Made by a program: the position numbers and the translations under genes. A stretch of DNA of 64,000 nt from Affinundibacterium baiyunense. Its GTDB lineage: Bacteria > Pseudomonadota > Gammaproteobacteria > Burkholderiales > Burkholderiaceae_D. Below are positions 1 through 64,000 of the stretch, piece by piece. How positions within the stretch are numbered: the first letter of the stretch is position 1; the number at the start of each line of letters is the position of its first letter. The stretch is taken from contig NZ_JAGSPM010000009.1 in the NCBI RefSeq assembly GCF_018139645.1, positions 1 to 64,000 of the forward strand, in the 5' to 3' direction. Below the pieces are notes generated by a model that searched no databases, had not been told where the DNA came from, and was given only the letters and a program-made list of their open reading frames with translations.

Positions 1-123
1 GCCGAATTTTGCAGACAATACTGTCGCAATCGCTGCTGTCAATGTCGTTTTACCGTGATCCACGTGACCAATTGTACCGACGTTAACGTGCGGCTTGGTG
101 CGTTCGAACTTACCTTTTGCCAT
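1..123 (-). CDS. tuf: Elongation factor Tu, N-terminal part (cut by window edge)
   Basis: The first 41 codons are present and read [20 protein letters not shown], followed by the P-loop VDHGKTT that binds GTP. EF-Tu delivers aminoacyl-tRNA to the ribosome. The ATG is at 121-123 and a GTTAGGAGT ribosome site lies just upstream (about 126-134). It follows tRNA-Tyr, tRNA-Gly and tRNA-Thr on the same strand, the classical tRNA-tufB arrangement, so it is probably co-transcribed with them. The rest of the gene is outside the window. Confidence 0.97.
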
Positions 124-214
124 TTTAGACTCCTAACGATTGTGAGAGATCTTCTTAAGCTATCAGACACACGCCTGACAATAACAATGCGAAGACGATG
201 ATTTAAAACTACTC

Positions 215-290
<76 letters not shown>

Positions 291-330
291 GCACTTGCAC
301 AAACCACATGCACCTACAAAACTTTAAACT

Positions 331-404
331 TGGAGCGGGTGAAGGGAATCGAACCCTCGTCTTAAGCTTGGAAGGCTTCGGCTCTACCATTGAGCTACAC
401 CCGC
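331..404 (-). tRNA. tRNA-Gly (UCC anticodon)
   Basis: The reverse complement is a 74-nt cloverleaf beginning GCGGGTGTAGCTCAATGG and ending CCCGCTCCA. The anticodon loop is CTTCCAA, giving TCC (Gly), and the T arm contains GGGTTCGATTCCC. It is the middle tRNA of the Tyr-Gly-Thr cluster. Confidence 0.96.
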
Positions 405-448
405 GTACGAAACTGATCCGACAATAACCTCAGCCGCTAAATTCTGCC

Positions 449-533
<85 letters not shown>

Positions 534-546
534 CAGGGAACCCCGA

Positions 547-575
547 ATTATGGAGATGTTCGATTTAACTGTCAA
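547..575 (-). promoter_or_regulatory. Sigma70 promoter of the tRNA-tuf operon
   Basis: On the minus strand a consensus -35 TTGACA (570-575) is followed after exactly 17 bases by CATAAT (547-552). Just downstream lies TTCGGGG, a GC-rich discriminator of the kind found at stringently controlled stable-RNA promoters. It sits immediately upstream of tRNA-Tyr. The stringent control is inferred. Confidence 0.85.
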
Positions 576-667
576 TAGATTTTTAAATCTCTCTAGCACT
601 TTTTAGATAAAAATTTCCAGCGAAAATCAGGGAAATTCTCTTTTACACTTACGATTCAATCACTTAG

Positions 668-1414
668 CTAATTCCTCGCGTGTGCCAACTGGTAAGAAAC
701 TAAACCCTCAAATTTATTCATTTCTTCCGACAAGGCACTAATTGAGGTGGCTTGCTTTCGATTTAAAGCGACTGCAACAAAGCGCCACTCAGTTCGACCA
801 TCTTTTGACGAGATGATGATCGTCCCTCCAGCCACTTCGTAGCCGCGCGCCATCGCTAATTGGCGTATCGCAGTCTCACTCGCAACAAAACCTTCCTTAA
901 ATTGCATCACGATGGAGATTGCCTGACGTGCTGGCAGCCATGCTTCCAATTTAAAAACCCAAATCATGCAGGCGGCCGACAAAAAAGCTAACAAAATCGC
1001 CGCAGCGTAAAAGCCAACTCCAACTAAGATACCAATCGCAGAGGAAGCCCAAAGCGAAGCAGCTGTAGTCAAGCCACTAATGCTAAAACCCTCTTTCATG
1101 ATCACACCAGCACCTAGAAAACCGATGCCTGTAACAACGCCTTGTATGGTTCGCGATGGATCTAAAGCTACCGGTGACAAGGCTCTGCCACCAAACCAGA
1201 AATCTGGGTATCCCGCAATCACGACCAGCGCGGCAGACGCCATACAAACCAAGCCGTAGGTACGCATTCCAGCCGCCCTACCATGATAGGATCGTTCGTA
1301 ACCGACAACAAATCCCAGCAACAAAGCGCCAGTCAAGTTGAGAAAGATAATCGTATTCGCACCTAACTCGGCATGCGACCAGAAGTTAGCGGTGTAAGAA
1401 GCTAGTGTTGTCAT
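668..1414 (-). CDS. MgtC/SapB family inner-membrane protein
   Basis: This 248-residue protein has four to five hydrophobic segments in its first 150 residues. It carries the family's signature around residues 34-53 (GFVVGYERSYHGRAAGMRTY) and a GIGFLGAGVIMKEG loop, both typical of MgtC/SapB proteins. The C-terminal 90 residues form a soluble domain, as in longer MgtC homologues. MgtC proteins help cells cope with low magnesium and, in pathogens, with growth in macrophages by modulating F-ATPase. Whether that applies here is unknown. It stands alone, downstream of the tRNA promoter on the same strand, with no visible operon partner. The 235 bases between its start and the next gene hold no other recognisable feature. 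Confidence 0.85.
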   Translation of the reverse strand: MTTLASYTANFWSHAELGANTIIFLNLTGALLLGFVVGYERSYHGRAAGMRTYGLVCMASAALVVIAGYPDFWFGGRALSPVALDPSRTIQGVVTGIGFLGAGVIMKEGFSISGLTTAASLWASSAIGILVGVGFYAAAILLAFLSAACMIWVFKLEAWLPARQAISIVMQFKEGFVASETAIRQLAMARGYEVAGGTIIISSKDGRTEWRFVAVALNRKQATSISALSEEMNKFEGLVSYQLAHARN

Positions 1415-1649
1415 TCAAAATATTGAAAATAATTTATATTGAATTTCAGTGTAGCAAGCGAGTCAGATACTGTCTAATACTCGCCCACATTTGTTTCTTG
1501 AATATAAATTTTTCCGCGTTTCCACAACAATGAACTAATTTAGTTTTAAGCGATCAGACCTTGCATGCGCACTTCGGTATATTCTTAGTATATCTAAACA
1601 TCTCTTCATCTATTCGAACTTCTTGCCTCACCTCAACTTCGGAGAAATT

Positions 1650-3533
1650 ATGCATCAGCACAGAAATTCTATTGCCTCTCAAATCTCGCAGAGCTCAACG
1701 CCGACGAATAAGCGTACAGACATTAGCATTGCCATCAGCCTGATTTTTTGCCTAGGAATGTGGAATACCTGCGGCATTTCAAACGTACAAGCTGCGGAAC
1801 AAACGATTAAGGTCAGTGGCGTCGCCAATCAATCTGAGCAAGCCAAGGCAGAACTCAATTTTAAAACGCTATATCAGAAAGAAACTGTGTACAGAAATAA
1901 GGAATTTCCTGGTCGTCGTGCAGCGGATGATGAAGATGAGATCACGCAAGCCGATTATAGCGACGAGGCAGAACAGCGCCGCCTAAAAATGTGGCGTAAT
2001 TTATCGGAAGATCTAAAGAAAATTAATCCTGCACTGCTTTCGAGTGAGTCGCGCATCAACTACAAAATATTTGCCGACCAACTCACTAATCGCATCAATT
2101 CAACGACACTCAACGCGCATCTACTGACCTTCAATTCGGATAGCCAGTTTTGGGCTAGCACCGCAGGCGCAGCGGAATCAACGCGCTGCGTTAGTGTAAA
2201 AAGTTGTGAGCGGTTTATTAAACAAATGGCGAGCATTCCACATACTTTCTCACAAAAAATTGCTTTGATGAAGCTTGGAATGGAACGAGGAATGACGATG
2301 CCTCAAGTAGTGTTAACTGGACGTGATGCTAGCATTCAAAAACACTTAACGACCAGCGTTGATAACAGCGTATTTTTTAAAGCATTTACCCAGCTTCCTG
2401 CATCGATATCAGCCGCACAACAAACGGAATTACAGAAGAAGGCAAGAAGCGTTATCGCTGACAAGGTAATTCCTGCGTATCAAAATTTATATGAATTCAT
2501 ACGCAACGAATACATGCCGAAAGCAAGAAAATCAATTGCGGCCTATGATCTTCCAAATGGCAAAGCTTTCTATCAAGCACAGATTTTTGAATACACCACT
2601 TTAGAAAATACACCCGAAGAAATCCATAACGTTGGGCTTGCAGAAGTTGCGCGCATACGCAGCGATATGGAAAAAATTATCGCTGAATTGAAGTTCAATG
2701 GCGACTTCAAAGCCTTCCTGCACTTTCTACGCACTGATCCGCAATTCTATGCAAAGACGCCCCATGAATTATTAGCGGAGGCGTCATATTGGGCAAAAAA
2801 GGCAGATGGAATGTTGATCCGCTATTTTGGGCAATTACCACGTAAGCCTTATGGAATTCAAGCAGTTCCAGCCGACATCGCACCAACTTATACCGCAGGT
2901 CGTTATGCAGGTAGCGGTGATCCGAAACGTCCGTCAAATTACTGGGTCAATACCTCATTACTCAATCAGCGTCCAATGTGGGCATTGCCTGCCTTAACTT
3001 TGCATGAAGCAGTACCAGGGCACCACTTACAAATCGCCTTAGCGGGTGAGCAAGCAGAACAACCAGAATTTAGACGCAATGCCTATATTTCCGCATTCGG
3101 TGAGGGCTGGGCACTGTATGCTGAGCATCTGGGCGTCGAGATGGGATTCTATGAAACACCCTACCATCACTTCGGTCGTTTAGTTTACGAAATGTGGCGT
3201 GCTTCGCGTCTGGTGGTCGATACTGGCATGCATGCAAAGGGTTGGACGCGTGATCAAGCACTACAATTCATGCGTGACAATACAGCACTTTCAGAACATG
3301 AAATCACTACAGAAATTGATCGCTACATTTCATGGCCAGGACAAGCATTAGCCTACAAATTAGGCGAAATTAAAATTCGCGAAGTACGGCAAAAAATAAA
3401 CACCATACTCGGCGAAAAGTTTGATATCAAAGCGTTTCACGATAAGCTATTGAGCCTAGGCTCGGTGCCTTTATCCATCTTAGAAAGTGAAATGCTGGCT
3501 TGGGCAAACAAGCTAAAACAAGACAAGAAGTAA
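1650..3533 (+). CDS. Secreted DUF885-family zinc hydrolase
   Basis: The 627-residue protein starts at the ATG at 1650, which has GGAGA five bases upstream; an in-frame ATG at 1623 has no such site. A hydrophobic stretch ending VQAAEQ near residue 50 is a plausible, rather long signal peptide. The C-terminal half is a DUF885 domain with the zinc motif HEAVPGHH (His452, Glu453, His458/459) and a later GEGWALYAEHLG helix that supplies the third ligand. DUF885 proteins resemble M32/M3 metallopeptidases and are usually called uncharacterised secreted peptidases. A strong hairpin terminator follows the stop. The neighbouring S9 peptidase supports a peptide-degradation role, but the substrate is unknown. 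Confidence 0.85.
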   Translation: MHQHRNSIASQISQSSTPTNKRTDISIAISLIFCLGMWNTCGISNVQAAEQTIKVSGVANQSEQAKAELNFKTLYQKETVYRNKEFPGRRAADDEDEITQADYSDEAEQRRLKMWRNLSEDLKKINPALLSSESRINYKIFADQLTNRINSTTLNAHLLTFNSDSQFWASTAGAAESTRCVSVKSCERFIKQMASIPHTFSQKIALMKLGMERGMTMPQVVLTGRDASIQKHLTTSVDNSVFFKAFTQLPASISAAQQTELQKKARSVIADKVIPAYQNLYEFIRNEYMPKARKSIAAYDLPNGKAFYQAQIFEYTTLENTPEEIHNVGLAEVARIRSDMEKIIAELKFNGDFKAFLHFLRTDPQFYAKTPHELLAEASYWAKKADGMLIRYFGQLPRKPYGIQAVPADIAPTYTAGRYAGSGDPKRPSNYWVNTSLLNQRPMWALPALTLHEAVPGHHLQIALAGEQAEQPEFRRNAYISAFGEGWALYAEHLGVEMGFYETPYHHFGRLVYEMWRASRLVVDTGMHAKGWTRDQALQFMRDNTALSEHEITTEIDRYISWPGQALAYKLGEIKIREVRQKINTILGEKFDIKAFHDKLLSLGSVPLSILESEMLAWANKLKQDKK

Positions 3534-3544
3534 AATGCATAAAA

Positions 3545-3576
3545 CAAAAAACCTCGAAATAGATTCGAGGTTTTTT
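3545..3576. terminator. Bidirectional rho-independent terminator
   Basis: The inverted repeat AAAAACCTCGAA/TTCGAGGTTTTTT has a five-base loop and an A-run on one side and a T-run on the other. It lies between the converging DUF885 gene and S9 peptidase gene and can serve both. Confidence 0.9.
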
Positions 3577-3623
3577 ATTGATGCGCTTGCAAACACATTC
3601 ATTTGCAAGCGCAAGTTCCCACA

Positions 3624-6593
3624 TCAATTTCCTGCCGCTGGCTTCCCATCTGCATTCTTTTTATCATCCGCTTTCGCTTCAGCTTTTACATCTGCTGGTC
3701 GAACTAAAGCAGCGCGCTCCTTCAAATGATCTTCCATTTTTAGCCACGCAACGCCTTTATTTAACCACTCTGGTGCAGGCTTATCTTTCAGGTGGAAATC
3801 AAAAAACTCTTTCATGCGTTGCATATAGTCTTTTTGATTTGGCTTCTTCACTAAGCCATGGTTTTCACCTGGATACTCCAACATCACAACATCTTTACCG
3901 GCACGACGCAAGGTATTGAAATACTCGACGCCTTGCGTGTAATCGACCGCGCCGTCGACATCATTTTGCAACATCAATAAAGGTGTCTTGACGTTTTTCG
4001 CAAAGAACACTGGACTATTTCGCACATAAGCATCCCAGTGATCATTGTAATTACCGAGGAAGCGACCTTGGCTACTTTCAAAAATCGCTTGATTGGTACT
4101 TCCAGAATTTTTGTAAACCAAACTGTACATACTAATCATATTGGTCAATGCAGCGCCAGCAGACGCAGCCTTAAATACATCGGTTTGCGTGATCAAAAAT
4201 GCAGTTTGATATCCACCCCAACTATGTCCTTGTAAACCAACACGCTTAAAATCGACCACCCCAGTCGCAATTGCCGCTTGCAAAGCCGGCAGCACACTTT
4301 CTTTCGCACTCACACCTGGATCGTTTAAACGATATGTAATATCAGGATTAAAAACCGCATAGCCGTGGCTGGTGTAATACGCGCGATTAAAACCACCACC
4401 GCCAACCATTGGGGGCGTATAGCTGTTTAAACCCTGACTTAATTTTTCATAGATATAGACCACCGTTGGATAGGATTTTCCTGCTTGATAATTGGCAGGT
4501 AAAAACAAAGCGCCTTGGAGTTTTTTGCCATCAGTACCAATGTAATCGACTAAGATCGAACCACTGCCCATGGTGTAATTTTTCTCTTGCTCTTGCAAAT
4601 CGGTGAGCTTACGCATATTTGAAAGTTGCGCATCGCTCACGTACAGATCTGGCGGCGTAATCGCAGTCTCTTTCGACAACAAGAAAGTGTCACTTTTCTC
4701 TGCCTTAATTAAACGACGATAAGCAGCATCAGCATACGCCAAACGTTTCACATTACCGTTTGGATCTAGACGCAAAAAGCCTGCTTTCTTAGTCCATTCG
4801 CCATAGGCATTAAAGTACTGAGGCTTACTTAAATCAATCCCTTTTTCATTGGGATCGAGCACCAAACGTCGCTGATAACGCACTTGATCGCGCTTGCCAT
4901 CTTGCGTCACTTGGGTCGCCTTACCACCGTCTACTGGCATTTTCCAAATGTCCCAACCATCGCTTAACAGAACAAAACGACTGTCGGAACTCCAGCCAAA
5001 TGGCGTGACTGGTGGTTTCACCAAATTATGGTCGTCCTCGACATTGATAAAAGTTGTGTTTAAACCAGCGGTCAAATTATGACGTTTGCCTGTAGCCATT
5101 TCTATGCTGAAGAAATTTCCATCTTCATAGTGCAAATAATGACGGCCATCATGCGCTAGACCAAACGTCCAACTCGCTTGTTTATTCAGTAATCGGCGCT
5201 CTCCTGTTTTCAAACTAAGCGCGTACACATCACTGAAACGTCGACCATCCATACTAGCTTGACGCTGATACTCACTGTCATCCTGTGCCAGCGCCCAATC
5301 GCCAAACTGAGGCATCGCTACCGAAGTCAATTTTTCATCACCGAGTCGAATAAATTTGGCTTCTGCTATACGATAAATCGCCGCTGAAGATCGCTTCTTA
5401 TCAAAATCTTGCTGCACCTTTTGTTGCGTTGGTAAGCGTTTATCTTGGTGATGCCAAAGAACCAAATTCACTTTTTCATCTGAATCTGCTTCTTTTTTCT
5501 CATCCTTCGGTTTCTTTTTCGCTTCTTTAATTCCAAACGAAATCCAAGCGAAATCTCTGCTCCAACGTGGTTGTGCGTCACCAGATATTGTCATGTCCTG
5601 CGGAAAATCTTTCAGTTTGAGAGGATCAACTATAGTCTTCACAAAACTGTTGTTGGTATCAATCCGAAAACCAATCGCGTTCCATAACTTGTCAACATAG
5701 GCTTTATCTTCTATGCCCTTGAGCACGGTAAAACCAGTTCCCTTATCGTTCCACAGCAGTTTTTCATAAACTGCATCACCATCATCCAACACCTGACTAG
5801 CACCACTATCCAAGTTGTGGACTACCACGCCATTACCCGCTTTGTCATTCGCGTCAACGATGTAAGCCAAATAGCGCCCTTGGAAATCAAACTCAAATTC
5901 AGCAACATTGCCAAGGTTCAGCAAAGCTCCAGTCTTCAGGTTTTTTAACAGCAAGTCTGAACCTTTGGCGCGCGTTGGTGCAGGAGCTCCTGGGACTGTA
6001 GGCATCGCTGGTGCAGGTGTCGCGCCATCTGCCATCGCCTTATGCATTGCAATCCAACCACCACGCTCATTTGCAAATGCAAATTTACGCACTTTTTCAA
6101 CAACGCTAGATTTACCCGTTTTCAAATCAACGAGTGTGACTTTCGCTTGCACAGGCTTCTTGGCTTTCTTCGCGGCATCTTGTTCTTTCTTACTCATGTG
6201 CGATGTAAATGCCGCCCACAAACCATCTTCAGAAAATTCAATACTTCCTGCACCCTGCCCTGCAGGAAAACTATATTCCTCTTTGCCCAACAAGGATTTG
6301 ACAACGACAGTGGCATCGCCCTCCGCTTCGCTCAAACGCCACGCAGCCCACTGTCCGTTTGCCGATAGCACAGCAGCACTAATTCCTTTGAAAGCAGCCA
6401 TATCGGCGATCTCGATAGGGCGTGGTGTCGCAGCCACGGGGGCTTTAGCAGCCGATTTAGCTTCGACTTTCTGAGCCGCATTTGCGGGAGCTGTAGCGGG
6501 AATATTTTTATCTACGGTAGCTGCAGATTGAGCTAAAACTTCGGCACTCGCCAAAAGAAAACCTAAGGTGACAGCGGGATAAACTGGGCGCAT
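3624..6593 (-). CDS. Large secreted S9-family (prolyl oligopeptidase type) peptidase
   Basis: The 989-residue protein begins at the ATG at 6593, with GGAG six bases upstream. A signal peptide ends at about VLAQS. The first 600 residues look like a beta-propeller with repeated short WD-like strands. The last 250 residues are an alpha/beta hydrolase with nucleophile GHSWGGY (Ser791), an acidic residue in LQNDVDGAVDY (about 880) and His in GENHG (about 911). S9 enzymes cut short peptides, often after proline or as acylaminoacyl or dipeptidyl peptidases. The lysine-rich stretch KEAKKKPKDEKKEADSDEK about residues 360-380 and an Ala/Lys-rich tail look like unstructured inserts. A paralogue of the same architecture lies at 9264-12410. 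Confidence 0.9.
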   Translation of the reverse strand: MRPVYPAVTLGFLLASAEVLAQSAATVDKNIPATAPANAAQKVEAKSAAKAPVAATPRPIEIADMAAFKGISAAVLSANGQWAAWRLSEAEGDATVVVKSLLGKEEYSFPAGQGAGSIEFSEDGLWAAFTSHMSKKEQDAAKKAKKPVQAKVTLVDLKTGKSSVVEKVRKFAFANERGGWIAMHKAMADGATPAPAMPTVPGAPAPTRAKGSDLLLKNLKTGALLNLGNVAEFEFDFQGRYLAYIVDANDKAGNGVVVHNLDSGASQVLDDGDAVYEKLLWNDKGTGFTVLKGIEDKAYVDKLWNAIGFRIDTNNSFVKTIVDPLKLKDFPQDMTISGDAQPRWSRDFAWISFGIKEAKKKPKDEKKEADSDEKVNLVLWHHQDKRLPTQQKVQQDFDKKRSSAAIYRIAEAKFIRLGDEKLTSVAMPQFGDWALAQDDSEYQRQASMDGRRFSDVYALSLKTGERRLLNKQASWTFGLAHDGRHYLHYEDGNFFSIEMATGKRHNLTAGLNTTFINVEDDHNLVKPPVTPFGWSSDSRFVLLSDGWDIWKMPVDGGKATQVTQDGKRDQVRYQRRLVLDPNEKGIDLSKPQYFNAYGEWTKKAGFLRLDPNGNVKRLAYADAAYRRLIKAEKSDTFLLSKETAITPPDLYVSDAQLSNMRKLTDLQEQEKNYTMGSGSILVDYIGTDGKKLQGALFLPANYQAGKSYPTVVYIYEKLSQGLNSYTPPMVGGGGFNRAYYTSHGYAVFNPDITYRLNDPGVSAKESVLPALQAAIATGVVDFKRVGLQGHSWGGYQTAFLITQTDVFKAASAGAALTNMISMYSLVYKNSGSTNQAIFESSQGRFLGNYNDHWDAYVRNSPVFFAKNVKTPLLMLQNDVDGAVDYTQGVEYFNTLRRAGKDVVMLEYPGENHGLVKKPNQKDYMQRMKEFFDFHLKDKPAPEWLNKGVAWLKMEDHLKERAALVRPADVKAEAKADDKKNADGKPAAGN

Positions 6594-6786
6594 TACACAC
6601 TCCAAAGAAAAAAAGGGGGGGAAAGATCAGGAATCAATATTGACCGCGGTATCTTAACTTAGTTCCAGTGAATCGAGGTGTGTGCGGTATGAATAATTGA
6701 GGACAATTTCGGTCTGAGTCGCGGACACGCAAATAGTAAGTTCAAATGCGTAGATATTGAGGAAAGGAGTTTCCGCACTGCAAATG

Positions 6787-7614
6787 CTAAGCGCCAGAAT
6801 GACGCCGCAAACCGAGCTTAACAACGTCGGATGGATAAACATTCACATACGATTTCCAAACCACATCCGTTGCGGCGAGCTTGTCCATCTGCGCTTTTAA
6901 ATAGATTTGATCATTCGGCGGCAAAGCAGATTTTGAAATGTAAATTCCGCTATCAGTCCAAGGTAATTCGTCTAACTTGTCGTAACGCACCTTACCTTCC
7001 AAATCGTGCAGTATTTTTTCGGTACGAACGAAGCCAGAAAACAAAGTCGGCGTCATAATCGTCACGTAATTACCATTTTTTTGCATGCTACGCGCTACTG
7101 ACACAGCATCAGGCTCAATGATTAATCGCTTACGCTTCGCCATCTCTTTCAAAATTTCTTGATATCCAACTCCATAGTCAAATCCACGTACCGCAACCAA
7201 GCGGAGCTGTTCTCGCGATAGTAAATCGGACAAACTTAGAATTGGCGATCCCGCAGACTGCATCGAAATCACAGTCGCTCGAATTTGAATCAAAGGAACA
7301 AAGTAGCCTACTTTGTCGCGCTTATCTGTTTTTACGGTGGTAATTAACAGATCGGCTTTACCGCTTTCAAATAAAAATTCTTGGCGATTTTTTGGCACTT
7401 GATAATAAGCAAATCGACAGTTGGACTTCGCCTCTAGCAAACTGAGAAAATCAGGCGTAATCCCGGTGTAGCGATTACCTTTTACAATCACACTCAAACC
7501 AGTGACGGAGACGGGAACTTGAACCGTTCGAGAACATTCAGCAAAAACGGGATATGTGATTGCCAACGCAATCAACAGAATCAAAACGCGAAAGTAAAGA
7601 CGAATGTCGTGCAT
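6787..7614 (-). CDS. Periplasmic solute-binding protein, SBP_bac_3 type
   Basis: The protein (275 residues from the ATG at 7614) has a signal peptide MHDIRLYFRVLILLIALA.. ending PVFA-EC and then a type 3 periplasmic binding fold: GITPDFLSLLEAKSNC, GKADLLITTVKTDKRD and a second lobe from about residue 120. Such proteins bind amino acids or similar small polar molecules, but no permease or ATPase genes are adjacent, so it may work with a distant transporter or as a sensor. An alternative TTG start at 7653 has a GGAAG site just upstream, but it would put 13 extra residues before the signal peptide. A similar protein is at 60846-61637. Confidence 0.75.
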   Translation of the reverse strand: MHDIRLYFRVLILLIALAITYPVFAECSRTVQVPVSVTGLSVIVKGNRYTGITPDFLSLLEAKSNCRFAYYQVPKNRQEFLFESGKADLLITTVKTDKRDKVGYFVPLIQIRATVISMQSAGSPILSLSDLLSREQLRLVAVRGFDYGVGYQEILKEMAKRKRLIIEPDAVSVARSMQKNGNYVTIMTPTLFSGFVRTEKILHDLEGKVRYDKLDELPWTDSGIYISKSALPPNDQIYLKAQMDKLAATDVVWKSYVNVYPSDVVKLGLRRHSGA

Positions 7615-7653
7615 AACAATAGCAAACTTCGAAATGTACAAACGAACTAGCAA

Positions 7654-7975
7654 TTTTCTTCCATTTCAATAAAAGGAAATGAGCATCAAATAAGCGTCAG
7701 CACCTAAATAGCCAATACCCTGCTTCTTCTAATCTTTTAATCGATCAGAAATACCTACATAGTTCAATCATTGTGCATGGAAACCATGCGCATTCCTATC
7801 ATCTATCAACAATGAACCTCAAAAAATTGTTAAGTCTCAGGCGATGTAGGACTTTCACGACACTTTTACCAAATTAAAAACTGAATAAGACAATACAATT
7901 TTTAGCAGATTCCATTACTATAGAAGTAGGCTACAGCTCCACAATGTCTAACCACCCAACCCACAGGAGTGCATT
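7654..7975. other. Divergent intergenic region, no gene seen
   Basis: This AT-rich stretch of about 320 bases separates the solute-binding gene (minus) from the YciI-like gene (plus), so it must hold promoters for one or both. I see no convincing consensus promoter, RNA gene or repeat. The ribosome site of the YciI-like gene, AGGAGTGCATT, is at its right end. Confidence 0.5.
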
Positions 7976-8485
7976 ATGCGATCAAATATTCGCTTACTAA
8001 GCTGCGTACTGAGTCGCGTACGAAATTGTATCTTGAGCATCACGACAATTTTTTCCATCTCAATAGGCGCAGTAGCACAAGCACAGAGCCCCAGCCTTGT
8101 GAACAATCCCAAATACGATGCGGCAACGGCAGAACGTCTAGGTGCAGATCAACGTGGCATGCGCAATTACGTGCTAGTCGTTTTGAAAACTGGCCCCAAT
8201 AAAATAGCCGCAGGTAAAGAAAGAGATGAAATGTTCGCAGGACACTTTGCCAATATGAAACGACTCGCCGCAGAAGGAAAGTTAGCAGTTGCTGGCCCCT
8301 TCGATGGTGCCGACGGATGGCGAGGTTTATTTATTTTCGCAGTGAAGGATATAGAAGAAGCCAAACAATTAACCGCCACAGATCCGGTGATTATTAAGGG
8401 AGAAATGATTGCTGAGTACCATAAATGGTATGGCTCTGCCGCGATGATGGAGGTCGGCCGTATTCATGAAACCTTGAGTAAATGA
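7976..8485 (+). CDS. YciI-like protein with an export signal
   Basis: The 169-residue protein starts at an ATG preceded by CAGGAGTGCATT. Residues 1-36 look like a signal peptide ending GAVAQAQ. The rest matches the YciI-like ferredoxin-fold family: MRNYVLVVLKTGP, a central HFANMKRLAAEGKLAVAGPF segment with the typical H and the GPF turn, and FAVKDIEEAKQLTATDPVI. YciI proteins are generally cytoplasmic and of uncertain enzymatic function, so the leader is unusual. It is a single-gene unit ended by a hairpin terminator at 8542-8590. Confidence 0.8.
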   Translation: MRSNIRLLSCVLSRVRNCILSITTIFSISIGAVAQAQSPSLVNNPKYDAATAERLGADQRGMRNYVLVVLKTGPNKIAAGKERDEMFAGHFANMKRLAAEGKLAVAGPFDGADGWRGLFIFAVKDIEEAKQLTATDPVIIKGEMIAEYHKWYGSAAMMEVGRIHETLSK

Positions 8486-8541
8486 GGCTTACCAAAACTA
8501 AGGCCTGCACAAAGTAAAGAACAAATATGTTTCAAAACATC

Positions 8542-8590
8542 GTGGCATTCAAAATGCGATTCGTAGCAAATTGAATGCCACTATTTTTTA
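8542..8590 (+). terminator. Rho-independent terminator after the YciI-like gene
   Basis: GTGGCATTCAA (8542-8552) pairs with TTGAATGCCAC (8571-8581), with an 18-base loop and then TATTTTTT. It lies between two converging genes (YciI-like and arsC) and may act on both. Confidence 0.8.
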
Positions 8591-8605
8591 ATCTGTATTT
8601 AGTAT

Positions 8606-9025
8606 TTAGACCCGCTTACCGTCGGCGCCGATCACTAACTCTCCATCTTCCTTACGAAACTCACCGCGCTGAGCAGAAGGAAGAATTTCTAATACCAATT
8701 CAGATGGACGACACAACTTCGTTCCCAAAGGGGTAACGACAATCGGTCGATTAATTAAAATAGGATTCGCAAGCATCACGTCGACGAGCGCGTCTTCACT
8801 CCATTTGTCATCTGCCAGACCCAGCTCTTGATACACACTTTCTTTTTCTCGCATCAACTGGCGGGCTGAAAACGACATTGCCGCTAAGATTTGTTGAAGC
8901 TCTTGTTTACTCGGAACTTGCTTTAAATACTCAATCACAACAGGTTCATCACCGCTATTACGGATGAGAGCGAGCGTATTACGAGAAGTACCGCATCGAG
9001 GATTGTGATAAATCGTGATCGTCAT
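8606..9025 (-). CDS. arsC: Arsenate reductase, glutaredoxin-dependent type
   Basis: The 139-residue protein opens with TITIYHNPRCGTSRNTLALI, the ArsC signature with catalytic Cys11. It continues with VIEYLKQVPSKQEL, LVDVMLANPILINRPIV and the arginine in TKLCRPSELVLEIL, matching the three arginines that hold arsenate in the plasmid R773 enzyme. It reduces arsenate to arsenite using glutathione/glutaredoxin. No arsR or arsB is near, so it is a stand-alone copy. Length and ends match the family. Confidence 0.92.
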   Translation of the reverse strand: MTITIYHNPRCGTSRNTLALIRNSGDEPVVIEYLKQVPSKQELQQILAAMSFSARQLMREKESVYQELGLADDKWSEDALVDVMLANPILINRPIVVTPLGTKLCRPSELVLEILPSAQRGEFRKEDGELVIGADGKRV

Positions 9026-9200
9026 ATATTTTCTTTATTCCTTGAAGATTTTTTAAACTTGATATTGAAGCTGTATCTTGAAACTTTCAATTTCAACTTC
9101 TAGCTGCTAGCTCAGCTTGTTCGAATGAATTTTCGCCAGCACTTATCTGCTAAAGCAGTATTATAAAGCGAGCTAAGAACTGACCACTGCGAACAAATGC

Positions 9201-9227
9201 AAAAGGGCGATATTGAATCGCCCTTTT
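9201..9227. terminator. Hairpin terminator between arsC and the second S9 gene
   Basis: AAAAGGGCGA and TCGCCCTTTT form a perfect 10-bp stem around a seven-base loop. It lies downstream of the S9 gene ending at 9264 and in the 240-base gap before the start of arsC, so it most likely ends the S9 transcript. Confidence 0.8.
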
Positions 9228-9263
9228 GTTACAAGCAAAAAAGAAACTACTTAGTTAATCTTT

Positions 9264-12200
9264 CTAATTCTTCACGTCTGCTGCTTTAACTGGAACAAAT
9301 TGTCCCATCACATCACGCTTACCTTTTTCCAAATATGGCACTGGTTTATCCATCCATTCTGGGCGCGGTTTATTCAGCAAATAATGATCGAAGAATTCAC
9401 TCATGTGAACAGTGAAATGCTTAATGTTGTCGCGGTCACGCAAACCATGTTTTTCACCGTTGTAGTTAAACCAGTAGGCTTCCTTATTCAGGCGACGCAT
9501 CGCAGTAAAAAACTCAATTGCTTGGTACCAAGGTACAGCGTCATCATCATCGTTATGCACTGTCAAAAATGGTGTCTGTACTTTATCGATCGCAAAAATC
9601 GGTGAGTTTTCTACGTACTTCGCGGTACTATCCCAAGGCGTTCCACCAATACGGCTTTGTTGCTTTTCATATTGAAAAGCACGGCTAATTCCGGCACCCC
9701 AACGAATACCGCCATAGCCACTCACCATATTCGCCATCGAGGCGCCAGCTTCAGCTGCGCGGAAAATATTCGTACGCGTAATCATGTAGCTGATTTGGTA
9801 AGCGCCCCAACTATGTCCTTGAATACCGACACGTTTTGGATCAACATAACCCTTAGCAATCACTTGCTGCACCGCAGGTACTACGGTATCTAGTGCACTC
9901 TTACCTGGGTAACCAGTTTTGTAAACAATATCCGGACGCAACACAACATATCCGTTGCTAACATAACGTGTGACGTTGATATTTTGCGCTGGCGCTGGTG
10001 AGACGAAACGATGCATATTGTCTGTCATCTTTTCGTAGATATACACCATCATCGGATACTTTTTCTTCGGATCAAAGTCCTCAGGCTTAGCGAGCAAAGC
10101 TTTGAGTTTTTTCCCATCAGCGCTGGTGTAATCAATCATCTCTTGCGTACCCCAGTTATATTGGGCTTGCTGAGGATTCGCATGGCTAATTTTCTGCGGT
10201 TTAGCAAAACTCAAATCCGCACTCCACAAATCAGGAAATTCGGTAAACGTTTGCTGTGTAAATAAAATCGTGTCGCTATCCTTTGCTTTCATTAAACCAG
10301 AATACAACTTGTCTCCATGAATCAAACGCTTGGGTTCAAGCGGCTGATTCGCGGTAGGCTGAATGGTGTAGTAACCAGTCGATTGATTCACATCATGCGT
10401 CGCCGATAAAATCCACGGTTTGTCCGCAGGTAAAGCTTTTGTTTGCGGACTTTGACGTACATCACTCAAATGTACATAACGCAGTTCTAATTGATTTTTT
10501 CGACCGAAACCAGCAGTCAAGTTACGTGCCGCTTTAGATTGCAAATTCACTTCCCATAAATCGAATTGATCATAGAGTACTACGCTGGCATCATCGTTGG
10601 TCCAACCTGCTACACCAAACGCATTTTTTGGTTCTGGCGTGTCACGTTGCTGATCTTCAAAACGTGTCTTGATATGCCCTGTTAAATTTGTTTTCTTGCC
10701 GTCAGTCGTTGCATGAGACCACCACACATTTTTATCGGCATCGAAGTAGACAACATATTTACCAGCTGGGGAAAACTGTGGCATAAAGCGCGATTTTTCT
10801 ACCAGCATTTTCGCTTGCCCATTTTGCAGATCAACCGCATAAGCGTCGTAATACAAACTGTCCCATGACATCAAATGACGATAAGGCAGCGTGCTAATTC
10901 CCATCGCAAATTGGGCATTGTCATTCAACATAATCTGGGGAATCAGCTTATTTGCCAATTGCACAAACTTACCTTCAGCTAAATGTACGACCGCACGATA
11001 AGAGCGTTGCTTGTCGCGCTCAGCATTAGCTTTTTGCATAGACTGTAACTCGGGGTCTTTCCAATGCCAAAGATCAACCTTCACTGGCTCGGCGGCATTC
11101 TTTGGTGGCGTAACAGGCAATTCCGCTGTACTCAAAAACAAACGTTGACCATCTTTACTAAAACTAAGATCGGCATACTCACTTGGCGCCCAACCTTTAG
11201 TCATCCCATTCGATTCTGCGTTGACGAGCAACTTCGCTTGCGGCGCATCAGCGCGCCAATAAAACAGAGAATACACTTGCGTATCCTTTGCTTTCTTAGC
11301 CAACTCATCACGATTACTTAACACTGCAAATTGTTGACCAGCATCGTCAAATCGTAAGTATTTGTAGCTACCGGCGCCAGTAAGTATTGGCTTAGCTAGC
11401 TTGGTATCAGCGGACCACAGGTAGACACCTTCTGCTTGAGAAACGGCTTTCACTTTATCTTGTGCAGCGTTATTGTCAGACTTTGCCGCTTCTGCAGATT
11501 GATCTTTAGCCACTTCCTTGATTGGCTCTTTTGCAGCGTCCTTAGCGACATCTTTCAATGAAACCGAATAGGCCAACAAAGTGCCCGCTTTATTCCAAGT
11601 TATATCAGCGACATCTGAGATAGAAGTTTTCTGCTTTTGTGCTAAATCCCAAATGATTAATTCTGTACCCGGTTCTTTCTTTTTCGCTACTGCTCCAGCC
11701 GTAGCCATCATTGCTTGCTGATCATACTGCTCTTGTGAATTCTCGCTTGTGTCTTGCATCACATTAGCATCGTCATCACTTAAGCTATCTGCTTTTACAG
11801 CCTCTTCTTTTTTCAGTTCTTTCTTCAGCTCTTTCACAGGCTCTAACAAAACTGCCAACAAGCTTGTTCCTTCTTCTGGAAAGCTGAAGCGTTTTACACG
11901 TTCAACGTATTCAATTACGCCGGTTGATAAGTCCATCACACCAAGGCTCGCTTTCGGTGCGTCTTCTGGTTTTACTTTCGCTTTCTTTGCTTTTTCAAGG
12001 TCAGCACGCGTTGGCAACACCGAGAACGCAACGAATTTGCCGTCGTAACTAAATACCGGATTGTTGCCACGTGGTGCTCGCCACTCTTTAGCGTCACGTA
12101 CGTTTTTGATGACGATTTCGCCATCGGATTCTTGCCCAACTAATGCATACGCTGCCCACTGTCCATCACGACTCAACACCGCGTTTTGAATACTGCGCCA

Positions 12201-12410
12201 ATTAGCGTAAACATCATGCGTAATGAGTTTTTTTCCTGCCTGCGTCTGATTCGCAGCATTTGCTTCCGCATTTGCTGTAGTGGACTGCGCAATCGCTGTT
12301 TGTGGCACGCTGATCGCTTGCAAACCCAGAACCAAAACGAGGGCACTAACTGGGCGCACGAACGTATTAAAGATAGCATTCGATTGTTTTATTAGATTTT
12401 TTAGTTGCAT
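9264..12410 (-). CDS. Second, larger secreted S9-family peptidase
   Basis: The 1048-residue protein starts at an ATG with AGGAAAGAAG directly upstream. A signal sequence ends near AIAQS (residue 42). As in the 3624-6593 enzyme, a long propeller region is followed by an alpha/beta hydrolase domain with nucleophile GHSWGAY (Ser867), acidic HNDDDDAVPW and His988 in GEKHGLRD. Two charged low-complexity inserts, rich in Lys/Glu/Ala/Asp, sit at about residues 200-235 and 285-320 and make it longer than its neighbour. The propeller has PQFSPAGKYVVYFDADK-type strands. It probably cleaves peptides in the periplasm or outside the cell; the exact specificity cannot be read from sequence. Confidence 0.9.
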   Translation of the reverse strand: MQLKNLIKQSNAIFNTFVRPVSALVLVLGLQAISVPQTAIAQSTTANAEANAANQTQAGKKLITHDVYANWRSIQNAVLSRDGQWAAYALVGQESDGEIVIKNVRDAKEWRAPRGNNPVFSYDGKFVAFSVLPTRADLEKAKKAKVKPEDAPKASLGVMDLSTGVIEYVERVKRFSFPEEGTSLLAVLLEPVKELKKELKKEEAVKADSLSDDDANVMQDTSENSQEQYDQQAMMATAGAVAKKKEPGTELIIWDLAQKQKTSISDVADITWNKAGTLLAYSVSLKDVAKDAAKEPIKEVAKDQSAEAAKSDNNAAQDKVKAVSQAEGVYLWSADTKLAKPILTGAGSYKYLRFDDAGQQFAVLSNRDELAKKAKDTQVYSLFYWRADAPQAKLLVNAESNGMTKGWAPSEYADLSFSKDGQRLFLSTAELPVTPPKNAAEPVKVDLWHWKDPELQSMQKANAERDKQRSYRAVVHLAEGKFVQLANKLIPQIMLNDNAQFAMGISTLPYRHLMSWDSLYYDAYAVDLQNGQAKMLVEKSRFMPQFSPAGKYVVYFDADKNVWWSHATTDGKKTNLTGHIKTRFEDQQRDTPEPKNAFGVAGWTNDDASVVLYDQFDLWEVNLQSKAARNLTAGFGRKNQLELRYVHLSDVRQSPQTKALPADKPWILSATHDVNQSTGYYTIQPTANQPLEPKRLIHGDKLYSGLMKAKDSDTILFTQQTFTEFPDLWSADLSFAKPQKISHANPQQAQYNWGTQEMIDYTSADGKKLKALLAKPEDFDPKKKYPMMVYIYEKMTDNMHRFVSPAPAQNINVTRYVSNGYVVLRPDIVYKTGYPGKSALDTVVPAVQQVIAKGYVDPKRVGIQGHSWGAYQISYMITRTNIFRAAEAGASMANMVSGYGGIRWGAGISRAFQYEKQQSRIGGTPWDSTAKYVENSPIFAIDKVQTPFLTVHNDDDDAVPWYQAIEFFTAMRRLNKEAYWFNYNGEKHGLRDRDNIKHFTVHMSEFFDHYLLNKPRPEWMDKPVPYLEKGKRDVMGQFVPVKAADVKN

Positions 12411-12567
12411 CTTCTTTCCTTTATGTTGGCTTAATTATCGAACCAATGATTCATTATTTGCTGCTTGTTTTTTCTCAATACTTACTACTTATTTCTTTGA
12501 TTATTTAAGGGAAGATGTGATCAACGATTGAGCGAGAGCTGAACGAATCAAGAACTTCCCCTGCGAA

Positions 12568-13338
12568 TTACAGAGCTTGTATTTGCAGAGTTTTAACTAC
12601 TTTCCCTTCCCCTTTTTCACCCATACCTACACCACTATTTTTACTTTCTTTTTTTAGAGCAACTAGACGATCTCCAACTGTTCCGTAAAGCCATTCTTCT
12701 TCATTTTTCATTTCAAAACTAATCACGACATAAGCGCGACCAGATACCGTCTGCGTTAATCGGCTAGCCAAAGGCGTACCATCGGCAGCAATCCAAACGT
12801 CAATCTGACCATCAAATTTTTTCATGTACTTACGCTCACGTTCGTTCAGCTTATCGATCGACATTTCAAAATTTAACAAGCGGGCAGGTTTGCCATTAAA
12901 GCTATCCGCTTTTTCACTCTTAAAATTCGCTTTTTCTAAGCTTCGACTTAAACTACTTGCGGCCGAAATCATAGGTCGCAATGCTGAAGAGTTGACCTCG
13001 CTCAAAGCTGATAATGTCGGTGTTTTCGCTTTTTTATCTTTTTCTCGTTGGCGTTCTTCGGACTCTAGTTTTAACAACATATCCTTGCTATATAAGACTT
13101 GTAGTCCGCGCGAACTTTCTTCAATGCTGACACTCGCCAAACCCTGGGTTTCTTCTTGATCTTTACCTTCGCCTTGTCGATTCCAGGTTTTCGCTTCGAC
13201 TAAGGCTTTCACCGGCGTCTGCCCTTGCAATCGCACTAAAGCTGCTTTCAAATCCGATAAACCATCTGCGTTAGCATGGGTGCTCACACAAATTACGGCA
13301 ACAAAAATACATGATAAAAATTTATAAAAACTAGACAT
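12568..13338 (-). CDS. Secreted protein of unknown function
   Basis: I do not recognise this 256-residue protein. It has a signal peptide (residues 1-24, cut after THANA), a middle rich in charged residues (ESEERQREKDKKAK), and a C-terminal part with beta-strand character (GQIDVWIAADGTPLASRLTQ, RAYVVISFEMKNEEEWLYG). The phrase IDVWIAADGTPLA resembles outer-membrane lipoprotein-sorting or DUF-type beta folds, but that is weak. It lies between the S9 gene and the exonuclease gene on the same strand, with gaps of 157 and 86 bases. Confidence 0.7.
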   Translation of the reverse strand: MSSFYKFLSCIFVAVICVSTHANADGLSDLKAALVRLQGQTPVKALVEAKTWNRQGEGKDQEETQGLASVSIEESSRGLQVLYSKDMLLKLESEERQREKDKKAKTPTLSALSEVNSSALRPMISAASSLSRSLEKANFKSEKADSFNGKPARLLNFEMSIDKLNERERKYMKKFDGQIDVWIAADGTPLASRLTQTVSGRAYVVISFEMKNEEEWLYGTVGDRLVALKKESKNSGVGMGEKGEGKVVKTLQIQAL

Positions 13339-13424
13339 GAATACGTCCTGTAAGGATGTTGCTAGGAGGGTATGACTAAGAAAAGACCAATGAGTTCAGT
13401 CGCGTCAAACCAAACTCTTCGGTA

Positions 13425-14042
13425 TTAGGGTTTTAATGAAATTTGTGCAGTAGCAAGCAAGTAGACCAACAAGGCCGACTGCGCATCATCCGCCGCATAT
13501 TTTAGTTGCTTATCCGTCAATCGCTCGGCCGCCCAATTCGAAGTCGATACGCGTTTTGATTTTTGCAAAACCTGTCCAAAGTATTTTTCAACAGCGCGCT
13601 TTGCACCCATTTGCTTTTTACGGCTATCACTTAAGCTACGGGATAAATCGAGCACATTCGCAATACGAATTCCAAGCTTGCGCGATAACATTTGATTATC
13701 ATCGGATAAACCAAATCCGACTTTTTTAATCTGATCGGATTCAAATACTTCTCGCAATAATTCACGACTAAAGCTGATCTGCTCTGACGATACCAGAGGG
13801 AAAAGAAAGGCAAGCTCTTCAGTCGCTAGTTGAATCAGATGCGGTCCATCAGATTCTTTTCCGGCGGTGAATACTGGCTTTGATTCAGTGTCATAGCCTA
13901 AGCATAAATGCGAGAGTAAGTTGGTGCGTGCTAAATCTAATTGTGTTTGATTTTGCACCAAAATAATTTGGTTTAAGGCTATGCCTGGATAATCTGGCAG
14001 AGTGGGAACTGGTTCCGTCGGAGGAGAAACGAATTGATTCAT
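13425..14042 (-). CDS. DEDDy 3'-5' exonuclease domain protein
   Basis: The 205-residue protein is a single RNase D/WRN-type exonuclease domain. It shows the first acidic pair in GYDTESKP (about 48-50), a middle GFGLSDD block, and the final YAADDA, whose tyrosine and aspartate mark the DEDDy class. There is no HRDC domain, so it is shorter than RNase D and more like the small stand-alone 3'-5' exonucleases. It may trim RNA or single-stranded DNA ends. No functional partner is adjacent. Confidence 0.85.
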   Translation of the reverse strand: MNQFVSPPTEPVPTLPDYPGIALNQIILVQNQTQLDLARTNLLSHLCLGYDTESKPVFTAGKESDGPHLIQLATEELAFLFPLVSSEQISFSRELLREVFESDQIKKVGFGLSDDNQMLSRKLGIRIANVLDLSRSLSDSRKKQMGAKRAVEKYFGQVLQKSKRVSTSNWAAERLTDKQLKYAADDAQSALLVYLLATAQISLKP

Positions 14043-14352
14043 TAATACATTTTTATTTAATTAAGGAAGAATAAAATTAACTCGATTCACTTTAAAAATT
14101 AACAACAAAATAAAGCAATCGAATCGTAGCGACTTATGATGCCATAAAGATTCATGTGACAACTACTTTTTGCTATTGACTGCCAAATCACAACAATGCG
14201 GGCTAGGAATCGTGTTCCATACAAAATTCTTACCCATATTGGCTGTGTTCGCACAAATAGGTTTGCCGAAAAAATCTTAAGCATATAAGAACAAAAAGGC
14301 GACCAGTGGTCGCCTTTTTGTTTTACTTCGGTTGAATACGTTTGAATAATCT
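14043..14352. other. Intergenic region, only a terminator seen
   Basis: About 310 bases separate the exonuclease and GIN-domain genes. Apart from the hairpin at 14293-14319 I see no gene or repeat. The part nearest 14043 should hold the exonuclease promoter. Confidence 0.5.
14293..14319. terminator. Strong hairpin terminator
   Basis: AAAAAGGCGACCA and GTGGTCGCCTTTTT form a near-continuous GC-rich stem with A- and T-runs on either side. It lies just past the stop of the GIN-domain gene (minus strand), which it most likely terminates. Confidence 0.88.
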
Positions 14353-15123
14353 TTATGGTTGCGCACCCTTACGATTCACGCTGCCAGAACCACCGATCGA
14401 TTTACTGACTTGCGGATCACCGTAATAGTTCACGGTACCAGAGCCACCAATACGCACATTTAAATTGTCACTGACCCAAGTCTGTACTGAGCCAGAACCG
14501 CCAATACTAATTCTGACATCTTTGGCAGCTAGCTTAGCCATATTCAATTCACCTGAGCCACCGATAGTTCCTGCGATTTGTGGCACAACACCACGAGCGC
14601 TGAAGTTACCACTGCCGCCGATACTGACTTTTAAGGTCTCTGCCTTTAACTCATTCACATCCATCTCGCCAGAACCACCAATCCGCAGTTTTAAATCGGT
14701 GCCGATGATTTTATCGCTCTTCACACTACCAGAACTCTCTAAGGCAAAATCATCTAAATTCTTAAAATGCACGACGATCGACAGGTTGCGTGTTTTTGGG
14801 TATTGATTCTTCTCTTTTGAGCGTATCTTTAAGGTATTGCCTTCGACTACGACTTCTAGCATAGCTTGAATATTGTCATCGGTTTCAATCGATACCGCCT
14901 CATGATTGCCCTGTTTGAGTTCAACCTTGCCAGGTACAGAAATCTGTATCGCACGAAAATCCTGCACATTCCGCTCTTGCTTAACGACTTTACCGGAACC
15001 CTCAACCGATTTTCCCCACCAGTTACCCCAGCTAGCAGAGGCTGGGGTTGCGGCAAATGCGGTGGCAATGAATGCTGTTGCCAATAAGCGGCGACGCATT
15101 GTGAAAGTTTTTAGTGTCGACAT
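14353..15123 (-). CDS. Secreted GIN-domain (DUF2807) protein with IGGSG repeats
   Basis: The 256-residue protein starts at an ATG with AGAGGTAAATC upstream and has a signal peptide (RRRLLATAFIATAFAATPASA). The body is a head GIN domain: a right-handed beta-helix in which the glycine-rich turn IGGSG recurs about every 16-20 residues, seen six times or so (RIGGSGEMDV, SIGGSGNFSA, TIGGSGELNM, SIGGSGSVQT, RIGGSGTVNY, SIGGSGSVNR). The family was annotated as putative autotransporter adhesin, but no translocator is present; the real role is unknown. The membrane-protein gene upstream (15234-15587) is probably in the same operon. Confidence 0.88.
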   Translation of the reverse strand: MSTLKTFTMRRRLLATAFIATAFAATPASASWGNWWGKSVEGSGKVVKQERNVQDFRAIQISVPGKVELKQGNHEAVSIETDDNIQAMLEVVVEGNTLKIRSKEKNQYPKTRNLSIVVHFKNLDDFALESSGSVKSDKIIGTDLKLRIGGSGEMDVNELKAETLKVSIGGSGNFSARGVVPQIAGTIGGSGELNMAKLAAKDVRISIGGSGSVQTWVSDNLNVRIGGSGTVNYYGDPQVSKSIGGSGSVNRKGAQP

Positions 15124-15233
15124 GATTTACCTCTTTTGCTTCTATGTGGTTAAAACTGAACTCGGTTTTACACTTAATTTTGGTGCTCGCTTCTGTAAGT
15201 CAGATCACTTCTATCGGTGCATTTCAAAAAAGC

Positions 15234-15587
15234 TTAGGCTGCTTTTTTGCGTGAACTACGAGAAATCAGTACAAATAAGCCATACAAAATTAAGAACGGG
15301 ATCATCAGTGGAAGCAAAGCAATCGCGAATGAACCGAGTACGGCACCCAAGACCACAACCAAGACTAAGGCCACCATCGCCAGCACCAAACCGGTAATAC
15401 TTAAGGCGAAGAACAAAGCGCCAAAACCAACCACGCAGGCAATTAAGAATCCAGTAAAGCCACCAATATCGCCGATCTCTTCGCCATCAATAACGATATG
15501 TGATGTGTCAATCGACAGATAGGTCAAGAACAGCAAACCCACAATAATGGCGATAGCGATAAGAATGTTGCGGTGATTCGTTTTCAT
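15234..15587 (-). CDS. Small inner-membrane protein of unknown function
   Basis: The start chosen is the ATG at 15587 with AAGGGGAATAAAA just upstream; an earlier in-frame start at 15614 has no such site. The 117-residue product has one N-terminal helix (ILIAIAIIVGLLFLTYL), a short polar loop, then two to three long Val/Leu/Ala-rich helices and a basic tail SRSSRKKAA. No family is recognised with certainty. It lies 110 bases upstream of the GIN-domain gene on the same strand, so a joint envelope role is plausible. Confidence 0.72.
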   Translation of the reverse strand: MKTNHRNILIAIAIIVGLLFLTYLSIDTSHIVIDGEEIGDIGGFTGFLIACVVGFGALFFALSITGLVLAMVALVLVVVLGAVLGSFAIALLPLMIPFLILYGLFVLISRSSRKKAA

Positions 15588-15792
15588 TTTTATTCCCCTT
15601 ATGTATTTAAGCAAAAACTGCTTCGTTCTCTCAATCGGTCATCAATGAATAACTACCTGTGGCTAACTCGTAATTGCTGATCCGATGACTGCATTGTAGG
15701 GATCGCCGCACTGCGCTGCTAGTGAATTGCGACAGAATGCAAAAACCGAGGAACAAAGTGTCATTTGACTCGAATTCATCTCGCAAATACGT

Positions 15793-16647
15793 TCATTTCA
15801 AGCGACGGAGTGCAGCCATGTGCTTGAAATAGACTAATAAAGCATCTAAATCCGATTCGGATATCGACTGATGATCAAATCCTGGCATCAGTGCTTGTTT
15901 CCAGCTACGCACAGCTGCTGGGTTGCGAATCAACTTACGCAAATACGCTTCGTGAAAATACTCGGTAGGACTAAATGGCTGGTTTAAATCAGGACCGATC
16001 GCGGCATCTCCTCCGCCATTCATACTATGGCAGACCGCACAATTTTTAACATAAATTTGCATACCCTGCATAGCTTGCTGATAATTTTTCAACAATTTTG
16101 GTGAAGGAATTATTTGCGGAAATCTTTGCTGCAAAGGCAGTTCCACACGAATCTTTACCACTTGATAAGGCCATTGCTCATTACTAATCTTGCCTGCTTC
16201 TGGATTCAGCCAGACCAAATAAAACGGCCCTGCGCTCGCAGTTTTTGCTGGATTATTTGGGTCGATCGCTGGCCATGGCTGTTGATCTGTCTCAATCGCC
16301 AGATATGGCTGTCCTTTGCCAACTAAATCGGCAGCTGCGATATTGGCAACAAATCCGTCGGAAGCAACAAACTGCACTGAAGTATTTGCAGCCGCTTTTG
16401 TCATCAACGTCGGCATCAACTTCGCGAAAGGAACCGCGCGGTAAGTCATGCTGCGCTTATAAGCAGAATCTTTGTCGATTTGAATGGGAAGCGATTCCGC
16501 CAATAAAGCGCTACGACTCCATTGTTTTACTGAGGCACCATCACTTACTTCTAATTGAGGTTCTTGGCCCCAAGTAGAAAAACTAATGGCAGCCAATAAC
16601 ACGAGGTAAGCGAACCGCAAAGTATAAGAAACAGCGTAAGCGCGCAT
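15793..16647 (-). CDS. Periplasmic c-type cytochrome with an N-terminal molybdopterin-oxidoreductase-like domain
   Basis: The start is the ATG at 16647 with GGAG six bases upstream; the in-frame TTG at 16659 is part of that site. A signal peptide ends STWGQ. Residues 30-175 resemble the small beta domain of sulfite-oxidase-type proteins (SMTYRAVPFAKLM, GPFYLVWLNPEAG), which here lacks the cofactor cysteine. Residues 185-284 form a class I cytochrome c with CAVCH (Cys203, Cys206, His207) and Met254 in ALMPGF as probable axial ligand. It probably passes electrons in the periplasm, but its partner is not in the window. Isolated gene. Confidence 0.82.
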   Translation of the reverse strand: MRAYAVSYTLRFAYLVLLAAISFSTWGQEPQLEVSDGASVKQWSRSALLAESLPIQIDKDSAYKRSMTYRAVPFAKLMPTLMTKAAANTSVQFVASDGFVANIAAADLVGKGQPYLAIETDQQPWPAIDPNNPAKTASAGPFYLVWLNPEAGKISNEQWPYQVVKIRVELPLQQRFPQIIPSPKLLKNYQQAMQGMQIYVKNCAVCHSMNGGGDAAIGPDLNQPFSPTEYFHEAYLRKLIRNPAAVRSWKQALMPGFDHQSISESDLDALLVYFKHMAALRRLK

Positions 16648-16762
16648 AACAAACTCCAAGACAAGGGTAAAACTGAGGGAATAAATAATTCACAAAATAG
16701 CAAAAGTATAGGCGAACACAGAAAATTTTCTGCATCCTCAACCTAGATGCGATCTGGATCCA

Positions 16763-16780
16763 CTAAAAGCATGCTTTTAG
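16763..16780. repeat. Perfect 18-bp palindrome upstream of glyQ
   Basis: CTAAAAGCATGCTTTTAG is a perfect palindrome, followed at once by a second small hairpin GAGC-GAAAA-GCTC (16782-16794). It lies 145 bases upstream of glyQ, in the gap shared with the divergent cytochrome gene. It could be an operator or a terminator for a lost gene; its role is unknown. Confidence 0.5.
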
Positions 16781-16923
16781 AGCGAAAAGCTCAGTGATAG
16801 CTGACGAATAAGAGCGAAAAAAGGTTAAAATCAAAGGTTTATAAATTCCTTGCTCATGTCATTCAGCTTGCTTCTCGAGACACATGATATAGAGCAACAA
16901 TCCAGCACAAAGGCAGAAGAGCT

Positions 16924-17913
16924 ATGCTCACATTTCAACAAATTATTTTGACCTTACAAGATTATTGGGACAAACAAGGCTGCGCACTGTTGCAACCGAT
17001 CGATATGGAAGTAGGCGCGGGTACGTCACATACCGGAACCTTCTTACGTGCGATTGGCCCTGAGCCTTGGCGCGCTGCCTACGTGCAACCGTCACGCCGT
17101 CCAAAAGATGGCCGCTATGGTGAAAACCCAAATCGCCTTCAACATTACTATCAATATCAGGTAGTGTTAAAACCAGCACCAGAAAATATTTTGGACTTGT
17201 ATTTGGGTTCTTTGAAAGCCTTAGGTCTCGATCTACAACAAAATGATATTCGTTTCGTCGAGGATGACTGGGAAAACCCAACCTTGGGCGCATGGGGCTT
17301 GGGCTGGGAAGTGTGGTTGAATGGGATGGAAGTGACGCAATTCACTTACTTCCAGCAAGTGGGCGGTTTAGATTGCAAACCGATTCTCGGTGAAATCACC
17401 TACGGTATCGAACGTTTGGCGATGTATTTGCAAGGCGTAGAAAATGTCTATGACTTGGTTTGGACGGAGCGCGAAGAGAACGGCAAAACCGTACGCTTAT
17501 CTTACGGTGACGTTTTCCACCAAAACGAAGTCGAGCAATCGACTTTCAATTTTGAATATTCGAATACCGACTTCTTGTTTTCTCTGTTCAGCAACTACGA
17601 AGCAGAAGCAAAACGTCTGCTCGACATCACAGAAAAATCCTTGGCTTTGCCTGCATACGAAATGATTTTGAAGGCAGCGCATACCTTCAACTTGTTGGAC
17701 GCACGCGGCGCAATCTCAGTCACCGAACGTGCTGCTTATATTGGCCGTATTCGTAACTTATCACGTGCTGTTGCGGCAGCATATTTGTCTGCACGCTATC
17801 AATTGGGCTTCCCTATGTGCGCAGAAGACGACCAACATAAACGTGAGGTTGTAGCCGCGATCGAAGCACAACTCGCGAAAGCTACAGCACAAGCAGCAGC
17901 GACAGCAGCTTAA
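16924..17913 (+). CDS. glyQ: Glycyl-tRNA synthetase alpha subunit
   Basis: The 329-residue protein begins [20 protein letters not shown] and has the class II catalytic motifs of the tetrameric bacterial Gly[25 protein letters not shown] and [15 protein letters not shown]. The C-terminus is an Ala-rich tail ([12 protein letters not shown]), a bit longer than the E. coli protein (303). The enzyme charges tRNA-Gly with glycine as an alpha2beta2 complex. The start has AGAAGAGCT upstream. glyS follows after 43 bases, as is usual. Confidence 0.98.
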
Positions 17914-17956
17914 GCACTTCGCTCAGCCACAGACAAGTACAGAATTGAGATTGAAC

Positions 17957-20041
17957 ATGAACCAAACACTTTTAGTTGAATTGTTTACCGAAGAATTGCC
18001 ACCAAAAGCCCTTGCCAAATTAGGCGAAGCATTTGCTGCAGGCATCGTCAATGGTTTGAAATCGCGTGATTTCTTAGAAACGGACTCTATCGTTACTAGC
18101 TTTGCTTCACCTCGCCGTTTGGCTGTAAGTATCAGCAAAGTACGCGACACTTCTCCAGATAAACAAATGCGTGAAAAAGTATTGCCTGTGTCCGTGGCAA
18201 TCGATGCGAATGGCAATGCCACAGCACCCTTAACAAAAAAACTCGCCGCCTTGGGTTTCTCGAATTTGCAAGTATCCGACTTAGAACGCGCCGTCGACGG
18301 TAAAGCAGAAAGCTTCTTCTACAGTTACACCGCACCTGGTAGCGCATTGGCAGGCAGCTTGCAATTGGCACTCGAGGAATCCATCAGCAAGTTGCCGATT
18401 CCTAAAGTCATGAGCTATCAACGTCCTGATGGCGCGACCGTGCATTTCGTGCGCCCAGTGCATAGCATTATCGCCTTGCATGGCAAAGACATCGTCCCAC
18501 TCAGCGCGCTTGGTTTAACGGCTGGACGTGTCACCCAAGGTCACCGTTTCTTGTCCGCCGGCCAAGTGAATATCGCTGATGCGGAAGACTACAACCGTGC
18601 CTTGAAAGAAGAAGGTAAAGTGACTGCCAACGTCACTGAACGCAAAGAACAAATTCGCCAAGCTTTGCTGGCTAAAGCCAATGGCGATCAGGTCTTGATG
18701 CCAGAATCCTTGCTCGACGAAGTTGCAGCTTTAGTTGAATGGCCTGTCGTGTATGAATGCCATTTCGAAGAAGAGTTCTTGGCCGTGCCGCAAGAATGCT
18801 TGATTTTGACCATGCAAACCAACCAGAAATATTTCGCAGTGACGGATGCTGCTGGCAAATTGCGTTCACGTTTCTTGATCGTTTCTAACTTAGCGACCGA
18901 CACACCAGAACACATCATTCAAGGTAATGAACGTGTTGTACGTCCACGCTTATCTGATGCGAAATTCTTCTTCGAACAAGATAAGAAAAAATCTTTAGCC
19001 GACCGTTTGCCGCAATTAGCCAATGTCGTATATCACAATAAACTCGGTAGCCAAGCAGAACGTACGCAACGGGTTCAGTCTCTGGCTGGCACGATTGCGA
19101 AATTAATCGGTGCCGATGTTGCCCTCGCAGAACGCGGTGCCTTATTGGCAAAGGCTGATTTGTTGACCGACATGGTCGGTGAATTCCCTGAGTTGCAAGG
19201 CATTATGGGCACTTACTATGCCAAGCATGATGGCGAACACGATGAAGTCGCCGCGGCCGCTTCCGAACATTATCAACCCCGTTTCGCAGGTGACGCTTTG
19301 CCTGCAACGCCCACGGGTACCGCAGTCGCACTTGCCGACAAGCTTGAAACTTTAGTCGGTATTTGGGGCATCGGTTTGCAACCAACGGGCGACAAAGATC
19401 CATTCGCCTTGCGTCGACACGCACTCGGCATCTTGCGTATGTTGGTTGAAAAACGTTTGGCGATTTCTCTGCAATCCTTGATCGCTGCTGCCGCCACATT
19501 ATTTGCTGGCAATGCGAACTTCAAAGACCCAAGCGCTGATGTACTGACGTTCTTATATGACCGCTTGCGTGGTCAATTACGTGAACGTGGCTTCTCACAA
19601 AGTGAAGTCGAAGCTGTGGTTGCGCAAAACCCAGATAGCTTAGCCAACATTGTGGAACGCTTGCAAGCCGTACAAAGCTTCGCGGCATTGCCAGAATCTG
19701 CTTCATTAGCGGCAGCGAACAAACGTATCACCAACATCTTGAAAAAAGCCGACGGTACGCCAGGCGAGATTAACGCCAGCCTCTTGCAAGAAGCTGCGGA
19801 ACAAGCATTGTACAAAGCGATGGTCGATGTCAAACCTAGCGTTGATGCCGCGTATGCTGCAGGCGACTTCACAAGTGCTCTGAAAACTTTGGCGGCATTG
19901 CGTGAAGGTGTCGATGCATTCTTTAATGATGTGATGGTCAATGCGGAAGATTTGGCATTGCGTAATAACCGTTTGGCTTTATTGGCTTCTTTGCATGGCA
20001 TGTTGAACCAAGTCGCGGATATTTCTAAGTTGGCGGCGTAA
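17957..20041 (+). CDS. glyS: Glycyl-tRNA synthetase beta subunit
   Basis: The 694-residue protein starts at the ATG at 17957 ([18 protein letters not shown] is the typical beginning); a TTG four codons earlier is not needed. Central blocks such as [18 protein letters not shown] and the HD-like region with [15 protein letters not shown], plus the C-terminal anticodon-binding domain, match GlyS. It recognises tRNA-Gly for the alpha subunit. Co-transcribed with glyQ. Confidence 0.98.
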
Positions 20042-20047
20042 GTAGAC

Positions 20048-20070
20048 GGCGCGGGTTGCACCCGCCCTAC
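20048..20070 (-). repeat. REP-like palindrome, GTAG-headed (CGGGT stem)
   Basis: Read on the minus strand it begins GTAGGGCGGGT, then GCA, then ACCCGCGCC. The stem GCGGGT/ACCCGC is perfect. The 5' GTAG is the tetranucleotide typical of REP elements mobilised by RAYT transposases. A close copy is at 24788-24812. It lies just after the glyS stop. Confidence 0.75.
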
Positions 20071-20089
20071 AACTGATTGAAGGTAAATC

Positions 20090-20290
20090 ATGGCAAATAC
20101 TGATCACAAAGCTAAAGTGATGATGAGAACGATTTTTGTCGTACTCACGATCTCGGCAGCGGTCAGTTTAACCATTGAAGGTTTTAGCATAATCAGTCTT
20201 CTTTTGACTGCATTTAGTCTGCTGGCCCTTCTACTCGCCGTAACAACTCCACAGCAACTTCAAGATTTTATCGATACATTGTCGGATTAA
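20090..20290 (+). CDS. Small two-helix membrane protein, unknown function
   Basis: A 66-residue frame starts at an ATG with GAAGGTAAATC upstream. It has a basic N-terminus (DHKAKVMMRT), two hydrophobic helices (about residues 13-30 and 34-51), and a polar tail QQLQDFIDTLSD. I do not recognise a family. It sits between glyS and gmhB on the same strand, only 6 bases before the gmhB start, so it is probably translated as part of that unit. Confidence 0.6.
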   Translation: MANTDHKAKVMMRTIFVVLTISAAVSLTIEGFSIISLLLTAFSLLALLLAVTTPQQLQDFIDTLSD

Positions 20291-20296
20291 GAAATA

Positions 20297-20860
20297 ATGA
20301 CACCTACCACCAAACTCATCATCCTCGACCGCGATGGCGTCATCAATCATGATTCCGACGCGTTCATTAAGTCACCAGATGAATGGCGAGTTATTCCTGG
20401 CTCAGCGCAAGCGATTGCGCGTTTGAATCAAGCTGGCTATACCGTGGTGGTAGCGACCAACCAATCGGGTGTAGCACGTAAGCTATTTCCGATGACCACG
20501 CTGAATGCGATTCATCAAAAAATGCATGCGACTGTCGAGCAAGTAGGTGGCTTAATCGATGCAGTGTTTTTTTGCCCGCACAGCGCGGATGATAATTGTG
20601 ACTGCCGCAAACCCAAGCCTGGCATGCTGCAAGAGATCGCAAGCCGCTACAATGTCTCACTCAAAGGTGTGCATTGTGTCGGCGATTCTTTACGTGATTT
20701 GCAATCTGGTTTTGTGATGGGCTGCATTCCGAATTTAGTTCTGACCGGCAAAGGTCAAGGAACGATGAACAAAGGTGGTTTACCACCAGGAACACAAATC
20801 CATTCCGACCTCGCGGCGATGGTAGAAGCACTGCTACATGCAGAAGCAGCAGCCGACTAA
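20297..20860 (+). CDS. gmhB: D-glycero-beta-D-manno-heptose 1,7-bisphosphate 7-phosphatase
   Basis: The 187-residue HAD phosphatase has the catalytic motif ILDRDGVIN (residues 8-16), VVVATNQSGVAR, the zinc-binding loop CPHSADDNCDCRKPKPGM that marks GmhB, and GDSLRDLQSG with the last acidic pair. It removes the 7-phosphate in the ADP-heptose pathway for the lipopolysaccharide inner core, in the cytoplasm. plsC follows after 35 bases, an arrangement common in Burkholderiales. Confidence 0.95.
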   Translation: MTPTTKLIILDRDGVINHDSDAFIKSPDEWRVIPGSAQAIARLNQAGYTVVVATNQSGVARKLFPMTTLNAIHQKMHATVEQVGGLIDAVFFCPHSADDNCDCRKPKPGMLQEIASRYNVSLKGVHCVGDSLRDLQSGFVMGCIPNLVLTGKGQGTMNKGGLPPGTQIHSDLAAMVEALLHAEAAAD

Positions 20861-20895
20861 TTTTTAATCTTATTTCTTTCGCTTCAGGATTATTC

Positions 20896-21630
20896 ATGTA
20901 TTCAGCATTGTGTTTTATCCGCTCTTTGCTTTTCACGATTGTGATGGTCATCGCCACCGTGATTTGGGCACCTATTTGTTTTTTGTTCGCGCCGCTTCCT
21001 TACAATCAACGCTACTGGGCAACTGCACGCTGGAATGTTTTCATCATCTGGGCAGCAAAAGTAATTTGTGGGATTCGTTATCAAACGCGCGGATATGAGA
21101 ATTTTCCAGACGGCCCCGTGATTGTTTTATCTAAACATCAATCTGCCTGGGAAACCATTTTCTTACTGATGTCTACCCCGCGCCCCTTGGTATTCGTATT
21201 TAAAAAATCGATACTCTACATCCCCTTTTTTGGTTGGGGGATCGCCCTTCTAAAAATGATCCCGATTGATCGTAGCAAAGGTAAAGATGCCTTCGCACAA
21301 GTTGTAACGATAGGACGCAAACGTTTGACCGACGGCCAATGGGTCATCATGTTCCCAGAAGGTACTCGTATCCCGGTTGGACAAAAAGGTAACTACAAAG
21401 GTGGCGGCACGCGACTTGCGATTGAAACCAATACACCTGTGATTCCGATTGCTTTAAATTCTGGCGAATGCTGGCCTAAGAACTCTTTCATCAAACGTCC
21501 TGGCTTGATCACCGTCTCAGTAGGAAAACCGATCGCACCAGGCGATATGAATGCGTCCGAACTAATGGCCAAAGTCGAAGAATGGATAGAAGCGGAAATG
21601 CGCGTCATCTCTCCGCAAGCCTACAAGTAA
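20896..21630 (+). CDS. plsC: 1-acyl-sn-glycerol-3-phosphate acyltransferase
   Basis: The 244-residue membrane enzyme has an N-terminal helix (SLLFTIVMVIATVIWAPICF), the acyltransferase motif KHQSAWET (an HX4E form of the usual HX4D) near residue 76, and FPEGTRIPVG near 153. It makes phosphatidic acid for phospholipid synthesis. The final codons GCC TAC AAG TAA are the first unit of a 12-bp repeat that continues past the stop (21619-21654). Same strand and close spacing to gmhB suggest one transcript. Confidence 0.94.
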   Translation: MYSALCFIRSLLFTIVMVIATVIWAPICFLFAPLPYNQRYWATARWNVFIIWAAKVICGIRYQTRGYENFPDGPVIVLSKHQSAWETIFLLMSTPRPLVFVFKKSILYIPFFGWGIALLKMIPIDRSKGKDAFAQVVTIGRKRLTDGQWVIMFPEGTRIPVGQKGNYKGGGTRLAIETNTPVIPIALNSGECWPKNSFIKRPGLITVSVGKPIAPGDMNASELMAKVEEWIEAEMRVISPQAYK

Positions 21631-21654
21631 GCCTACAAGTTAGCCCACAAATAA
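21619..21654 (+). repeat. 12-bp tandem repeat, three copies, starting in plsC
   Basis: Units are GCCTACAAGTAA, GCCTACAAGTTA and GCCCACAAATAA, followed by another GCC. The first unit encodes the last three residues and the stop of plsC. Copies 2 and 3 are just downstream. Confidence 0.85.
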
Positions 21655-21760
21655 GCCGCTCAATCAAAGCCGTGCTAAACTCGTTAGCGTCAGCTGCTCG
21701 CTTGATTTTATAAAGTTTATCCAAGCAAGCGCTGCGCTACAGATTAGATTGAGAGAAGTC

Positions 21761-22651
21761 ATGTCCGCTGGGAATTCTAAAAATACTGCAGGTTCAGCAC
21801 AAGCAAGCTTGATCCAAGGATTGCAACGTGCATTGCAATTAGATTTTTTCAACGATTTATTTGGCGGAAATGAGCAAGCAATAACACCTCGCCGTCCACC
21901 AAACACAATCGACCCCGCCAATGGCGTGCGTAAACGCCAAATTCTGATTCAAGATCAAATTCTCGACTATGAATTGCGTCGATCAAAGCGCCGCAGCATC
22001 GGCTTTTTGATTGGCGATGAAGGCCTACGTATCACTGCACCTCGTTGGGTAACTGTTGCCGACATCGAACAAGCGATACGCGAAAAGCAGCAATGGATCA
22101 TTGCCAAGCTCAGTGAAAAACGAGAACAGAATCACAGGCGTAAAGAAGCCACAATGCGTTGGGAAGATGGTGCACGTTTACCCTATCTTGGCAAACATCT
22201 GACGCTGCGTATTCGCTTTCAAAGCCGAGCATCAATTCACCACGAAGCTGAGCAAGACATTCTAACTATTTCCATTCCGCCCGATAGTCACGAACAACAA
22301 ATAAAAGATCGTGTCAAAGCTTGGTTGCAACAAGAAGCAAAACACTTATTCAATCAACGCATGCCTTTGTTTGCACAACGACTGGGTGTAAGTTATCACT
22401 CCATGAGCTTGTCATCAGCGGGGACTCGGTGGGGCTCTTGTACATCTCAAGGAAAAATTCGGCTGAACTGGCGACTTATACACTTTTCAATCGATATTAT
22501 TGATTACGTGATCGCGCATGAACTTTCGCATTTGCGTGAAATGAATCACAGCACAAAATTTTGGGCGACTGTGGAATCAATCTACCCCGAATATGAACAC
22601 GCAAAACGCAAACTGCGTCAACATGCTAGTGCTGAATTGCCCACTTTTTAA
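21761..22651 (+). CDS. YgjP-type zinc metallopeptidase (DUF45/M48-like)
   Basis: The 296-residue protein starts at the ATG at 21761 with GAGAGAAGTC upstream; the in-frame TTG at 21749 overlaps that site. Residues 70-290 form the YgjP/WLM-like domain: RRSIGFLIGDEGLRITAPRWV, RWGSCTSQGKIRLNWRL and the metal motif HELSHLREMNHSTKFW. The family is often called a predicted metal-dependent hydrolase; its substrate is not known. The gene lies between plsC and an AraC regulator on the same strand. Confidence 0.88.
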   Translation: MSAGNSKNTAGSAQASLIQGLQRALQLDFFNDLFGGNEQAITPRRPPNTIDPANGVRKRQILIQDQILDYELRRSKRRSIGFLIGDEGLRITAPRWVTVADIEQAIREKQQWIIAKLSEKREQNHRRKEATMRWEDGARLPYLGKHLTLRIRFQSRASIHHEAEQDILTISIPPDSHEQQIKDRVKAWLQQEAKHLFNQRMPLFAQRLGVSYHSMSLSSAGTRWGSCTSQGKIRLNWRLIHFSIDIIDYVIAHELSHLREMNHSTKFWATVESIYPEYEHAKRKLRQHASAELPTF

Positions 22652-22662
22652 ATATCACTTGC

Positions 22663-23451
22663 ATGCGCAAACAGACTCGTTCCATTTCTAATTTGAGCTC
22701 ACAAGGTTTGAACTCACAAATTTGGGCGGGAGAAGTAGGTATTGAGATAGGCTTCGCGTTTTTTATTGGGCAATCTGGAGAGAATCGATCACACGCACAT
22801 TGGGCACATCAATGCATCGTGCGACTAGATCAGCCTTTTACGATTATCAGCGGTGAAACACAGTTCCAAGCAAATGCAATCTTTGTACCCGCTGGCGTCG
22901 AACATCGTTTGATCGCAACTCGTCATCTCTCTCTATTTTTTGATCCTACCAGCACGCTGGCCAATGCTTTATGCGAGCATCTACAAGATGCACGATCCAT
23001 ACAAGCCCTACCACCAAGAATTGCCGACTTTTTTCAAACGCTGCTTCACTCAGAAAGTTCCAAGCAAAACTTGTATCAAGATTGCTTAGAATTTTTTAAG
23101 TATCATCGCGTGATCAAGAAACGCGATCCACGACTTCCACTTATTTTGCAAACGATTCGACAAGAGGTAGGCACAAGCTATAGCAAACGTAAGACATTTG
23201 CACAGCAAATAGCGTTGTCAGATTCGCGCTTCTCGCACTGGTTTAGAGAACAAACAGATATGCCCTTACGAAGTTATCGTAAGTGGTTACGCCTTATCGT
23301 CGCACTTGAAATGATATTAGATGGTAGTAGCGCAATTGATGCGGCGCATGCAGCAGGTTTTTCTGATCAGGCACATTTTTCTCGCAGCTTTCTAGCGATG
23401 TTTGGTGTCTCGCCCCAAAGTTTATTGCCACGTCTACAGCGTCGAACTTAA
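22663..23451 (+). CDS. AraC-family transcription regulator
   Basis: The 262-residue protein has an N-terminal cupin-like sensor part (HWAHQCIVRLDQPFTII, FVPAGVEHRLIA) and two C-terminal helix-turn-helix units: FAQQIALSDSRFSHWFREQTDMPLRSYRKW and AIDAAHAAGFSDQAHFSRSF, ending in the AraC signature. It starts 12 bases after the protease gene, so it may be co-transcribed. The inducer is unknown; the transglutaminase-like gene downstream is a possible target. Confidence 0.9.
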   Translation: MRKQTRSISNLSSQGLNSQIWAGEVGIEIGFAFFIGQSGENRSHAHWAHQCIVRLDQPFTIISGETQFQANAIFVPAGVEHRLIATRHLSLFFDPTSTLANALCEHLQDARSIQALPPRIADFFQTLLHSESSKQNLYQDCLEFFKYHRVIKKRDPRLPLILQTIRQEVGTSYSKRKTFAQQIALSDSRFSHWFREQTDMPLRSYRKWLRLIVALEMILDGSSAIDAAHAAGFSDQAHFSRSFLAMFGVSPQSLLPRLQRRT

Positions 23452-23532
23452 ACTCAGCAGTTTCGTTCAAGACACCACGCTTTGAGATCGCCATACTAAG
23501 GCATCGATCATTCAAACATGAGGTGAAACTAA

Positions 23533-24261
23533 ATGGAACAATTTCTACGTTCAACAAATTTGCTAGATTTCAATCACGACAAGATCAAACAACTGATTTC
23601 CAGCAAGGCTTGGCCAAGTTTGCCGCACACTGAACGTATCGCAAGCATTTACGATTTCGTTCAAAACCAAATCATATTTGGCTACAACGAAGCAGATGAC
23701 TTACCCGCATCGCGGGTCCTGGCTGACGGTATTGGGCAATGCAATACCAAAACAACTTTACTGATGGCACTCCTACGCAGTTGTGAAATTCCATGTCGCT
23801 TTCATGGATTCACTATCGACAAAGCATTACAAAAAGGCGTGATCAGCGGGCTTGCTTATGCACTTGCACCACGTAGCATCATTCATAGCTGGGTTGAAGT
23901 CTGGTATCAAAATCGCTGGATCAATCTAGAAGGTTTTATTTTAGATAAACCCTATTTAAGCAGTGTGCAGAAACAGTTCATGGAAATTAAAGGTGCTTTT
24001 TGTGGTTTTGGCATCGCGACTAAATCACTAGTGCAACCTAATATCGAATGGCTCGGTACCGATACCTACATACAGAAAGAGGGGATCAATCATGACTATG
24101 GCGTTTTCGATGCGCCGGACGATTTCTATCTGAAACATGGAAGCAATTTATCCGGTATCAAACGTTTCCTGTTCTTACACTGGATCAGGAAAACTTTGAA
24201 TCATCGCGTTCAAAATATTCGTCAAGGAAATTGGTCTTCAATCAAATTACCGCACAAGTGA
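23533..24261 (+). CDS. Transglutaminase-like cysteine protease-fold protein
   Basis: The 242-residue protein has the transglutaminase-core pattern: Cys70 in GIGQCNTKTTLLMALLR, His118 in SIIHSWVEVWYQNRW and an acidic residue at NLEG (Glu133) where the family usually has Asp. There is no signal peptide, so it is presumably cytoplasmic. Such proteins act as peptidases or peptide cross-linkers; the role here is not known. ATGAGGTGAAACTAA precedes the ATG and holds a weak ribosome site. A 12-bp repeat begins at its stop codon. Confidence 0.82.
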   Translation: MEQFLRSTNLLDFNHDKIKQLISSKAWPSLPHTERIASIYDFVQNQIIFGYNEADDLPASRVLADGIGQCNTKTTLLMALLRSCEIPCRFHGFTIDKALQKGVISGLAYALAPRSIIHSWVEVWYQNRWINLEGFILDKPYLSSVQKQFMEIKGAFCGFGIATKSLVQPNIEWLGTDTYIQKEGINHDYGVFDAPDDFYLKHGSNLSGIKRFLFLHWIRKTLNHRVQNIRQGNWSSIKLPHK

Positions 24262-24286
24262 ACCTACAAATGAGCGCACAAAAGCG
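24251..24286 (+). repeat. 12-bp degenerate tandem repeat, three copies, at a gene end
   Basis: Units are CGCACAAGTGAA, CCTACAAATGAG and CGCACAAAAGCG. The stop TGA of the transglutaminase-like gene (24259-24261) is in the first unit. The arrangement mirrors that at the end of plsC. Confidence 0.65.
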
Positions 24287-24339
24287 CATTGCCAAACTCA
24301 GCGCTACAATATCGTTTTCAATAAAACGACAAACTGATT

Positions 24340-24744
24340 ATGCGATTACTTCACACTATGCTGCGCGTTGGCAATTTGCAGCGCTCGATTGATTTCTACA
24401 CCGAAGTATTGGGAATGAAATTACTCCGTACTTCCGACAATCCTGAATATCAATACACACTCGCCTTCTTAGGTTTTGGCAGCAATCCTGACCACGCCGA
24501 ATTAGAACTGACCTACAACTATGGCGTTGAGTCTTATGAAATGGGAACAGCCTATGGCCATATCGCTATCTCTGTTCCTGATGCGGCAGCTGCTTGTGCC
24601 GCTGTCAAAGCGCGAGGTGGTAACGTAACGCGTGAGGCAGGACCCGTCAAAGGTGGTAAAACCGTGATCGCATTTGTACAAGACCCTGATGGCTATAAAG
24701 TAGAATTGATAGAACGTGAATTTGATACGCCAGTGACCTTGTAA
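24340..24744 (+). CDS. gloA: Lactoylglutathione lyase (glyoxalase I)
   Basis: The 134-residue protein keeps all four metal ligands of the E. coli-type nickel enzyme at the same positions: His5, Glu56, His74 and Glu122. Other blocks are [16 protein letters not shown] and [15 protein letters not shown]. It converts the methylglyoxal-glutathione adduct to S-lactoylglutathione in the cytoplasm. Full length, single-gene unit. Confidence 0.97.
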
Positions 24745-24787
24745 TATCAGTGCAGCCCGCGCCACGTAATTCTTAAGTGACTTGTGG

Positions 24788-24812
24788 ACAGGGCGGGTTG
24801 CACCCGTCCTAC
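24788..24812 (-). repeat. REP-like palindrome, GTAG-headed (CGGGT stem), second copy
   Basis: On the minus strand it reads GTAGGACGGGT, GCA, ACCCGCCCTGT. It is nearly identical to the element at 20048-20070 and lies between the converging gloA and pgi genes. Confidence 0.75.
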
Positions 24813-24847
24813 AAATACCAAAATTAAAGAATACTGCCAGTCACGCT

Positions 24848-26494
24848 TCAATTATTCCCATAGCGGCGGAAATAAGAAATCAAACCGCGCGTAGAATCAT
24901 CTAGCTGCGCATCGTAAGCTTGGTCACCATTTAAAGCTGGCAATAAACTATTCGCTAATTGCTTACCCAATTCCACACCCCATTGATCGAAGGAATTCAA
25001 GCCCCACACTACGCCTTGTACAAACACTTTGTGTTCATACAGCGCAAGTAACATACCGAGTTGGAATGGATCTAAACTCGTCATCAATATCGTGGTGGAT
25101 GGTTGATTCCCAGCGAACACTTTATGCGGCAATAATTTGGCGATCTCGGCTTCTTGCAAGCCAGCTGCGGCTAACTCTATGCGCGCTTGTTGTTCGGTTT
25201 TACCAAATGCCAATGCCGAACTTTGTGCCAAACAATTCGCCAACAAAGGTGCTTGATGACCGGGCAAAGGATAGTCGCTACTCGCTGCTACTACAAAATC
25301 GCAAGGGATCAACCAACCGCCTTGATGCAATAATTGGAAGAAAGCGTGTTGACCATTGACGCCAATCTCACCCCACACGATAGGGTTAGCACGACAATTT
25401 AAGGGCTCGCCATCTCGCCCTACTGTTTTACCATTGGACTCCATTTCCAACTGCTGCAAGAAACCAGGCAAGTGACGCATCGATTCGTTATAAGGCAAAA
25501 CAGCCGTGGTCTCTGCCCCTAAGAAGTTGGTGTTCCAAATCGACATCAAGGCCAACAGCACCGGCAGATTTTTATCTAATGGCGCGCTACGAAAATGGCT
25601 ATCCATGGCTTCGGCGCCTTCGAGCAAACGCTCAAATCCACGCATACCAATCGCCAAAGCTACCGACAACCCTACCGCCGACCACAAGGAATAGCGCCCG
25701 CCGACCCAATCCCAAATCTGCAAAATATTCGCCTCGGGAATGCCAAATTCTTGCGCCTTGCTTGGGTTCGAAGTGACCGCAATAAAGTGCTTGGCAATCG
25801 CCCATTCTTCCATCGCCGCAGCCATCAACCATGTACGTGCGGTGTGCGCATTAATGCTGGTTTCTTGCGTCGTAAAAGTTTTGGATGCGACGATGAACAA
25901 GGTTGTGTGTGGATCGAGCTTTTCTAAAAGTGGTGCCAAATGCGCGCTATCTAAATTAGATACGTAATAGAAGTTCAATCCAGGATGCTGTAAGGCAGAC
26001 AAAGCGCGCGTGGCGAGCTTAGGGCCAAGATCCGAACCACCAATCCCGATGTTGACAACATTCTGGATTGCACCACCTTTAAATCCGCGCCATAGACCAC
26101 TGCGCACACGCTCGACAATATCGCGCATTTGTTTGCGCACCGCGTGAACTTCCGGCATTACGTCATGTTCTGCACTGGGGAAAGGCGTAAAGTCGGTATG
26201 ACGTAAAGCGGTATGCAGGACGGCGCGATTTTCGCTGAAATTGATTTTTTCACCAGCGAACATGCGATCACGCCAGCTTTCAACTTCAGAATGCCGCGCT
26301 AATTGAATCAAATCATTGAGTGCTGCTGCGTCAATTCTTTGTTTCGAATAATCGACCAATAAGCCATCTAACTCCAAAGAAAAATGTTGAAACCGCTGCG
26401 GATCATCCGCAAACAAATCGCGTAAATGCTGAGTCTGCAAACGCGCTTTATGTCCCAACAAAGCTTGCCATTCTGGAGTGTTGATGAGATTCAT
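24848..26494 (-). CDS. pgi: Glucose-6-phosphate isomerase
   Basis: The 548-residue protein carries the family blocks GIGGSDLGPKLATRAL, FYYVSNLDSAHLAPLL, SKTFTTQETSINA, GGRYSLWSAVGLS and GVNGQHAFFQLLHQG. The catalytic Glu and His lie in the last two regions. It interconverts glucose 6-phosphate and fructose 6-phosphate in the cytoplasm. It follows rsmA on the same strand with a 70-base gap holding a short tandem repeat. Confidence 0.98.
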   Translation of the reverse strand: MNLINTPEWQALLGHKARLQTQHLRDLFADDPQRFQHFSLELDGLLVDYSKQRIDAAALNDLIQLARHSEVESWRDRMFAGEKINFSENRAVLHTALRHTDFTPFPSAEHDVMPEVHAVRKQMRDIVERVRSGLWRGFKGGAIQNVVNIGIGGSDLGPKLATRALSALQHPGLNFYYVSNLDSAHLAPLLEKLDPHTTLFIVASKTFTTQETSINAHTARTWLMAAAMEEWAIAKHFIAVTSNPSKAQEFGIPEANILQIWDWVGGRYSLWSAVGLSVALAIGMRGFERLLEGAEAMDSHFRSAPLDKNLPVLLALMSIWNTNFLGAETTAVLPYNESMRHLPGFLQQLEMESNGKTVGRDGEPLNCRANPIVWGEIGVNGQHAFFQLLHQGGWLIPCDFVVAASSDYPLPGHQAPLLANCLAQSSALAFGKTEQQARIELAAAGLQEAEIAKLLPHKVFAGNQPSTTILMTSLDPFQLGMLLALYEHKVFVQGVVWGLNSFDQWGVELGKQLANSLLPALNGDQAYDAQLDDSTRGLISYFRRYGNN

Positions 26495-26528
26495 AGCTTT
26501 AGTTCGTATTTGTATTAATGGACTTAAG

Positions 26529-26561
26529 GATCAACTTCTGATCAACTTCAGATCAATTTCA
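26529..26561 (+). repeat. 11-bp tandem repeat, three copies, between rsmA and pgi
   Basis: Units are GATCAACTTCT, GATCAACTTCA and GATCAATTTCA. They lie in the leader of pgi, just after the rsmA stop on the minus strand. Confidence 0.75.
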
Positions 26562-26564
26562 ATG

Positions 26565-27344
26565 CTATGGATTCAGGTCTAACAAATTCGCCAACGCCAC
26601 ATAGTGTTCTAGGGGAATTGTTTCGGCACGTAATTGGGGATCAATGCCAACATCCATTAATTGCTGCTCGGTGAACAATCCCGCTACACAATTACGGATA
26701 GTTTTACGACGTTGTGAAAACGCTTTAGTGACCACTTGTTCCAATAGCGGCAATTTGCATGGCAATTTTTCTTTTTTCGGAATCATGCGCACAATCGCCG
26801 AATCGACGCGCGGTGGCGGATCGAACGCAGTAGGCGGAACAATAAATAGCAATTCCATGTGATAACGCCATTGCAGCATCACTGACAAACGCCCATATTC
26901 TTTGCCGCCAGGCTCAGCCACCATGCGCTCAACCACTTCTTTTTGCAGCATGAAATGTTGGTCTTCTACTTGCTCTGCGTATTCGGCAAGATGAAATAAT
27001 AAGGGACTAGAAATATTGTAAGGCAGATTGCCAACGATGCGCAGTTTCTTACCTTGATTCACTGGGATCGTTGCGAAATCAAATTGCAGCGCATCACCTT
27101 CGTGGATAATCAACTTACTTTGATCAAAACTTTTCTTCAAACGCGCGACCAAATCACGATCAAGCTCAACCACATGTAATTGATCCAAGCCTTCTAGCAG
27201 CAAACGTGTCATTGCTGCTAATCCAGGTCCGATTTCAACCATGCTCTCGCCCGGTTTAGGATTAATCACCTGAATGATGTCACTCAAGACTTGCTGGTCT
27301 GTGAGGAAATTTTGACCAAACCGTTTTCGCGCTATGTGTTTCAT
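26565..27344 (-). CDS. rsmA: 16S rRNA dimethyladenosine transferase
   Basis: The 259-residue protein opens with [15 protein letters not shown] and has the S-adenosylmethionine site [11 protein letters not shown] and the catalytic [11 protein letters not shown]. It dimethylates A1518 and A1519 of 16S rRNA (KsgA). It follows pdxA, surA and lptD on the same strand, the conserved lptD-surA-pdxA-rsmA order. Confidence 0.98.
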
Positions 27345-27399
27345 ATTATTTGTATTTTTGCGTTATGGCGTAGCGAATCATTTCGCACGCGGTGATAAC

Positions 27400-28464
27400 T
27401 TAATGATGGCGAGTTGCCGAGTTTGTGGCAGCATGTTGGCGTGCCACCATTTCTGCGGCAATCCGAATCGCCACTTTCATACTTCCCGCATCTGCTAAGC
27501 CTGTACCTAATTTTGCCAAATCCAAAGCAGTACCGTGATCGACTGAAGTTCGTATCAATGGCAAGCCTAGAGTGATGTTCACGCCCAAACCAAAACTCGC
27601 ATGCTTTAATACCGACAAACCTTGATCGTGATACATCGCCAACACACAATCAGCGTCTTTCAAATATTTTTGTTGGAATAAAGTGTCTGCTGGAAAAGCA
27701 CCATGCACATCCATACCCAAGCCACGCGCATGCAAAATTACAGGATTAATGACATCAATTTCTTCCTGCCCAAGGTAGCCATTTTCCCCTGCATGCGGAT
27801 TTAAACCCGCCACATAAATCTTTGGTTTGGCGATACCAAATTTGACTTGCAAATCATTATGGATAATCTGCAAGCTAGTCAGCAAATGATCAAATTGAAT
27901 TGCGTCTGGAACTGCTCGTAATGGCAAATGTGTCGTTGCTAAGGCGACCCGCAATGCTTGCGGTAAATGCGCCGAAGCTTCACATGCTAGCATCATCACC
28001 ACTTGTGGTGTCTTCGTTTGTTGCGCTAAATATTCGGTATGTCCGGTAAAGGCGACACCTGCATCGTTGATCGTACTTTTTTGCAGCGGGGCGGTGACCA
28101 TCGCATCACACCAGCCTTGTTGTATGCACTCAATCGCTAAATCTAGGGTAGCTAATACCGCGCGGCCATTACGTGGATCGAGTTGCCCTGCCACCACATG
28201 CGCAGCAAGCGGACAGTCGATCACGGTGATTTGATCTTTACCACAACCAGGCAAGCCATTATTTCTTAGCGCTTGTTGCGAGATTCCCATGAGTCGAATG
28301 TTTCTATCCAAATCATGGGCGAGCATGGCTAAATAAGCGGCGTCGCCAAGCAGTACAGGACGCACTTGTGTTCGCAATTCCCAAGCCGCCAGCAAAGAAA
28401 TCTCTGGACCAATGCCGGCTGGCTCACCAACAGTAATTGCAATGACAGGTAAAGACGATCCCAT
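27400..28464 (-). CDS. pdxA: 4-hydroxythreonine-4-phosphate dehydrogenase
   Basis: The 354-residue protein begins [17 protein letters not shown] and has the metal-binding histidines in [16 protein letters not shown] and YHDQGL. It oxidises 4-phosphohydroxythreonine for pyridoxal phosphate synthesis. It begins 19 bases after surA and is in the same operon. The C-terminus ([14 protein letters not shown]) is slightly extended. Confidence 0.97.
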
Positions 28465-28483
28465 TATGTGTGGTGCTTAGTGA

Positions 28484-29932
28484 TTATTTCTGTTCGTTAC
28501 GGAATTCAACATAAGCCCGGTCGCGCAATTGGCGCAGCCAGTCTTGCAAGGCTTCTTCAGATTTGCGCGCGCGCACAGATTGGCGCGCAGCGACACGCTT
28601 ACGCTCTTTAGAGTCATCACTAACTTTACGTTCTACCACTTGCAAAATGTGGAAGCCCATTTGCGTTTCGATAGGATCACTGACTTCATTGATCGCCAAT
28701 TTATTCATGGCAGCTTCAAACTCAGGGAAAGTATCGCCAGGATTGACCCAGCCCAGATCGCCACCTTTAGAAGCTGAAGTATCAACCGAATTTGCTTTAG
28801 CTAATTCTTCAAATGTTGCTGTTTTATTGACGATTTTTTGTTTGAGTTCTGCCAAAGTGCTCTTCACTTGCGCCGCAGTTAATAACTGCGTAGGACGCAT
28901 CAAAATATGGCGCACGTTTGTTTCTTGCACGGTATTGCTAGCCGCCACCGGCGCTGCATCACGTTTGCCTAACAACTTGAAAATGTGGAAGCCATTTGGA
29001 CTACGCACGATTTCAGAAAAACCACCGACAAAACTAATTTTATTGACCGCTTCGACAAAGATCGTTGGGATTTTATCTTGATCACGCCAACCGACTTCGC
29101 CACCTTTGAGTGCTTCACTAGAATCAGAGTAAGTTGCCGCCAATTTCGCAAAATCATCACCGATACGCAATTTTTTGTACGCTTCTTGCGCACGTGCATT
29201 ACGTTGAGCGATCACTTCTGGTGTTGCATTCTCTGGAATACGCACCATGATGTGACCTAGATTGATTTCTTGATTTTTACTTGGCGCCGCTTCTTGTGCA
29301 GCGATAAAGTTATCAACTTCTAATTCAGACACTTGCAATTTGCTTTCGACTTCACGTTCACGTACACGCTGCATCATGATGTCGTCACGAATCTCTTCAC
29401 GGAACGCAGAGAAAGAAGTACCGTCACGTTCAATTTGATTGCGCAGTTCTTGCAAAGTCGTTTTATTTTGCTCTGCCATTCTTTGCAAGGCACGGTCGAG
29501 CATAATGTCATCAACACGCATACCTTGTTCTTTGGCCAATTGAACTTGCAAACGATCAATGATCATGCGTTCCAAAATTTGTTTTTCGAGATCAGCACGC
29601 GCTGGCAATGGCGTTCCCTGTGCTTTCAAACTACGCTCGATGGAATTGATACGCTCTTGTACTTCCATGTTGGTAATCACTTCATCATTTACCACCACGG
29701 CGATACCGTTAATAATTTGCGCCTTAGAAACCTTTTTGACTGGCGCTTTAGTCGCACTAGCTAACGGGTCTTCAATTGGTGCGACTGGTGAAGCCGATTG
29801 TGCTTTACTTGCTGGTGCGGCTTGCGACCACGCATTCGCGGAAATAGAGAGTCCAAATAAAGCGGTCAGGCATACGGATAAACAGATTGCTGCAGGGCGT
29901 TTCAATTGATTCATGTGCAAATTGTGTCGCAT
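28484..29932 (-). CDS. surA: Periplasmic chaperone and peptidyl-prolyl isomerase
   Basis: The 482-residue protein has a signal peptide (ICLSVCLTALFGLSISANAWSQ), an N-terminal chaperone domain (INGIAVVVNDEVITNMEVQERI) and two parvulin domains at about 215-320 (GEVGWRDQDKIPTIFVEAV) and 335-440 (GGDLGWVNPGDTFPEFEAAM). SurA escorts outer-membrane proteins to the BAM complex. The ATG at 29932 has GGATCAC upstream; an internal ATG at 29914 has no ribosome site. The lptD gene upstream encodes one of its best-known clients. Confidence 0.97.
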   Translation of the reverse strand: MRHNLHMNQLKRPAAICLSVCLTALFGLSISANAWSQAAPASKAQSASPVAPIEDPLASATKAPVKKVSKAQIINGIAVVVNDEVITNMEVQERINSIERSLKAQGTPLPARADLEKQILERMIIDRLQVQLAKEQGMRVDDIMLDRALQRMAEQNKTTLQELRNQIERDGTSFSAFREEIRDDIMMQRVREREVESKLQVSELEVDNFIAAQEAAPSKNQEINLGHIMVRIPENATPEVIAQRNARAQEAYKKLRIGDDFAKLAATYSDSSEALKGGEVGWRDQDKIPTIFVEAVNKISFVGGFSEIVRSPNGFHIFKLLGKRDAAPVAASNTVQETNVRHILMRPTQLLTAAQVKSTLAELKQKIVNKTATFEELAKANSVDTSASKGGDLGWVNPGDTFPEFEAAMNKLAINEVSDPIETQMGFHILQVVERKVSDDSKERKRVAARQSVRARKSEEALQDWLRQLRDRAYVEFRNEQK

Positions 29933-30021
29933 AGTGATCCAAATTCATAATAAAAATGAGGTGCTAGCTAATCTACCTCGACTTTTATCGCCATTTTCTG
30001 GCGAAAGCTGCAATATACACG

Positions 30022-32382
30022 CTAATTCGTAGCCTGATAACCGGAAATATTCTTTTTCAAAGTTTCGACTGGATTCGAGCCAAATCCTATGCGGGCTAGG
30101 CCATTTAACTCTAGCTGAATCGAAAAACCCGAGTTGTTCGATAAATTGGTGGTCGCAAAACGATGCGCCACAAAGCGTAAAGCCCAGCAATCTGCGCGAT
30201 ACTCAAATCCTGCTAAACCTTCCACCATTTTACTATTTTGCAAAGAATAGTTACTCTTACCGACGACATACCAGCGCTGTGCGACTGGCCATTGTCCTGA
30301 TAACTCTAACTGTTTCAACACTTCGCGCTGGAATTGGTATTGCAAGTTCAATATTTTCTTCGGTGCAGGCTGCCAACGCACTGCATAATTCGATCGAACG
30401 GATTGTCGATCACTTTGACTCACTTGCAAAGCAGCTTCAACGTTTAAAGTATCAGAAACTTGCCCAGTTCCAGCTAATAGCAAGTCCGAGCGGCTAGGGC
30501 TTGAAATACCATCCAAACTAACTTTTTGCGTATTGAAATAAAAACGCTGACCAAGCGCAAATTTAAACCGTTCGACCCCATTGTCTTCAATAAAACGAGA
30601 AACCACCGCCGCCGTCACTTGATTCGAATCGCCAATACGGTCGTGTCCTGTAAAGCGATTTTCACTAAAAATCTGTGCGAAATTAAAATCTGCTAAGGCA
30701 GTATCAAAGAGAGGATAATTTTTTTGGTCGCGGAACGGGGTGTTTACATAAAACAAACGCGGTTCTAGCGTTTGCGTCATTTTATTCCCCAGCAACTTGG
30801 CACTTCGCTCAAAGATCAAGCCACTGTCCACCGAAAAACTCGGCACGGTTCTCTGTAATCGGTCCGGCTGCCCCGCCATAGGATTATCAATCTGGTAGCT
30901 AGTGGCATGGAACGACACTTTCGGCACTACAAAATACGCCGGCTGAATAAATGGCAAAGACAGTTGTGGATTGATCACTGCGCGCTGACCACGCGTCAAT
31001 GTTGGATGCCAGAAGCGCGTCATCGATGCATCCACTGACCAATCCAATCCAAGCACATCACTCTGCCCAGCGCGGAAACTCAATTGCGGCAAACGTTCAT
31101 AAGGCAAGGTAATCGGTGCCGTCACGTCTTGTAACACTTGATAGCTAGTAGAACGCAACGACGCATTCCAAATGGAGCCGTAGTAATCTAATCCGATATC
31201 GCGCACCAATAAACGCTGGGCAGTCTTAGTCGTGGAGTTAGAAAAATCGGCTGGATAATCATTATCCGATGCCTTATTCATATTCCAAGAAAAGACCAAA
31301 GCCGGCGTCAAATTCTGTTTATGTACAGAAGCGCCCGCATAACGTGTGGTCTCGGTTAATTTGTCGCGTACCACTTCAACCGCGGTTTCGCCTGCATAGG
31401 TTTCACCGAGGTAACGTCCTTCCATGCCTAACTGCAAACCACGTCGAGCGATCAATTTAGGATGTAAAGTGAAATCCCTATTCGGTGCGATATTGAAGTA
31501 GTAAGGCATACCAAATTCGACGCCACCTTTATTTGAATGCCCAATGGTTGGCGGTAATAGGCCCGAATGACGTGCGCCAGACAGTGGGAAACTAAAATTC
31601 AACCAAGATGGTGTGCCCATAATTGGGACACCTTTAAAATACAGGACAGATTTACCCGCGATACCGGTATCCAATCCGGTATCCAAGCTCATGGTATCTG
31701 CTCGCAAGTACCAATCGGGATCTAAACCTTCGCACGTGCTGTAAGTACCATTGGTGATTTTGGCCTTTTCTTCACTCTCAAATTCAATTTTATCAGCGCG
31801 CCCTTGTCCATTATTCTTCGCGAAAAAATAGCTAGGATTTTGCACATAACCAGCACCAGTTTCTAATATGAAGCGCATCAAATCGCCGCTGTAACAGTCA
31901 CCATTGCGCTGCAATTTGACCTTACCTGTTGCATCTAATTGGTCTTCAACTTGCAGGTATGTCGCTTTATCGGCACTGAAATTTAAGTTGCCGCGTGTGA
32001 CTTCAACTTGATGATCCAAATGAATCACGCGATCTGGTTGACCACTGACATGCTCCGCCTTAATGACGGTTGTGTTGATTGGCTGAGAAGATGATTTTTT
32101 TAACTCGAGCTTCGGCTCTACTTTTAACGCCAATTTGTCTACGGTCTTGTCACTTGCAACTTGCTGTGACGCAGCTTCTTGTGCCTGAGCTGAAGAAAAT
32201 GCAGACAACAAGCAAACTGCGATAACTGTCTTCGCAAATGCTGGGCTTGCAGGAAACATAGCTGTGGATTGCGATGGATGCGATAATAACGCTTTTGTAG
32301 AATGATTTTTCCGAGACATGGAATAATTATTGAATGACATTAAGTTAAATGTTTCTCTAGCGCTAAGGATTGCTTCACACAT
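30022..32382 (-). CDS. lptD: LPS-assembly protein LptD (outer membrane)
   Basis: The 786-residue protein has a signal sequence (TVIAVCLLSAFSSAQAQ), an OstA/LptA-like jellyroll (DRVIHLDHQVEVTRGNLNFSADKATY, residues about 118-200) and a long C-terminal beta-barrel with LRADTMSLDTGLDTGIAGKSVLYFKGVPI and a final NLQYQFQREVLKQLELSGQWP region. With LptE it inserts lipopolysaccharide in the outer leaflet. The signal peptide lies more than 45 residues from the ATG at 32382, so a later start (the ATG at 32340 or the one shortly after it) is quite possible. Confidence 0.96.
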   Translation of the reverse strand: MCEAILSARETFNLMSFNNYSMSRKNHSTKALLSHPSQSTAMFPASPAFAKTVIAVCLLSAFSSAQAQEAASQQVASDKTVDKLALKVEPKLELKKSSSQPINTTVIKAEHVSGQPDRVIHLDHQVEVTRGNLNFSADKATYLQVEDQLDATGKVKLQRNGDCYSGDLMRFILETGAGYVQNPSYFFAKNNGQGRADKIEFESEEKAKITNGTYSTCEGLDPDWYLRADTMSLDTGLDTGIAGKSVLYFKGVPIMGTPSWLNFSFPLSGARHSGLLPPTIGHSNKGGVEFGMPYYFNIAPNRDFTLHPKLIARRGLQLGMEGRYLGETYAGETAVEVVRDKLTETTRYAGASVHKQNLTPALVFSWNMNKASDNDYPADFSNSTTKTAQRLLVRDIGLDYYGSIWNASLRSTSYQVLQDVTAPITLPYERLPQLSFRAGQSDVLGLDWSVDASMTRFWHPTLTRGQRAVINPQLSLPFIQPAYFVVPKVSFHATSYQIDNPMAGQPDRLQRTVPSFSVDSGLIFERSAKLLGNKMTQTLEPRLFYVNTPFRDQKNYPLFDTALADFNFAQIFSENRFTGHDRIGDSNQVTAAVVSRFIEDNGVERFKFALGQRFYFNTQKVSLDGISSPSRSDLLLAGTGQVSDTLNVEAALQVSQSDRQSVRSNYAVRWQPAPKKILNLQYQFQREVLKQLELSGQWPVAQRWYVVGKSNYSLQNSKMVEGLAGFEYRADCWALRFVAHRFATTNLSNNSGFSIQLELNGLARIGFGSNPVETLKKNISGYQATN

Positions 32383-32762
32383 TGCTTACGTAAAATGACA
32401 GACATGTTGATGTGCTGATGCAAGCAATAGCATACGAAGAAAAATGCAAGAAAATTGATTGCAAAATCCTAAGCCAATAAAAGCGCTCTATTATAGGCGC
32501 AAACGCTAGGCTAAATTGCTTCCCTGCATAGAGTTACATTATTTGGGGGTCTTATTTAGGCCTTATTTGGGTGTTATTTGGATCTTATTTGGAATCTCAT
32601 TTGATATCTAAGCAGTTGAAACCAAGTCCGTCTTTTGCGGAATGCTCGTTTCGCGACATTGATCCAAATAACTGAGTCAAATAATTTATCTTAAAATTCT
32701 ATTTAATTAATTACCACGGCAAACGCCATTCTTAACGATTACTTTTGTTACACGAGCCAATC
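32383..32762. other. Divergent region between lptD and amgK
   Basis: The 380 bases are very AT-rich and must hold promoters for both envelope operons. I see a short tandem repeat at 32537-32605 but no clear promoter consensus or RNA gene. Confidence 0.5.
32537..32605 (+). repeat. 11-12 bp degenerate tandem repeat (TTATTTGG type)
   Basis: Successive units include TTATTTGGGGGTC, TTATTTAGGCC, TTATTTGGGTG, TTATTTGGATC, TTATTTGGAATC and TCATTTGATATC. Five or six copies share the core TTATTTGG, with the last three to five bases varying. Confidence 0.75.
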
Positions 32763-33824
32763 ATGTCCGCTATTTCGCCTAATTCTTCAGCCAGTCAATC
32801 CGCGCAAGACGCACAACGTCTGCAAGATTTACATCTTTGGCTAAGCAAATTAACAAATCCAAAATTAGATTTAAGCAGTATCCGACCTGCGTCCGAGGAT
32901 GCCAGCTTCCGCCGTTATTTCCGTATCGATGGCGAAGCCGAAGGCACCAAGTATAGCTTCATCGTTATGGACGCACCGCAACCGCAAGAGGATGTCAAAC
33001 CTTTCATCCAAATCGCGCAATTGTTTAAACAGATCAACTTAACAGTGCCAGAAGTGTTGGCGCAAGATACCGAGCAAGGCTTTTTGCTACTCACTGATCT
33101 GGGTACAACTATGTACTCGCATGTGCTCAATAGCGATACGGCGCATAAACTGTACATGGACGCGATCGATTCTCTGATTTTATTGCAAACCCAAAGTCAG
33201 CCAGATGTGTTGCCCGAATACGATAGAGAATTTCTCAAGCGCGAATTGATGATTTTCCCTGAGTGGTATATCAACAAACACTTAGGCATCACACTCACAG
33301 ACGAACAAAATGCAAGTTTGCATAAAGTATTCGATGCTCTGCTCGCGAATATTATGGCGCAGCCACAGGTCTTTGTGCATCGCGATTACCACTCGCGCAA
33401 CCTGATGTTGATGGGCAAAGGCAATCCCGGCATCTTGGATTTTCAAGGTGCTTTGTACGGTCCACTGACTTATGATTTGGTGTCATTATTGCGCGACGCT
33501 TATGTGCAATGGGATGAGGAAATGGTCTTGGATTGGGCAATTCGCTACTGGGAAAAAGCCAAAAAAGCGGGCTTGCCAGTCGCTCCTGATATCGATACCT
33601 TCTATCGTGATTTTGAATTCATGGGCTTGCAGCGTCATTTAAAAATTCTCGGCATCTTCGCCCGCCTCGCCCATCGCGATGGCAAACAACATTATCTCGA
33701 CGACATGCCAACCGTGATGGATTACGTGCGTAAAACTTCTCATCGCTACAAAGAATTGATTCCGCTATTGCGTTTATTGGACGTGTTAGAAGAAACCGCA
33801 CCGCAATTTGGCTACACTTTTTAA
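32763..33824 (+). CDS. amgK: N-acetylmuramate/N-acetylglucosamine anomeric kinase
   Basis: The protein (353 residues from the ATG at 32763; an earlier TTG at 32745 is less likely) has an aminoglycoside-phosphotransferase fold with the catalytic FVHRDYHSRNLMLM and the Mg-binding ILDFQGALYGPLTYDLVSLLRD. AmgK phosphorylates recycled MurNAc at C1. The next gene, murU, makes UDP-MurNAc from the product, bypassing de novo synthesis. This amgK-murU pair, divergent from lptD, is typical of beta- and gamma-proteobacteria. Confidence 0.92.
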   Translation: MSAISPNSSASQSAQDAQRLQDLHLWLSKLTNPKLDLSSIRPASEDASFRRYFRIDGEAEGTKYSFIVMDAPQPQEDVKPFIQIAQLFKQINLTVPEVLAQDTEQGFLLLTDLGTTMYSHVLNSDTAHKLYMDAIDSLILLQTQSQPDVLPEYDREFLKRELMIFPEWYINKHLGITLTDEQNASLHKVFDALLANIMAQPQVFVHRDYHSRNLMLMGKGNPGILDFQGALYGPLTYDLVSLLRDAYVQWDEEMVLDWAIRYWEKAKKAGLPVAPDIDTFYRDFEFMGLQRHLKILGIFARLAHRDGKQHYLDDMPTVMDYVRKTSHRYKELIPLLRLLDVLEETAPQFGYTF

Positions 33825-33836
33825 GAGGATCGCAGC

Positions 33837-34583
33837 ATGAAAGCAATGATCCTTGCCGCTGGCCGTGGCGAACGCATGCGTCCACTAACAGATACTTGTC
33901 CGAAACCACTATTAAAAGTACGCGGTCGTCCGCTGATCGTCTGGCATATTTTGAACTTAGTAAAAGCTGGGATCACTGAGATCGTCATCAATCACGCGCA
34001 TTTAGGACAAATGATCGTTGATGCGATTGGTGATGGCAGCAAATTTGGCGCGACTATTTCTTACTCGGCGGAAGAAACTGCATTAGAAACTGCTGGTGGC
34101 ATCGCCAAAGCCTTGCCCTTACTCACCGACGGCGAAGAACCTTTCATCGTGGTTTCTGGTGACATCTACATTCCGTACTTTAACTTTGCAGAATGCTTAA
34201 ACACTTTAGAAGCAGAAGATATGTGGGGTAATCCGCATCCATTAGATAAGCGCGATGTCGCTTGGTTGTATATGGTGAAGAATCCTTCGTTCCATCCCAA
34301 GGGCGACTTTTCATTAAGTTTGATGGGATTATCCAATGAAGACAATGCTGGTGCAGAGCGCGTCACGTTTGGCAATATCGGCGTCTATCGTCCCGAAATG
34401 TTTGCTAGCATCCAAGCTGGCGAACACGCTAAACTTGCGCCTATCCTGCGCAAATATGCTGATCAAGGTCAACTCGGTGGCGAGCTATATCGTGGAGAAT
34501 GGCATAACCTCGGCACGCCTGAGCAACTAGTAGCATTAAACGCACCACCGATTAACTTTGCTTCAAAAGATAAACCGCATTAA
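33837..34583 (+). CDS. murU: N-acetylmuramate-1-phosphate uridylyltransferase
   Basis: The 248-residue nucleotidyltransferase begins MKAMILAAGRGERMRPLTDT and has PKPLLKVRGRPLIVWH, the metal-binding VVSGDIY and the later GNIGVYRPEMF. It makes UDP-MurNAc from MurNAc-1-phosphate and UTP in the peptidoglycan recycling pathway. It starts 12 bases after amgK with GAGGATCGCAGC upstream. Confidence 0.93.
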   Translation: MKAMILAAGRGERMRPLTDTCPKPLLKVRGRPLIVWHILNLVKAGITEIVINHAHLGQMIVDAIGDGSKFGATISYSAEETALETAGGIAKALPLLTDGEEPFIVVSGDIYIPYFNFAECLNTLEAEDMWGNPHPLDKRDVAWLYMVKNPSFHPKGDFSLSLMGLSNEDNAGAERVTFGNIGVYRPEMFASIQAGEHAKLAPILRKYADQGQLGGELYRGEWHNLGTPEQLVALNAPPINFASKDKPH

Positions 34584-34594
34584 TTTTGATTCGC

Positions 34595-35749
34595 ATGTCC
34601 AATACAAGCCATAACAACCAACACAGCAAAATAGCGATTTGTGGCGCTGGTCCAGTTGGTCAAGCCTTAGCTTTAATGTTGCATCAACAAGGTATGGCAG
34701 CTGCGGACATCGTTTTATTCGATGCGAAGAGTAGTGAACAAGCCAACCAAGATGCACGCAGTATCGCGCTCTCTTATGGTAGCGATCAACTTCTCAGCAA
34801 GTTACATGCGCGTCCGCAGAGAACGACAGCAATTACGGAAATCCACGTTTCACGCCGCCGTCATTTCGGTCGAAGTTTTTTGACGGCAACCGATTATCAA
34901 TTACCAGCGCTTGGTTATGTGGTGCGTTATGGCGATATCGTCAGTCCTTTAGAGCAAGCATTATCTGTCGCTGGAATCACCACACATCGCCCGGTTCAAG
35001 TCGTCAACATCGAAGATGGTGATCAGTTTGCCAGTGTTCATTTACAAGATGGTAGTGTGCATACGGCTGAATTTGTGATTCAAGCTGAAGGCGGCACCTT
35101 CGCGGATCAAGAGCAAAGGCAGCAACATCATGACTATCAACAAACCGCATTGATTGCGCATGTCATCGCAGATCGACCAATTGCGCATCGCGCCTTCGAA
35201 CGCTTTACCGATCAAGGGCCGATTGCACTGTTACCGCAAGAAGACGGCTATTCTTTAGTCTGGTGCATACGACCAGAAACTGTGACCACCATATTAGCTT
35301 TAAACGATGCCGCGTTCTTACAAGCACTTCAGCAAGCCTTTGGTGAACGCTTAGGGCAATTTACTGCGGTGAGCAAACGGGTATCGTATCCTCTTGGTCT
35401 TAACGCCCAAGCCCAAGCCGGTCTGCGTAGCGTACGCATAGGCAATGCCGCACAAACCTTGCACCCTGTGGCGGGACAAGGCCTCAACTTAGGATTGCGA
35501 GACGCTCATTGTTTAGCGCAGTGTCTTACTCGTGATTTCTCGTCACAAGCACTACAGACATTTTTACATCAACGCAAAGCAGACCGACAAACCACAATCA
35601 AACTCACCGATACCATGGCAAAAATGTTTGCGAGTAGTGCGGATGGTAGTTTGATGCAGGGTTTATTTGGCTTAGGTTTAAGTGCGGTCGATTTGCTGCC
35701 TGTCGCAAAAAAAACGCTGGCTGAACAAATGATGTTTGGTTGGCGCTGA
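34595..35749 (+). CDS. ubiH: UbiH-type FAD-dependent ubiquinone hydroxylase
   Basis: The 384-residue flavoprotein starts at the ATG at 34595. It has the FAD motif ICGAGPVGQALALML, the ribose-binding IGNAAQTLHPVAGQGLNLGLRDAH and the ring-hydroxylase strand GPIALLPQEDGYSLVWCI. It belongs to the UbiH/UbiF/UbiI/COQ6 group, which hydroxylates the ubiquinone ring. The C-terminus is that of the UbiH branch, but the exact position hydroxylated cannot be fixed by eye. A different member is at 39824-41023. It is 11 bases past murU. Confidence 0.85.
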   Translation: MSNTSHNNQHSKIAICGAGPVGQALALMLHQQGMAAADIVLFDAKSSEQANQDARSIALSYGSDQLLSKLHARPQRTTAITEIHVSRRRHFGRSFLTATDYQLPALGYVVRYGDIVSPLEQALSVAGITTHRPVQVVNIEDGDQFASVHLQDGSVHTAEFVIQAEGGTFADQEQRQQHHDYQQTALIAHVIADRPIAHRAFERFTDQGPIALLPQEDGYSLVWCIRPETVTTILALNDAAFLQALQQAFGERLGQFTAVSKRVSYPLGLNAQAQAGLRSVRIGNAAQTLHPVAGQGLNLGLRDAHCLAQCLTRDFSSQALQTFLHQRKADRQTTIKLTDTMAKMFASSADGSLMQGLFGLGLSAVDLLPVAKKTLAEQMMFGWR

Positions 35750-35792
35750 ATTTAAAAAATACCTTTATCCGCGATTGGATGAAGGGAAACTC

Positions 35793-35867
35793 GTCATTCC
35801 CGCGAAGGCGGGAATCCAGTGGCGTCAAAGCCTAAAGGCACTGAATCCCTGCCTACGCAGGGATGAC
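35793..35867. repeat. Inverted-repeat dispersed element (TCATTCCCGCGAAGGCGGGAA type)
   Basis: A unit starting GTCATTCCCGCGAAGG and ending GAATCCAG is followed by a facing unit CTGAATCCCTGC..GCAGGGATGAC. The two halves are imperfect inverted copies. This intergenic repeat type is widespread in proteobacteria; here it separates the converging ubiH and M61 protease genes and can act as a hairpin. Confidence 0.85.
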
Positions 35868-35912
35868 ACAGAAATGCTTTAAATTTATTTTAGCTTAGCT
35901 GAACAGCATCAA

Positions 35913-37733
35913 CTACAAAGACGGTCGTTTTTTAGCACCGGCCAATTTCTGATTCTTTGCCAAACTAATCGCCAACATGGGCGCATCGTCGGCTTGCAAT
36001 TTCAGATCCACGGTCAACAACTCATCGCGTCTAAAAGCATGTATCTGCACCGTCTCACCAATCCGATAAGCAGCCAGCAAATTGGCTAAACCATTGCCTG
36101 CATCGGCAGCAGTAACACGCAAGCCATTAAGTGCCACCAACACATCACCAGCAGAGAGTCCAGCACGATGTGCGGCACCATTCTCGTAGACATGCGCCAA
36201 CTTACAATCGGCACCACTCTTACTTAAACGTACATTCAGAGAGGCTTTCTTGCTCGCAGATTGCTCGATAACGTCGACCGCAAAATCCGCATACAACTTT
36301 GCCAAAGGGACGTCCTCAACACCTTTGATGTATTTATCGATAAAACGCTGAATCTTCACTCCAGTTGCTTGCTCAACTAAGCTCTCAAACTCCGTCTCGC
36401 CTAATCCTTGTTGCTTACCAGATTGCGCTTTCTCGTAGAAATCTTTACCGTATTTTTTCCATAGCGCTCGCATTACATCATCGAGTGATTTCTTGCCAGC
36501 AGTTTCGTGGCGTATAGTCAAATCCAAACCTAGTGCAACTAAAGAACCTTTGGCGTAGTAACTTACAATCGCGTTTGGTGAGTTTTCATCTTGACGATAA
36601 TATTTGGTCCACGCATCAAAACTAGAATCGGCAACGCTTTGCTTTTTACGTCCAGAACCACGTTGCACTGTATTGACGGTTTTTGCGATCAAATTTAAAT
36701 ACGTTGCTTCGTCAATTAAGCCGCTACGGCGCAAAAACAAATCGTCGTAATAACTCGTGAAACCTTCAAATAGCCAAAGCAAACTCGTGTAATTTTCTTG
36801 GCTCAAATCGTATTTTGCAAATACCGCTGGTTTGATGCGTTTGACATTCCAGGTATGGAAATACTCGTGACTGCACAAAGCTAGAAAGCCGCGATAGCCC
36901 TCACTTAAGCTCGTATCATTCTTGGTCGGCAAATCAGCGCGATTACAAATCAATGCCGTTGACGCGCGGTGCTCCAAGCCACCATATCCCTCACCTACCG
37001 CCATCGTCATAAACACATACCGCTGCATCGGTGCTTGCTTGGTTCGCGGCTCGAAGAAAGCGATCTCGGTTTCACAAATTTTCTGCAAGTCTTTCGCAAT
37101 GCGAGCCAAATCGATATTAGGAACTTTGCCCGTCACGACGAAATCATGTGGCACCCCATGCGCTTTAAAACTGACCAAAGCAAAATCACCCATTTCAACT
37201 GGATGATCAATTAAGTCATCATAATCGCGGGCAATATAGCTTCCAAAGCCATAACGCTTGGCCTTTAGTTCTGGCAAAGAAGTCGCGACACGCCAAGTCT
37301 TGCTTGCGCTATCGACAGGTTTTTGAATATCTACAACATGCGCCAGTTGCTCTTGTCCATGCACTTGTATGAACACGCTGGTGCCATTAAAGAAACCATG
37401 CGACTGATCCAAATGCGCCGCACGCACAGATAAATCCCACGCATAGACTTCGTAACTGATCTGTAAGCTTGCATTCGCATCGCAAGGCGCAGCTTGCCAA
37501 CTAGTCTTATTCAATTTTTTCAATGCGATTTTTTTGCCATTGGCGTGCGCTTGAATCCGAATAATATTGCGTGCGAATTCGCGCACCATGTAACTACCTG
37601 GTATCCAAACTGGCAGTGACACCACTTGTCCGTTTGGATCAGGATTCGAAATCGTTAACGTCACATGAAATAGATGCGCAGCTAAATCATGCGAGGTAAT
37701 GCTGTAATGCACAGCGCTTTGTTGCTTAGTCAT
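35913..37733 (-). CDS. M61-family peptidase with C-terminal PDZ domain
   Basis: The 606-residue protein starts at the ATG at 37733, with a perfect AAGGAG seven bases upstream. It has the beta-rich N-terminal domain of M61 glycyl aminopeptidases (VSLPVWIPGSYMVREFARNI), the zinc motif HEYFHTWNVKRI (His289, Glu290, His293) and the glutamate in WLFEGFTSYYDD. The PDZ domain includes YENGAAHRAGLSAGDVLVAL (about 525-545). There is no signal peptide, so it is probably cytoplasmic. It is the last gene of a five-gene minus-strand run. Confidence 0.93.
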   Translation of the reverse strand: MTKQQSAVHYSITSHDLAAHLFHVTLTISNPDPNGQVVSLPVWIPGSYMVREFARNIIRIQAHANGKKIALKKLNKTSWQAAPCDANASLQISYEVYAWDLSVRAAHLDQSHGFFNGTSVFIQVHGQEQLAHVVDIQKPVDSASKTWRVATSLPELKAKRYGFGSYIARDYDDLIDHPVEMGDFALVSFKAHGVPHDFVVTGKVPNIDLARIAKDLQKICETEIAFFEPRTKQAPMQRYVFMTMAVGEGYGGLEHRASTALICNRADLPTKNDTSLSEGYRGFLALCSHEYFHTWNVKRIKPAVFAKYDLSQENYTSLLWLFEGFTSYYDDLFLRRSGLIDEATYLNLIAKTVNTVQRGSGRKKQSVADSSFDAWTKYYRQDENSPNAIVSYYAKGSLVALGLDLTIRHETAGKKSLDDVMRALWKKYGKDFYEKAQSGKQQGLGETEFESLVEQATGVKIQRFIDKYIKGVEDVPLAKLYADFAVDVIEQSASKKASLNVRLSKSGADCKLAHVYENGAAHRAGLSAGDVLVALNGLRVTAADAGNGLANLLAAYRIGETVQIHAFRRDELLTVDLKLQADDAPMLAISLAKNQKLAGAKKRPSL

Positions 37734-37747
37734 ATTGCGCTCCTTGA

Positions 37748-38203
37748 TTACAAACGTATATTCGCGGCGAGAAAAGTGAACACTTGCGTTGTGACTACCA
37801 CAGCCGTTAAGCGGAATCGCAACTCCACAAACCAAGCAGGCATCGCAAAGCGTTGATACATGCGTTTATCGTAGTGATAGGAATAAATGAACGCGCCCAT
37901 CTGAATCAAGAATCCAATCACCGTAATTTGCGACAATGCAAACCAAGCGATAATCACTGGCAACACACCAGAAAGCAAATCACGCTTGGCTTCTTGCGCA
38001 CTACGCTCTTTACCGATCAAAGCCAGACCCCAGTGCAAGCCACCTAAAAATCCCAAAATCGCAATACCGTAAACTAACTGGGCTTCGACGAAGAATTGCA
38101 TCCATTCAGGATGAACAATCCAACATAACAAAGTGAGTAAAACGAAAGGAACGAGGCCAACTAAACCAAGGCGGGTAGCGAACTGTTTATCAAGAGTTTC
38201 CAT
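37748..38203 (-). CDS. DUF3429 membrane protein
   Basis: The protein (151 residues from the ATG at 38203) has four or more hydrophobic helices and the DUF3429 signature AILGFLGGLHWGLAL, followed by SGVLPVIIAWFAL. Its function is not known. It ends 14 bases before the start of the M61 peptidase and is probably co-transcribed. Confidence 0.82.
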   Translation of the reverse strand: METLDKQFATRLGLVGLVPFVLLTLLCWIVHPEWMQFFVEAQLVYGIAILGFLGGLHWGLALIGKERSAQEAKRDLLSGVLPVIIAWFALSQITVIGFLIQMGAFIYSYHYDKRMYQRFAMPAWFVELRFRLTAVVVTTQVFTFLAANIRL

Positions 38204-38306
38204 ATCAAGCAATTTGGATCGTGCAGTGCGATCATTGAAATAAAGGCGCTATTTTAGGCGAAATATGCACGGACTGCGATCAATGATAGAGAACCAAAGA
38301 CAAGTT

Positions 38307-38918
38307 CTAAAGATAAACTGATAAATCTTCTGGGCGATCAATATCTTGCAGAATGCCAACATCGTTAACCTCGATCTCGGTGACATACTCAGTTTGCAAT
38401 AATTGGCGAGCACCACGATCACCGCGCAAATTCATCAAATGCGGTAGATATTTTCTTGAAAATCCAACCGGATTACCGCGCTGCCCACGACAAACTGGCA
38501 CCACTAGATCTGCACCCAGTGCAAGTGCATCACGAATCGCGATCAAGGTCTGAATTGCCACAAATGGCATATCGGCCAAGGCAATTACAAAGGCATTAGC
38601 ATCAGCAGGAAGATGTTCGACACCAGTACGAAGCGAATGTGCCATGCCTAAGGCGGCATCATGACAAATATAGGTTGGAAAGTTAATGGCATGCAGAGAT
38701 GCCTGAATTTGTGACGCCAAGTTTGAAGTAGCTGGATCAGCTAACACTGCCCAACTTTGCGGCAACGCTTGTTGCAAATGCTGCGCACTCGCACTCACAA
38801 CATTGACACCAGAGGGCAGCACTTGCAATAACTTGTGCTGCGCTCCGCTTGGATCAAAACGTTTCCCTTGCCCTGCCGATAATAAAATGCCACAACAGAG
38901 AAAACGCTGATCCTTCAT
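38307..38918 (-). CDS. MobA/MocA-like nucleotidyltransferase
   Basis: The 203-residue protein has the NTP-transferase start GILLSAGQGKRFDPSG and a metal-binding LADMPFVAI, plus GNPVGFSRKYLPHLMNLRGDRGARQLL, a block found in MocA/molybdenum cofactor cytidylyltransferases. It probably transfers a CMP or GMP group to molybdopterin. The start lies three bases after the dsbC stop, so translation is likely coupled. A molybdopterin oxidoreductase lies at the window's right end. Confidence 0.85.
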   Translation of the reverse strand: MKDQRFLCCGILLSAGQGKRFDPSGAQHKLLQVLPSGVNVVSASAQHLQQALPQSWAVLADPATSNLASQIQASLHAINFPTYICHDAALGMAHSLRTGVEHLPADANAFVIALADMPFVAIQTLIAIRDALALGADLVVPVCRGQRGNPVGFSRKYLPHLMNLRGDRGARQLLQTEYVTEIEVNDVGILQDIDRPEDLSVYL

Positions 38919-38921
38919 GGT

Positions 38922-39671
38922 TTATTTCGCCGCGAGCGAAGGCGTTTTTAAACTAGCGAACTTTTCTTCCAATGCCTTCACATCAACCATGCCCGGCAAA
39001 CGCGAGCCGTCGGTAAAAATCACCGTTGGCGTGCCAGTGACACGATACCTTTTACCAAGCGCTAGCACTTGATCATGCGGCGTTTTGCAACTGGCGGCAG
39101 CGGTCGGTGCTACTTTGCCATTCATCATCCATTCATCCCAAGCTTTACTACGATCCGCAGAACACCAGATGTCGCGTGATTTGGTTACAGAATCGTCGGA
39201 CAAAATATTGTACATAAAAGTGTAGATCGTAATATTGTCGACACCTTGCAAAGTCTTTCTAAACTTTTTGCAGTAGCCGCAATTAGGATCTTCAAAAATC
39301 GCAATCACACGTTTGCCATCACCTTTCACATACTTGACTGCGGCATCCAGAGGTAACTCAGAAAAATTCACGCGATTCAACTCATCGGTACGTTGCTTGG
39401 TGAAATTAGTCGTCCCTTTAGCGTCGATAATGCTACCAACAAAAATGTATTTTGCTTTGTCATCGGTGTAGACAATTTCATTTCCCATCCGTACTTCATA
39501 TAAACCACCATAAGGCGTCTTGGTCACGGAATCAATTTTGACACCACTACTGATATTCGACGAAATCACCTTCTTAATATTGGCTTCAATTTGCGCCGGC
39601 GTCTGTGCCCAAACGCTGCTGCCGACCATCGTGATAGCGGCAACTGCAAAGCTGATTAGTTTCTTTTTCAT
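38922..39671 (-). CDS. dsbC: DsbC-type periplasmic disulfide isomerase
   Basis: The 249-residue protein has a signal peptide (KKKLISFAVAAITMVGSSVWAQ), an N-terminal dimerisation domain and a thioredoxin-fold domain with active site CGYC (EDPNCGYCKKF) and the cis-proline TGTPTVIFTDG. It reshuffles wrong disulfide bonds in exported proteins. A perfect 14-bp duplication (39677-39704) sits in its leader. The upstream gene encodes a Ubi-type hydroxylase. Confidence 0.95.
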   Translation of the reverse strand: MKKKLISFAVAAITMVGSSVWAQTPAQIEANIKKVISSNISSGVKIDSVTKTPYGGLYEVRMGNEIVYTDDKAKYIFVGSIIDAKGTTNFTKQRTDELNRVNFSELPLDAAVKYVKGDGKRVIAIFEDPNCGYCKKFRKTLQGVDNITIYTFMYNILSDDSVTKSRDIWCSADRSKAWDEWMMNGKVAPTAAASCKTPHDQVLALGKRYRVTGTPTVIFTDGSRLPGMVDVKALEEKFASLKTPSLAAK

Positions 39672-39676
39672 ATTGG

Positions 39677-39704
39677 TCTTTCTTAAAATATCTTTCTTAA
39701 AATA
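39677..39704 (-). repeat. Perfect 14-bp direct duplication in the dsbC leader
   Basis: TCTTTCTTAAAATA occurs twice in a row. In the minus-strand sense each unit is TATTTTAAGAAAGA, so both the -10-like TATTTT and the weak ribosome site AAGAAAG upstream of the dsbC start are doubled. Confidence 0.85.
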
Positions 39705-39823
39705 GCATGCTCGTTTTCAATTCTGATCGTCGCTTTATTGTACCTTGCAGTACGATGCTGCATTGAGCCGATCACACGAAATCCGCAGCTAGAGCGGCGC
39801 ACGTCCCCCGTTCAACTTTATTT

Positions 39824-41023
39824 TTACTTCCCCATCGCATGGGAAATCAGTTTTCGTTTTAGGACTGGTAATTGATTCAGTAAGTTCATTCCTAAGTTAC
39901 GCATCAGACGAACGGCAGGAAATTCACTACCAAAGAGATGTGCCAAACCATCTGTTGTGAATTGCATCAGCGCCACTTCCTCGCGACGGGCTCGACGATA
40001 TCGCGCCAAAATTCGCGCATCACCACAATCACGATGCGCTTCGCGTTCACGCAAAATACGCAGTAGTGCTTGTACATCGCCAAACCCCAGATTCATACCA
40101 TGTCCAGCTAAAGGATGTACCGCATGCGCCGCATCGCCAATTAAGGCAATACGTTGTGCGACCATGCTATGTGGACGAATCAAACGTAGTGGAAAAGCCT
40201 TCACTACTTCGGGTTGTAACGGAGTTAAGTTACCCAACTCTGGTGCTGCATACACCGCCAAGCGATCCGCCAATGCAGACAATGGCTCACGCATTAAGTC
40301 TGCCGCCAATAAATCAGGAGCCGACCACACCAATGACACTTGCTTGCCGGGCAAAGGTAGTAAAGCAATAATTCCCTGCCCTTCCACAAACCATTGACGC
40401 GCGACACCGTGGTGCGGCTTTTCACAAGCAAAGTTTGTTACCACGCCTTGCTGCCCATAAGAACGATAATCCAAACCAATATCAGCTTGCCCACGAACCC
40501 AAGATTGCGCGCCATCCGCACCAATAATCAATTGCGATTCAATCACACGTGCATCGGTCAAACGGATACTTGCCGAGTCACTGCCAACATGCAACGCCTC
40601 TGCTCGCCCGTCCACGAATTGAATATTCGGCGCAAAACGTAAGGCGCTATCTAAGGCTTGATTCAGATTTTTATCTTCAACTATCCATGCCAGTTCATTA
40701 ATATAAGCACCGTAAGCATCAAAGTCGAGCTTGCCACTACCAGACTCAGCCGCATCATGCACTTGCATCGCACTCACTGGTGCCAACCGAGACGCATCAA
40801 GCGCACCCCATACCTTCAAAGAATCCAATAAATCGTGTGCCACATGGTTCAAGGCAAACACACGCACGTCCCAATCAGGTGTCGTCTCTACCAACTTATT
40901 GGTCGCGCCGCTACGCAATAAAACCACCGACAAACCAGCCTGCGCCAATCCCAAAGCAGCCGCTTTACCAACCGCACCATCACCAACGATACATATTTCC
41001 GAACGAATCAATTGCTGGTTCAT
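39824..41023 (-). CDS. UbiH/UbiF-type FAD-dependent hydroxylase, second copy
   Basis: The 399-residue flavoprotein has GDGAVGKAAALGLAQ for FAD, IIGADGAQSWVR (the DG motif) and IGDAAHAVHPLAGHGMNLGFGDVQALL. It is the same superfamily as ubiH at 34595 but a distant paralogue. Beside dsbC it is typical of Burkholderiales and probably hydroxylates another ring position in ubiquinone synthesis. The assignment to UbiF, UbiI or UbiM cannot be settled by eye. Confidence 0.85.
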   Translation of the reverse strand: MNQQLIRSEICIVGDGAVGKAAALGLAQAGLSVVLLRSGATNKLVETTPDWDVRVFALNHVAHDLLDSLKVWGALDASRLAPVSAMQVHDAAESGSGKLDFDAYGAYINELAWIVEDKNLNQALDSALRFAPNIQFVDGRAEALHVGSDSASIRLTDARVIESQLIIGADGAQSWVRGQADIGLDYRSYGQQGVVTNFACEKPHHGVARQWFVEGQGIIALLPLPGKQVSLVWSAPDLLAADLMREPLSALADRLAVYAAPELGNLTPLQPEVVKAFPLRLIRPHSMVAQRIALIGDAAHAVHPLAGHGMNLGFGDVQALLRILREREAHRDCGDARILARYRRARREEVALMQFTTDGLAHLFGSEFPAVRLMRNLGMNLLNQLPVLKRKLISHAMGK

Positions 41024-41144
41024 ACCTCACCTTTACGGACAAGAAGACACCCAAAACCGCATTATACGTGAGCCAAAATAATCCATACGCCAGCCGCAAT
41101 CCCATCTGAGAAGAATCAAATTTCAAGGATAAAACAGAAATTAT

Positions 41145-41173
41145 TTGCTTTTTCCGGAATAGGTGTCTATAAT
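41145..41173 (+). promoter_or_regulatory. Sigma70 promoter of tRNA-Phe
   Basis: TTGCTT (41145-41150) and a perfect TATAAT (41168-41173) are separated by 17 bases and lie 10 bases before tRNA-Phe. Confidence 0.85.
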
Positions 41174-41183
41174 TCTTGGTCTT

Positions 41184-41259
41184 GGCCTGGTAGCTCAGTC
41201 GGTAGAGCAGAGGATTGAAAATCCTTGTGTCGGTGGTTCGATTCCGCCCCGGGCCACCA
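41184..41259 (+). tRNA. tRNA-Phe (GAA anticodon)
   Basis: The 76-nt cloverleaf begins GGCCTGGTAGCTCAGTCGG and ends GGGCCACCA. The anticodon stem GAGGA/TCCTT encloses TTGAAAA, giving GAA (Phe). Its 3' end and terminator are partly repeated at 43457-43543, so it marks the left edge of an island. Confidence 0.97.
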
Positions 41260-41267
41260 AGAATAAT

Positions 41268-41297
41268 GCGGCTCACAGCGATGTGGGCCGTTTTGTT
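41268..41297 (+). terminator. tRNA-Phe terminator
   Basis: CGGCTCACA-GCGA-TGTGGGCCG, with one G:U pair, is followed by TTTTGTTTT. It follows the tRNA by nine bases. A sister copy with a perfect stem is at 43515-43543. Confidence 0.85.
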
Positions 41298-41447
41298 TTG
41301 TTCGGCAATTTCTTGCTTGCTCCACAATTCCACCTGTTTGGCATCTTTCCACGTCACGACTATTTGGTTGGATTTACCTGATCTCCGCGTCTGTTCTTGA
41401 TGTAATGTATTGACGCACACTCAAATTTGACCAGCCGGGGATGCGCG

Positions 41448-42782
41448 TCAGCACTGATTGATAAGAATGGCCGCCTGTTTTTGTAGTCCCTCAATTATCG
41501 ACTCGGCAAGAGATAATGGAAAGTTTGCGGGCAATCTTCCATACACAGACTCAACAACTTTTGGGACCTGCGCAAGTACCTCTTCGATAATCTCTTCAGC
41601 GGTGATTGCACCTAGTCCCACCTGTTTTGCCACACTAGACCAATGTCGACGCTGGATAGGTTGAAGATGATAGTAGTTAGCGCTTCCTCGGACTGCCATA
41701 GCGAGTTTAGCGTCCTGTGGCGAAATCATATTAGGTCCTGTACCAATAACTGGGTGTGCAGATAACACGTCATAGATTGGCGTTGCCTGATATCGAGCAT
41801 TCGGCTGTAAGAAAATACTGAATTTTTTTGCGTGCCCATCGATTGCCGCGAGCAACCAAAAGATGACTTGGGTTTTAAAGAAATTTTGTCTGTCTTTTAC
41901 CGCGCTTTCGGAGCCCAACAACAGCCGCATAATCGCTTCAATTCCTGGTCCGCCATCTCTCTGATATTTATTGAGCGGTGAACATCCCAAGGCTTGACAC
42001 ATGTCTTCTTGCGGCAGACGAACAATCCAACTTCTGTCATCGGAATACTTCCGATCGAATCTTTCTACAGAAAGCACTTTTTGTTCTTCAAACTGCAGAA
42101 TTTCTGTCTTAGCAATCGGCAGATTAAACCCTTCAAGAATGATAGAACACAGCCATTCATTTTCTATCGATGTACTCATATCCGCGCGCATACTTCCAAC
42201 CAATCCGAGCGGCAATTTCAATATATGTGTGGTTGGAGTACTTCCAATTGGTAGGTACCAACCTCCCTGATGGTATAGGAGAGCATTTTTTTCCTGCGCA
42301 CCAGCGATGGAAATTCGGAAATCTTGATTATCATCGTGGTGTCCAAACGCATTTGGGTTAGTAGTATCACGCAATAATTTGGCGATCGCCTGTTCGTCTA
42401 ATGGACGTTTGCGGATAGAAAACAAGTCTTCGGGCTGCACATCTACAGGGAGTATTTGGGCGGCGCCCACGCAGTCTCTACCGATTGCCTCAAGTAGTTG
42501 AAACGGAGATGTGCCGCCTGTATTGTGGCGCATGGCAAGCCGACGTCGAATGATATCGCTGCCTGGTAATAAATTATCGAAATAGTTTATGACTACCTGA
42601 CCGGAATAGGCATCATTACTTGCCGTAAATGGCATCGACAATGACAATGGACGTCCGCCCTCGTCCTCTAACCACTCATTAAAGTAAGTGAAAGTAGAAG
42701 AATTTGCCTTGTTTCTCCATTGACCAACGGGAGTGCCGTTGAACCAAACATTAAGCGTATTTTGCTTTGATCTACGTGCCAT
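41448..42782 (-). CDS. hipA: HipA-type serine/threonine kinase toxin
   Basis: The 444-residue protein shows the HipA N-terminal coupling domain (VWFNGTPVGQWR), the loop RISIAGAQEK whose Ser158 matches the auto-phosphorylated Ser150 of E. coli HipA, and the catalytic AAIDGHAKKFSIFL with Asp315, then the metal-binding YDVLSAHP. HipA phosphorylates glutamyl-tRNA synthetase and halts growth. The length is close to the E. coli protein (440), so it looks intact. hipB ends three bases before its start on the same strand. It is the first gene inside the island from tRNA-Phe. Confidence 0.95.
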   Translation of the reverse strand: MARRSKQNTLNVWFNGTPVGQWRNKANSSTFTYFNEWLEDEGGRPLSLSMPFTASNDAYSGQVVINYFDNLLPGSDIIRRRLAMRHNTGGTSPFQLLEAIGRDCVGAAQILPVDVQPEDLFSIRKRPLDEQAIAKLLRDTTNPNAFGHHDDNQDFRISIAGAQEKNALLYHQGGWYLPIGSTPTTHILKLPLGLVGSMRADMSTSIENEWLCSIILEGFNLPIAKTEILQFEEQKVLSVERFDRKYSDDRSWIVRLPQEDMCQALGCSPLNKYQRDGGPGIEAIMRLLLGSESAVKDRQNFFKTQVIFWLLAAIDGHAKKFSIFLQPNARYQATPIYDVLSAHPVIGTGPNMISPQDAKLAMAVRGSANYYHLQPIQRRHWSSVAKQVGLGAITAEEIIEEVLAQVPKVVESVYGRLPANFPLSLAESIIEGLQKQAAILINQC

Positions 42783-42785
42783 GCA

Positions 42786-43235
42786 TCACCATTTCGTCGT
42801 GTCTGAACGCTTACTTAGTTTTGCAGGTGAGACCAAGGTTCGTTTTTTGTTTACGCTAGTTTCTTCTTTGCTCGATAAAGTATTTGACTGCTTTTCTCTG
42901 GAGACTAGTTTTTTAGTACCTTGTTCTGCTTTGAAGTTCTGAGTTTTTTTAACTTTATTCGGAGTGACCAGATTTTTCGATGAAATGCTAGCGATCTCTG
43001 CCGCTGTTGATTGGACATCTGTCTGGCTCGTAAAATTAATATCGATATTCAATAGCCTAAGTATTGTGTAAAGTCGTTCAACGCTTGTGCTGGATAAGTT
43101 TGATTCAATTTGTGCATATGCTTGCTGAGACACCCCTAGTCGCTCAGCCATCGCCGCTTGCGTCAAGCCGGATTTTCGCCTAAAGCCTTGAACAAGTGGT
43201 TTTAGTTGATTGAGTGTTTGGATTCGATATTCCAT
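42786..43235 (-). CDS. hipB: HipB-type antitoxin with a long basic tail
   Basis: The 149-residue protein has an N-terminal XRE-type helix-turn-helix (FRRKSGLTQAAMAERLGVSQ, residues about 18-37) and then a low-complexity, Lys/Ser/Thr-rich tail from about residue 75 to the end. The usual HipB has about 90 residues and no such tail. It would neutralise HipA and repress the operon at the palindromes at 43279-43337. The start has TAGGAGCGC just upstream. The tail may be an added, disordered docking segment. Confidence 0.88.
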   Translation of the reverse strand: MEYRIQTLNQLKPLVQGFRRKSGLTQAAMAERLGVSQQAYAQIESNLSSTSVERLYTILRLLNIDINFTSQTDVQSTAAEIASISSKNLVTPNKVKKTQNFKAEQGTKKLVSREKQSNTLSSKEETSVNKKRTLVSPAKLSKRSDTTKW

Positions 43236-43278
43236 GCGCTCCTACTCCTGACAATTTAAATCGCCTACAAGTTTAGCA

Positions 43279-43337
43279 TTGTATTTCAACAATACAACAT
43301 AAAAATTGTATTTACAAATTACAATTTATACATTGTA
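43279..43337. promoter_or_regulatory. Palindromic operators upstream of hipBA
   Basis: TTGTATT-TCAAC-AATACAA (43279-43297) is a perfect inverted repeat. ATTGTA..TACAAT ends frame a second 21-bp dyad (43305-43325). TACATTGTA (43329-43337) is a third half-site. Repeated TTGTA/TACAA boxes in the hipBA promoter fit binding sites for HipB; the assignment is inferred. Confidence 0.7.
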
Positions 43338-43456
43338 ACGAGGAGTTGAAACATAAACATTGTTAAACGAAATTATCTTCGCCAAAAAGCGGAACTTATA
43401 AAGTGCATATTTCGGAGAAAAAATAAATCTAACTCATTGTTTTAAATGATTTAATC

Positions 43457-43543
43457 GAGGATTAAAAAATCCCTATCTCACCAACTTGATTCCCCCCGGG
43501 CCACCAAAATAATGCGGCTCACAGAAATGTGAGCCGTTTTCAT
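43457..43543 (+). pseudogene. Degenerate tRNA-Phe 3' half and terminator (island att-like repeat)
   Basis: From GAGGATTAAAAAATCCC onward this copy aligns with tRNA-Phe from the anticodon arm to CCA. Its T arm is decayed (CCAACTTGATTCC) and one base is missing in CCCCCCGGG. The exact part (GGGCCACCA) and the terminator CGGCTCACA-GAAA-TGTGAGCCGTTTT follow, with only small changes. It cannot be a working tRNA. It marks an integration scar beside tRNA-Phe. Confidence 0.85.
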
Positions 43544-43738
43544 TTATCTAGGATTTTTCCACTCTTCACTAGCTTTTATCGTCGATCTACTCCAAAACTT
43601 CCTATTGCTCCTAGATTGAGAATCAATTAGTTTCTTTCAGTGCAACAATTCAACAATTCCAAAACATTCGGAGATTCGGCAATATGTAAAGTACCCATCG
43701 AAAATCAAGTTAAGTTGCTTCATTGAGAATTGAATGCA

Positions 43739-45262
43739 TTAATCCAACAAATCCCCACCACCATCACGCAAATCTGCGAACTTCTTCGCCATGGTCGGAT
43801 TCCCTTTGGTCAGACGTTTAATCGTCACATCCTGCGCCTTATCGTTCGCCAAACGCAAATTGCGATCAGTGCCTAACAAAGCGTCTTTGGTCTTTTGCAG
43901 ATGATCAATGGACTTGTCGATTTCCTCGATGGCTTTTTGAAACTTGGCGGAAGCCAGCTCATAATTTCTACCGAACGCAGCCTTAAAGTTATCGAGTTCG
44001 CTCTCAAAATTGGTGATATCGATATTCTGCGATTTCACGAGCGCTAGCTCGTTCTTGTACTGCATAGAATTCATCGCCGCATTGCGCAACAGCGTGATCA
44101 TGGGGATAAAGAACTGCGGGCGCACCACATACATTTTGGGATAGCGATGAAAGACATCGACGATGCCCGAATTGTAGAGTTCGTTTTCTGGTTCTAGCAT
44201 CGACACCAAGATCGCGTATTCGCATTGCTTTTCTTGACGATCTTTGTCGAGCTCTTTCAAGAAATCTTCATTCTTTTTCTTGGTCGCGGTCTCTTCGTTT
44301 TCGTTTTTCATCTCGAACATGATCGAGACAATCTCGGTACCCGATTCATCAAAATCGCGGAAGATGAAATCGCCCTTACTGCCACTGCGCGCGTCATTGT
44401 CTTTCTCGAAATGGGCACGCGGAAAGGCCAAGGAGCGGATTTTATTGAACTCGATCTCACAATGCTGTTCCAAAGTTTCGCCCACCATCTTGGTCGACAA
44501 CTTGGCCTTCATATCCTTCAAACGCTCAATCGCTTCATCGCGATCTTTCAACTGCGTTTCGTATTTTTCCTTAAGAGCACTCTCGGCCAAACTACGTTCC
44601 AGCTGCGAACGCTCTAAACCATTTTTCAATTCATCACGCTGTTTCTCAACCGTGGTGATCGCCTCTTTAATCGCCAATTGCTCGCTGATAGCCTTGGCAT
44701 CCAACTGCGCTTTCAAACTCTGAATCTGCGCTTCTTTTTCCGCCGCAACTCTCTGCATCTCGGTTTGCAATTTCGCCTCCAACAAAGCCGACGCTGCTTC
44801 GCGATCACGCTTGGCTTGTGCCAACTCATTCGCCAAGGCATCGCGCTCTTTTTGCACCTGACTCAAAGCCTCAGCCACCGCCAACTGCTTCTCAACACCC
44901 ACCGCATCGAGCTTAGATTTCAGCGCCACAATCTCAGCATCCTTACTCGCCGCCACGCGCTGCACCTCACTCGCACTCTTCGCCTCCGCCAACTGCACAG
45001 CCGTCTGCTTCTCTTGCGCAGCCAAGCTCAAACGTTCATGCAAAGCCTGCTCAAACTCCGCATCATGCACCTGCCGCACGATATCGGCATAACCAGTTTC
45101 ATCGATCTTGAAAGCTTTACTGCAATGGGGGCAATGATTTCGTTCATACGTCTTACCTAAAAATGGGGTGGCTGCACTATACATAAAGCGTGCGACATTC
45201 GCTCTCGTAATCGTGGCGTGATGGTCACAATCAGTGAGAACAAATTTAGTGCTTGTTCTCAA
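43739..45262 (-). CDS. DUF2130 coiled-coil nuclease-like protein
   Basis: The protein has up to 507 residues, with a CPHC knuckle (44-47), a long coiled coil (about 65-265) and a C-terminal domain with the PD-(D/E)XK pattern [14 protein letters not shown] (Asp298, Glu317, Lys319). This is DUF2130, a family of putative nucleases; the DNA target is not known. The TTG start at 45262 overlaps the upstream gene by 17 bases and has no clear ribosome site. The ATG at 45184 is an alternative that would lose an odd Cys/His-rich N-terminus. It belongs to the same run as the two following genes. Confidence 0.8.
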
Positions 45263-45968
45263 TTTCTACTAACCCAGCTAGCAGCCGTATTTTTTCGTGA
45301 AGTTCTGGCAGTCGCGCTTGACTGGCAGCATCACCGGGCAAATGCCCAGGTAAGGCTTGGACAAATGCTGGCGTTTGCAATAAGGCTCGTAAGCGATCAC
45401 GAAAGTATTCTCTCAGTTCTATTTTTGTTTGCGCGCATTCGGTGATAATCGTTTCGCGCCCATCAATAATGGCGAGTAAATCACCGAGGTCGTGGCTGAA
45501 TAAGTAGTCATCATTCCCACGCCCCGAAAAAGCTTCTAATTTGGTCGCCAGGAATAATGGCGCTGTGATACAACGTATCGCACATCCTGATGGCAAAACG
45601 ATCCTTTGCGCCATCTCCAATGCGTAGCCATACCAGCGATTAGAGAAGCCTAAAATTTCTTCTAGTGTCGGCATCAGATCAACGGTGATGCTTTGGATTT
45701 TCCAACGACAAATCGGTGCCTCAGCTTGCAAGTCTTGTATGAAACCACGTTCACGCAAACGCTTTTCAAGCTGATAGTAATCGCTATGCGCGATGACTTG
45801 CACGATCATATCCACGTCTTCAGTTGGACGAATCGCTGGCTGAGCAGGATCTGTGATCAGCAAACCCGCCACCGCACCACCAACAAAGACCACTTCATCT
45901 AGCAGCATGTCACCCAAGTGCTTGGCGACTAATTCGATCATCGCGATATTAGGATCATGTGGACTCAT
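45246..45968 (-). CDS. AbiEii/MenT-like nucleotidyltransferase
   Basis: The 240-residue protein has the polymerase-beta-type site: VGG at 29-31, acidic pair EDVD (Asp51, Asp53) and third acid Asp97 in ITVDLMP, then K143..R150 and the SHDLGDL block (Asp160, Asp163) of AbiEii/MenT toxins. Such toxins transfer nucleotides to tRNA or other RNA and act in abortive infection. It overlaps the upstream winged-helix gene by four bases (ATGA), a usual toxin-antitoxin layout. The substrate is inferred, not shown. Confidence 0.78.
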
Positions 45969-46510
45969 GCTTTGAGTCTTTCGTCTAGCATGCCAATTGC
46001 TAAAGCACGTTCCCTTGGGCTTCCACCACGTATGGCATCGAATAAAACGAGAAGTTCGTATAAGGCTGCGTTGCGCATCGCGGCTTGTGGCACGCTTGGG
46101 TACAGCGGATAAAAAGCAAAGCCACGCGCACTGCCTCCTTTATACGGCCACACAGGCAAGACACCACTTCCGGCAACGATCTTATCCGCTAAGGGTGCTG
46201 CCGCGTAACTGGTGGGCATCCCTCGCGATTCACTGCCGCGTGTCGCTGGGAATGCATAACGCGCGCCATGCTGTACAAACAAACGCAAAGCTTCTTTAAT
46301 CACGATTGCTTTGCCAGCTTCGTCCTTAAATAATAACTGCGCCGCCTCTGCACGTTTAACACCGGCGTGAATTTCCGATGCTGTCAAACATAGTTCGTCA
46401 GCTAAACTTGCATAAGTTGGTGCGGGCCCATTCTCCAAAGAGAGACGCAACAAGACGACCAAATCTTGGGGGCGCAAAATAATTTGAGGATTTGTTTTAA
46501 CAGCAGTCAT
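45965..46510 (-). CDS. Winged-helix protein paired with the nucleotidyltransferase
   Basis: The protein (181 residues from the ATG at 46510; ATG 46528 and GTG 46543 are further options) has an N-terminal MarR-like winged-helix domain (LSLENGPAPTYASLADELCLTASEIHAGVKRAEAAQLL) and a C-terminal part of unknown fold with PYKGGSARGFAFYPLYPSVPQAA. It looks like the antitoxin/repressor of the pair. Two palindromes CTATTC(G/A)CGAATAG lie just upstream. It overlaps the next gene by four bases. Confidence 0.72.
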   Translation of the reverse strand: MTAVKTNPQIILRPQDLVVLLRLSLENGPAPTYASLADELCLTASEIHAGVKRAEAAQLLFKDEAGKAIVIKEALRLFVQHGARYAFPATRGSESRGMPTSYAAAPLADKIVAGSGVLPVWPYKGGSARGFAFYPLYPSVPQAAMRNAALYELLVLFDAIRGGSPRERALAIGMLDERLKA

Positions 46511-46530
46511 TGTCTTAAATGCAAACATCC

Positions 46531-46618
46531 ATTCTCTATTCACGAATAGAATATGTTCTTTATTTTTCCATTATTTGTCAATGATTTATTAAGGATATTC
46601 GTTATTCGCGAATAGCGA
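46531..46618. promoter_or_regulatory. Two CTATTCNCGAATAG operators upstream of the winged-helix gene
   Basis: CTATTCACGAATAG (46536-46549) and TTATTCGCGAATAG (within 46597-46618) are two near-perfect copies of one 14-bp dyad, about 60 bases apart. The first overlaps the GTG start option, which argues for the ATG at 46528 or 46510. It fits auto-repression. Confidence 0.75.
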
Positions 46619-46756
46619 ATGTGTTGTTTTTTTAATGTCAGAGACTGTATTTAAAGATGCGCGCAGCTCAATGCCAAAACGCTGACACATAGAACTCACA
46701 TTGTTCAAATTTTCCTAAAAACTGCTATAGCCAGGCTCACTTGCACACATAAACAC

Positions 46757-49700
46757 TCAACTACTCCACCCATGACTCAACACCTCAGCCTGCTTCAAGC
46801 ACAGTTCAATCGCTTCATCGGCTTTGTCTGGTGGGTACTTCCATTTTCTGAGGGCGCGGCGTACTAAGTTGCGTAGTTTGGCGCGGACGCTGTCGCGTAC
46901 TTGCCAATCGACCGTGGTGGAGGCGCGTAGTTGTTCGGTGACGTATTTGGCTAGGTCGCGTAAGTTGTTGTCGCCTAGTTCGCGGACTGCGGCTTCGTTT
47001 TGAATCAGGGCGCGGTAGAAGGCGATTTCATCGGCATTCAAGCCAAGCCTAGCCGCTTGCTCTGCGTCTGCTGCCATGTCTTTCGCCATCTGGATCATCT
47101 CTTCGATCACCTGTGCGGTTTCGATGGCGCGGTTATGGTACTTGCGTAGGGTTTCTAAGATGCGATCTGAGTATTTTTTCTCCGATACCACGTCAGTTTT
47201 CATACGTGCTTTGACTTCATCGCGCAATAACTTTTCCAAGAGTTCGACGGCAAGGTTCTTTTGCGGTAAGTTGGCCACGTCATCTAAGAATTCGGGCGAA
47301 AGCAAACCGATGTTCGGTTTGTCTAAGCCGACCAATTTAAAAATATCATCCACGCCTTCCGCAATGATGGCGTTGTCGATGATTTGTTTCATCGCGCTAT
47401 TGCGTTCTTCATCGGTGCGGCGTTTGTCGATGGTGGTGAATTTAGTGATGGCGTGCTTTACCGCGCTTAAGAAAGCGACTTCTTTTTTGACCGGGCCGAC
47501 TTCGTCCAAGGTACTGCACAAGGTGTAGGCTTTACTCAAGGCGGCCATGACGTCTAGGAAGCGTTTCTTACCATCCAGTTCACCATTCGCCCCCTTGATG
47601 CTAAACAAATAATTCATCGCACCGGGCAATAGTTGTAAAGCCTTGGTTTCAAATTGGCTGTAGTCAAAACCATGAAACATGGCGTGTATGATCTCCAGCT
47701 TCTCTAAAAAGATGGCATAGGCTTCGTGCGTGTCGAGCGTTGGTTTGCCTTTGCCTTGCGAATTGGTGTACGTGTGCAAAGCTTTTTTCAGTTCGCTCGC
47801 AATGCCGATATAGTCCACCACCAAGCCGCCTGGTTTATCTTTGAAAACGCGGTTCACTCGTGCAATCGCTTGCATCAAGTTATGCCCCTTCATCGGCTTA
47901 TCGATGTACATGGTGTGGCAATTCGGCGCATCAAAACCCGTGAGCCACATGTCACGCACAATTACCAAACGCAATGGATCATTCACATCTTTGAAGCGTT
48001 TCTCAAACAGTTTTTTCGTTTCTTTGTTGTAGATGTGTGCTTGCAGCTTTGTTTTATCAGAAGCCGAACCCGTCATCACAATTTTGATCGCGCCTTTATT
48101 CGGATCGGCATCGTGCCACTCCGGTCGCAATGCGGTGATGGCGTTGTACATATCCACGCAAATCTCGCGACTCATGCACACCAGCATGCCCTTGCCCGGC
48201 ATACTCGCAGTTCTACTTTCAAAGTGGGCGACAAGGTCTGCCGCCACTTGTTGAATACGCGGGTCACTACCGACCAACTTCTCTAACGCAGCCCATTGCG
48301 ATTTAGTGCTTTCGCGGGTAGCAACGTCTTCTTCATCTTCGATAATTTCTTCAATCTCTTCATTCAGGTCTTCAATGCCCGCTTGATCAATATTCAATTT
48401 AGCGAGACGCGATTCGTAGTAGATCGGCACCGTGGCGCCATCATCGACCGCATCTTGAATATCGTAGATCGACACATAATCACCAAACACCGCTTTGGTA
48501 TCTTTGTCTGCTGAATCAATTGGTGTGCCCGTAAAGCCAATGAAAGACGCTTCTGGCAATGCATCTCGCATATGCTTGGAATAGCCAAAGCTATATTGCC
48601 CCGTCTTGGTGTTGAATTTGGCTTTGTCGCCATATTGGCTACGGTGCGCTTCGTCACTCACCACCACAATATTATGGCGTGTCGATAACACCGGATGCAT
48701 CGTCTCTTCGCCTAGCAAAGCAAACTTCTGCACCGTGGTAAAGATAATGCCGCCCGATTGGCGTGATGAGAGCAGTTCACGCAAGCTATCGCGGTCTTCT
48801 GCTTGCACTGGCGTTTGCTTCAATGATTCTTGCGCCAAGCTGAAGGTGTTATACAACTGCCCGTCCAAATCATTGCGATCGGTGACGACCACAATGGTGG
48901 GGTTATTCATTTCAGGTTGCGCTAACAGCTTGGCCGCATAACACAACATCGAGATCGATTTACCTGAGCCTTGCGTATGCCACACCACACCCGCCTTGCC
49001 TGATCCCGGCACGACTTCATTCGCATAGTTGGCACGTGGTTGCATGACGCTGCGCCCATCGGCACGCTGAGCCGCAATCACGGTGGCGCGAACCGCTTCG
49101 CGCACGGCATGGAACTGATGGTAGCCCGCAATTTTCTTAATCGTGGTATCACCATCTTGCTCATACAAAATGAAGAAGCGAATGTAATCAAGGTAGAGCT
49201 CGGGCTTGAAGAAACCTTTGACCAAGGTCTCAAGCTGATATTCAAATTTGGGTTTGTCGTTTTCATTCGCGACAGTGCGCCAAGGTAAAAAGCGCTCTTT
49301 GTTTGACGTCAGCGAACCAACGCGCGCGACAATACCATCACTGACGACCACGGCTTCATTAAAAACAAATAACTCAGGAATTTCGTCTTTATAGGTTTGA
49401 ATCTGTTGGAAAGCCTGCCAAATATCTGCATTCTGATCGGCAGGATTTTTCAGCTCCAAAATCGCCAAAGGCAAGCCATTAATGAAGACCAAGACATCAG
49501 GGCGACGATCAATTTTCTTACCCACCAAACTGTACTGATTCACGACCAAAAACTGATTATTGCTAGGCACAGCAAAATCAATCAAACGCACATAATCGAT
49601 TTTGGCATCAGCACCGCTATCACCATCCTGCGTCTTAAACTCAACCTTCACACCCTCTAACACCAACTGATGAATCGCTTTATTGCTCTTGATCAGTGTT

Positions 49701-49933
49701 AAAGACTCGGGCTTAGCCAAAGACAAAGCCACCTGCTCCAGTGTCGCCAAGGGAATGTGCGGATTGATGCGTTGTAAAGCAGTGATCAAACGCTGCGTCA
49801 AAATAATCTGACGATAATCGACACGCTCTGGTTGCGAACCTTCGGGCGCGATATCATAGCCACAGACGTAGTCGTAACCGATCTCTTGAAACCATGAAAG
49901 GCAGAGTTGTTCTAGTTGGTCTTCGGTGATCAT
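46757..49933 (-). CDS. hsdR: Type I restriction enzyme R (endonuclease/translocase) subunit
   Basis: The 1058-residue protein has the N-terminal nuclease with PD-(D/E)XK residues Asp146, Glu160 and Lys162 (RPDVLVFINGLPLAILELKN), the helicase Walker A QGSGKS (Lys325), DEAH (427-430) and later ARVNRVFKDKPGGLVVDYIG. The start has AAAAGGATAGG before the ATG. It cuts unmodified DNA away from the recognition site with HsdM and HsdS. It is split from hsdS by a REP/RAYT element, so its transcription may depend on read-through or on that element. Confidence 0.96.
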   Translation of the reverse strand: MITEDQLEQLCLSWFQEIGYDYVCGYDIAPEGSQPERVDYRQIILTQRLITALQRINPHIPLATLEQVALSLAKPESLTLIKSNKAIHQLVLEGVKVEFKTQDGDSGADAKIDYVRLIDFAVPSNNQFLVVNQYSLVGKKIDRRPDVLVFINGLPLAILELKNPADQNADIWQAFQQIQTYKDEIPELFVFNEAVVVSDGIVARVGSLTSNKERFLPWRTVANENDKPKFEYQLETLVKGFFKPELYLDYIRFFILYEQDGDTTIKKIAGYHQFHAVREAVRATVIAAQRADGRSVMQPRANYANEVVPGSGKAGVVWHTQGSGKSISMLCYAAKLLAQPEMNNPTIVVVTDRNDLDGQLYNTFSLAQESLKQTPVQAEDRDSLRELLSSRQSGGIIFTTVQKFALLGEETMHPVLSTRHNIVVVSDEAHRSQYGDKAKFNTKTGQYSFGYSKHMRDALPEASFIGFTGTPIDSADKDTKAVFGDYVSIYDIQDAVDDGATVPIYYESRLAKLNIDQAGIEDLNEEIEEIIEDEEDVATRESTKSQWAALEKLVGSDPRIQQVAADLVAHFESRTASMPGKGMLVCMSREICVDMYNAITALRPEWHDADPNKGAIKIVMTGSASDKTKLQAHIYNKETKKLFEKRFKDVNDPLRLVIVRDMWLTGFDAPNCHTMYIDKPMKGHNLMQAIARVNRVFKDKPGGLVVDYIGIASELKKALHTYTNSQGKGKPTLDTHEAYAIFLEKLEIIHAMFHGFDYSQFETKALQLLPGAMNYLFSIKGANGELDGKKRFLDVMAALSKAYTLCSTLDEVGPVKKEVAFLSAVKHAITKFTTIDKRRTDEERNSAMKQIIDNAIIAEGVDDIFKLVGLDKPNIGLLSPEFLDDVANLPQKNLAVELLEKLLRDEVKARMKTDVVSEKKYSDRILETLRKYHNRAIETAQVIEEMIQMAKDMAADAEQAARLGLNADEIAFYRALIQNEAAVRELGDNNLRDLAKYVTEQLRASTTVDWQVRDSVRAKLRNLVRRALRKWKYPPDKADEAIELCLKQAEVLSHGWSS

Positions 49934-49989
49934 CCTATCCTTTTCACTTTCTCACTATTACGTTCAAGACATCGTTGTTTTGCAACACC

Positions 49990-50115
49990 GTAGGGCGCAA
50001 TGTATTGCGCCATTGTTTCAACCACGCACCGTGGCATTTTTTTCGATTCCATGAGTTTCACCATCGAACACACCATATTCGATCATCCCATGCGGCGCAA
50101 TGCATTGCGCCCTAC
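49990..50115. repeat. Left paired-REP element (BIME-like) flanking the RAYT gene
   Basis: A GTAG-headed palindrome (GTAGGGCGCAATG..ATTGCGCC, 49990-50011) faces an inverse copy at 50094-50115, with 82 bases between. The whole 126-bp module is a direct copy of 50756-50880 (about 85% alike by eye). The GTAG ends point outward. Confidence 0.88.
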
Positions 50116-50119
50116 AATC

Positions 50120-50623
50120 TTATTCTCCCGCCCAATCTGCCGCATACACACCTTGTTCCACCAAACCATGAAAAGTGGAGTGCGGCCAATCGGCTACTTT
50201 GCTCACTAAACCATGTTTGACGGGATTGATGTGCACATAGTTCATGTGCATCGCATAATCATCTTCGTCGCGTATCAAATGTTCCCAAAAGCGGCGTTGC
50301 CAAATACCACGCTCCCCCCGTTTCACACGCGTCGCGGAAAGGGTTTCCCCCTTGGGAAGTGACTTCGAAAAAATTGCCTTAATGCGCCGCCAACGCATGG
50401 CAAAATCAACATCACCTTGCGGTAATTCGATGATGCAATGCAAATGATCAGGTAGCACCACCCAAGCGTGTATTACGAACGGATGAGTCACTTTTACCTC
50501 GCGCACCGCGATACGCAGTAAATCAATATGCCGCACCAATAAATCATTTCCCTTACGTTCCAATAAGTTCACCGTAAAAAAATAGGTGCCTCCCGGATAC
50601 CACAAACGTCGATAATTTGGCAC
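50120..50623 (-). CDS. REP-associated tyrosine transposase (RAYT)
   Basis: The 167-residue frame begins at a GTG (50623) with GGGAG seven bases upstream; this is the usual RAYT start, PNYRR..PGGTYFFTVNLLER. The longer open frame toward 50779 only translates REP DNA. It has the HUH motif PDHLHCII and the catalytic tyrosine in MNYVHINPVKHGLV, of the Y1/IS200 class. RAYTs recognise and move GTAG-headed REPs, and such REPs surround this gene. It lies between hsdS and hsdR, all on one strand. Confidence 0.93.
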   Translation of the reverse strand: MPNYRRLWYPGGTYFFTVNLLERKGNDLLVRHIDLLRIAVREVKVTHPFVIHAWVVLPDHLHCIIELPQGDVDFAMRWRRIKAIFSKSLPKGETLSATRVKRGERGIWQRRFWEHLIRDEDDYAMHMNYVHINPVKHGLVSKVADWPHSTFHGLVEQGVYAADWAGE

Positions 50624-50695
50624 AGCGCATCTCCCATCCGTAACAAGTATTACGAAACCCCACCCTCCAAAAAACAAACCACGAAGCGTCGCGGC

Positions 50696-50717
50696 GTAAG
50701 GCGCAATGCATTGCACC
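50696..50717 (+). repeat. Single REP palindrome upstream of the RAYT
   Basis: GTAAGGCGCAATGCATTGCACC differs at two places from the other copies. With its flanks (AACAAACCACGAAGCG, CGGTTCAACC) it is a tandem duplicate of the start of the right module 60 bases further on. Confidence 0.8.
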
Positions 50718-50755
50718 ATCGGTTCAACCACTCCGCCAAAAACAAACCAAGAAGC

Positions 50756-50880
50756 GTAGGGCGCAATGTATTGCGCCATTGTTTCAACCGCACATCACAG
50801 CATTTTTACGATCCCATGAGTTTCACCATCCATCACACCATATTCAACCACCCCATGCGGCGCAATTCATTGCGCCCTAC
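50756..50880. repeat. Right paired-REP element (BIME-like)
   Basis: The module starts at the REP 50756-50777 and ends at the inverse REP 50859-50880 (stem GGCGCAAT/ATTGCGCC). It is a direct copy of 49990-50115, so the RAYT is bracketed by two like-oriented modules. Together 49990-50880 looks like one mobilised unit. Confidence 0.88.
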
Positions 50881-50952
50881 GTCCCTAACAAATGAGAGGC
50901 GGAAGCATTGCTTACGAAAGCGCTATTGAAATTTTGAAGAATAAAAGAAGCC

Positions 50953-52350
50953 TCATTCATCGTTCACTCCGAAAATTGTGCCACCTGACAATAGCCTAGG
51001 CAGTAACGAATCACGCATTGAAACTAGGGTTAAATTTTCTAAAAGCAAAGATGTGATTGTTTCGTAGAACTTCGATGTATCTTTCGTATACGCCTGAATC
51101 AAGTCTTTACTGGGTACTAGGACTCGAATTAATCGAAAATTAGTCTTACTAATCTCTGCAAAAGTAGTGCCACTGGAACGCTGCTTGATCTCATCCATGA
51201 CCGACTCTGCCCATTGGACAACATATTCAGGACTAAGAATTTTCTCGCACTTCATTGCGATGTAACCCTGGTTGATGGCAACGGGAATTTTCGCAATCGC
51301 CAAGTAGCCGACAGGTGCGCGTGATGACATCAGCACAGTATTTTGAGGTAAGAGTCCCGAGCTAATTTTCGCTAAGCCAGCATCGGTAATTTTCCTATCG
51401 GTTTCCAAAAGTATTTTGTCGGTCAGATTGGATAAATCCTTTGGCGTAGTCCAATGATGTTGCCCGCCATCCCAAAACTCCACATTCGCTGTACTAGGCG
51501 TTCCTCCACCTACAACGTCAACCTCTTTGCCAATTTCACTAACCTCCCACCCTTCCGGAATCTCCCCCAACTCCGAATCAACTAGTGCGTCTGGGAATAG
51601 GGCTGCGGTGGCTTTTAGTTGGGCTAGGGTTTCTGGTGGGCTTTGGTTTAGTTGGTCTGAGGTTTTGCCGCTGATGGCGCACATGGCGGCTTGTTCTATG
51701 GCTGCTTGATCACCACCCGCTTCTTTCGCTGCAATCTTGGCGCGTGTGGGTTCGAAATCGACAAACCAACTCTTGAACATGGCTTGCGCGATTTGTTCTA
51801 GGGTTTGGTTGATTTGACGGTTGAGTTCGATTTTGTTGTGGCAATCAACCAAAATCTTCGCAATCTCTTTCTGCTTCTCCATGGGAGGTAAGACAATCGT
51901 CAATCGTTCGAGCATTTCGTTGTTAAGGCTCGCTCTTGTGGTCATATTTGTTAGGCTTAAGACTTGACGTCGGAACGAAGCATTCTTGAAGTAGAAAGAT
52001 GAATACTCTGGATTGATTTTAACCTTACCGTTTGGTCGCAAGCGTTTAGTGAAACCATTGAACGTTGCATTAGGATAGTCCTTTAAAGCCACACACGTGA
52101 TGCCCAATTCATCGAAGGTCTCACTTGTTCTGGTAATAAAAACATCACCACGCTTGATAGAACACTTCTTTCTCTCTGCTTCAGTGGTATTAGCTAAGTT
52201 AACCAACTCATCAGGCACAAAATAACTATTAAAAATTTCTTTAAAAGTTAAGAACGGGTAGCCAAAACCAAACGCTTCTCGACTCTTTGAGAGACCATTG
52301 GTTACATCAAACACATCAAGCAAAGCGTACTCTTTCCAATCAGAACTCAT
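50953..52350 (-). CDS. hsdS: Type I restriction enzyme S (specificity) subunit
   Basis: The 465-residue protein has two target-recognition domains, each followed by a helical repeat: first (residues 1-165) then LPPMEKQKEIAKILVDCHNKIELNRQINQTLEQIAQAMFKSWFVDFEP, second (about 250-440) then a short final helix. The two recognise the two halves of the DNA site. Its start overlaps the end of hsdM by 11 bases, as is usual. Confidence 0.96.
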   Translation of the reverse strand: MSSDWKEYALLDVFDVTNGLSKSREAFGFGYPFLTFKEIFNSYFVPDELVNLANTTEAERKKCSIKRGDVFITRTSETFDELGITCVALKDYPNATFNGFTKRLRPNGKVKINPEYSSFYFKNASFRRQVLSLTNMTTRASLNNEMLERLTIVLPPMEKQKEIAKILVDCHNKIELNRQINQTLEQIAQAMFKSWFVDFEPTRAKIAAKEAGGDQAAIEQAAMCAISGKTSDQLNQSPPETLAQLKATAALFPDALVDSELGEIPEGWEVSEIGKEVDVVGGGTPSTANVEFWDGGQHHWTTPKDLSNLTDKILLETDRKITDAGLAKISSGLLPQNTVLMSSRAPVGYLAIAKIPVAINQGYIAMKCEKILSPEYVVQWAESVMDEIKQRSSGTTFAEISKTNFRLIRVLVPSKDLIQAYTKDTSKFYETITSLLLENLTLVSMRDSLLPRLLSGGTIFGVNDE

Positions 52351-54019
52351 AACCCAACCCCGCCAAGTTCTTCTTGATCTCGCCTTCTAAGCGCGCACTT
52401 TCTTCAAACTGCGTTTTCAACTGCGCGGTCAAGCGCGTCATTTTTTCTGCGAAGGCTTCGCCATCTTCTTCGACTTCTTCTGCTCCCACATAGCGGCCGG
52501 GTGTCAACACGTAGTCCTGCTTTTGCATGTCTTCTAAACGAGCGCTGGCGCAGAATCCTTTTTGATCTTGGTAATCAATTCCGGTTTGCCAAGCATGATA
52601 AACATCGCAAATTTTCTTCAAGTCTTCTGCGGTGAAATCGCGCAGGACGCGGTCTTTCATGTAACCCAAATTGCGTGCATCGATGAACAAGACTTGTTGC
52701 TTGCGGTCGCGCAAAGCACGGCCACTGGCGGCAGTGCGTGCGCCTTTGTTTTTGGTGAGGAACCAAATACAGGCGGGGATTTGGGTGTTGGTGAACAGTT
52801 GCCCCGGTAGCGCCACCATACATTCGATCAAATCGTTGTCGATCAAGGCTTTGCGGATCTCGCCTTCGCCGCTGGTGTTGGAACTCATGGAGCCATTCGC
52901 CAACAGCAAACCCATGCTACCGTTGGGTGCTAAGTGATACAGCATGTGCTGCAACCATGCGAAGTTGGCATTGCCAGACGGTGGCTTGCCGTAGACCCAG
53001 CGGGGGTCGTTGTCGTCGACACCGGTATCCCATTCCTTCATATTGAATGGTGGATTGGCCATCACAAAATCGGCGCGCAGATCGGGATGTTGGTCGTTGG
53101 TGTAGGTGTTGGCAGGCTCTTTGCCGAAGTTAAATTCGATGCCACGGATCGCCATGTTCATGGCGGCGAGTTGCCATGTGGTGTGGTTGTACTCTTGCCC
53201 GTAAATCGAAATCTCACCGATACGACCTTGGTGCTCGCGTATGAATTGTTCCGACTGTACAAAGAAACCACCCGACCCCATAGCAGGGTCGTACACGCGG
53301 CCTTTGTAGGGTTCCAACATTTGCACGATCAAACTCACGATGGCTTTGGGCGTGTAGAACTGCCCGCCTTTTTTACCTTCGGCCAAAGCGAATTGACCGA
53401 GGAAGTATTCGTAGACGTGGCCGAGAATATCTTTGCTCGACAAAGAATCGTGCGTGAACGGGATGGTGGAAATCAGGTCGATCAATTCACCAAGCTTGGC
53501 TTGGTCGATCTGCAATTGCGTATAGCGTTTGTTCAACACGCCTTTGAGTTTGGTGTTGTCTAACTCAATCGCTTCCAGCGCATTGTCGATCAAATGCCCG
53601 ACGGAACTCACCTTTACTTTTTGCGCCTTGCCGTTGACGAGCACTTCAAGCTCTGCACCACCAATGACGACTTTATTGTGATCGCGCAAGAATTGCCAAC
53701 GTGCGACGGGCGGCACCCAGAAGGTATTAGTCTCCAAGTAGAAGTCGCGCACTTCTAATTCATTCGCAATTTCAGCCTGATACTCGGCTTCGTCCATGCC
53801 GTCTGGGTCGAGATAGTTTTCATGCTGAGGATCAGCGATTTGTTTGGCGAGCTCTTCTCGACGCAAATCAAAGGCGTCGGACACATATTTCAAAAAGATC
53901 AGACCAAGCATGACGTGCTTGTACTGCGCCGCATCGAGTGCGGGCAAAAGCTTATTGGCGCTGGTCCAGAGTTTCTTTTCTAGGCTGTTGAGGAATTCTT
54001 GTTCGTTCTGATCGACCAT
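52340..54019 (-). CDS. hsdM: Type I restriction enzyme M (DNA methyltransferase) subunit
   Basis: The 559-residue protein carries the N6-adenine methyltransferase motifs DPAMGSGGFF (244-253) and NPPF (322-325) and the N-terminal HsdM helical domain. It methylates the sites chosen by HsdS. First gene of the hsdM-hsdS-RAYT-hsdR run. A dyad ATGCTC/GAGCAT lies 22-43 bases upstream of the start. Confidence 0.97.
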   Translation of the reverse strand: MVDQNEQEFLNSLEKKLWTSANKLLPALDAAQYKHVMLGLIFLKYVSDAFDLRREELAKQIADPQHENYLDPDGMDEAEYQAEIANELEVRDFYLETNTFWVPPVARWQFLRDHNKVVIGGAELEVLVNGKAQKVKVSSVGHLIDNALEAIELDNTKLKGVLNKRYTQLQIDQAKLGELIDLISTIPFTHDSLSSKDILGHVYEYFLGQFALAEGKKGGQFYTPKAIVSLIVQMLEPYKGRVYDPAMGSGGFFVQSEQFIREHQGRIGEISIYGQEYNHTTWQLAAMNMAIRGIEFNFGKEPANTYTNDQHPDLRADFVMANPPFNMKEWDTGVDDNDPRWVYGKPPSGNANFAWLQHMLYHLAPNGSMGLLLANGSMSSNTSGEGEIRKALIDNDLIECMVALPGQLFTNTQIPACIWFLTKNKGARTAASGRALRDRKQQVLFIDARNLGYMKDRVLRDFTAEDLKKICDVYHAWQTGIDYQDQKGFCASARLEDMQKQDYVLTPGRYVGAEEVEEDGEAFAEKMTRLTAQLKTQFEESARLEGEIKKNLAGLGYEF

Positions 54020-54601
54020 GATGCTTTCTATGTGTTTTGTATGCTCGTTTTAAAAAGAGCATTATTTTTTGCAGCATTGCGATGTTTTCATCGATGCTTT
54101 TTAACGAGACTAAGGATCATATTCTAAATCTTGATAGATGCCTCGCCAATATTGCATTATTTTGATTCTTATCTACAGCTCCTCAGCTCATAGTTACCAA
54201 CCGATGTATCAAGCTATATGAATGACTTCAGCGTGATACAGTAGCTTTCTTGATTTTTGCTTAGATTTCAAACAAACTAGATTAGTTCGCCTTGAACTTA
54301 ATGCATCCACAACAATCAGCAACGATTACATGTCAATTACACGTAAGAAGACACCATCAAATACTTATGTGAATTCAATGGAAAAGTGTAACCAATAACG
54401 TCGCAAGAGCAAGTCAATGCCGTGTGAACTCTATTCAACTTTCCCTTTTTTTTGATGCAAGTTTTTAGGCTAGCGCAACTATGCACAAAGAATGCCAGCC
54501 ACATGTCAGGTGCACCACAATCATTTTTGAGCAGGCCGATAGTCTCATCAACAATAGCGAATCGCAGACAAAAATTAGACTTGAATCAATGTTCCTAAAA
54601 A

Positions 54602-54616
54602 ATTTAATCGAGGATT
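54602..54616 (+). repeat. 15-bp match to the tRNA-Phe remnant flank (possible island edge)
   Basis: ATTTAATCGAGGATT is identical to 43449-43463, which ends in the first bases of the decayed tRNA-Phe copy (GAGGATT). Here it is followed by GACCC. It could be another remnant of an attachment site, but 15 bases in AT-rich DNA is thin. Confidence 0.4.
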
Positions 54617-54721
54617 GACCCTACTTAATAAAGAAATTGACTAGGTAGCTTTTTATTCTTTTGGATTGCACTATTTAGTCTGTAATTCAACGCTCTGATT
54701 TCAAGTAGTAGCAAGTAAAAA

Positions 54722-54751
54722 AAATAGCACGAAAATGACTTCGTGCTATTT
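54722..54751. terminator. Terminator between rnk and the island
   Basis: AAATAGCACGAA and TTCGTGCTATTT form a perfect 12-bp stem with a six-base loop and A/T-rich tails. It follows rnk on the minus strand. Confidence 0.88.
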
Positions 54752-54848
54752 CATAGAAAAATACCAAATCGATTCACAATCAATCGCTAACCATCGTCTT
54801 CGCTTTAGTATTTAGCCAGTAACATGGAGCATGATTGCTGATGTTTCA

Positions 54849-55271
54849 TTAGCGGTGATACTCACCATTTCGTTCAGGTTGATAGGTAATTTCTTGTATC
54901 GATACTTGTTGCACGCCGCCATCTGGTGTTGGCCATTGGATCTGGTCGCCTTGCGATAAGCCGAGTAAGGCACTGCCGATTGGGGCCAGAATTGAAATTT
55001 TCTTGCCGCTGGCGTCGAGATCTTTTGGATACACCAAAGTTAATTCGAATTCTTCTGGTGAAGATGCAACTTTAAATCTGACTGTGGAGTTCATCGTCAC
55101 CACATTAGCTGGAATCTCGGTCGGTTCAACGACATCGGCACGCAGCAACTCTGCTTCTAATTCGTCTTTGATTGCTGCATTGTGTGGAAGACCATACAGC
55201 AATTGTTCTATGCGCTCCGCATCTAATGTGGAAACAATAATCTTAGGTCTACTCAGCGTTTGCGGGGTCAT
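54849..55271 (-). CDS. rnk: Rnk-type regulator of nucleoside diphosphate kinase
   Basis: The protein (140 residues from the ATG at 55271) has AAGGAG seven bases before the start. It is a GreA/GreB C-terminal-type domain with the Rnk N-terminal helical region (DAERIEQLLYGLPHN) and the FKBP-like LTLVYPKDLDASGKKISILAPIGSALLGL. Rnk binds RNA polymerase without cleaving RNA and influences nucleotide pools. It stands between the island and a LysR gene. Confidence 0.88.
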   Translation of the reverse strand: MTPQTLSRPKIIVSTLDAERIEQLLYGLPHNAAIKDELEAELLRADVVEPTEIPANVVTMNSTVRFKVASSPEEFELTLVYPKDLDASGKKISILAPIGSALLGLSQGDQIQWPTPDGGVQQVSIQEITYQPERNGEYHR

Positions 55272-55330
55272 ACTTTTCTCCTTTGCTACATTCAAATTTG
55301 ATTTGGCTTAGTCTAACATCGACCGCATAA

Positions 55331-55420
55331 ACAATCTAAGGTTGGACAATCTAAGGTTGGACAATCTAAGGTTGGACAATCTAAGATTGCACAATCTAAC
55401 GTGGCACGATCTAACGTTGA
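55331..55420. repeat. 15-bp tandem repeat, six copies, reaching into a LysR gene
   Basis: Three exact units ACAATCTAAGGTTGG (55331-55375) are followed by ACAATCTAAGATTGC, ACAATCTAACGTGGC and ACGATCTAACGTTGA. The last overlaps the final codons and stop of the LysR gene (minus strand, end 55411). The repeats become purer with distance from the gene. Confidence 0.95.
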
Positions 55421-56370
55421 GAACGTACTGTTTTTGATTTGCTCGCTAACGCACTCATTTGCGTCAAATAGTCCCATAATTTAGCGACGACTGGTTTGCC
55501 GGGCTTTTGTTCTGATGGACGCTCACGATACAAGCGGATTTCCATACGTACTTCCCATGCATCTGCGCCACCATCAGCGCGTGCTAATTGCTTTTGCTTG
55601 AGCTCACGCGTTACCGCAGATTCTGGAAGAAACGCAACGCCACGTCCTTCAAGGGCCATCATTTTGAGACCTTCTGCCATGTCAGTCTCGTAGCATTTAT
55701 CGAGATGCAGTGCTTGCTTGGTTTGCGTCAGAATCAAATCCACCATGCGTCCAAGATAAGCATTATTTGCGTAGGCTAAAAACGGTAAGGGTTCTTCGAT
55801 GGTGCCAGGCAAAATGAAATCTGGCTGACCTGCTTTATCACAGCGCGCGTACGCACGTAAAGTTTCAGTTCCCATGCTGATCATATCGTATTGGGCTGGA
55901 TCTAACAGCAAGGGCTGCTGTGGATGGTGATAGCAAAGCATAAGATCACAACCACCTTCTACCAAACTCATCACCGCATCATGCACGTTCAAAGCTAACA
56001 ATCGGCTATTGATCTCGCCAAAGTTGCTATGCAATTCACTCAGCCATTTCGGTACAAAGGTTAAGGACAAAGTATGCGGCACTGCAAAGTCGACGGTAGT
56101 CTGAATCGAAGTGCGCTTGCCGCGCAATAAGGCGCGTGCATTATTGATTTGCCCCAGCATCGCAATCGCTTGTTCAAAGAAAATTTCACCCGCGTTTGTT
56201 AAACGCGTTGGGTAAGAAGTTCGATCAATCAAATCAGCGCCTAACCAAGCTTCTAAGGATTGTATGCGTCGCGAAAACGCTGGCTGCGTTACGTGCCGCA
56301 ATTCTGCAGAACGACTGAAACTATTGGTTTCCGCCAAGGAGACGAAATCTTCTAGCCATTTGGTTTCCAT
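55411..56370 (-). CDS. LysR-family transcription regulator
   Basis: The 319-residue protein has the LysR helix-turn-helix (WLEDFVSLAETNSFSRSAELRHVTQPAFSRRIQSLEAWLGADLIDR) in residues 4-50 and a substrate domain after about 90. The target genes and inducer are unknown. The nearest minus-strand gene upstream is the ABC exporter, and rnk lies downstream beyond a repeat. The last residues and stop overlap the 15-bp tandem repeat. Confidence 0.93.
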   Translation of the reverse strand: METKWLEDFVSLAETNSFSRSAELRHVTQPAFSRRIQSLEAWLGADLIDRTSYPTRLTNAGEIFFEQAIAMLGQINNARALLRGKRTSIQTTVDFAVPHTLSLTFVPKWLSELHSNFGEINSRLLALNVHDAVMSLVEGGCDLMLCYHHPQQPLLLDPAQYDMISMGTETLRAYARCDKAGQPDFILPGTIEEPLPFLAYANNAYLGRMVDLILTQTKQALHLDKCYETDMAEGLKMMALEGRGVAFLPESAVTRELKQKQLARADGGADAWEVRMEIRLYRERPSEQKPGKPVVAKLWDYLTQMSALASKSKTVRSQR

Positions 56371-56470
56371 AGATTATTTTGAGATAAATAATATTAAAAG
56401 TTAGACTCAAACATTAGTGTCAACTACGCATTAGAACTACGACACAGCGACAGAATTCAATCGCATGAAA

Positions 56471-58312
56471 TCAAGACTCAGCCTCATTTACATTGCTAGC
56501 CGTATCATAACTATGCTGTTGTCGCTCCCACATTTGCGCATACGCACCTGCGAGTGCCATCAATTCTGGATGCGTACCACGTTCGATAATGCGCCCTTTA
56601 TCCATCACTAAAATTTGCTGTGCATCGACAATCGTCGATAGGCGATGGGCGATGACTAAGCTGGTGCGGCTCTTGGCAATTTGCTTTAATTGCGCTTGTA
56701 TCATTTGTTCCGATTTTGAATCAAGTGCCGAAGTCGCTTCGTCAAAAATCATGACCACCGGATTTTTGAGTAAAGTACGCGCAATCGCGACACGTTGTTT
56801 TTCACCGCCAGACAATTTCAAGCCACGCTCACCGACCATGGTTTCGTAGCCATCTGGCAGGCTCTCAATAAAATCATGAATATACGCAGCCTTAGCTACT
56901 GCAATCACTTCTTCTTTCGTTGCGCCGGGTTTACCGTAAGCAATGTTGTAGCCAATGGTGTCATTGAATAAGACAGTATCTTGCGGCACGATGCCAATCG
57001 CTTGGCGCAAAGAATGCTGCGTCACATCCATAATGTTTTGGCCACCAATATGAATGCTGCCAGATTGGATATCGTAGAAGCGGAACAGCAAACGCGACAG
57101 CGTTGACTTGCCTGAGCCGCTGTGCCCGACCACAGCCGTCGTGGTTCCTGCCGCAATCGTGAAATCAAGATCAAACAAAATTTGACGTTTTTCTTCGTAA
57201 CTAAAATTCACGCGTTTGAACTCTACTTCTGGCGAAGCATTGCCAGCCAATTGCAATACTGGTGCTGCTGGCTTATCGGCGATTTCTTTGTTTTGATCGA
57301 GCAAGCTAAATAGCTTTTCCATATCCGCCAAGCTTTGTTTGATCTCTCGATATAAGACTCCCAAAAAGTTTAAGGGGATATACAACTGAATCATAAAAGC
57401 ATTAACCAGTACTAAGTCACCAAGCGTCATCGTTTGGTCAATCACACCTTGCGCGGCACGCCATAAAATTAAAGTGACTGCGGTGGCGATAATCAAAGAT
57501 TGGCCCGCATTTAACATCGACAAAGTTGTTTGCGATTTGACTGCGGCTTTTTCGTAACTCTGCAAACCTTGATCGTAGCGCTGTGCTTCGTATTCTTCGT
57601 TGCCAAAATATTTCACGGTCTCATAATTGAGTAGTGAATCAATTGCTTTGGTACTGGCTTTTGAATCGAGATCATTCATGGTACGACGAAAATTCGTACG
57701 CCACTCGGTGACCGCAATCGTGAACACGATGTAAATAATCAAGGCAGCGATAGTAATAATCGCAAACCATTTATCGTATTGCAGAAATAAGTAAGTCAAT
57801 ACCAAACCTATCTCTAATAGGGTTGGCACGATACTAAATAAGGCAAATGACACCAAAGAAGAAATCGCCCGCGTGCCACGTTCGATGTCACGCGTCATTC
57901 CGCCAGTTTGTCGATTCAAATGAAAACGTAAAGACAAGGCATGCAAATGCCTAAACACCTTCAAGGCGATGGTGCGCACTGCTCTTTGTGTTACCTTGGC
58001 AAATACGAATTCACGTAATTCTGTAAATAAGGTGGTAGATAAACGCAACACGCCATAAGCGATTAGCACGCTCACTGGCAATACCATTAAGCTCACTGGG
58101 CTACTAGGATTTGCCGTTAAGCGATCAACCAATTCCTTTAGAACCAAGGGCACGCCGACATTGGCTAACTTAGCACCAACCAAAAAACTCAGCGCTAATA
58201 ACACACGCCATTTGTATGCCCATAAATAAGGCAATAAGGTCTTTACAGTGGACCAGTCACCGCGAACGGCATTAGGACTAACAGGAGAAGAAGGACGAGA
58301 GTCGCGACGCAT
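56471..58312 (-). CDS. Atm1/ABCB7-type ABC half-transporter
   Basis: The 613-residue protein fuses a six-helix membrane domain (residues about 30-330) with an ATPase having Walker A GHSGSGKST, signature LSGGEKQR, Walker B VMIFDEATSALD and H-loop VIAHRLS. The N-terminal block YLWAYKWRVLLALSFLVGAKLANVGVPL matches the Atm1-like exporter group that carries glutathione-linked metal or persulfide compounds out of the cytoplasm. It would act as a homodimer. Single gene. Confidence 0.9.
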   Translation of the reverse strand: MRRDSRPSSPVSPNAVRGDWSTVKTLLPYLWAYKWRVLLALSFLVGAKLANVGVPLVLKELVDRLTANPSSPVSLMVLPVSVLIAYGVLRLSTTLFTELREFVFAKVTQRAVRTIALKVFRHLHALSLRFHLNRQTGGMTRDIERGTRAISSLVSFALFSIVPTLLEIGLVLTYLFLQYDKWFAIITIAALIIYIVFTIAVTEWRTNFRRTMNDLDSKASTKAIDSLLNYETVKYFGNEEYEAQRYDQGLQSYEKAAVKSQTTLSMLNAGQSLIIATAVTLILWRAAQGVIDQTMTLGDLVLVNAFMIQLYIPLNFLGVLYREIKQSLADMEKLFSLLDQNKEIADKPAAPVLQLAGNASPEVEFKRVNFSYEEKRQILFDLDFTIAAGTTTAVVGHSGSGKSTLSRLLFRFYDIQSGSIHIGGQNIMDVTQHSLRQAIGIVPQDTVLFNDTIGYNIAYGKPGATKEEVIAVAKAAYIHDFIESLPDGYETMVGERGLKLSGGEKQRVAIARTLLKNPVVMIFDEATSALDSKSEQMIQAQLKQIAKSRTSLVIAHRLSTIVDAQQILVMDKGRIIERGTHPELMALAGAYAQMWERQQHSYDTASNVNEAES

Positions 58313-58632
58313 GGCTTACCATCAAAAAAGGATTTACTATATTATTCAACTTTATTGCGCCACAGCATGATAAATGCGATAAATGATTTGGCAATTAATA
58401 CAAATTATTAGCACTAATAATTAATGCTAGTAACTAATGCTAATAACTAACGCAAATGATTAGTGCAAGCAATCAATGCAAGCCATTTATTTACTAGCGA
58501 TGCCTAGCAATAGAAATAAAAATAGATACGAAGACGTGTTGACTTGATGTTGGGGCAATGCGTACGAGAATCAAGTCTACAAAGTATATTCATGCGATTG
58601 TATCGCGTTCAATCGATCTTAGAGAGAAAGCC
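58313..58632. other. Intergenic region with a 13-bp tandem repeat
   Basis: The region between the ABC exporter and the thioesterase is AT-rich and contains the repeat at 58398-58488. The last 15 bases give the thioesterase's ribosome site AGAGAGAAAGCC. Nothing else is recognised. Confidence 0.55.
58398..58488 (+). repeat. 13-bp degenerate tandem repeat, seven copies
   Basis: Units are ATACAAATTATTA, GCACTAATAATTA, ATGCTAGTAACTA, ATGCTAATAACTA, ACGCAAATGATTA, GTGCAAGCAATCA and ATGCAAGCCATTT, in register and without gaps. The consensus is about RYGCWARTAATTA. It lies in the shared leader of two divergent genes. Confidence 0.85.
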
Positions 58633-59040
58633 ATGTCAGAAAGCTCAAAAACTTCATTACCCAATTGCATGCCGACCTTACGCGTCATGCCAATGCCGTC
58701 GGATGCCAATATTCATGGCGACGTGTTCGGCGGATGGATTATGGCGCAGGTCGATATTGCTGGTGCTGTGCCGGCTGCACGGCGCGCGAATGGGCGGGTA
58801 GCGACGATTGCGGTGAATTCTTTTCTATTTAAACAACCTGTGTTTGTCGGTGACTTATTGTCTTTCTACGCAGAAGTCATCAAGGTCGGCAATACCTCGA
58901 TCACCGTATCGGTTGAAGTATATGCAGAACGTAATCGACTACAAGCGGACACCGTCAAAGTCACCGAAGCCACATTAACATATGTAGCGACTGACGAACA
59001 TCGCAAACCACGCGCCATTCCGCCATTAGACTTACTGTAA
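58633..59040 (+). CDS. YciA-type acyl-CoA thioesterase
   Basis: The protein (135 residues from the ATG at 58633) is a single hotdog domain with the family start PMPSDANIHGDVFGGWIMAQVDIAG and VNSFLFKQPVFVGDLLSFYAEV. It hydrolyses acyl-CoA esters in the cytoplasm. The longer open frame upstream has no ribosome site. Confidence 0.9.
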   Translation: MSESSKTSLPNCMPTLRVMPMPSDANIHGDVFGGWIMAQVDIAGAVPAARRANGRVATIAVNSFLFKQPVFVGDLLSFYAEVIKVGNTSITVSVEVYAERNRLQADTVKVTEATLTYVATDEHRKPRAIPPLDLL

Positions 59041-59327
59041 GTCGCTTGGTTTTATTATCCGTCAAAGCCGTCGTGATTCAATCTCGACTGCTTTGATTGA
59101 ATCATCTCTGCCGCTGCTTCACCTTCATTCATAGCTCCGCACAATGCGCACATCGATTGTGCTGTTCATTCCTCCGATTTGTCGGTGTATCGCAAACTAA
59201 ACGCGCCTCACACCAATCAACGCTACGATCCAAACTTTTCTCGCTATCGTCGAGAATCGACGCTCGCTTTGAGCATTACCCATCTTCATTGCCGTCACGA
59301 TCGAATAGCCAAACAAAGGAGTTAACT
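59041..59327. other. Intergenic region with a hairpin after the thioesterase
   Basis: TGATTCAATC (59074-59083) pairs with GATTGAATCA (59095-59104) around an 11-base loop, but no T-run follows, so it is not a clear terminator. The rest contains no recognised gene. The stretch at 59316-59321 is the AAAGGAG site of the next gene. Confidence 0.5.
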
Positions 59328-60530
59328 ATGAATCGATTTAGCCTCATTGCAGGCATCATCTTGTGCGTCTCTAGCTTATATAGCAAGGCCGCTGATACGA
59401 TTTCAAACCACGCTGCCAAACAGCAAGGCGAGCAAGCACAATCCCAACAAGCCGTGACCGCGACGATTACTATCAAGCGTTTAAGCAAGGATGATTGGGA
59501 ATTCGATTATCAGTTCTCACAAGAGATCGATGCCTTAGATTTTGGTCCACCAGTTGTTCAGTTCCGACAAGATGCATGGAAGCCAAGCAACCCAGCGATG
59601 AAAATTGCCAACAAGGCTGGCAACGAAGTATTACAACATGAGCAAGGTCGCTTTCAACGCGCCACGATTGCGGTCAAGTCGTATCACCCATTCTCACATA
59701 ATCAATATGTGCCGATGATTCACTTTTCTGATGGCGGAGTCGCACTGTTTTTAGGACATCTAACTGGCCAAGTTAGCGTAGCTGGTGTGAATCGTCCGCT
59801 CAAGACCCAATTTATAGCGCATGGATTGCCTGGTGAAAAAATCGTCTTGCCGCAAAAGGCGCAAGAAGGTGTTAGCCTATTTGCGTATTTTGGCCCACAA
59901 GAACCTATTATTGCCTCGCACGGTATTTTGGTGCTGGACCCACTTACACCGACATGGATGCGCGAAGTATTGGCAACTACAACCGAACGGGTAACCGCGT
60001 CTTACGCTAAATCATTTGAACGCATACCAAGCGAACCAGCAATGATTTTCTTTGCGATCCGTGACTTGCATTTAAAAGGCTATTCCATCAGCGGTGGAGC
60101 CTTACCAGGTCAACTGGCTTACCGCTTAGCAGGCAACGAAAGCATTATCGACAAACCCGAAAGCCGCAATCGCTTCACTTACATGATCGCGCATGAGCTA
60201 GCGCATATCTGGCAATCGATTCCCAATCGCGCTTGGGCTTCATTCCCCGAATCATGGATCAATGAAGGTGGTGCTGATGCGATTACCACAGAGACCCTAC
60301 TCATAACTGGGTTATGGTCGAAACAAGCAGTAGACCAATTTGAAGACAAACTGATCAAAGAATGTGACGACACCAAAGATCCTGTACGAATCGCGTACGC
60401 CTGTGGATTTAAACGCTTCAAGAGCTACAACACTGATGTTTTACAACTATGGAAAAAGCTCATGGATGAGAGTGATCGTAGTTCGACCGCATATAACGAA
60501 AGCATGATCCAAACAGTATTGCGCAAATAA
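59328..60530 (+). CDS. Secreted HExxH zinc-protease-like protein
   Basis: The 400-residue protein starts at the ATG at 59328 with AAAGGAG six bases before it. It has a signal peptide (RFSLIAGIILCVSSLYSKA). About residue 289 it has HELAH and, 19 residues on, Glu313 in NEGGAD, the pattern of gluzincin zinc peptidases related to M1. I do not recognise a more exact family. The N-terminal 200 residues are beta-rich (VKSYHPFSHNQYVPMIHFSDG). It is probably active in the periplasm. Confidence 0.75.
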   Translation: MNRFSLIAGIILCVSSLYSKAADTISNHAAKQQGEQAQSQQAVTATITIKRLSKDDWEFDYQFSQEIDALDFGPPVVQFRQDAWKPSNPAMKIANKAGNEVLQHEQGRFQRATIAVKSYHPFSHNQYVPMIHFSDGGVALFLGHLTGQVSVAGVNRPLKTQFIAHGLPGEKIVLPQKAQEGVSLFAYFGPQEPIIASHGILVLDPLTPTWMREVLATTTERVTASYAKSFERIPSEPAMIFFAIRDLHLKGYSISGGALPGQLAYRLAGNESIIDKPESRNRFTYMIAHELAHIWQSIPNRAWASFPESWINEGGADAITTETLLITGLWSKQAVDQFEDKLIKECDDTKDPVRIAYACGFKRFKSYNTDVLQLWKKLMDESDRSSTAYNESMIQTVLRK

Positions 60531-60845
60531 ATCACGCCACACTTTCCTACTAAATGTGTCAACAAGGCGGAGATGGTGCAACAAGCAAAGCGGTTCAAAT
60601 TGTACGGGTGCGCTCAAGTACTGCATTCATTCCTCTAACCAGCATAGACAGAAACACAGACTAATGGCATTATCAGCTTACTCGATTGTTGCTATCACTA
60701 GTCTGTTTCTATTTTCATGCAACATAATCGACACTAAAATTTTCAATACACCACCGCAGTAGCTTCAGGCATACCAAGTTCAGCAGCACAATTGATTGTT
60801 TAGGTTCGTTAGATCTTTAGTTTTCTGGCTAATATCTCTAATCCA
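60531..60845. other. Intergenic region, no reliable gene
   Basis: About 315 bases. One open frame from 60664 would encode a 32-residue lipoprotein-like peptide with LFSC, but it has no ribosome site and no convincing start. I see nothing else. Confidence 0.5.
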
Positions 60846-61637
60846 ATGCTAAAACTGTTTCAATTTAATTTGCGCTTAATTGCACTCTGTAGCTCGCTAC
60901 TGAGCGGTTCTTGTATGGCACAAAACTTAGCGCTGTATTGCGAAGAAGATCGTCCTTTGCAGTTTTATGGCACCGATGGCAAGCTAACTGGCTTTACTAT
61001 CGAAATCGTGCAAGAAATCCAAAAACGTGTTGGCAATAAAGACCGAATTCAAGTGGTTCCTTGGGCACGTGGCTTAGATAAGATTAATAACAATCCCAAT
61101 ACACTCTTGTTTAGTATGGCACGCACCCCTGAGCGTGAAGACGCTTATCAATGGATAGGTCCGATAATGTCGAATATCTATGGACTGTACGCCAAATCGG
61201 ACTCTAACTTACGCATTAACAGTATTGAAGAAGCCAAACAACTTAGCTTAATTGGTGTCTATCGAAATGATATTCGCGATCAAACTTTAACTCGGCTGGG
61301 GTTCACCAACCTTGATCGCGCAAGCTCGAATATCTCTAGCTTTAAGAAATTAATGATGGGACGCATTCCCGCCTATACCGATTCTAAACTCGGCGTTGAA
61401 AGTCTGGCGATTGCCTCTGGCTATCAAGCAAGTGACGTCAAGCTGATTTTTGAATTATTCAAAAGTGAGTTATACATTGCCGTCTCAAAAAACACCGATA
61501 AACACATAGTCGAGCAATGGAATCAAGCGCTAGAACAAATGAGGCAAGATAAAACGTTTATGAAAATCGAACAAAAATATCGACGACAAATCTCGCCGAC
61601 ATTACCCGCAACACCTTCGCTCAAATCAAAACAATAA
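60846..61637 (+). CDS. Periplasmic solute-binding protein, SBP_bac_3 type
   Basis: The 263-residue protein has a signal sequence ending CMAQN and the type 3 binding fold: LQFYGTDGKLTGFTIEIVQEIQKRVG, NTLLFSMARTPERED, then the second lobe. As with the protein at 6787, no transport partner is adjacent. It could be an orphan binding protein for amino acids or similar compounds. A terminator follows at 61678. Confidence 0.85.
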   Translation: MLKLFQFNLRLIALCSSLLSGSCMAQNLALYCEEDRPLQFYGTDGKLTGFTIEIVQEIQKRVGNKDRIQVVPWARGLDKINNNPNTLLFSMARTPEREDAYQWIGPIMSNIYGLYAKSDSNLRINSIEEAKQLSLIGVYRNDIRDQTLTRLGFTNLDRASSNISSFKKLMMGRIPAYTDSKLGVESLAIASGYQASDVKLIFELFKSELYIAVSKNTDKHIVEQWNQALEQMRQDKTFMKIEQKYRRQISPTLPATPSLKSKQ

Positions 61638-61677
61638 ACTACTCTTGCAATCGTCTGCACCTCAATCTTTCAGACAT

Positions 61678-61712
61678 AAAAAAAGCTCGGTGTTTTAACC
61701 GAGCTTTTCATT
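61678..61712. terminator. Bidirectional terminator
   Basis: AAAAGCTCGGT (61681-61691) pairs with ACCGAGCTTTT (61698-61708) around a six-base loop, with A- and T-runs on the two sides. It separates the converging solute-binding and fadD genes. Confidence 0.9.
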
Positions 61713-61793
61713 TTGCAGCGAATTCCAACTAGCTTCTAACTAATTTGCAGCAGACGAATTGCTAACTTATCGTTAAATAAGCATGCAGAAATA

Positions 61794-63491
61794 TTAGGAA
61801 CTTGGTTTCTCGTCCCGCAATGCACGACGCAAGATTTTGCCTACATTGGTTTTTGGCAGCTCAGTGCGGAATTCAATGTACTTCGGTTTTTTGTAACCGG
61901 TGAACTCTTCCTTACAGAACGCCATCAATGCTTCTTTTGTTAATGCCGGATCTTTCTTGACAACGTACAGTTTGACTGCCTCACCCGAAGTCTCATCTGG
62001 CACACCAACGCATGCACATTCCAAAACACCAGGGTGACCTGCAATTACGCCTTCGATTTCTGTTGGATAAACATTAAAGCCAGAAACCAAAATCATGTCT
62101 TTCTTGCGATCGACAATTCTGGTGAATCCGCGCTCGTCCATGATGCCAATATCACCGGACTTAAAGAAGCCATCAGGTGTGAAGGCATTTGCGGTTTCGT
62201 CGGGACGATTCCAGTATCCCATCATCACTTGTGGACCACGAATCGCGATTTCGCCGCTTTCACCTAGCGGCACTGGCTTACCATCATCATCCAAAATCGC
62301 AATTTCTGTCGACGAAATTGGCAAGCCTATACTACCCGTGAACTCTTTGGAGTCAGCGTAGTTAGCAGTCGCAACTGGCGATGTTTCAGAGAGGCCATAA
62401 CCTTCTGCAATCGCACAACCCGTCACTGCCTTCCAACGTTCTGCGACCGCTTTTTGTACCGCCATACCACCACCGGTACAGCACAAGTAGCCAGAGAAAT
62501 CGGTGTTTGCAAATTCTGGATTATTCAACAAGGCGTTGTACAAGGTATTCACCGCAGGGAAAATATTGATCTTGTACTTCTTCAATTCTTTCACAAAGCC
62601 GGGGATATCGCGCGGATTTGGAATCAAAAGATTCAAACCACCGATACGCGTACCAACCATATTACATACCGTCAAAGCGAAGATGTGATACAGCGGTAAA
62701 GCACAAACAAATACTAACTGTGGCGTCTCTTTGTGCGCGTCCATACTTGGTTTGAGCCAAGCATGATTTTGCAATACGTTAGCAACCACGTTGCGATGAC
62801 TTAATACCGCACCTTTCGAAACGCCGGTTGTACCACCTGTGTATTGCAAGAAAGCGACGTCTTCAAGCTTGATCTCCACTGGTTGAAACTTCATGGACGC
62901 GCCTTGAGCGACGACATCATTGAAACGGAATGAACCTGGTAAAGAAAAAGCTGGTACCAATTTTTTGACATGGCGCACAACGAAATTCACGATCGTGCCT
63001 TTTAAGCCACCCAACAAATCACCCATCGCGCACACCACGACATGCTTCACATCGGTATTGGCGATTGAATGTTCTAAGGTCGTCGCGAAATTCTCTAGTA
63101 CGAAAATCGCCTCTGCGCCAGAATCTTTTAATTGATGCTCAAGTTCACGGTGCGTGTACAAAGGATTGACGTTGACCACAACATAGCCAGCACGCAAAAT
63201 CGCTGCCAAAACAACAGGATATTGCAAGACATTCGGCATCATCACAGCAACGCGAGCACCGCGTTGTAGGCCGCGACTTTGCAACCATGCGCCAACTTTT
63301 TTCGACATCACATCTACTTCGCGATAAGTTAAAAACTTATCCATGCAGACATACGCATTGCGATCAGCAAATGTTTTGAAAGCCTCTTCCAATAAATGAA
63401 CTAGGGATTTGTATTGGGTAACATCGATCTCCGCTGGAACGTTTGGCGGGTAATGTTTGAGCCAAAATTTATCTGTATTTATTGTCGTCAT
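61794..63491 (-). CDS. fadD: Long-chain-fatty-acid-CoA ligase
   Basis: The 565-residue protein has the AMP-binding signature LQYTGGTTGVSKGAVLSHRN (about residues 218-238), GYGLSETSPVA, the adenylate motif FKSGDIGIMDERGFTRIVDRKKDMI and the C-terminal lysine in PKTNVGKILRR. Start ATG at 63491 with GGAGACAACAA upstream. It activates long-chain fatty acids for beta-oxidation or lipid synthesis. Confidence 0.95.
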   Translation of the reverse strand: MTTINTDKFWLKHYPPNVPAEIDVTQYKSLVHLLEEAFKTFADRNAYVCMDKFLTYREVDVMSKKVGAWLQSRGLQRGARVAVMMPNVLQYPVVLAAILRAGYVVVNVNPLYTHRELEHQLKDSGAEAIFVLENFATTLEHSIANTDVKHVVVCAMGDLLGGLKGTIVNFVVRHVKKLVPAFSLPGSFRFNDVVAQGASMKFQPVEIKLEDVAFLQYTGGTTGVSKGAVLSHRNVVANVLQNHAWLKPSMDAHKETPQLVFVCALPLYHIFALTVCNMVGTRIGGLNLLIPNPRDIPGFVKELKKYKINIFPAVNTLYNALLNNPEFANTDFSGYLCCTGGGMAVQKAVAERWKAVTGCAIAEGYGLSETSPVATANYADSKEFTGSIGLPISSTEIAILDDDGKPVPLGESGEIAIRGPQVMMGYWNRPDETANAFTPDGFFKSGDIGIMDERGFTRIVDRKKDMILVSGFNVYPTEIEGVIAGHPGVLECACVGVPDETSGEAVKLYVVKKDPALTKEALMAFCKEEFTGYKKPKYIEFRTELPKTNVGKILRRALRDEKPSS

Positions 63492-63842
63492 TTGTTGTCT
63501 CCAATCTTTTTTATATGGTCGTTAAATTATTGATGAACACTCTAACCCCGGCCATCTCTTTGCATACACCTACATCGAATCGCGGTGAATTCACTAGCGA
63601 TCTCAACGATGTTATTCAAGTCAAACAAGATGCAAGCAGGCTATTTTCTGCTTGCGATTTCTATCAAAACATTGAAAACATCAAGCCCCCACACGATACA
63701 CCAAGCCTTGCGCCATGACTATTGCTGGTGCAAATTAGCCGCGCAAAAACAGCTGAAACTGAATAAGCTCTCTAGGATTTTTTGCGACGCAACATAAATT
63801 TACAAAACCAATTTACCGATTTCGTGACCAAATAAAATCAAC
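63492..63842. other. Intergenic region before fadD
   Basis: About 350 bases with only a hairpin GCAAGCAG/CTGCTTGC (63632-63655) without a T-run. No gene recognised; it must hold the fadD promoter. Confidence 0.5.
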
Positions 63843-64000
63843 TTACAGCTTTTCTACTTGCACCAATAAATCATAAAAAGTTGGCCCACCACCCATGTCG
63901 GTTAATCGCTGACTAGTCACTTCATTTGCGTTTTTCTGATCCGACGCGAGTTTCTTCCACCAGATCGACAATGCAACAACCAAGCCGGGCTTGGCCTTCT
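63843..64000 (-). CDS. C-terminus of a molybdopterin oxidoreductase (cut by window edge)
   Basis: The last 52 codons read KAKPGLVVALSIWWKKL, then NEVTSQRLTDMGGGPTFYD and LLVQVEKL. The block LTSQ.LTDMGGG.TFYD is characteristic of the last beta-barrel (dinucleotide-binding) domain of bis-MGD oxidoreductases such as formate dehydrogenase-like proteins. Its substrate cannot be told from this end. The MocA-like gene at 38307 could serve it, though it is far away. Confidence 0.85.
   Translation of the reverse strand, partial: KAKPGLVVALSIWWKKLASDQKNANEVTSQRLTDMGGGPTFYDLLVQVEKL

Follow-up and report, generated by a model that had tools for sequence, protein, structure and literature searches.

The gap between hsdS and hsdR in a type I restriction locus of Affinundibacterium baiyunense holds an intact RAYT (TnpA_REP) gene, two like-oriented REP pairs (REPINs) and a fifth REP. 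The element is a REPtron, an arrangement of a known kind, and what is unusual is its setting in a mobile hsd locus. With a probability of roughly 0.7, we judge from sequence comparisons that this REPtron is a passenger of a horizontally moving type I restriction locus and not a composite transposon. Three observations favour this reading: the nearest RAYTs lie at the same hsdR gene, the strict REPs are confined to the locus, and the hsd block is found at differing chromosomal places among relatives. Two others weaken it, namely an excess of loose REP matches elsewhere in the host genome and a weak hsdS score in one relative.

Anatomy of the locus

Positions given below refer to the window, which is the whole stretch of 64,000 nucleotides that was analysed (Table 1). 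The host genome is designated G000, and related genomes carry handles of the same form. The genes hsdM, hsdS, RAYT and hsdR all run in one direction, on the minus strand. An earlier note on this DNA had described the transposase gene as lying in the hsdS-hsdR gap between two like-oriented modules of about 125 bp, and our analysis bears out this anatomy. The left and right modules are 88% identical over 127 alignment columns in the same orientation (E 7.5e-40), and each consists of a GTAG-headed palindrome with 8-bp arms and a 2-nt centre that faces an inverse palindrome. The fifth REP, likewise as proposed, belongs to a partial tandem duplication with copies at 50660 and 50728.

Table 1. Features of the hsd locus and its surroundings in the window
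Feature	Positions	Strand	Remarks
tRNA-Phe	41184..41259	+	G031 synteny breaks directly after
Variable segment	41264..54717		Other genes in G031
13-bp copy of tRNA-Phe 3' end	43494..43506	+	Possible attachment-site remnant
PDC-M21B, partner of PDC-M21A	45246..45968	-	PADLOC E 1.2e-69; Pfam AbiEii below cut-off
PDC-M21A, candidate defence gene	45965..46543	-	PADLOC E 1e-37
hsdR, type I restriction subunit	46757..49933	-	TIGR00348 E 4.6e-188
Left REP pair (REPIN)	49990..50115	+	126 bp; REP 49990-50011, inverse REP 50094-50115; from sequence and folds
RAYT (TnpA_REP) gene	50120..50623	-	GTG start, 167 aa; NCBIfam NF047646, PDB 4er8, invariant H60/H62/Y129
Tandem duplication carrying fifth REP	50660..50795	+	Spacing 68 bp; outer limits approximate; repeat family D3
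Fifth REP, GTAA head	50696..50717	+	
Right REP pair (REPIN)	50756..50880	+	125 bp; REP 50756-50777, inverse REP 50859-50880
GTCCCTAA beyond outer inverse REP	50881..50888	+	Identical in G010; GTCCCT in G051; GTCACT in G022
hsdS, specificity subunit	50953..52350	-	PF01420 E 3.5e-38
hsdM, methylase subunit	52340..54019	-	PF02384 E 8.9e-113

The RAYT gene

The predicted protein scores 202.9 bits with the RAYT family model against a cut-off of 80 (E 2e-60, obtained on the longer frame), and it matches the solved TnpArep structure over its length (E 2.3e-48). The broad Pfam model Y1_Tnp gave 19.4 bits, which is under its cut-off of 23. An HUH motif and a tyrosine are present, with H60, H62 and Y129 unchanged in all 11 sequences that were aligned, and Y129 pairs in the alignment with Tyr115 of the solved structure, a residue that we take to be catalytic. 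The open frame extends through the REPs to 50779, and in the alignment most relatives have their first residue at the position equivalent to GTG 50623, which is the start that had been suggested from the sequence.

In all ten pairs among G000, G010, G022, G051 and G009, dN/dS fell between 0.04 and 0.12 (dS up to 1.6, with the G051 sequence partial), and thus the protein is kept by purifying selection. The host genome also carries a second RAYT gene (C3:84919-85428) that is 50% identical to the first, and a narrow detector tuned to the window REP found no REP near it.

Structure and folding of the REP pairs

Each module has two inverted REPs, a spacer and a predicted hairpin fold, as a REPIN does, and REPs flank the RAYT gene on both sides, as they do in a REPtron. 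The z-scores of the folds range from -4.8 to -6.9, and the RNA folds of the two pairs reach -66.3 and -56.2 kcal/mol (z -6.9 and -5.2). Five strict REP cores were found, versus none for a reversed control pattern, and given these counts and the fold scores, chance is excluded as the origin of the REP structures.

The spacers of both window modules share some 40 bp that are lacking from the short right-position modules of G010, G022 and G051, which suggests that one window module was copied or converted from the other in this lineage, or that both kept an old form. A long module in G022 has a spacer unlike that of the window.

Folds of this strength would also suit a long-fixed control element, with hairpins that reduce or shield the transcription of either hsdR or the RAYT gene. 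The RAYT gene is co-directional with hsdR in G000, G010 and G022, and a terminator-like site lies ahead of it (50695-50678, minus strand), one of 4 such sites on both strands versus 1.4 in shuffled sequence. However, the element is absent from the gaps of G024, G028 and G031, whose hsdR is open, the sequence that separates the REP from hsdR varies across G000, G010 and G022, and a simple scan found no promoter-like site on the minus strand. We consider such a control function very unlikely.

Repeat brackets around RAYT genes

To place the bracketed arrangement among its kind, 113 RAYT loci were considered, from which 2 duplicate genes and 4 loci with a flank shorter than 200 bases were dropped to leave 107, the window included. 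The controls were 122 places 3 kb away, and a locus had to be of sufficient length to supply one. Direct repeats bracket the gene at 62 of the 107 RAYT loci, and 4 of the 122 control places have such a bracket. For direct repeats of at least 60 bp the counts are 22 and 1, and for inverted repeats 84 and 2. Framing of the gene by direct copies therefore recurs in the RAYT family, and we rejected the candidate view that such a bracket is rare.

Counts from a generic REP detector (REPs on both sides at 27 of 102 loci versus 2 of 109 controls, with pairs on both sides in 2) were set aside because the detector was tuned to the window REP and missed most of the flanking repeats seen by BLAST.

The accessible portion of one published account describes REP monomers or dimers on the flanks of RAYT genes (PMC3733652). 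The earlier note took association with single REPs to be the rule for RAYTs, a generalization at odds with another account, the available text of which reports one third of detected RAYTs as directly associated with BIMEs, on both sides in the case of the E. coli RAYT (PMC2817692).

Copy number and distribution of the REPs

The draft assembly of the host comprises 91 contigs totalling 4.27 Mb, with a completeness of 99%, and may lack repeats that fall at the gaps between contigs. A search of this draft for further copies of the 125-bp module or of this RAYT gene returned none. Rather than the many dispersed extragenic copies that characterize a REP family, we found five strict REP cores, all five at this locus, and 67 sites that match the core with at most 3 mismatches versus 15 for a control pattern. 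The GTAG head is absent at the ten off-locus loose sites that were inspected (L025-L034). The loose matches may include decayed REP copies elsewhere in the genome, and their excess counts against the REPtron being a passenger of the hsd locus.

The strict core is present in 13 of 43 genomes of the genus. All six cores of G010 and five of the seven in G022 lie inside the hsd gap. G009 has 18, of which 7 are on its RAYT contig, and in both G009 and G051 the cores occupy several contigs.

Nearest RAYTs and the contents of the hsdS-hsdR gap

The nearest RAYTs found are those of G010, G022 and G051, which are 87-89% identical to that of the window and are all located upstream of the same hsdR. The G010 gene lies between hsdS and hsdR. 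In G022 the gene is behind an hsdS-like frame whose Methylase_S score of 20.4 bits is just under the cut-off of 22, the weak score mentioned at the outset. In G051 the genes preceding it encode a lipase and a MarR protein, and of hsdR there is a fragment, located where the contig ends. The assemblies of G022 and G051 are fragmented, with about 600 and 790 contigs. Among 78 further loci (L097-L174), with flanks of up to 6 kb and some shorter, none has a match to these Hsd proteins at 1e-5.

An HsdR of at least 86% identity occurs in six genomes, of which G000, G010 and G022 carry the RAYT gene and G024, G028 and G031 do not. The gap in G028 and G031 holds a SIR2 gene and an SLFN_AlbA gene, and that of G024 holds AbiL and Old genes. 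The presence of these defence genes marks the hsdS-hsdR gap as a pocket for defence cargo. On sequence comparison, the three gaps that lack a RAYT gene could reflect either loss or original absence.

This pattern of presence and absence would also be produced by a composite transposon, in which cleavage by the RAYT at the outermost REPs would mobilise gene and modules as one unit, a composite movement that the earlier note had proposed. Such a unit would fit the complete REP pairs that flank the gene on either side in G000 and G010, and also the outer REP's short extension, which is similar in G000, G010 and G051 and, with one change, in G022. However, the unit is single-copy in the host genome, the three nearest relatives lie beside the same hsdR, and in the related hsd loci searched the gap is filled by other genes and offers no clean empty site. 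Neither insertion at several sites nor a clean empty site was seen in the genomes searched, and we regard a composite transposon as highly improbable. The expectation that related hsd loci would differ in carriage of the unit held for G024, G028 and G031, but what these loci contain in its place is other genes and not an empty site. Taken as a whole, the first interpretation of this DNA is partly supported.

Chromosomal position of the hsd locus

An ABC transporter gene lies 6.5 kb from hsdR in the window. The identity of its product to that of the window is 97% in G031, 93% in G010, 91% in G024, 85% in G022 and 81% in G028, and the corresponding values for HsdR are 87, 88, 87, 87 and 89%. The HsdR values do not track host identity: G031 is the nearest host by the ABC transporter among eleven other genomes, and its HsdR is only 87% identical. 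Among themselves, the HsdR proteins of these five genomes are 93-98% identical.

In G010, G024, G028 and G031 the ABC transporter gene is on a different contig from hsd, and the hsd surroundings fetched from these genomes match the window only in the hsd genes and, for G010, also in the REP/RAYT part. By its neighbouring sequences, the hsd locus sits at other chromosomal places in these four congeners. In place of the variable segment of Table 1, G031 has approximately 6 kb in which AbiEii, integrase and NYN genes are found. The region looks like a tRNA-linked defence site. To judge whether the RAYT had arrived separately, dS was compared between G000 and G010. The values are 0.95 for RAYT, 1.04 for hsdM and 1.80 for hsdR, near saturation, and the agreement of RAYT and hsd is rough.

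Elsewhere in the variable segment, a HipA-like gene and its HTH partner (41448-43506) lie between tRNA-Phe and the 13-bp copy of the tRNA end, and this stretch is possibly a small integrated unit.

If the REPtron is indeed a passenger of the hsd locus, the RAYT gene, under purifying selection, and its REPINs would ride in the variable hsdS-hsdR gap. The RAYT, which by family is an HUH/Tyr single-strand nuclease, is expected to recognise GTAG-headed hairpins, and we infer that it may occasionally duplicate or relocate REPINs within a short range. The gene and its flanks would change genome by transfer and, presumably, homologous exchange of the hsd/defence block, and would not transpose as a composite unit.

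REP pairs at cargo borders

REPs are also found beside defence genes in several of these loci. The SLFN_AlbA gene of G010 lies between two REP pairs, and the PDC-M21 pair of G022 is bordered by a single REP on one side and by a REP pair on the other. A relative of PDC-M21A is located between RAYT and hsdR in both G022 and G051, and the join from RAYT to M21A is identical in these two genomes, which represent two genera. In the window, hsdR separates the PDC-M21 pair from the RAYT and no REPs accompany the pair, and the homology of the M21 cassette between the window and G022/G051 starts 13 bp past the REP. The stop codon of M21B in G022 is formed by the GTAG head of a REP pair, whereas window M21B has its own end, and in G022 the end of this defence gene seems to have given way to a REP pair. 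The MarR frame of G051 ends in the same way, with its stop made by a REP GTAG head. In G024 (L208 9092-10415), the 3' end of hsdM is duplicated (81 bp, 86%), and between the copies are a YhcG/DUF1016 gene and a REP pair that lies 3 bp from the break of the duplicated end.

Border positions of this kind in G010, G022 and G024, together with the point at which M21 homology begins, would be consistent with REP pairs serving as junctions at which defence cargo is exchanged in hsd loci, either through RAYT cutting or through homologous recombination between like-oriented REP pairs. However, no REP with at most 3 mismatches was found in the gap beside the G028 and G031 cargo or beside the AbiL/Old cargo of G024, and conservation across the six hsd loci ends approximately at the hsdR start codon and not at a REP. 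Moreover, REPs are often close to gene 3' ends according to the accessible portion of PMC3733652, and therefore the border positions may be trivial. We consider it unlikely that REP pairs act as the joints of a defence pocket through which anti-phage cargo is acquired, shed and rearranged in hsd loci, and continue to favour the REPtron as a passenger of the restriction locus.

Two further features were noted near the PDC-M21 genes of the window. A DUF2130 gene (43739-45262) adjoins the pair, and a 24-bp palindrome of the ATTCGCTATTCGCGAATAGCGAAT type (at most 5 mismatches) occurs upstream of PDC-M21A at 46531 and 46597. Palindromes of this type also lie beside unrelated cargo in the hsd pockets of G010 and G024, and the positions in the collected loci are L206 3831; L209 1232 and 1298; L232 2371 and 2437; and L208 6002. 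They are perhaps a shared operator.

Comparison with known systems

Transfer would have a concrete route in a REPtron of this kind, with strict REPs confined to its own site and, in several species, a horizontally moving restriction system as its neighbour. If REP pairs did prove to be joints for defence cargo, this would be a new role for them, and a supposedly domesticated transposase would be serving a mobile defence locus. Among the matches listed for the REP/RAYT literature, a scope that mostly leaves aside subscription papers, the term 'defence island' is absent, and the spelling 'defense island' occurs in one, a paper on CRISPR (PMC5513706) with a single word beginning with RAYT.

A type I restriction cluster with nested defence genes has been described elsewhere. 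In TgvAB of Vibrio cholerae VPI-2, extra defence genes are nested in an hsd cluster as they are here, although the accessible portion of that account mentions no RAYT or REPs at the locus, unlike the window (PMC11411939).

As a REPtron, the element resembles those of E. coli yafM, Stenotrophomonas Sm and Pseudomonas fluorescens SBW25, which have the same protein family and GTAG-headed inverted REP pairs near the gene. E. coli has about six hundred REPs, according to the available text of PMC8266576, whereas the strict cores found in the host genome are at one locus, in the hsd gap. In the same text, no restriction locus is mentioned for REPtrons Ma and Mb of Marinomonas sp. MWYL1, unlike the hsd setting of the window. 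What these REPtrons have in common with the window is that their REPs are concentrated beside the tnpA_REP gene, a proximity that the authors read as a sign of recent arrival (PMC8266576). The locus described here is perhaps an early stage at which the spread of REPs can be watched.
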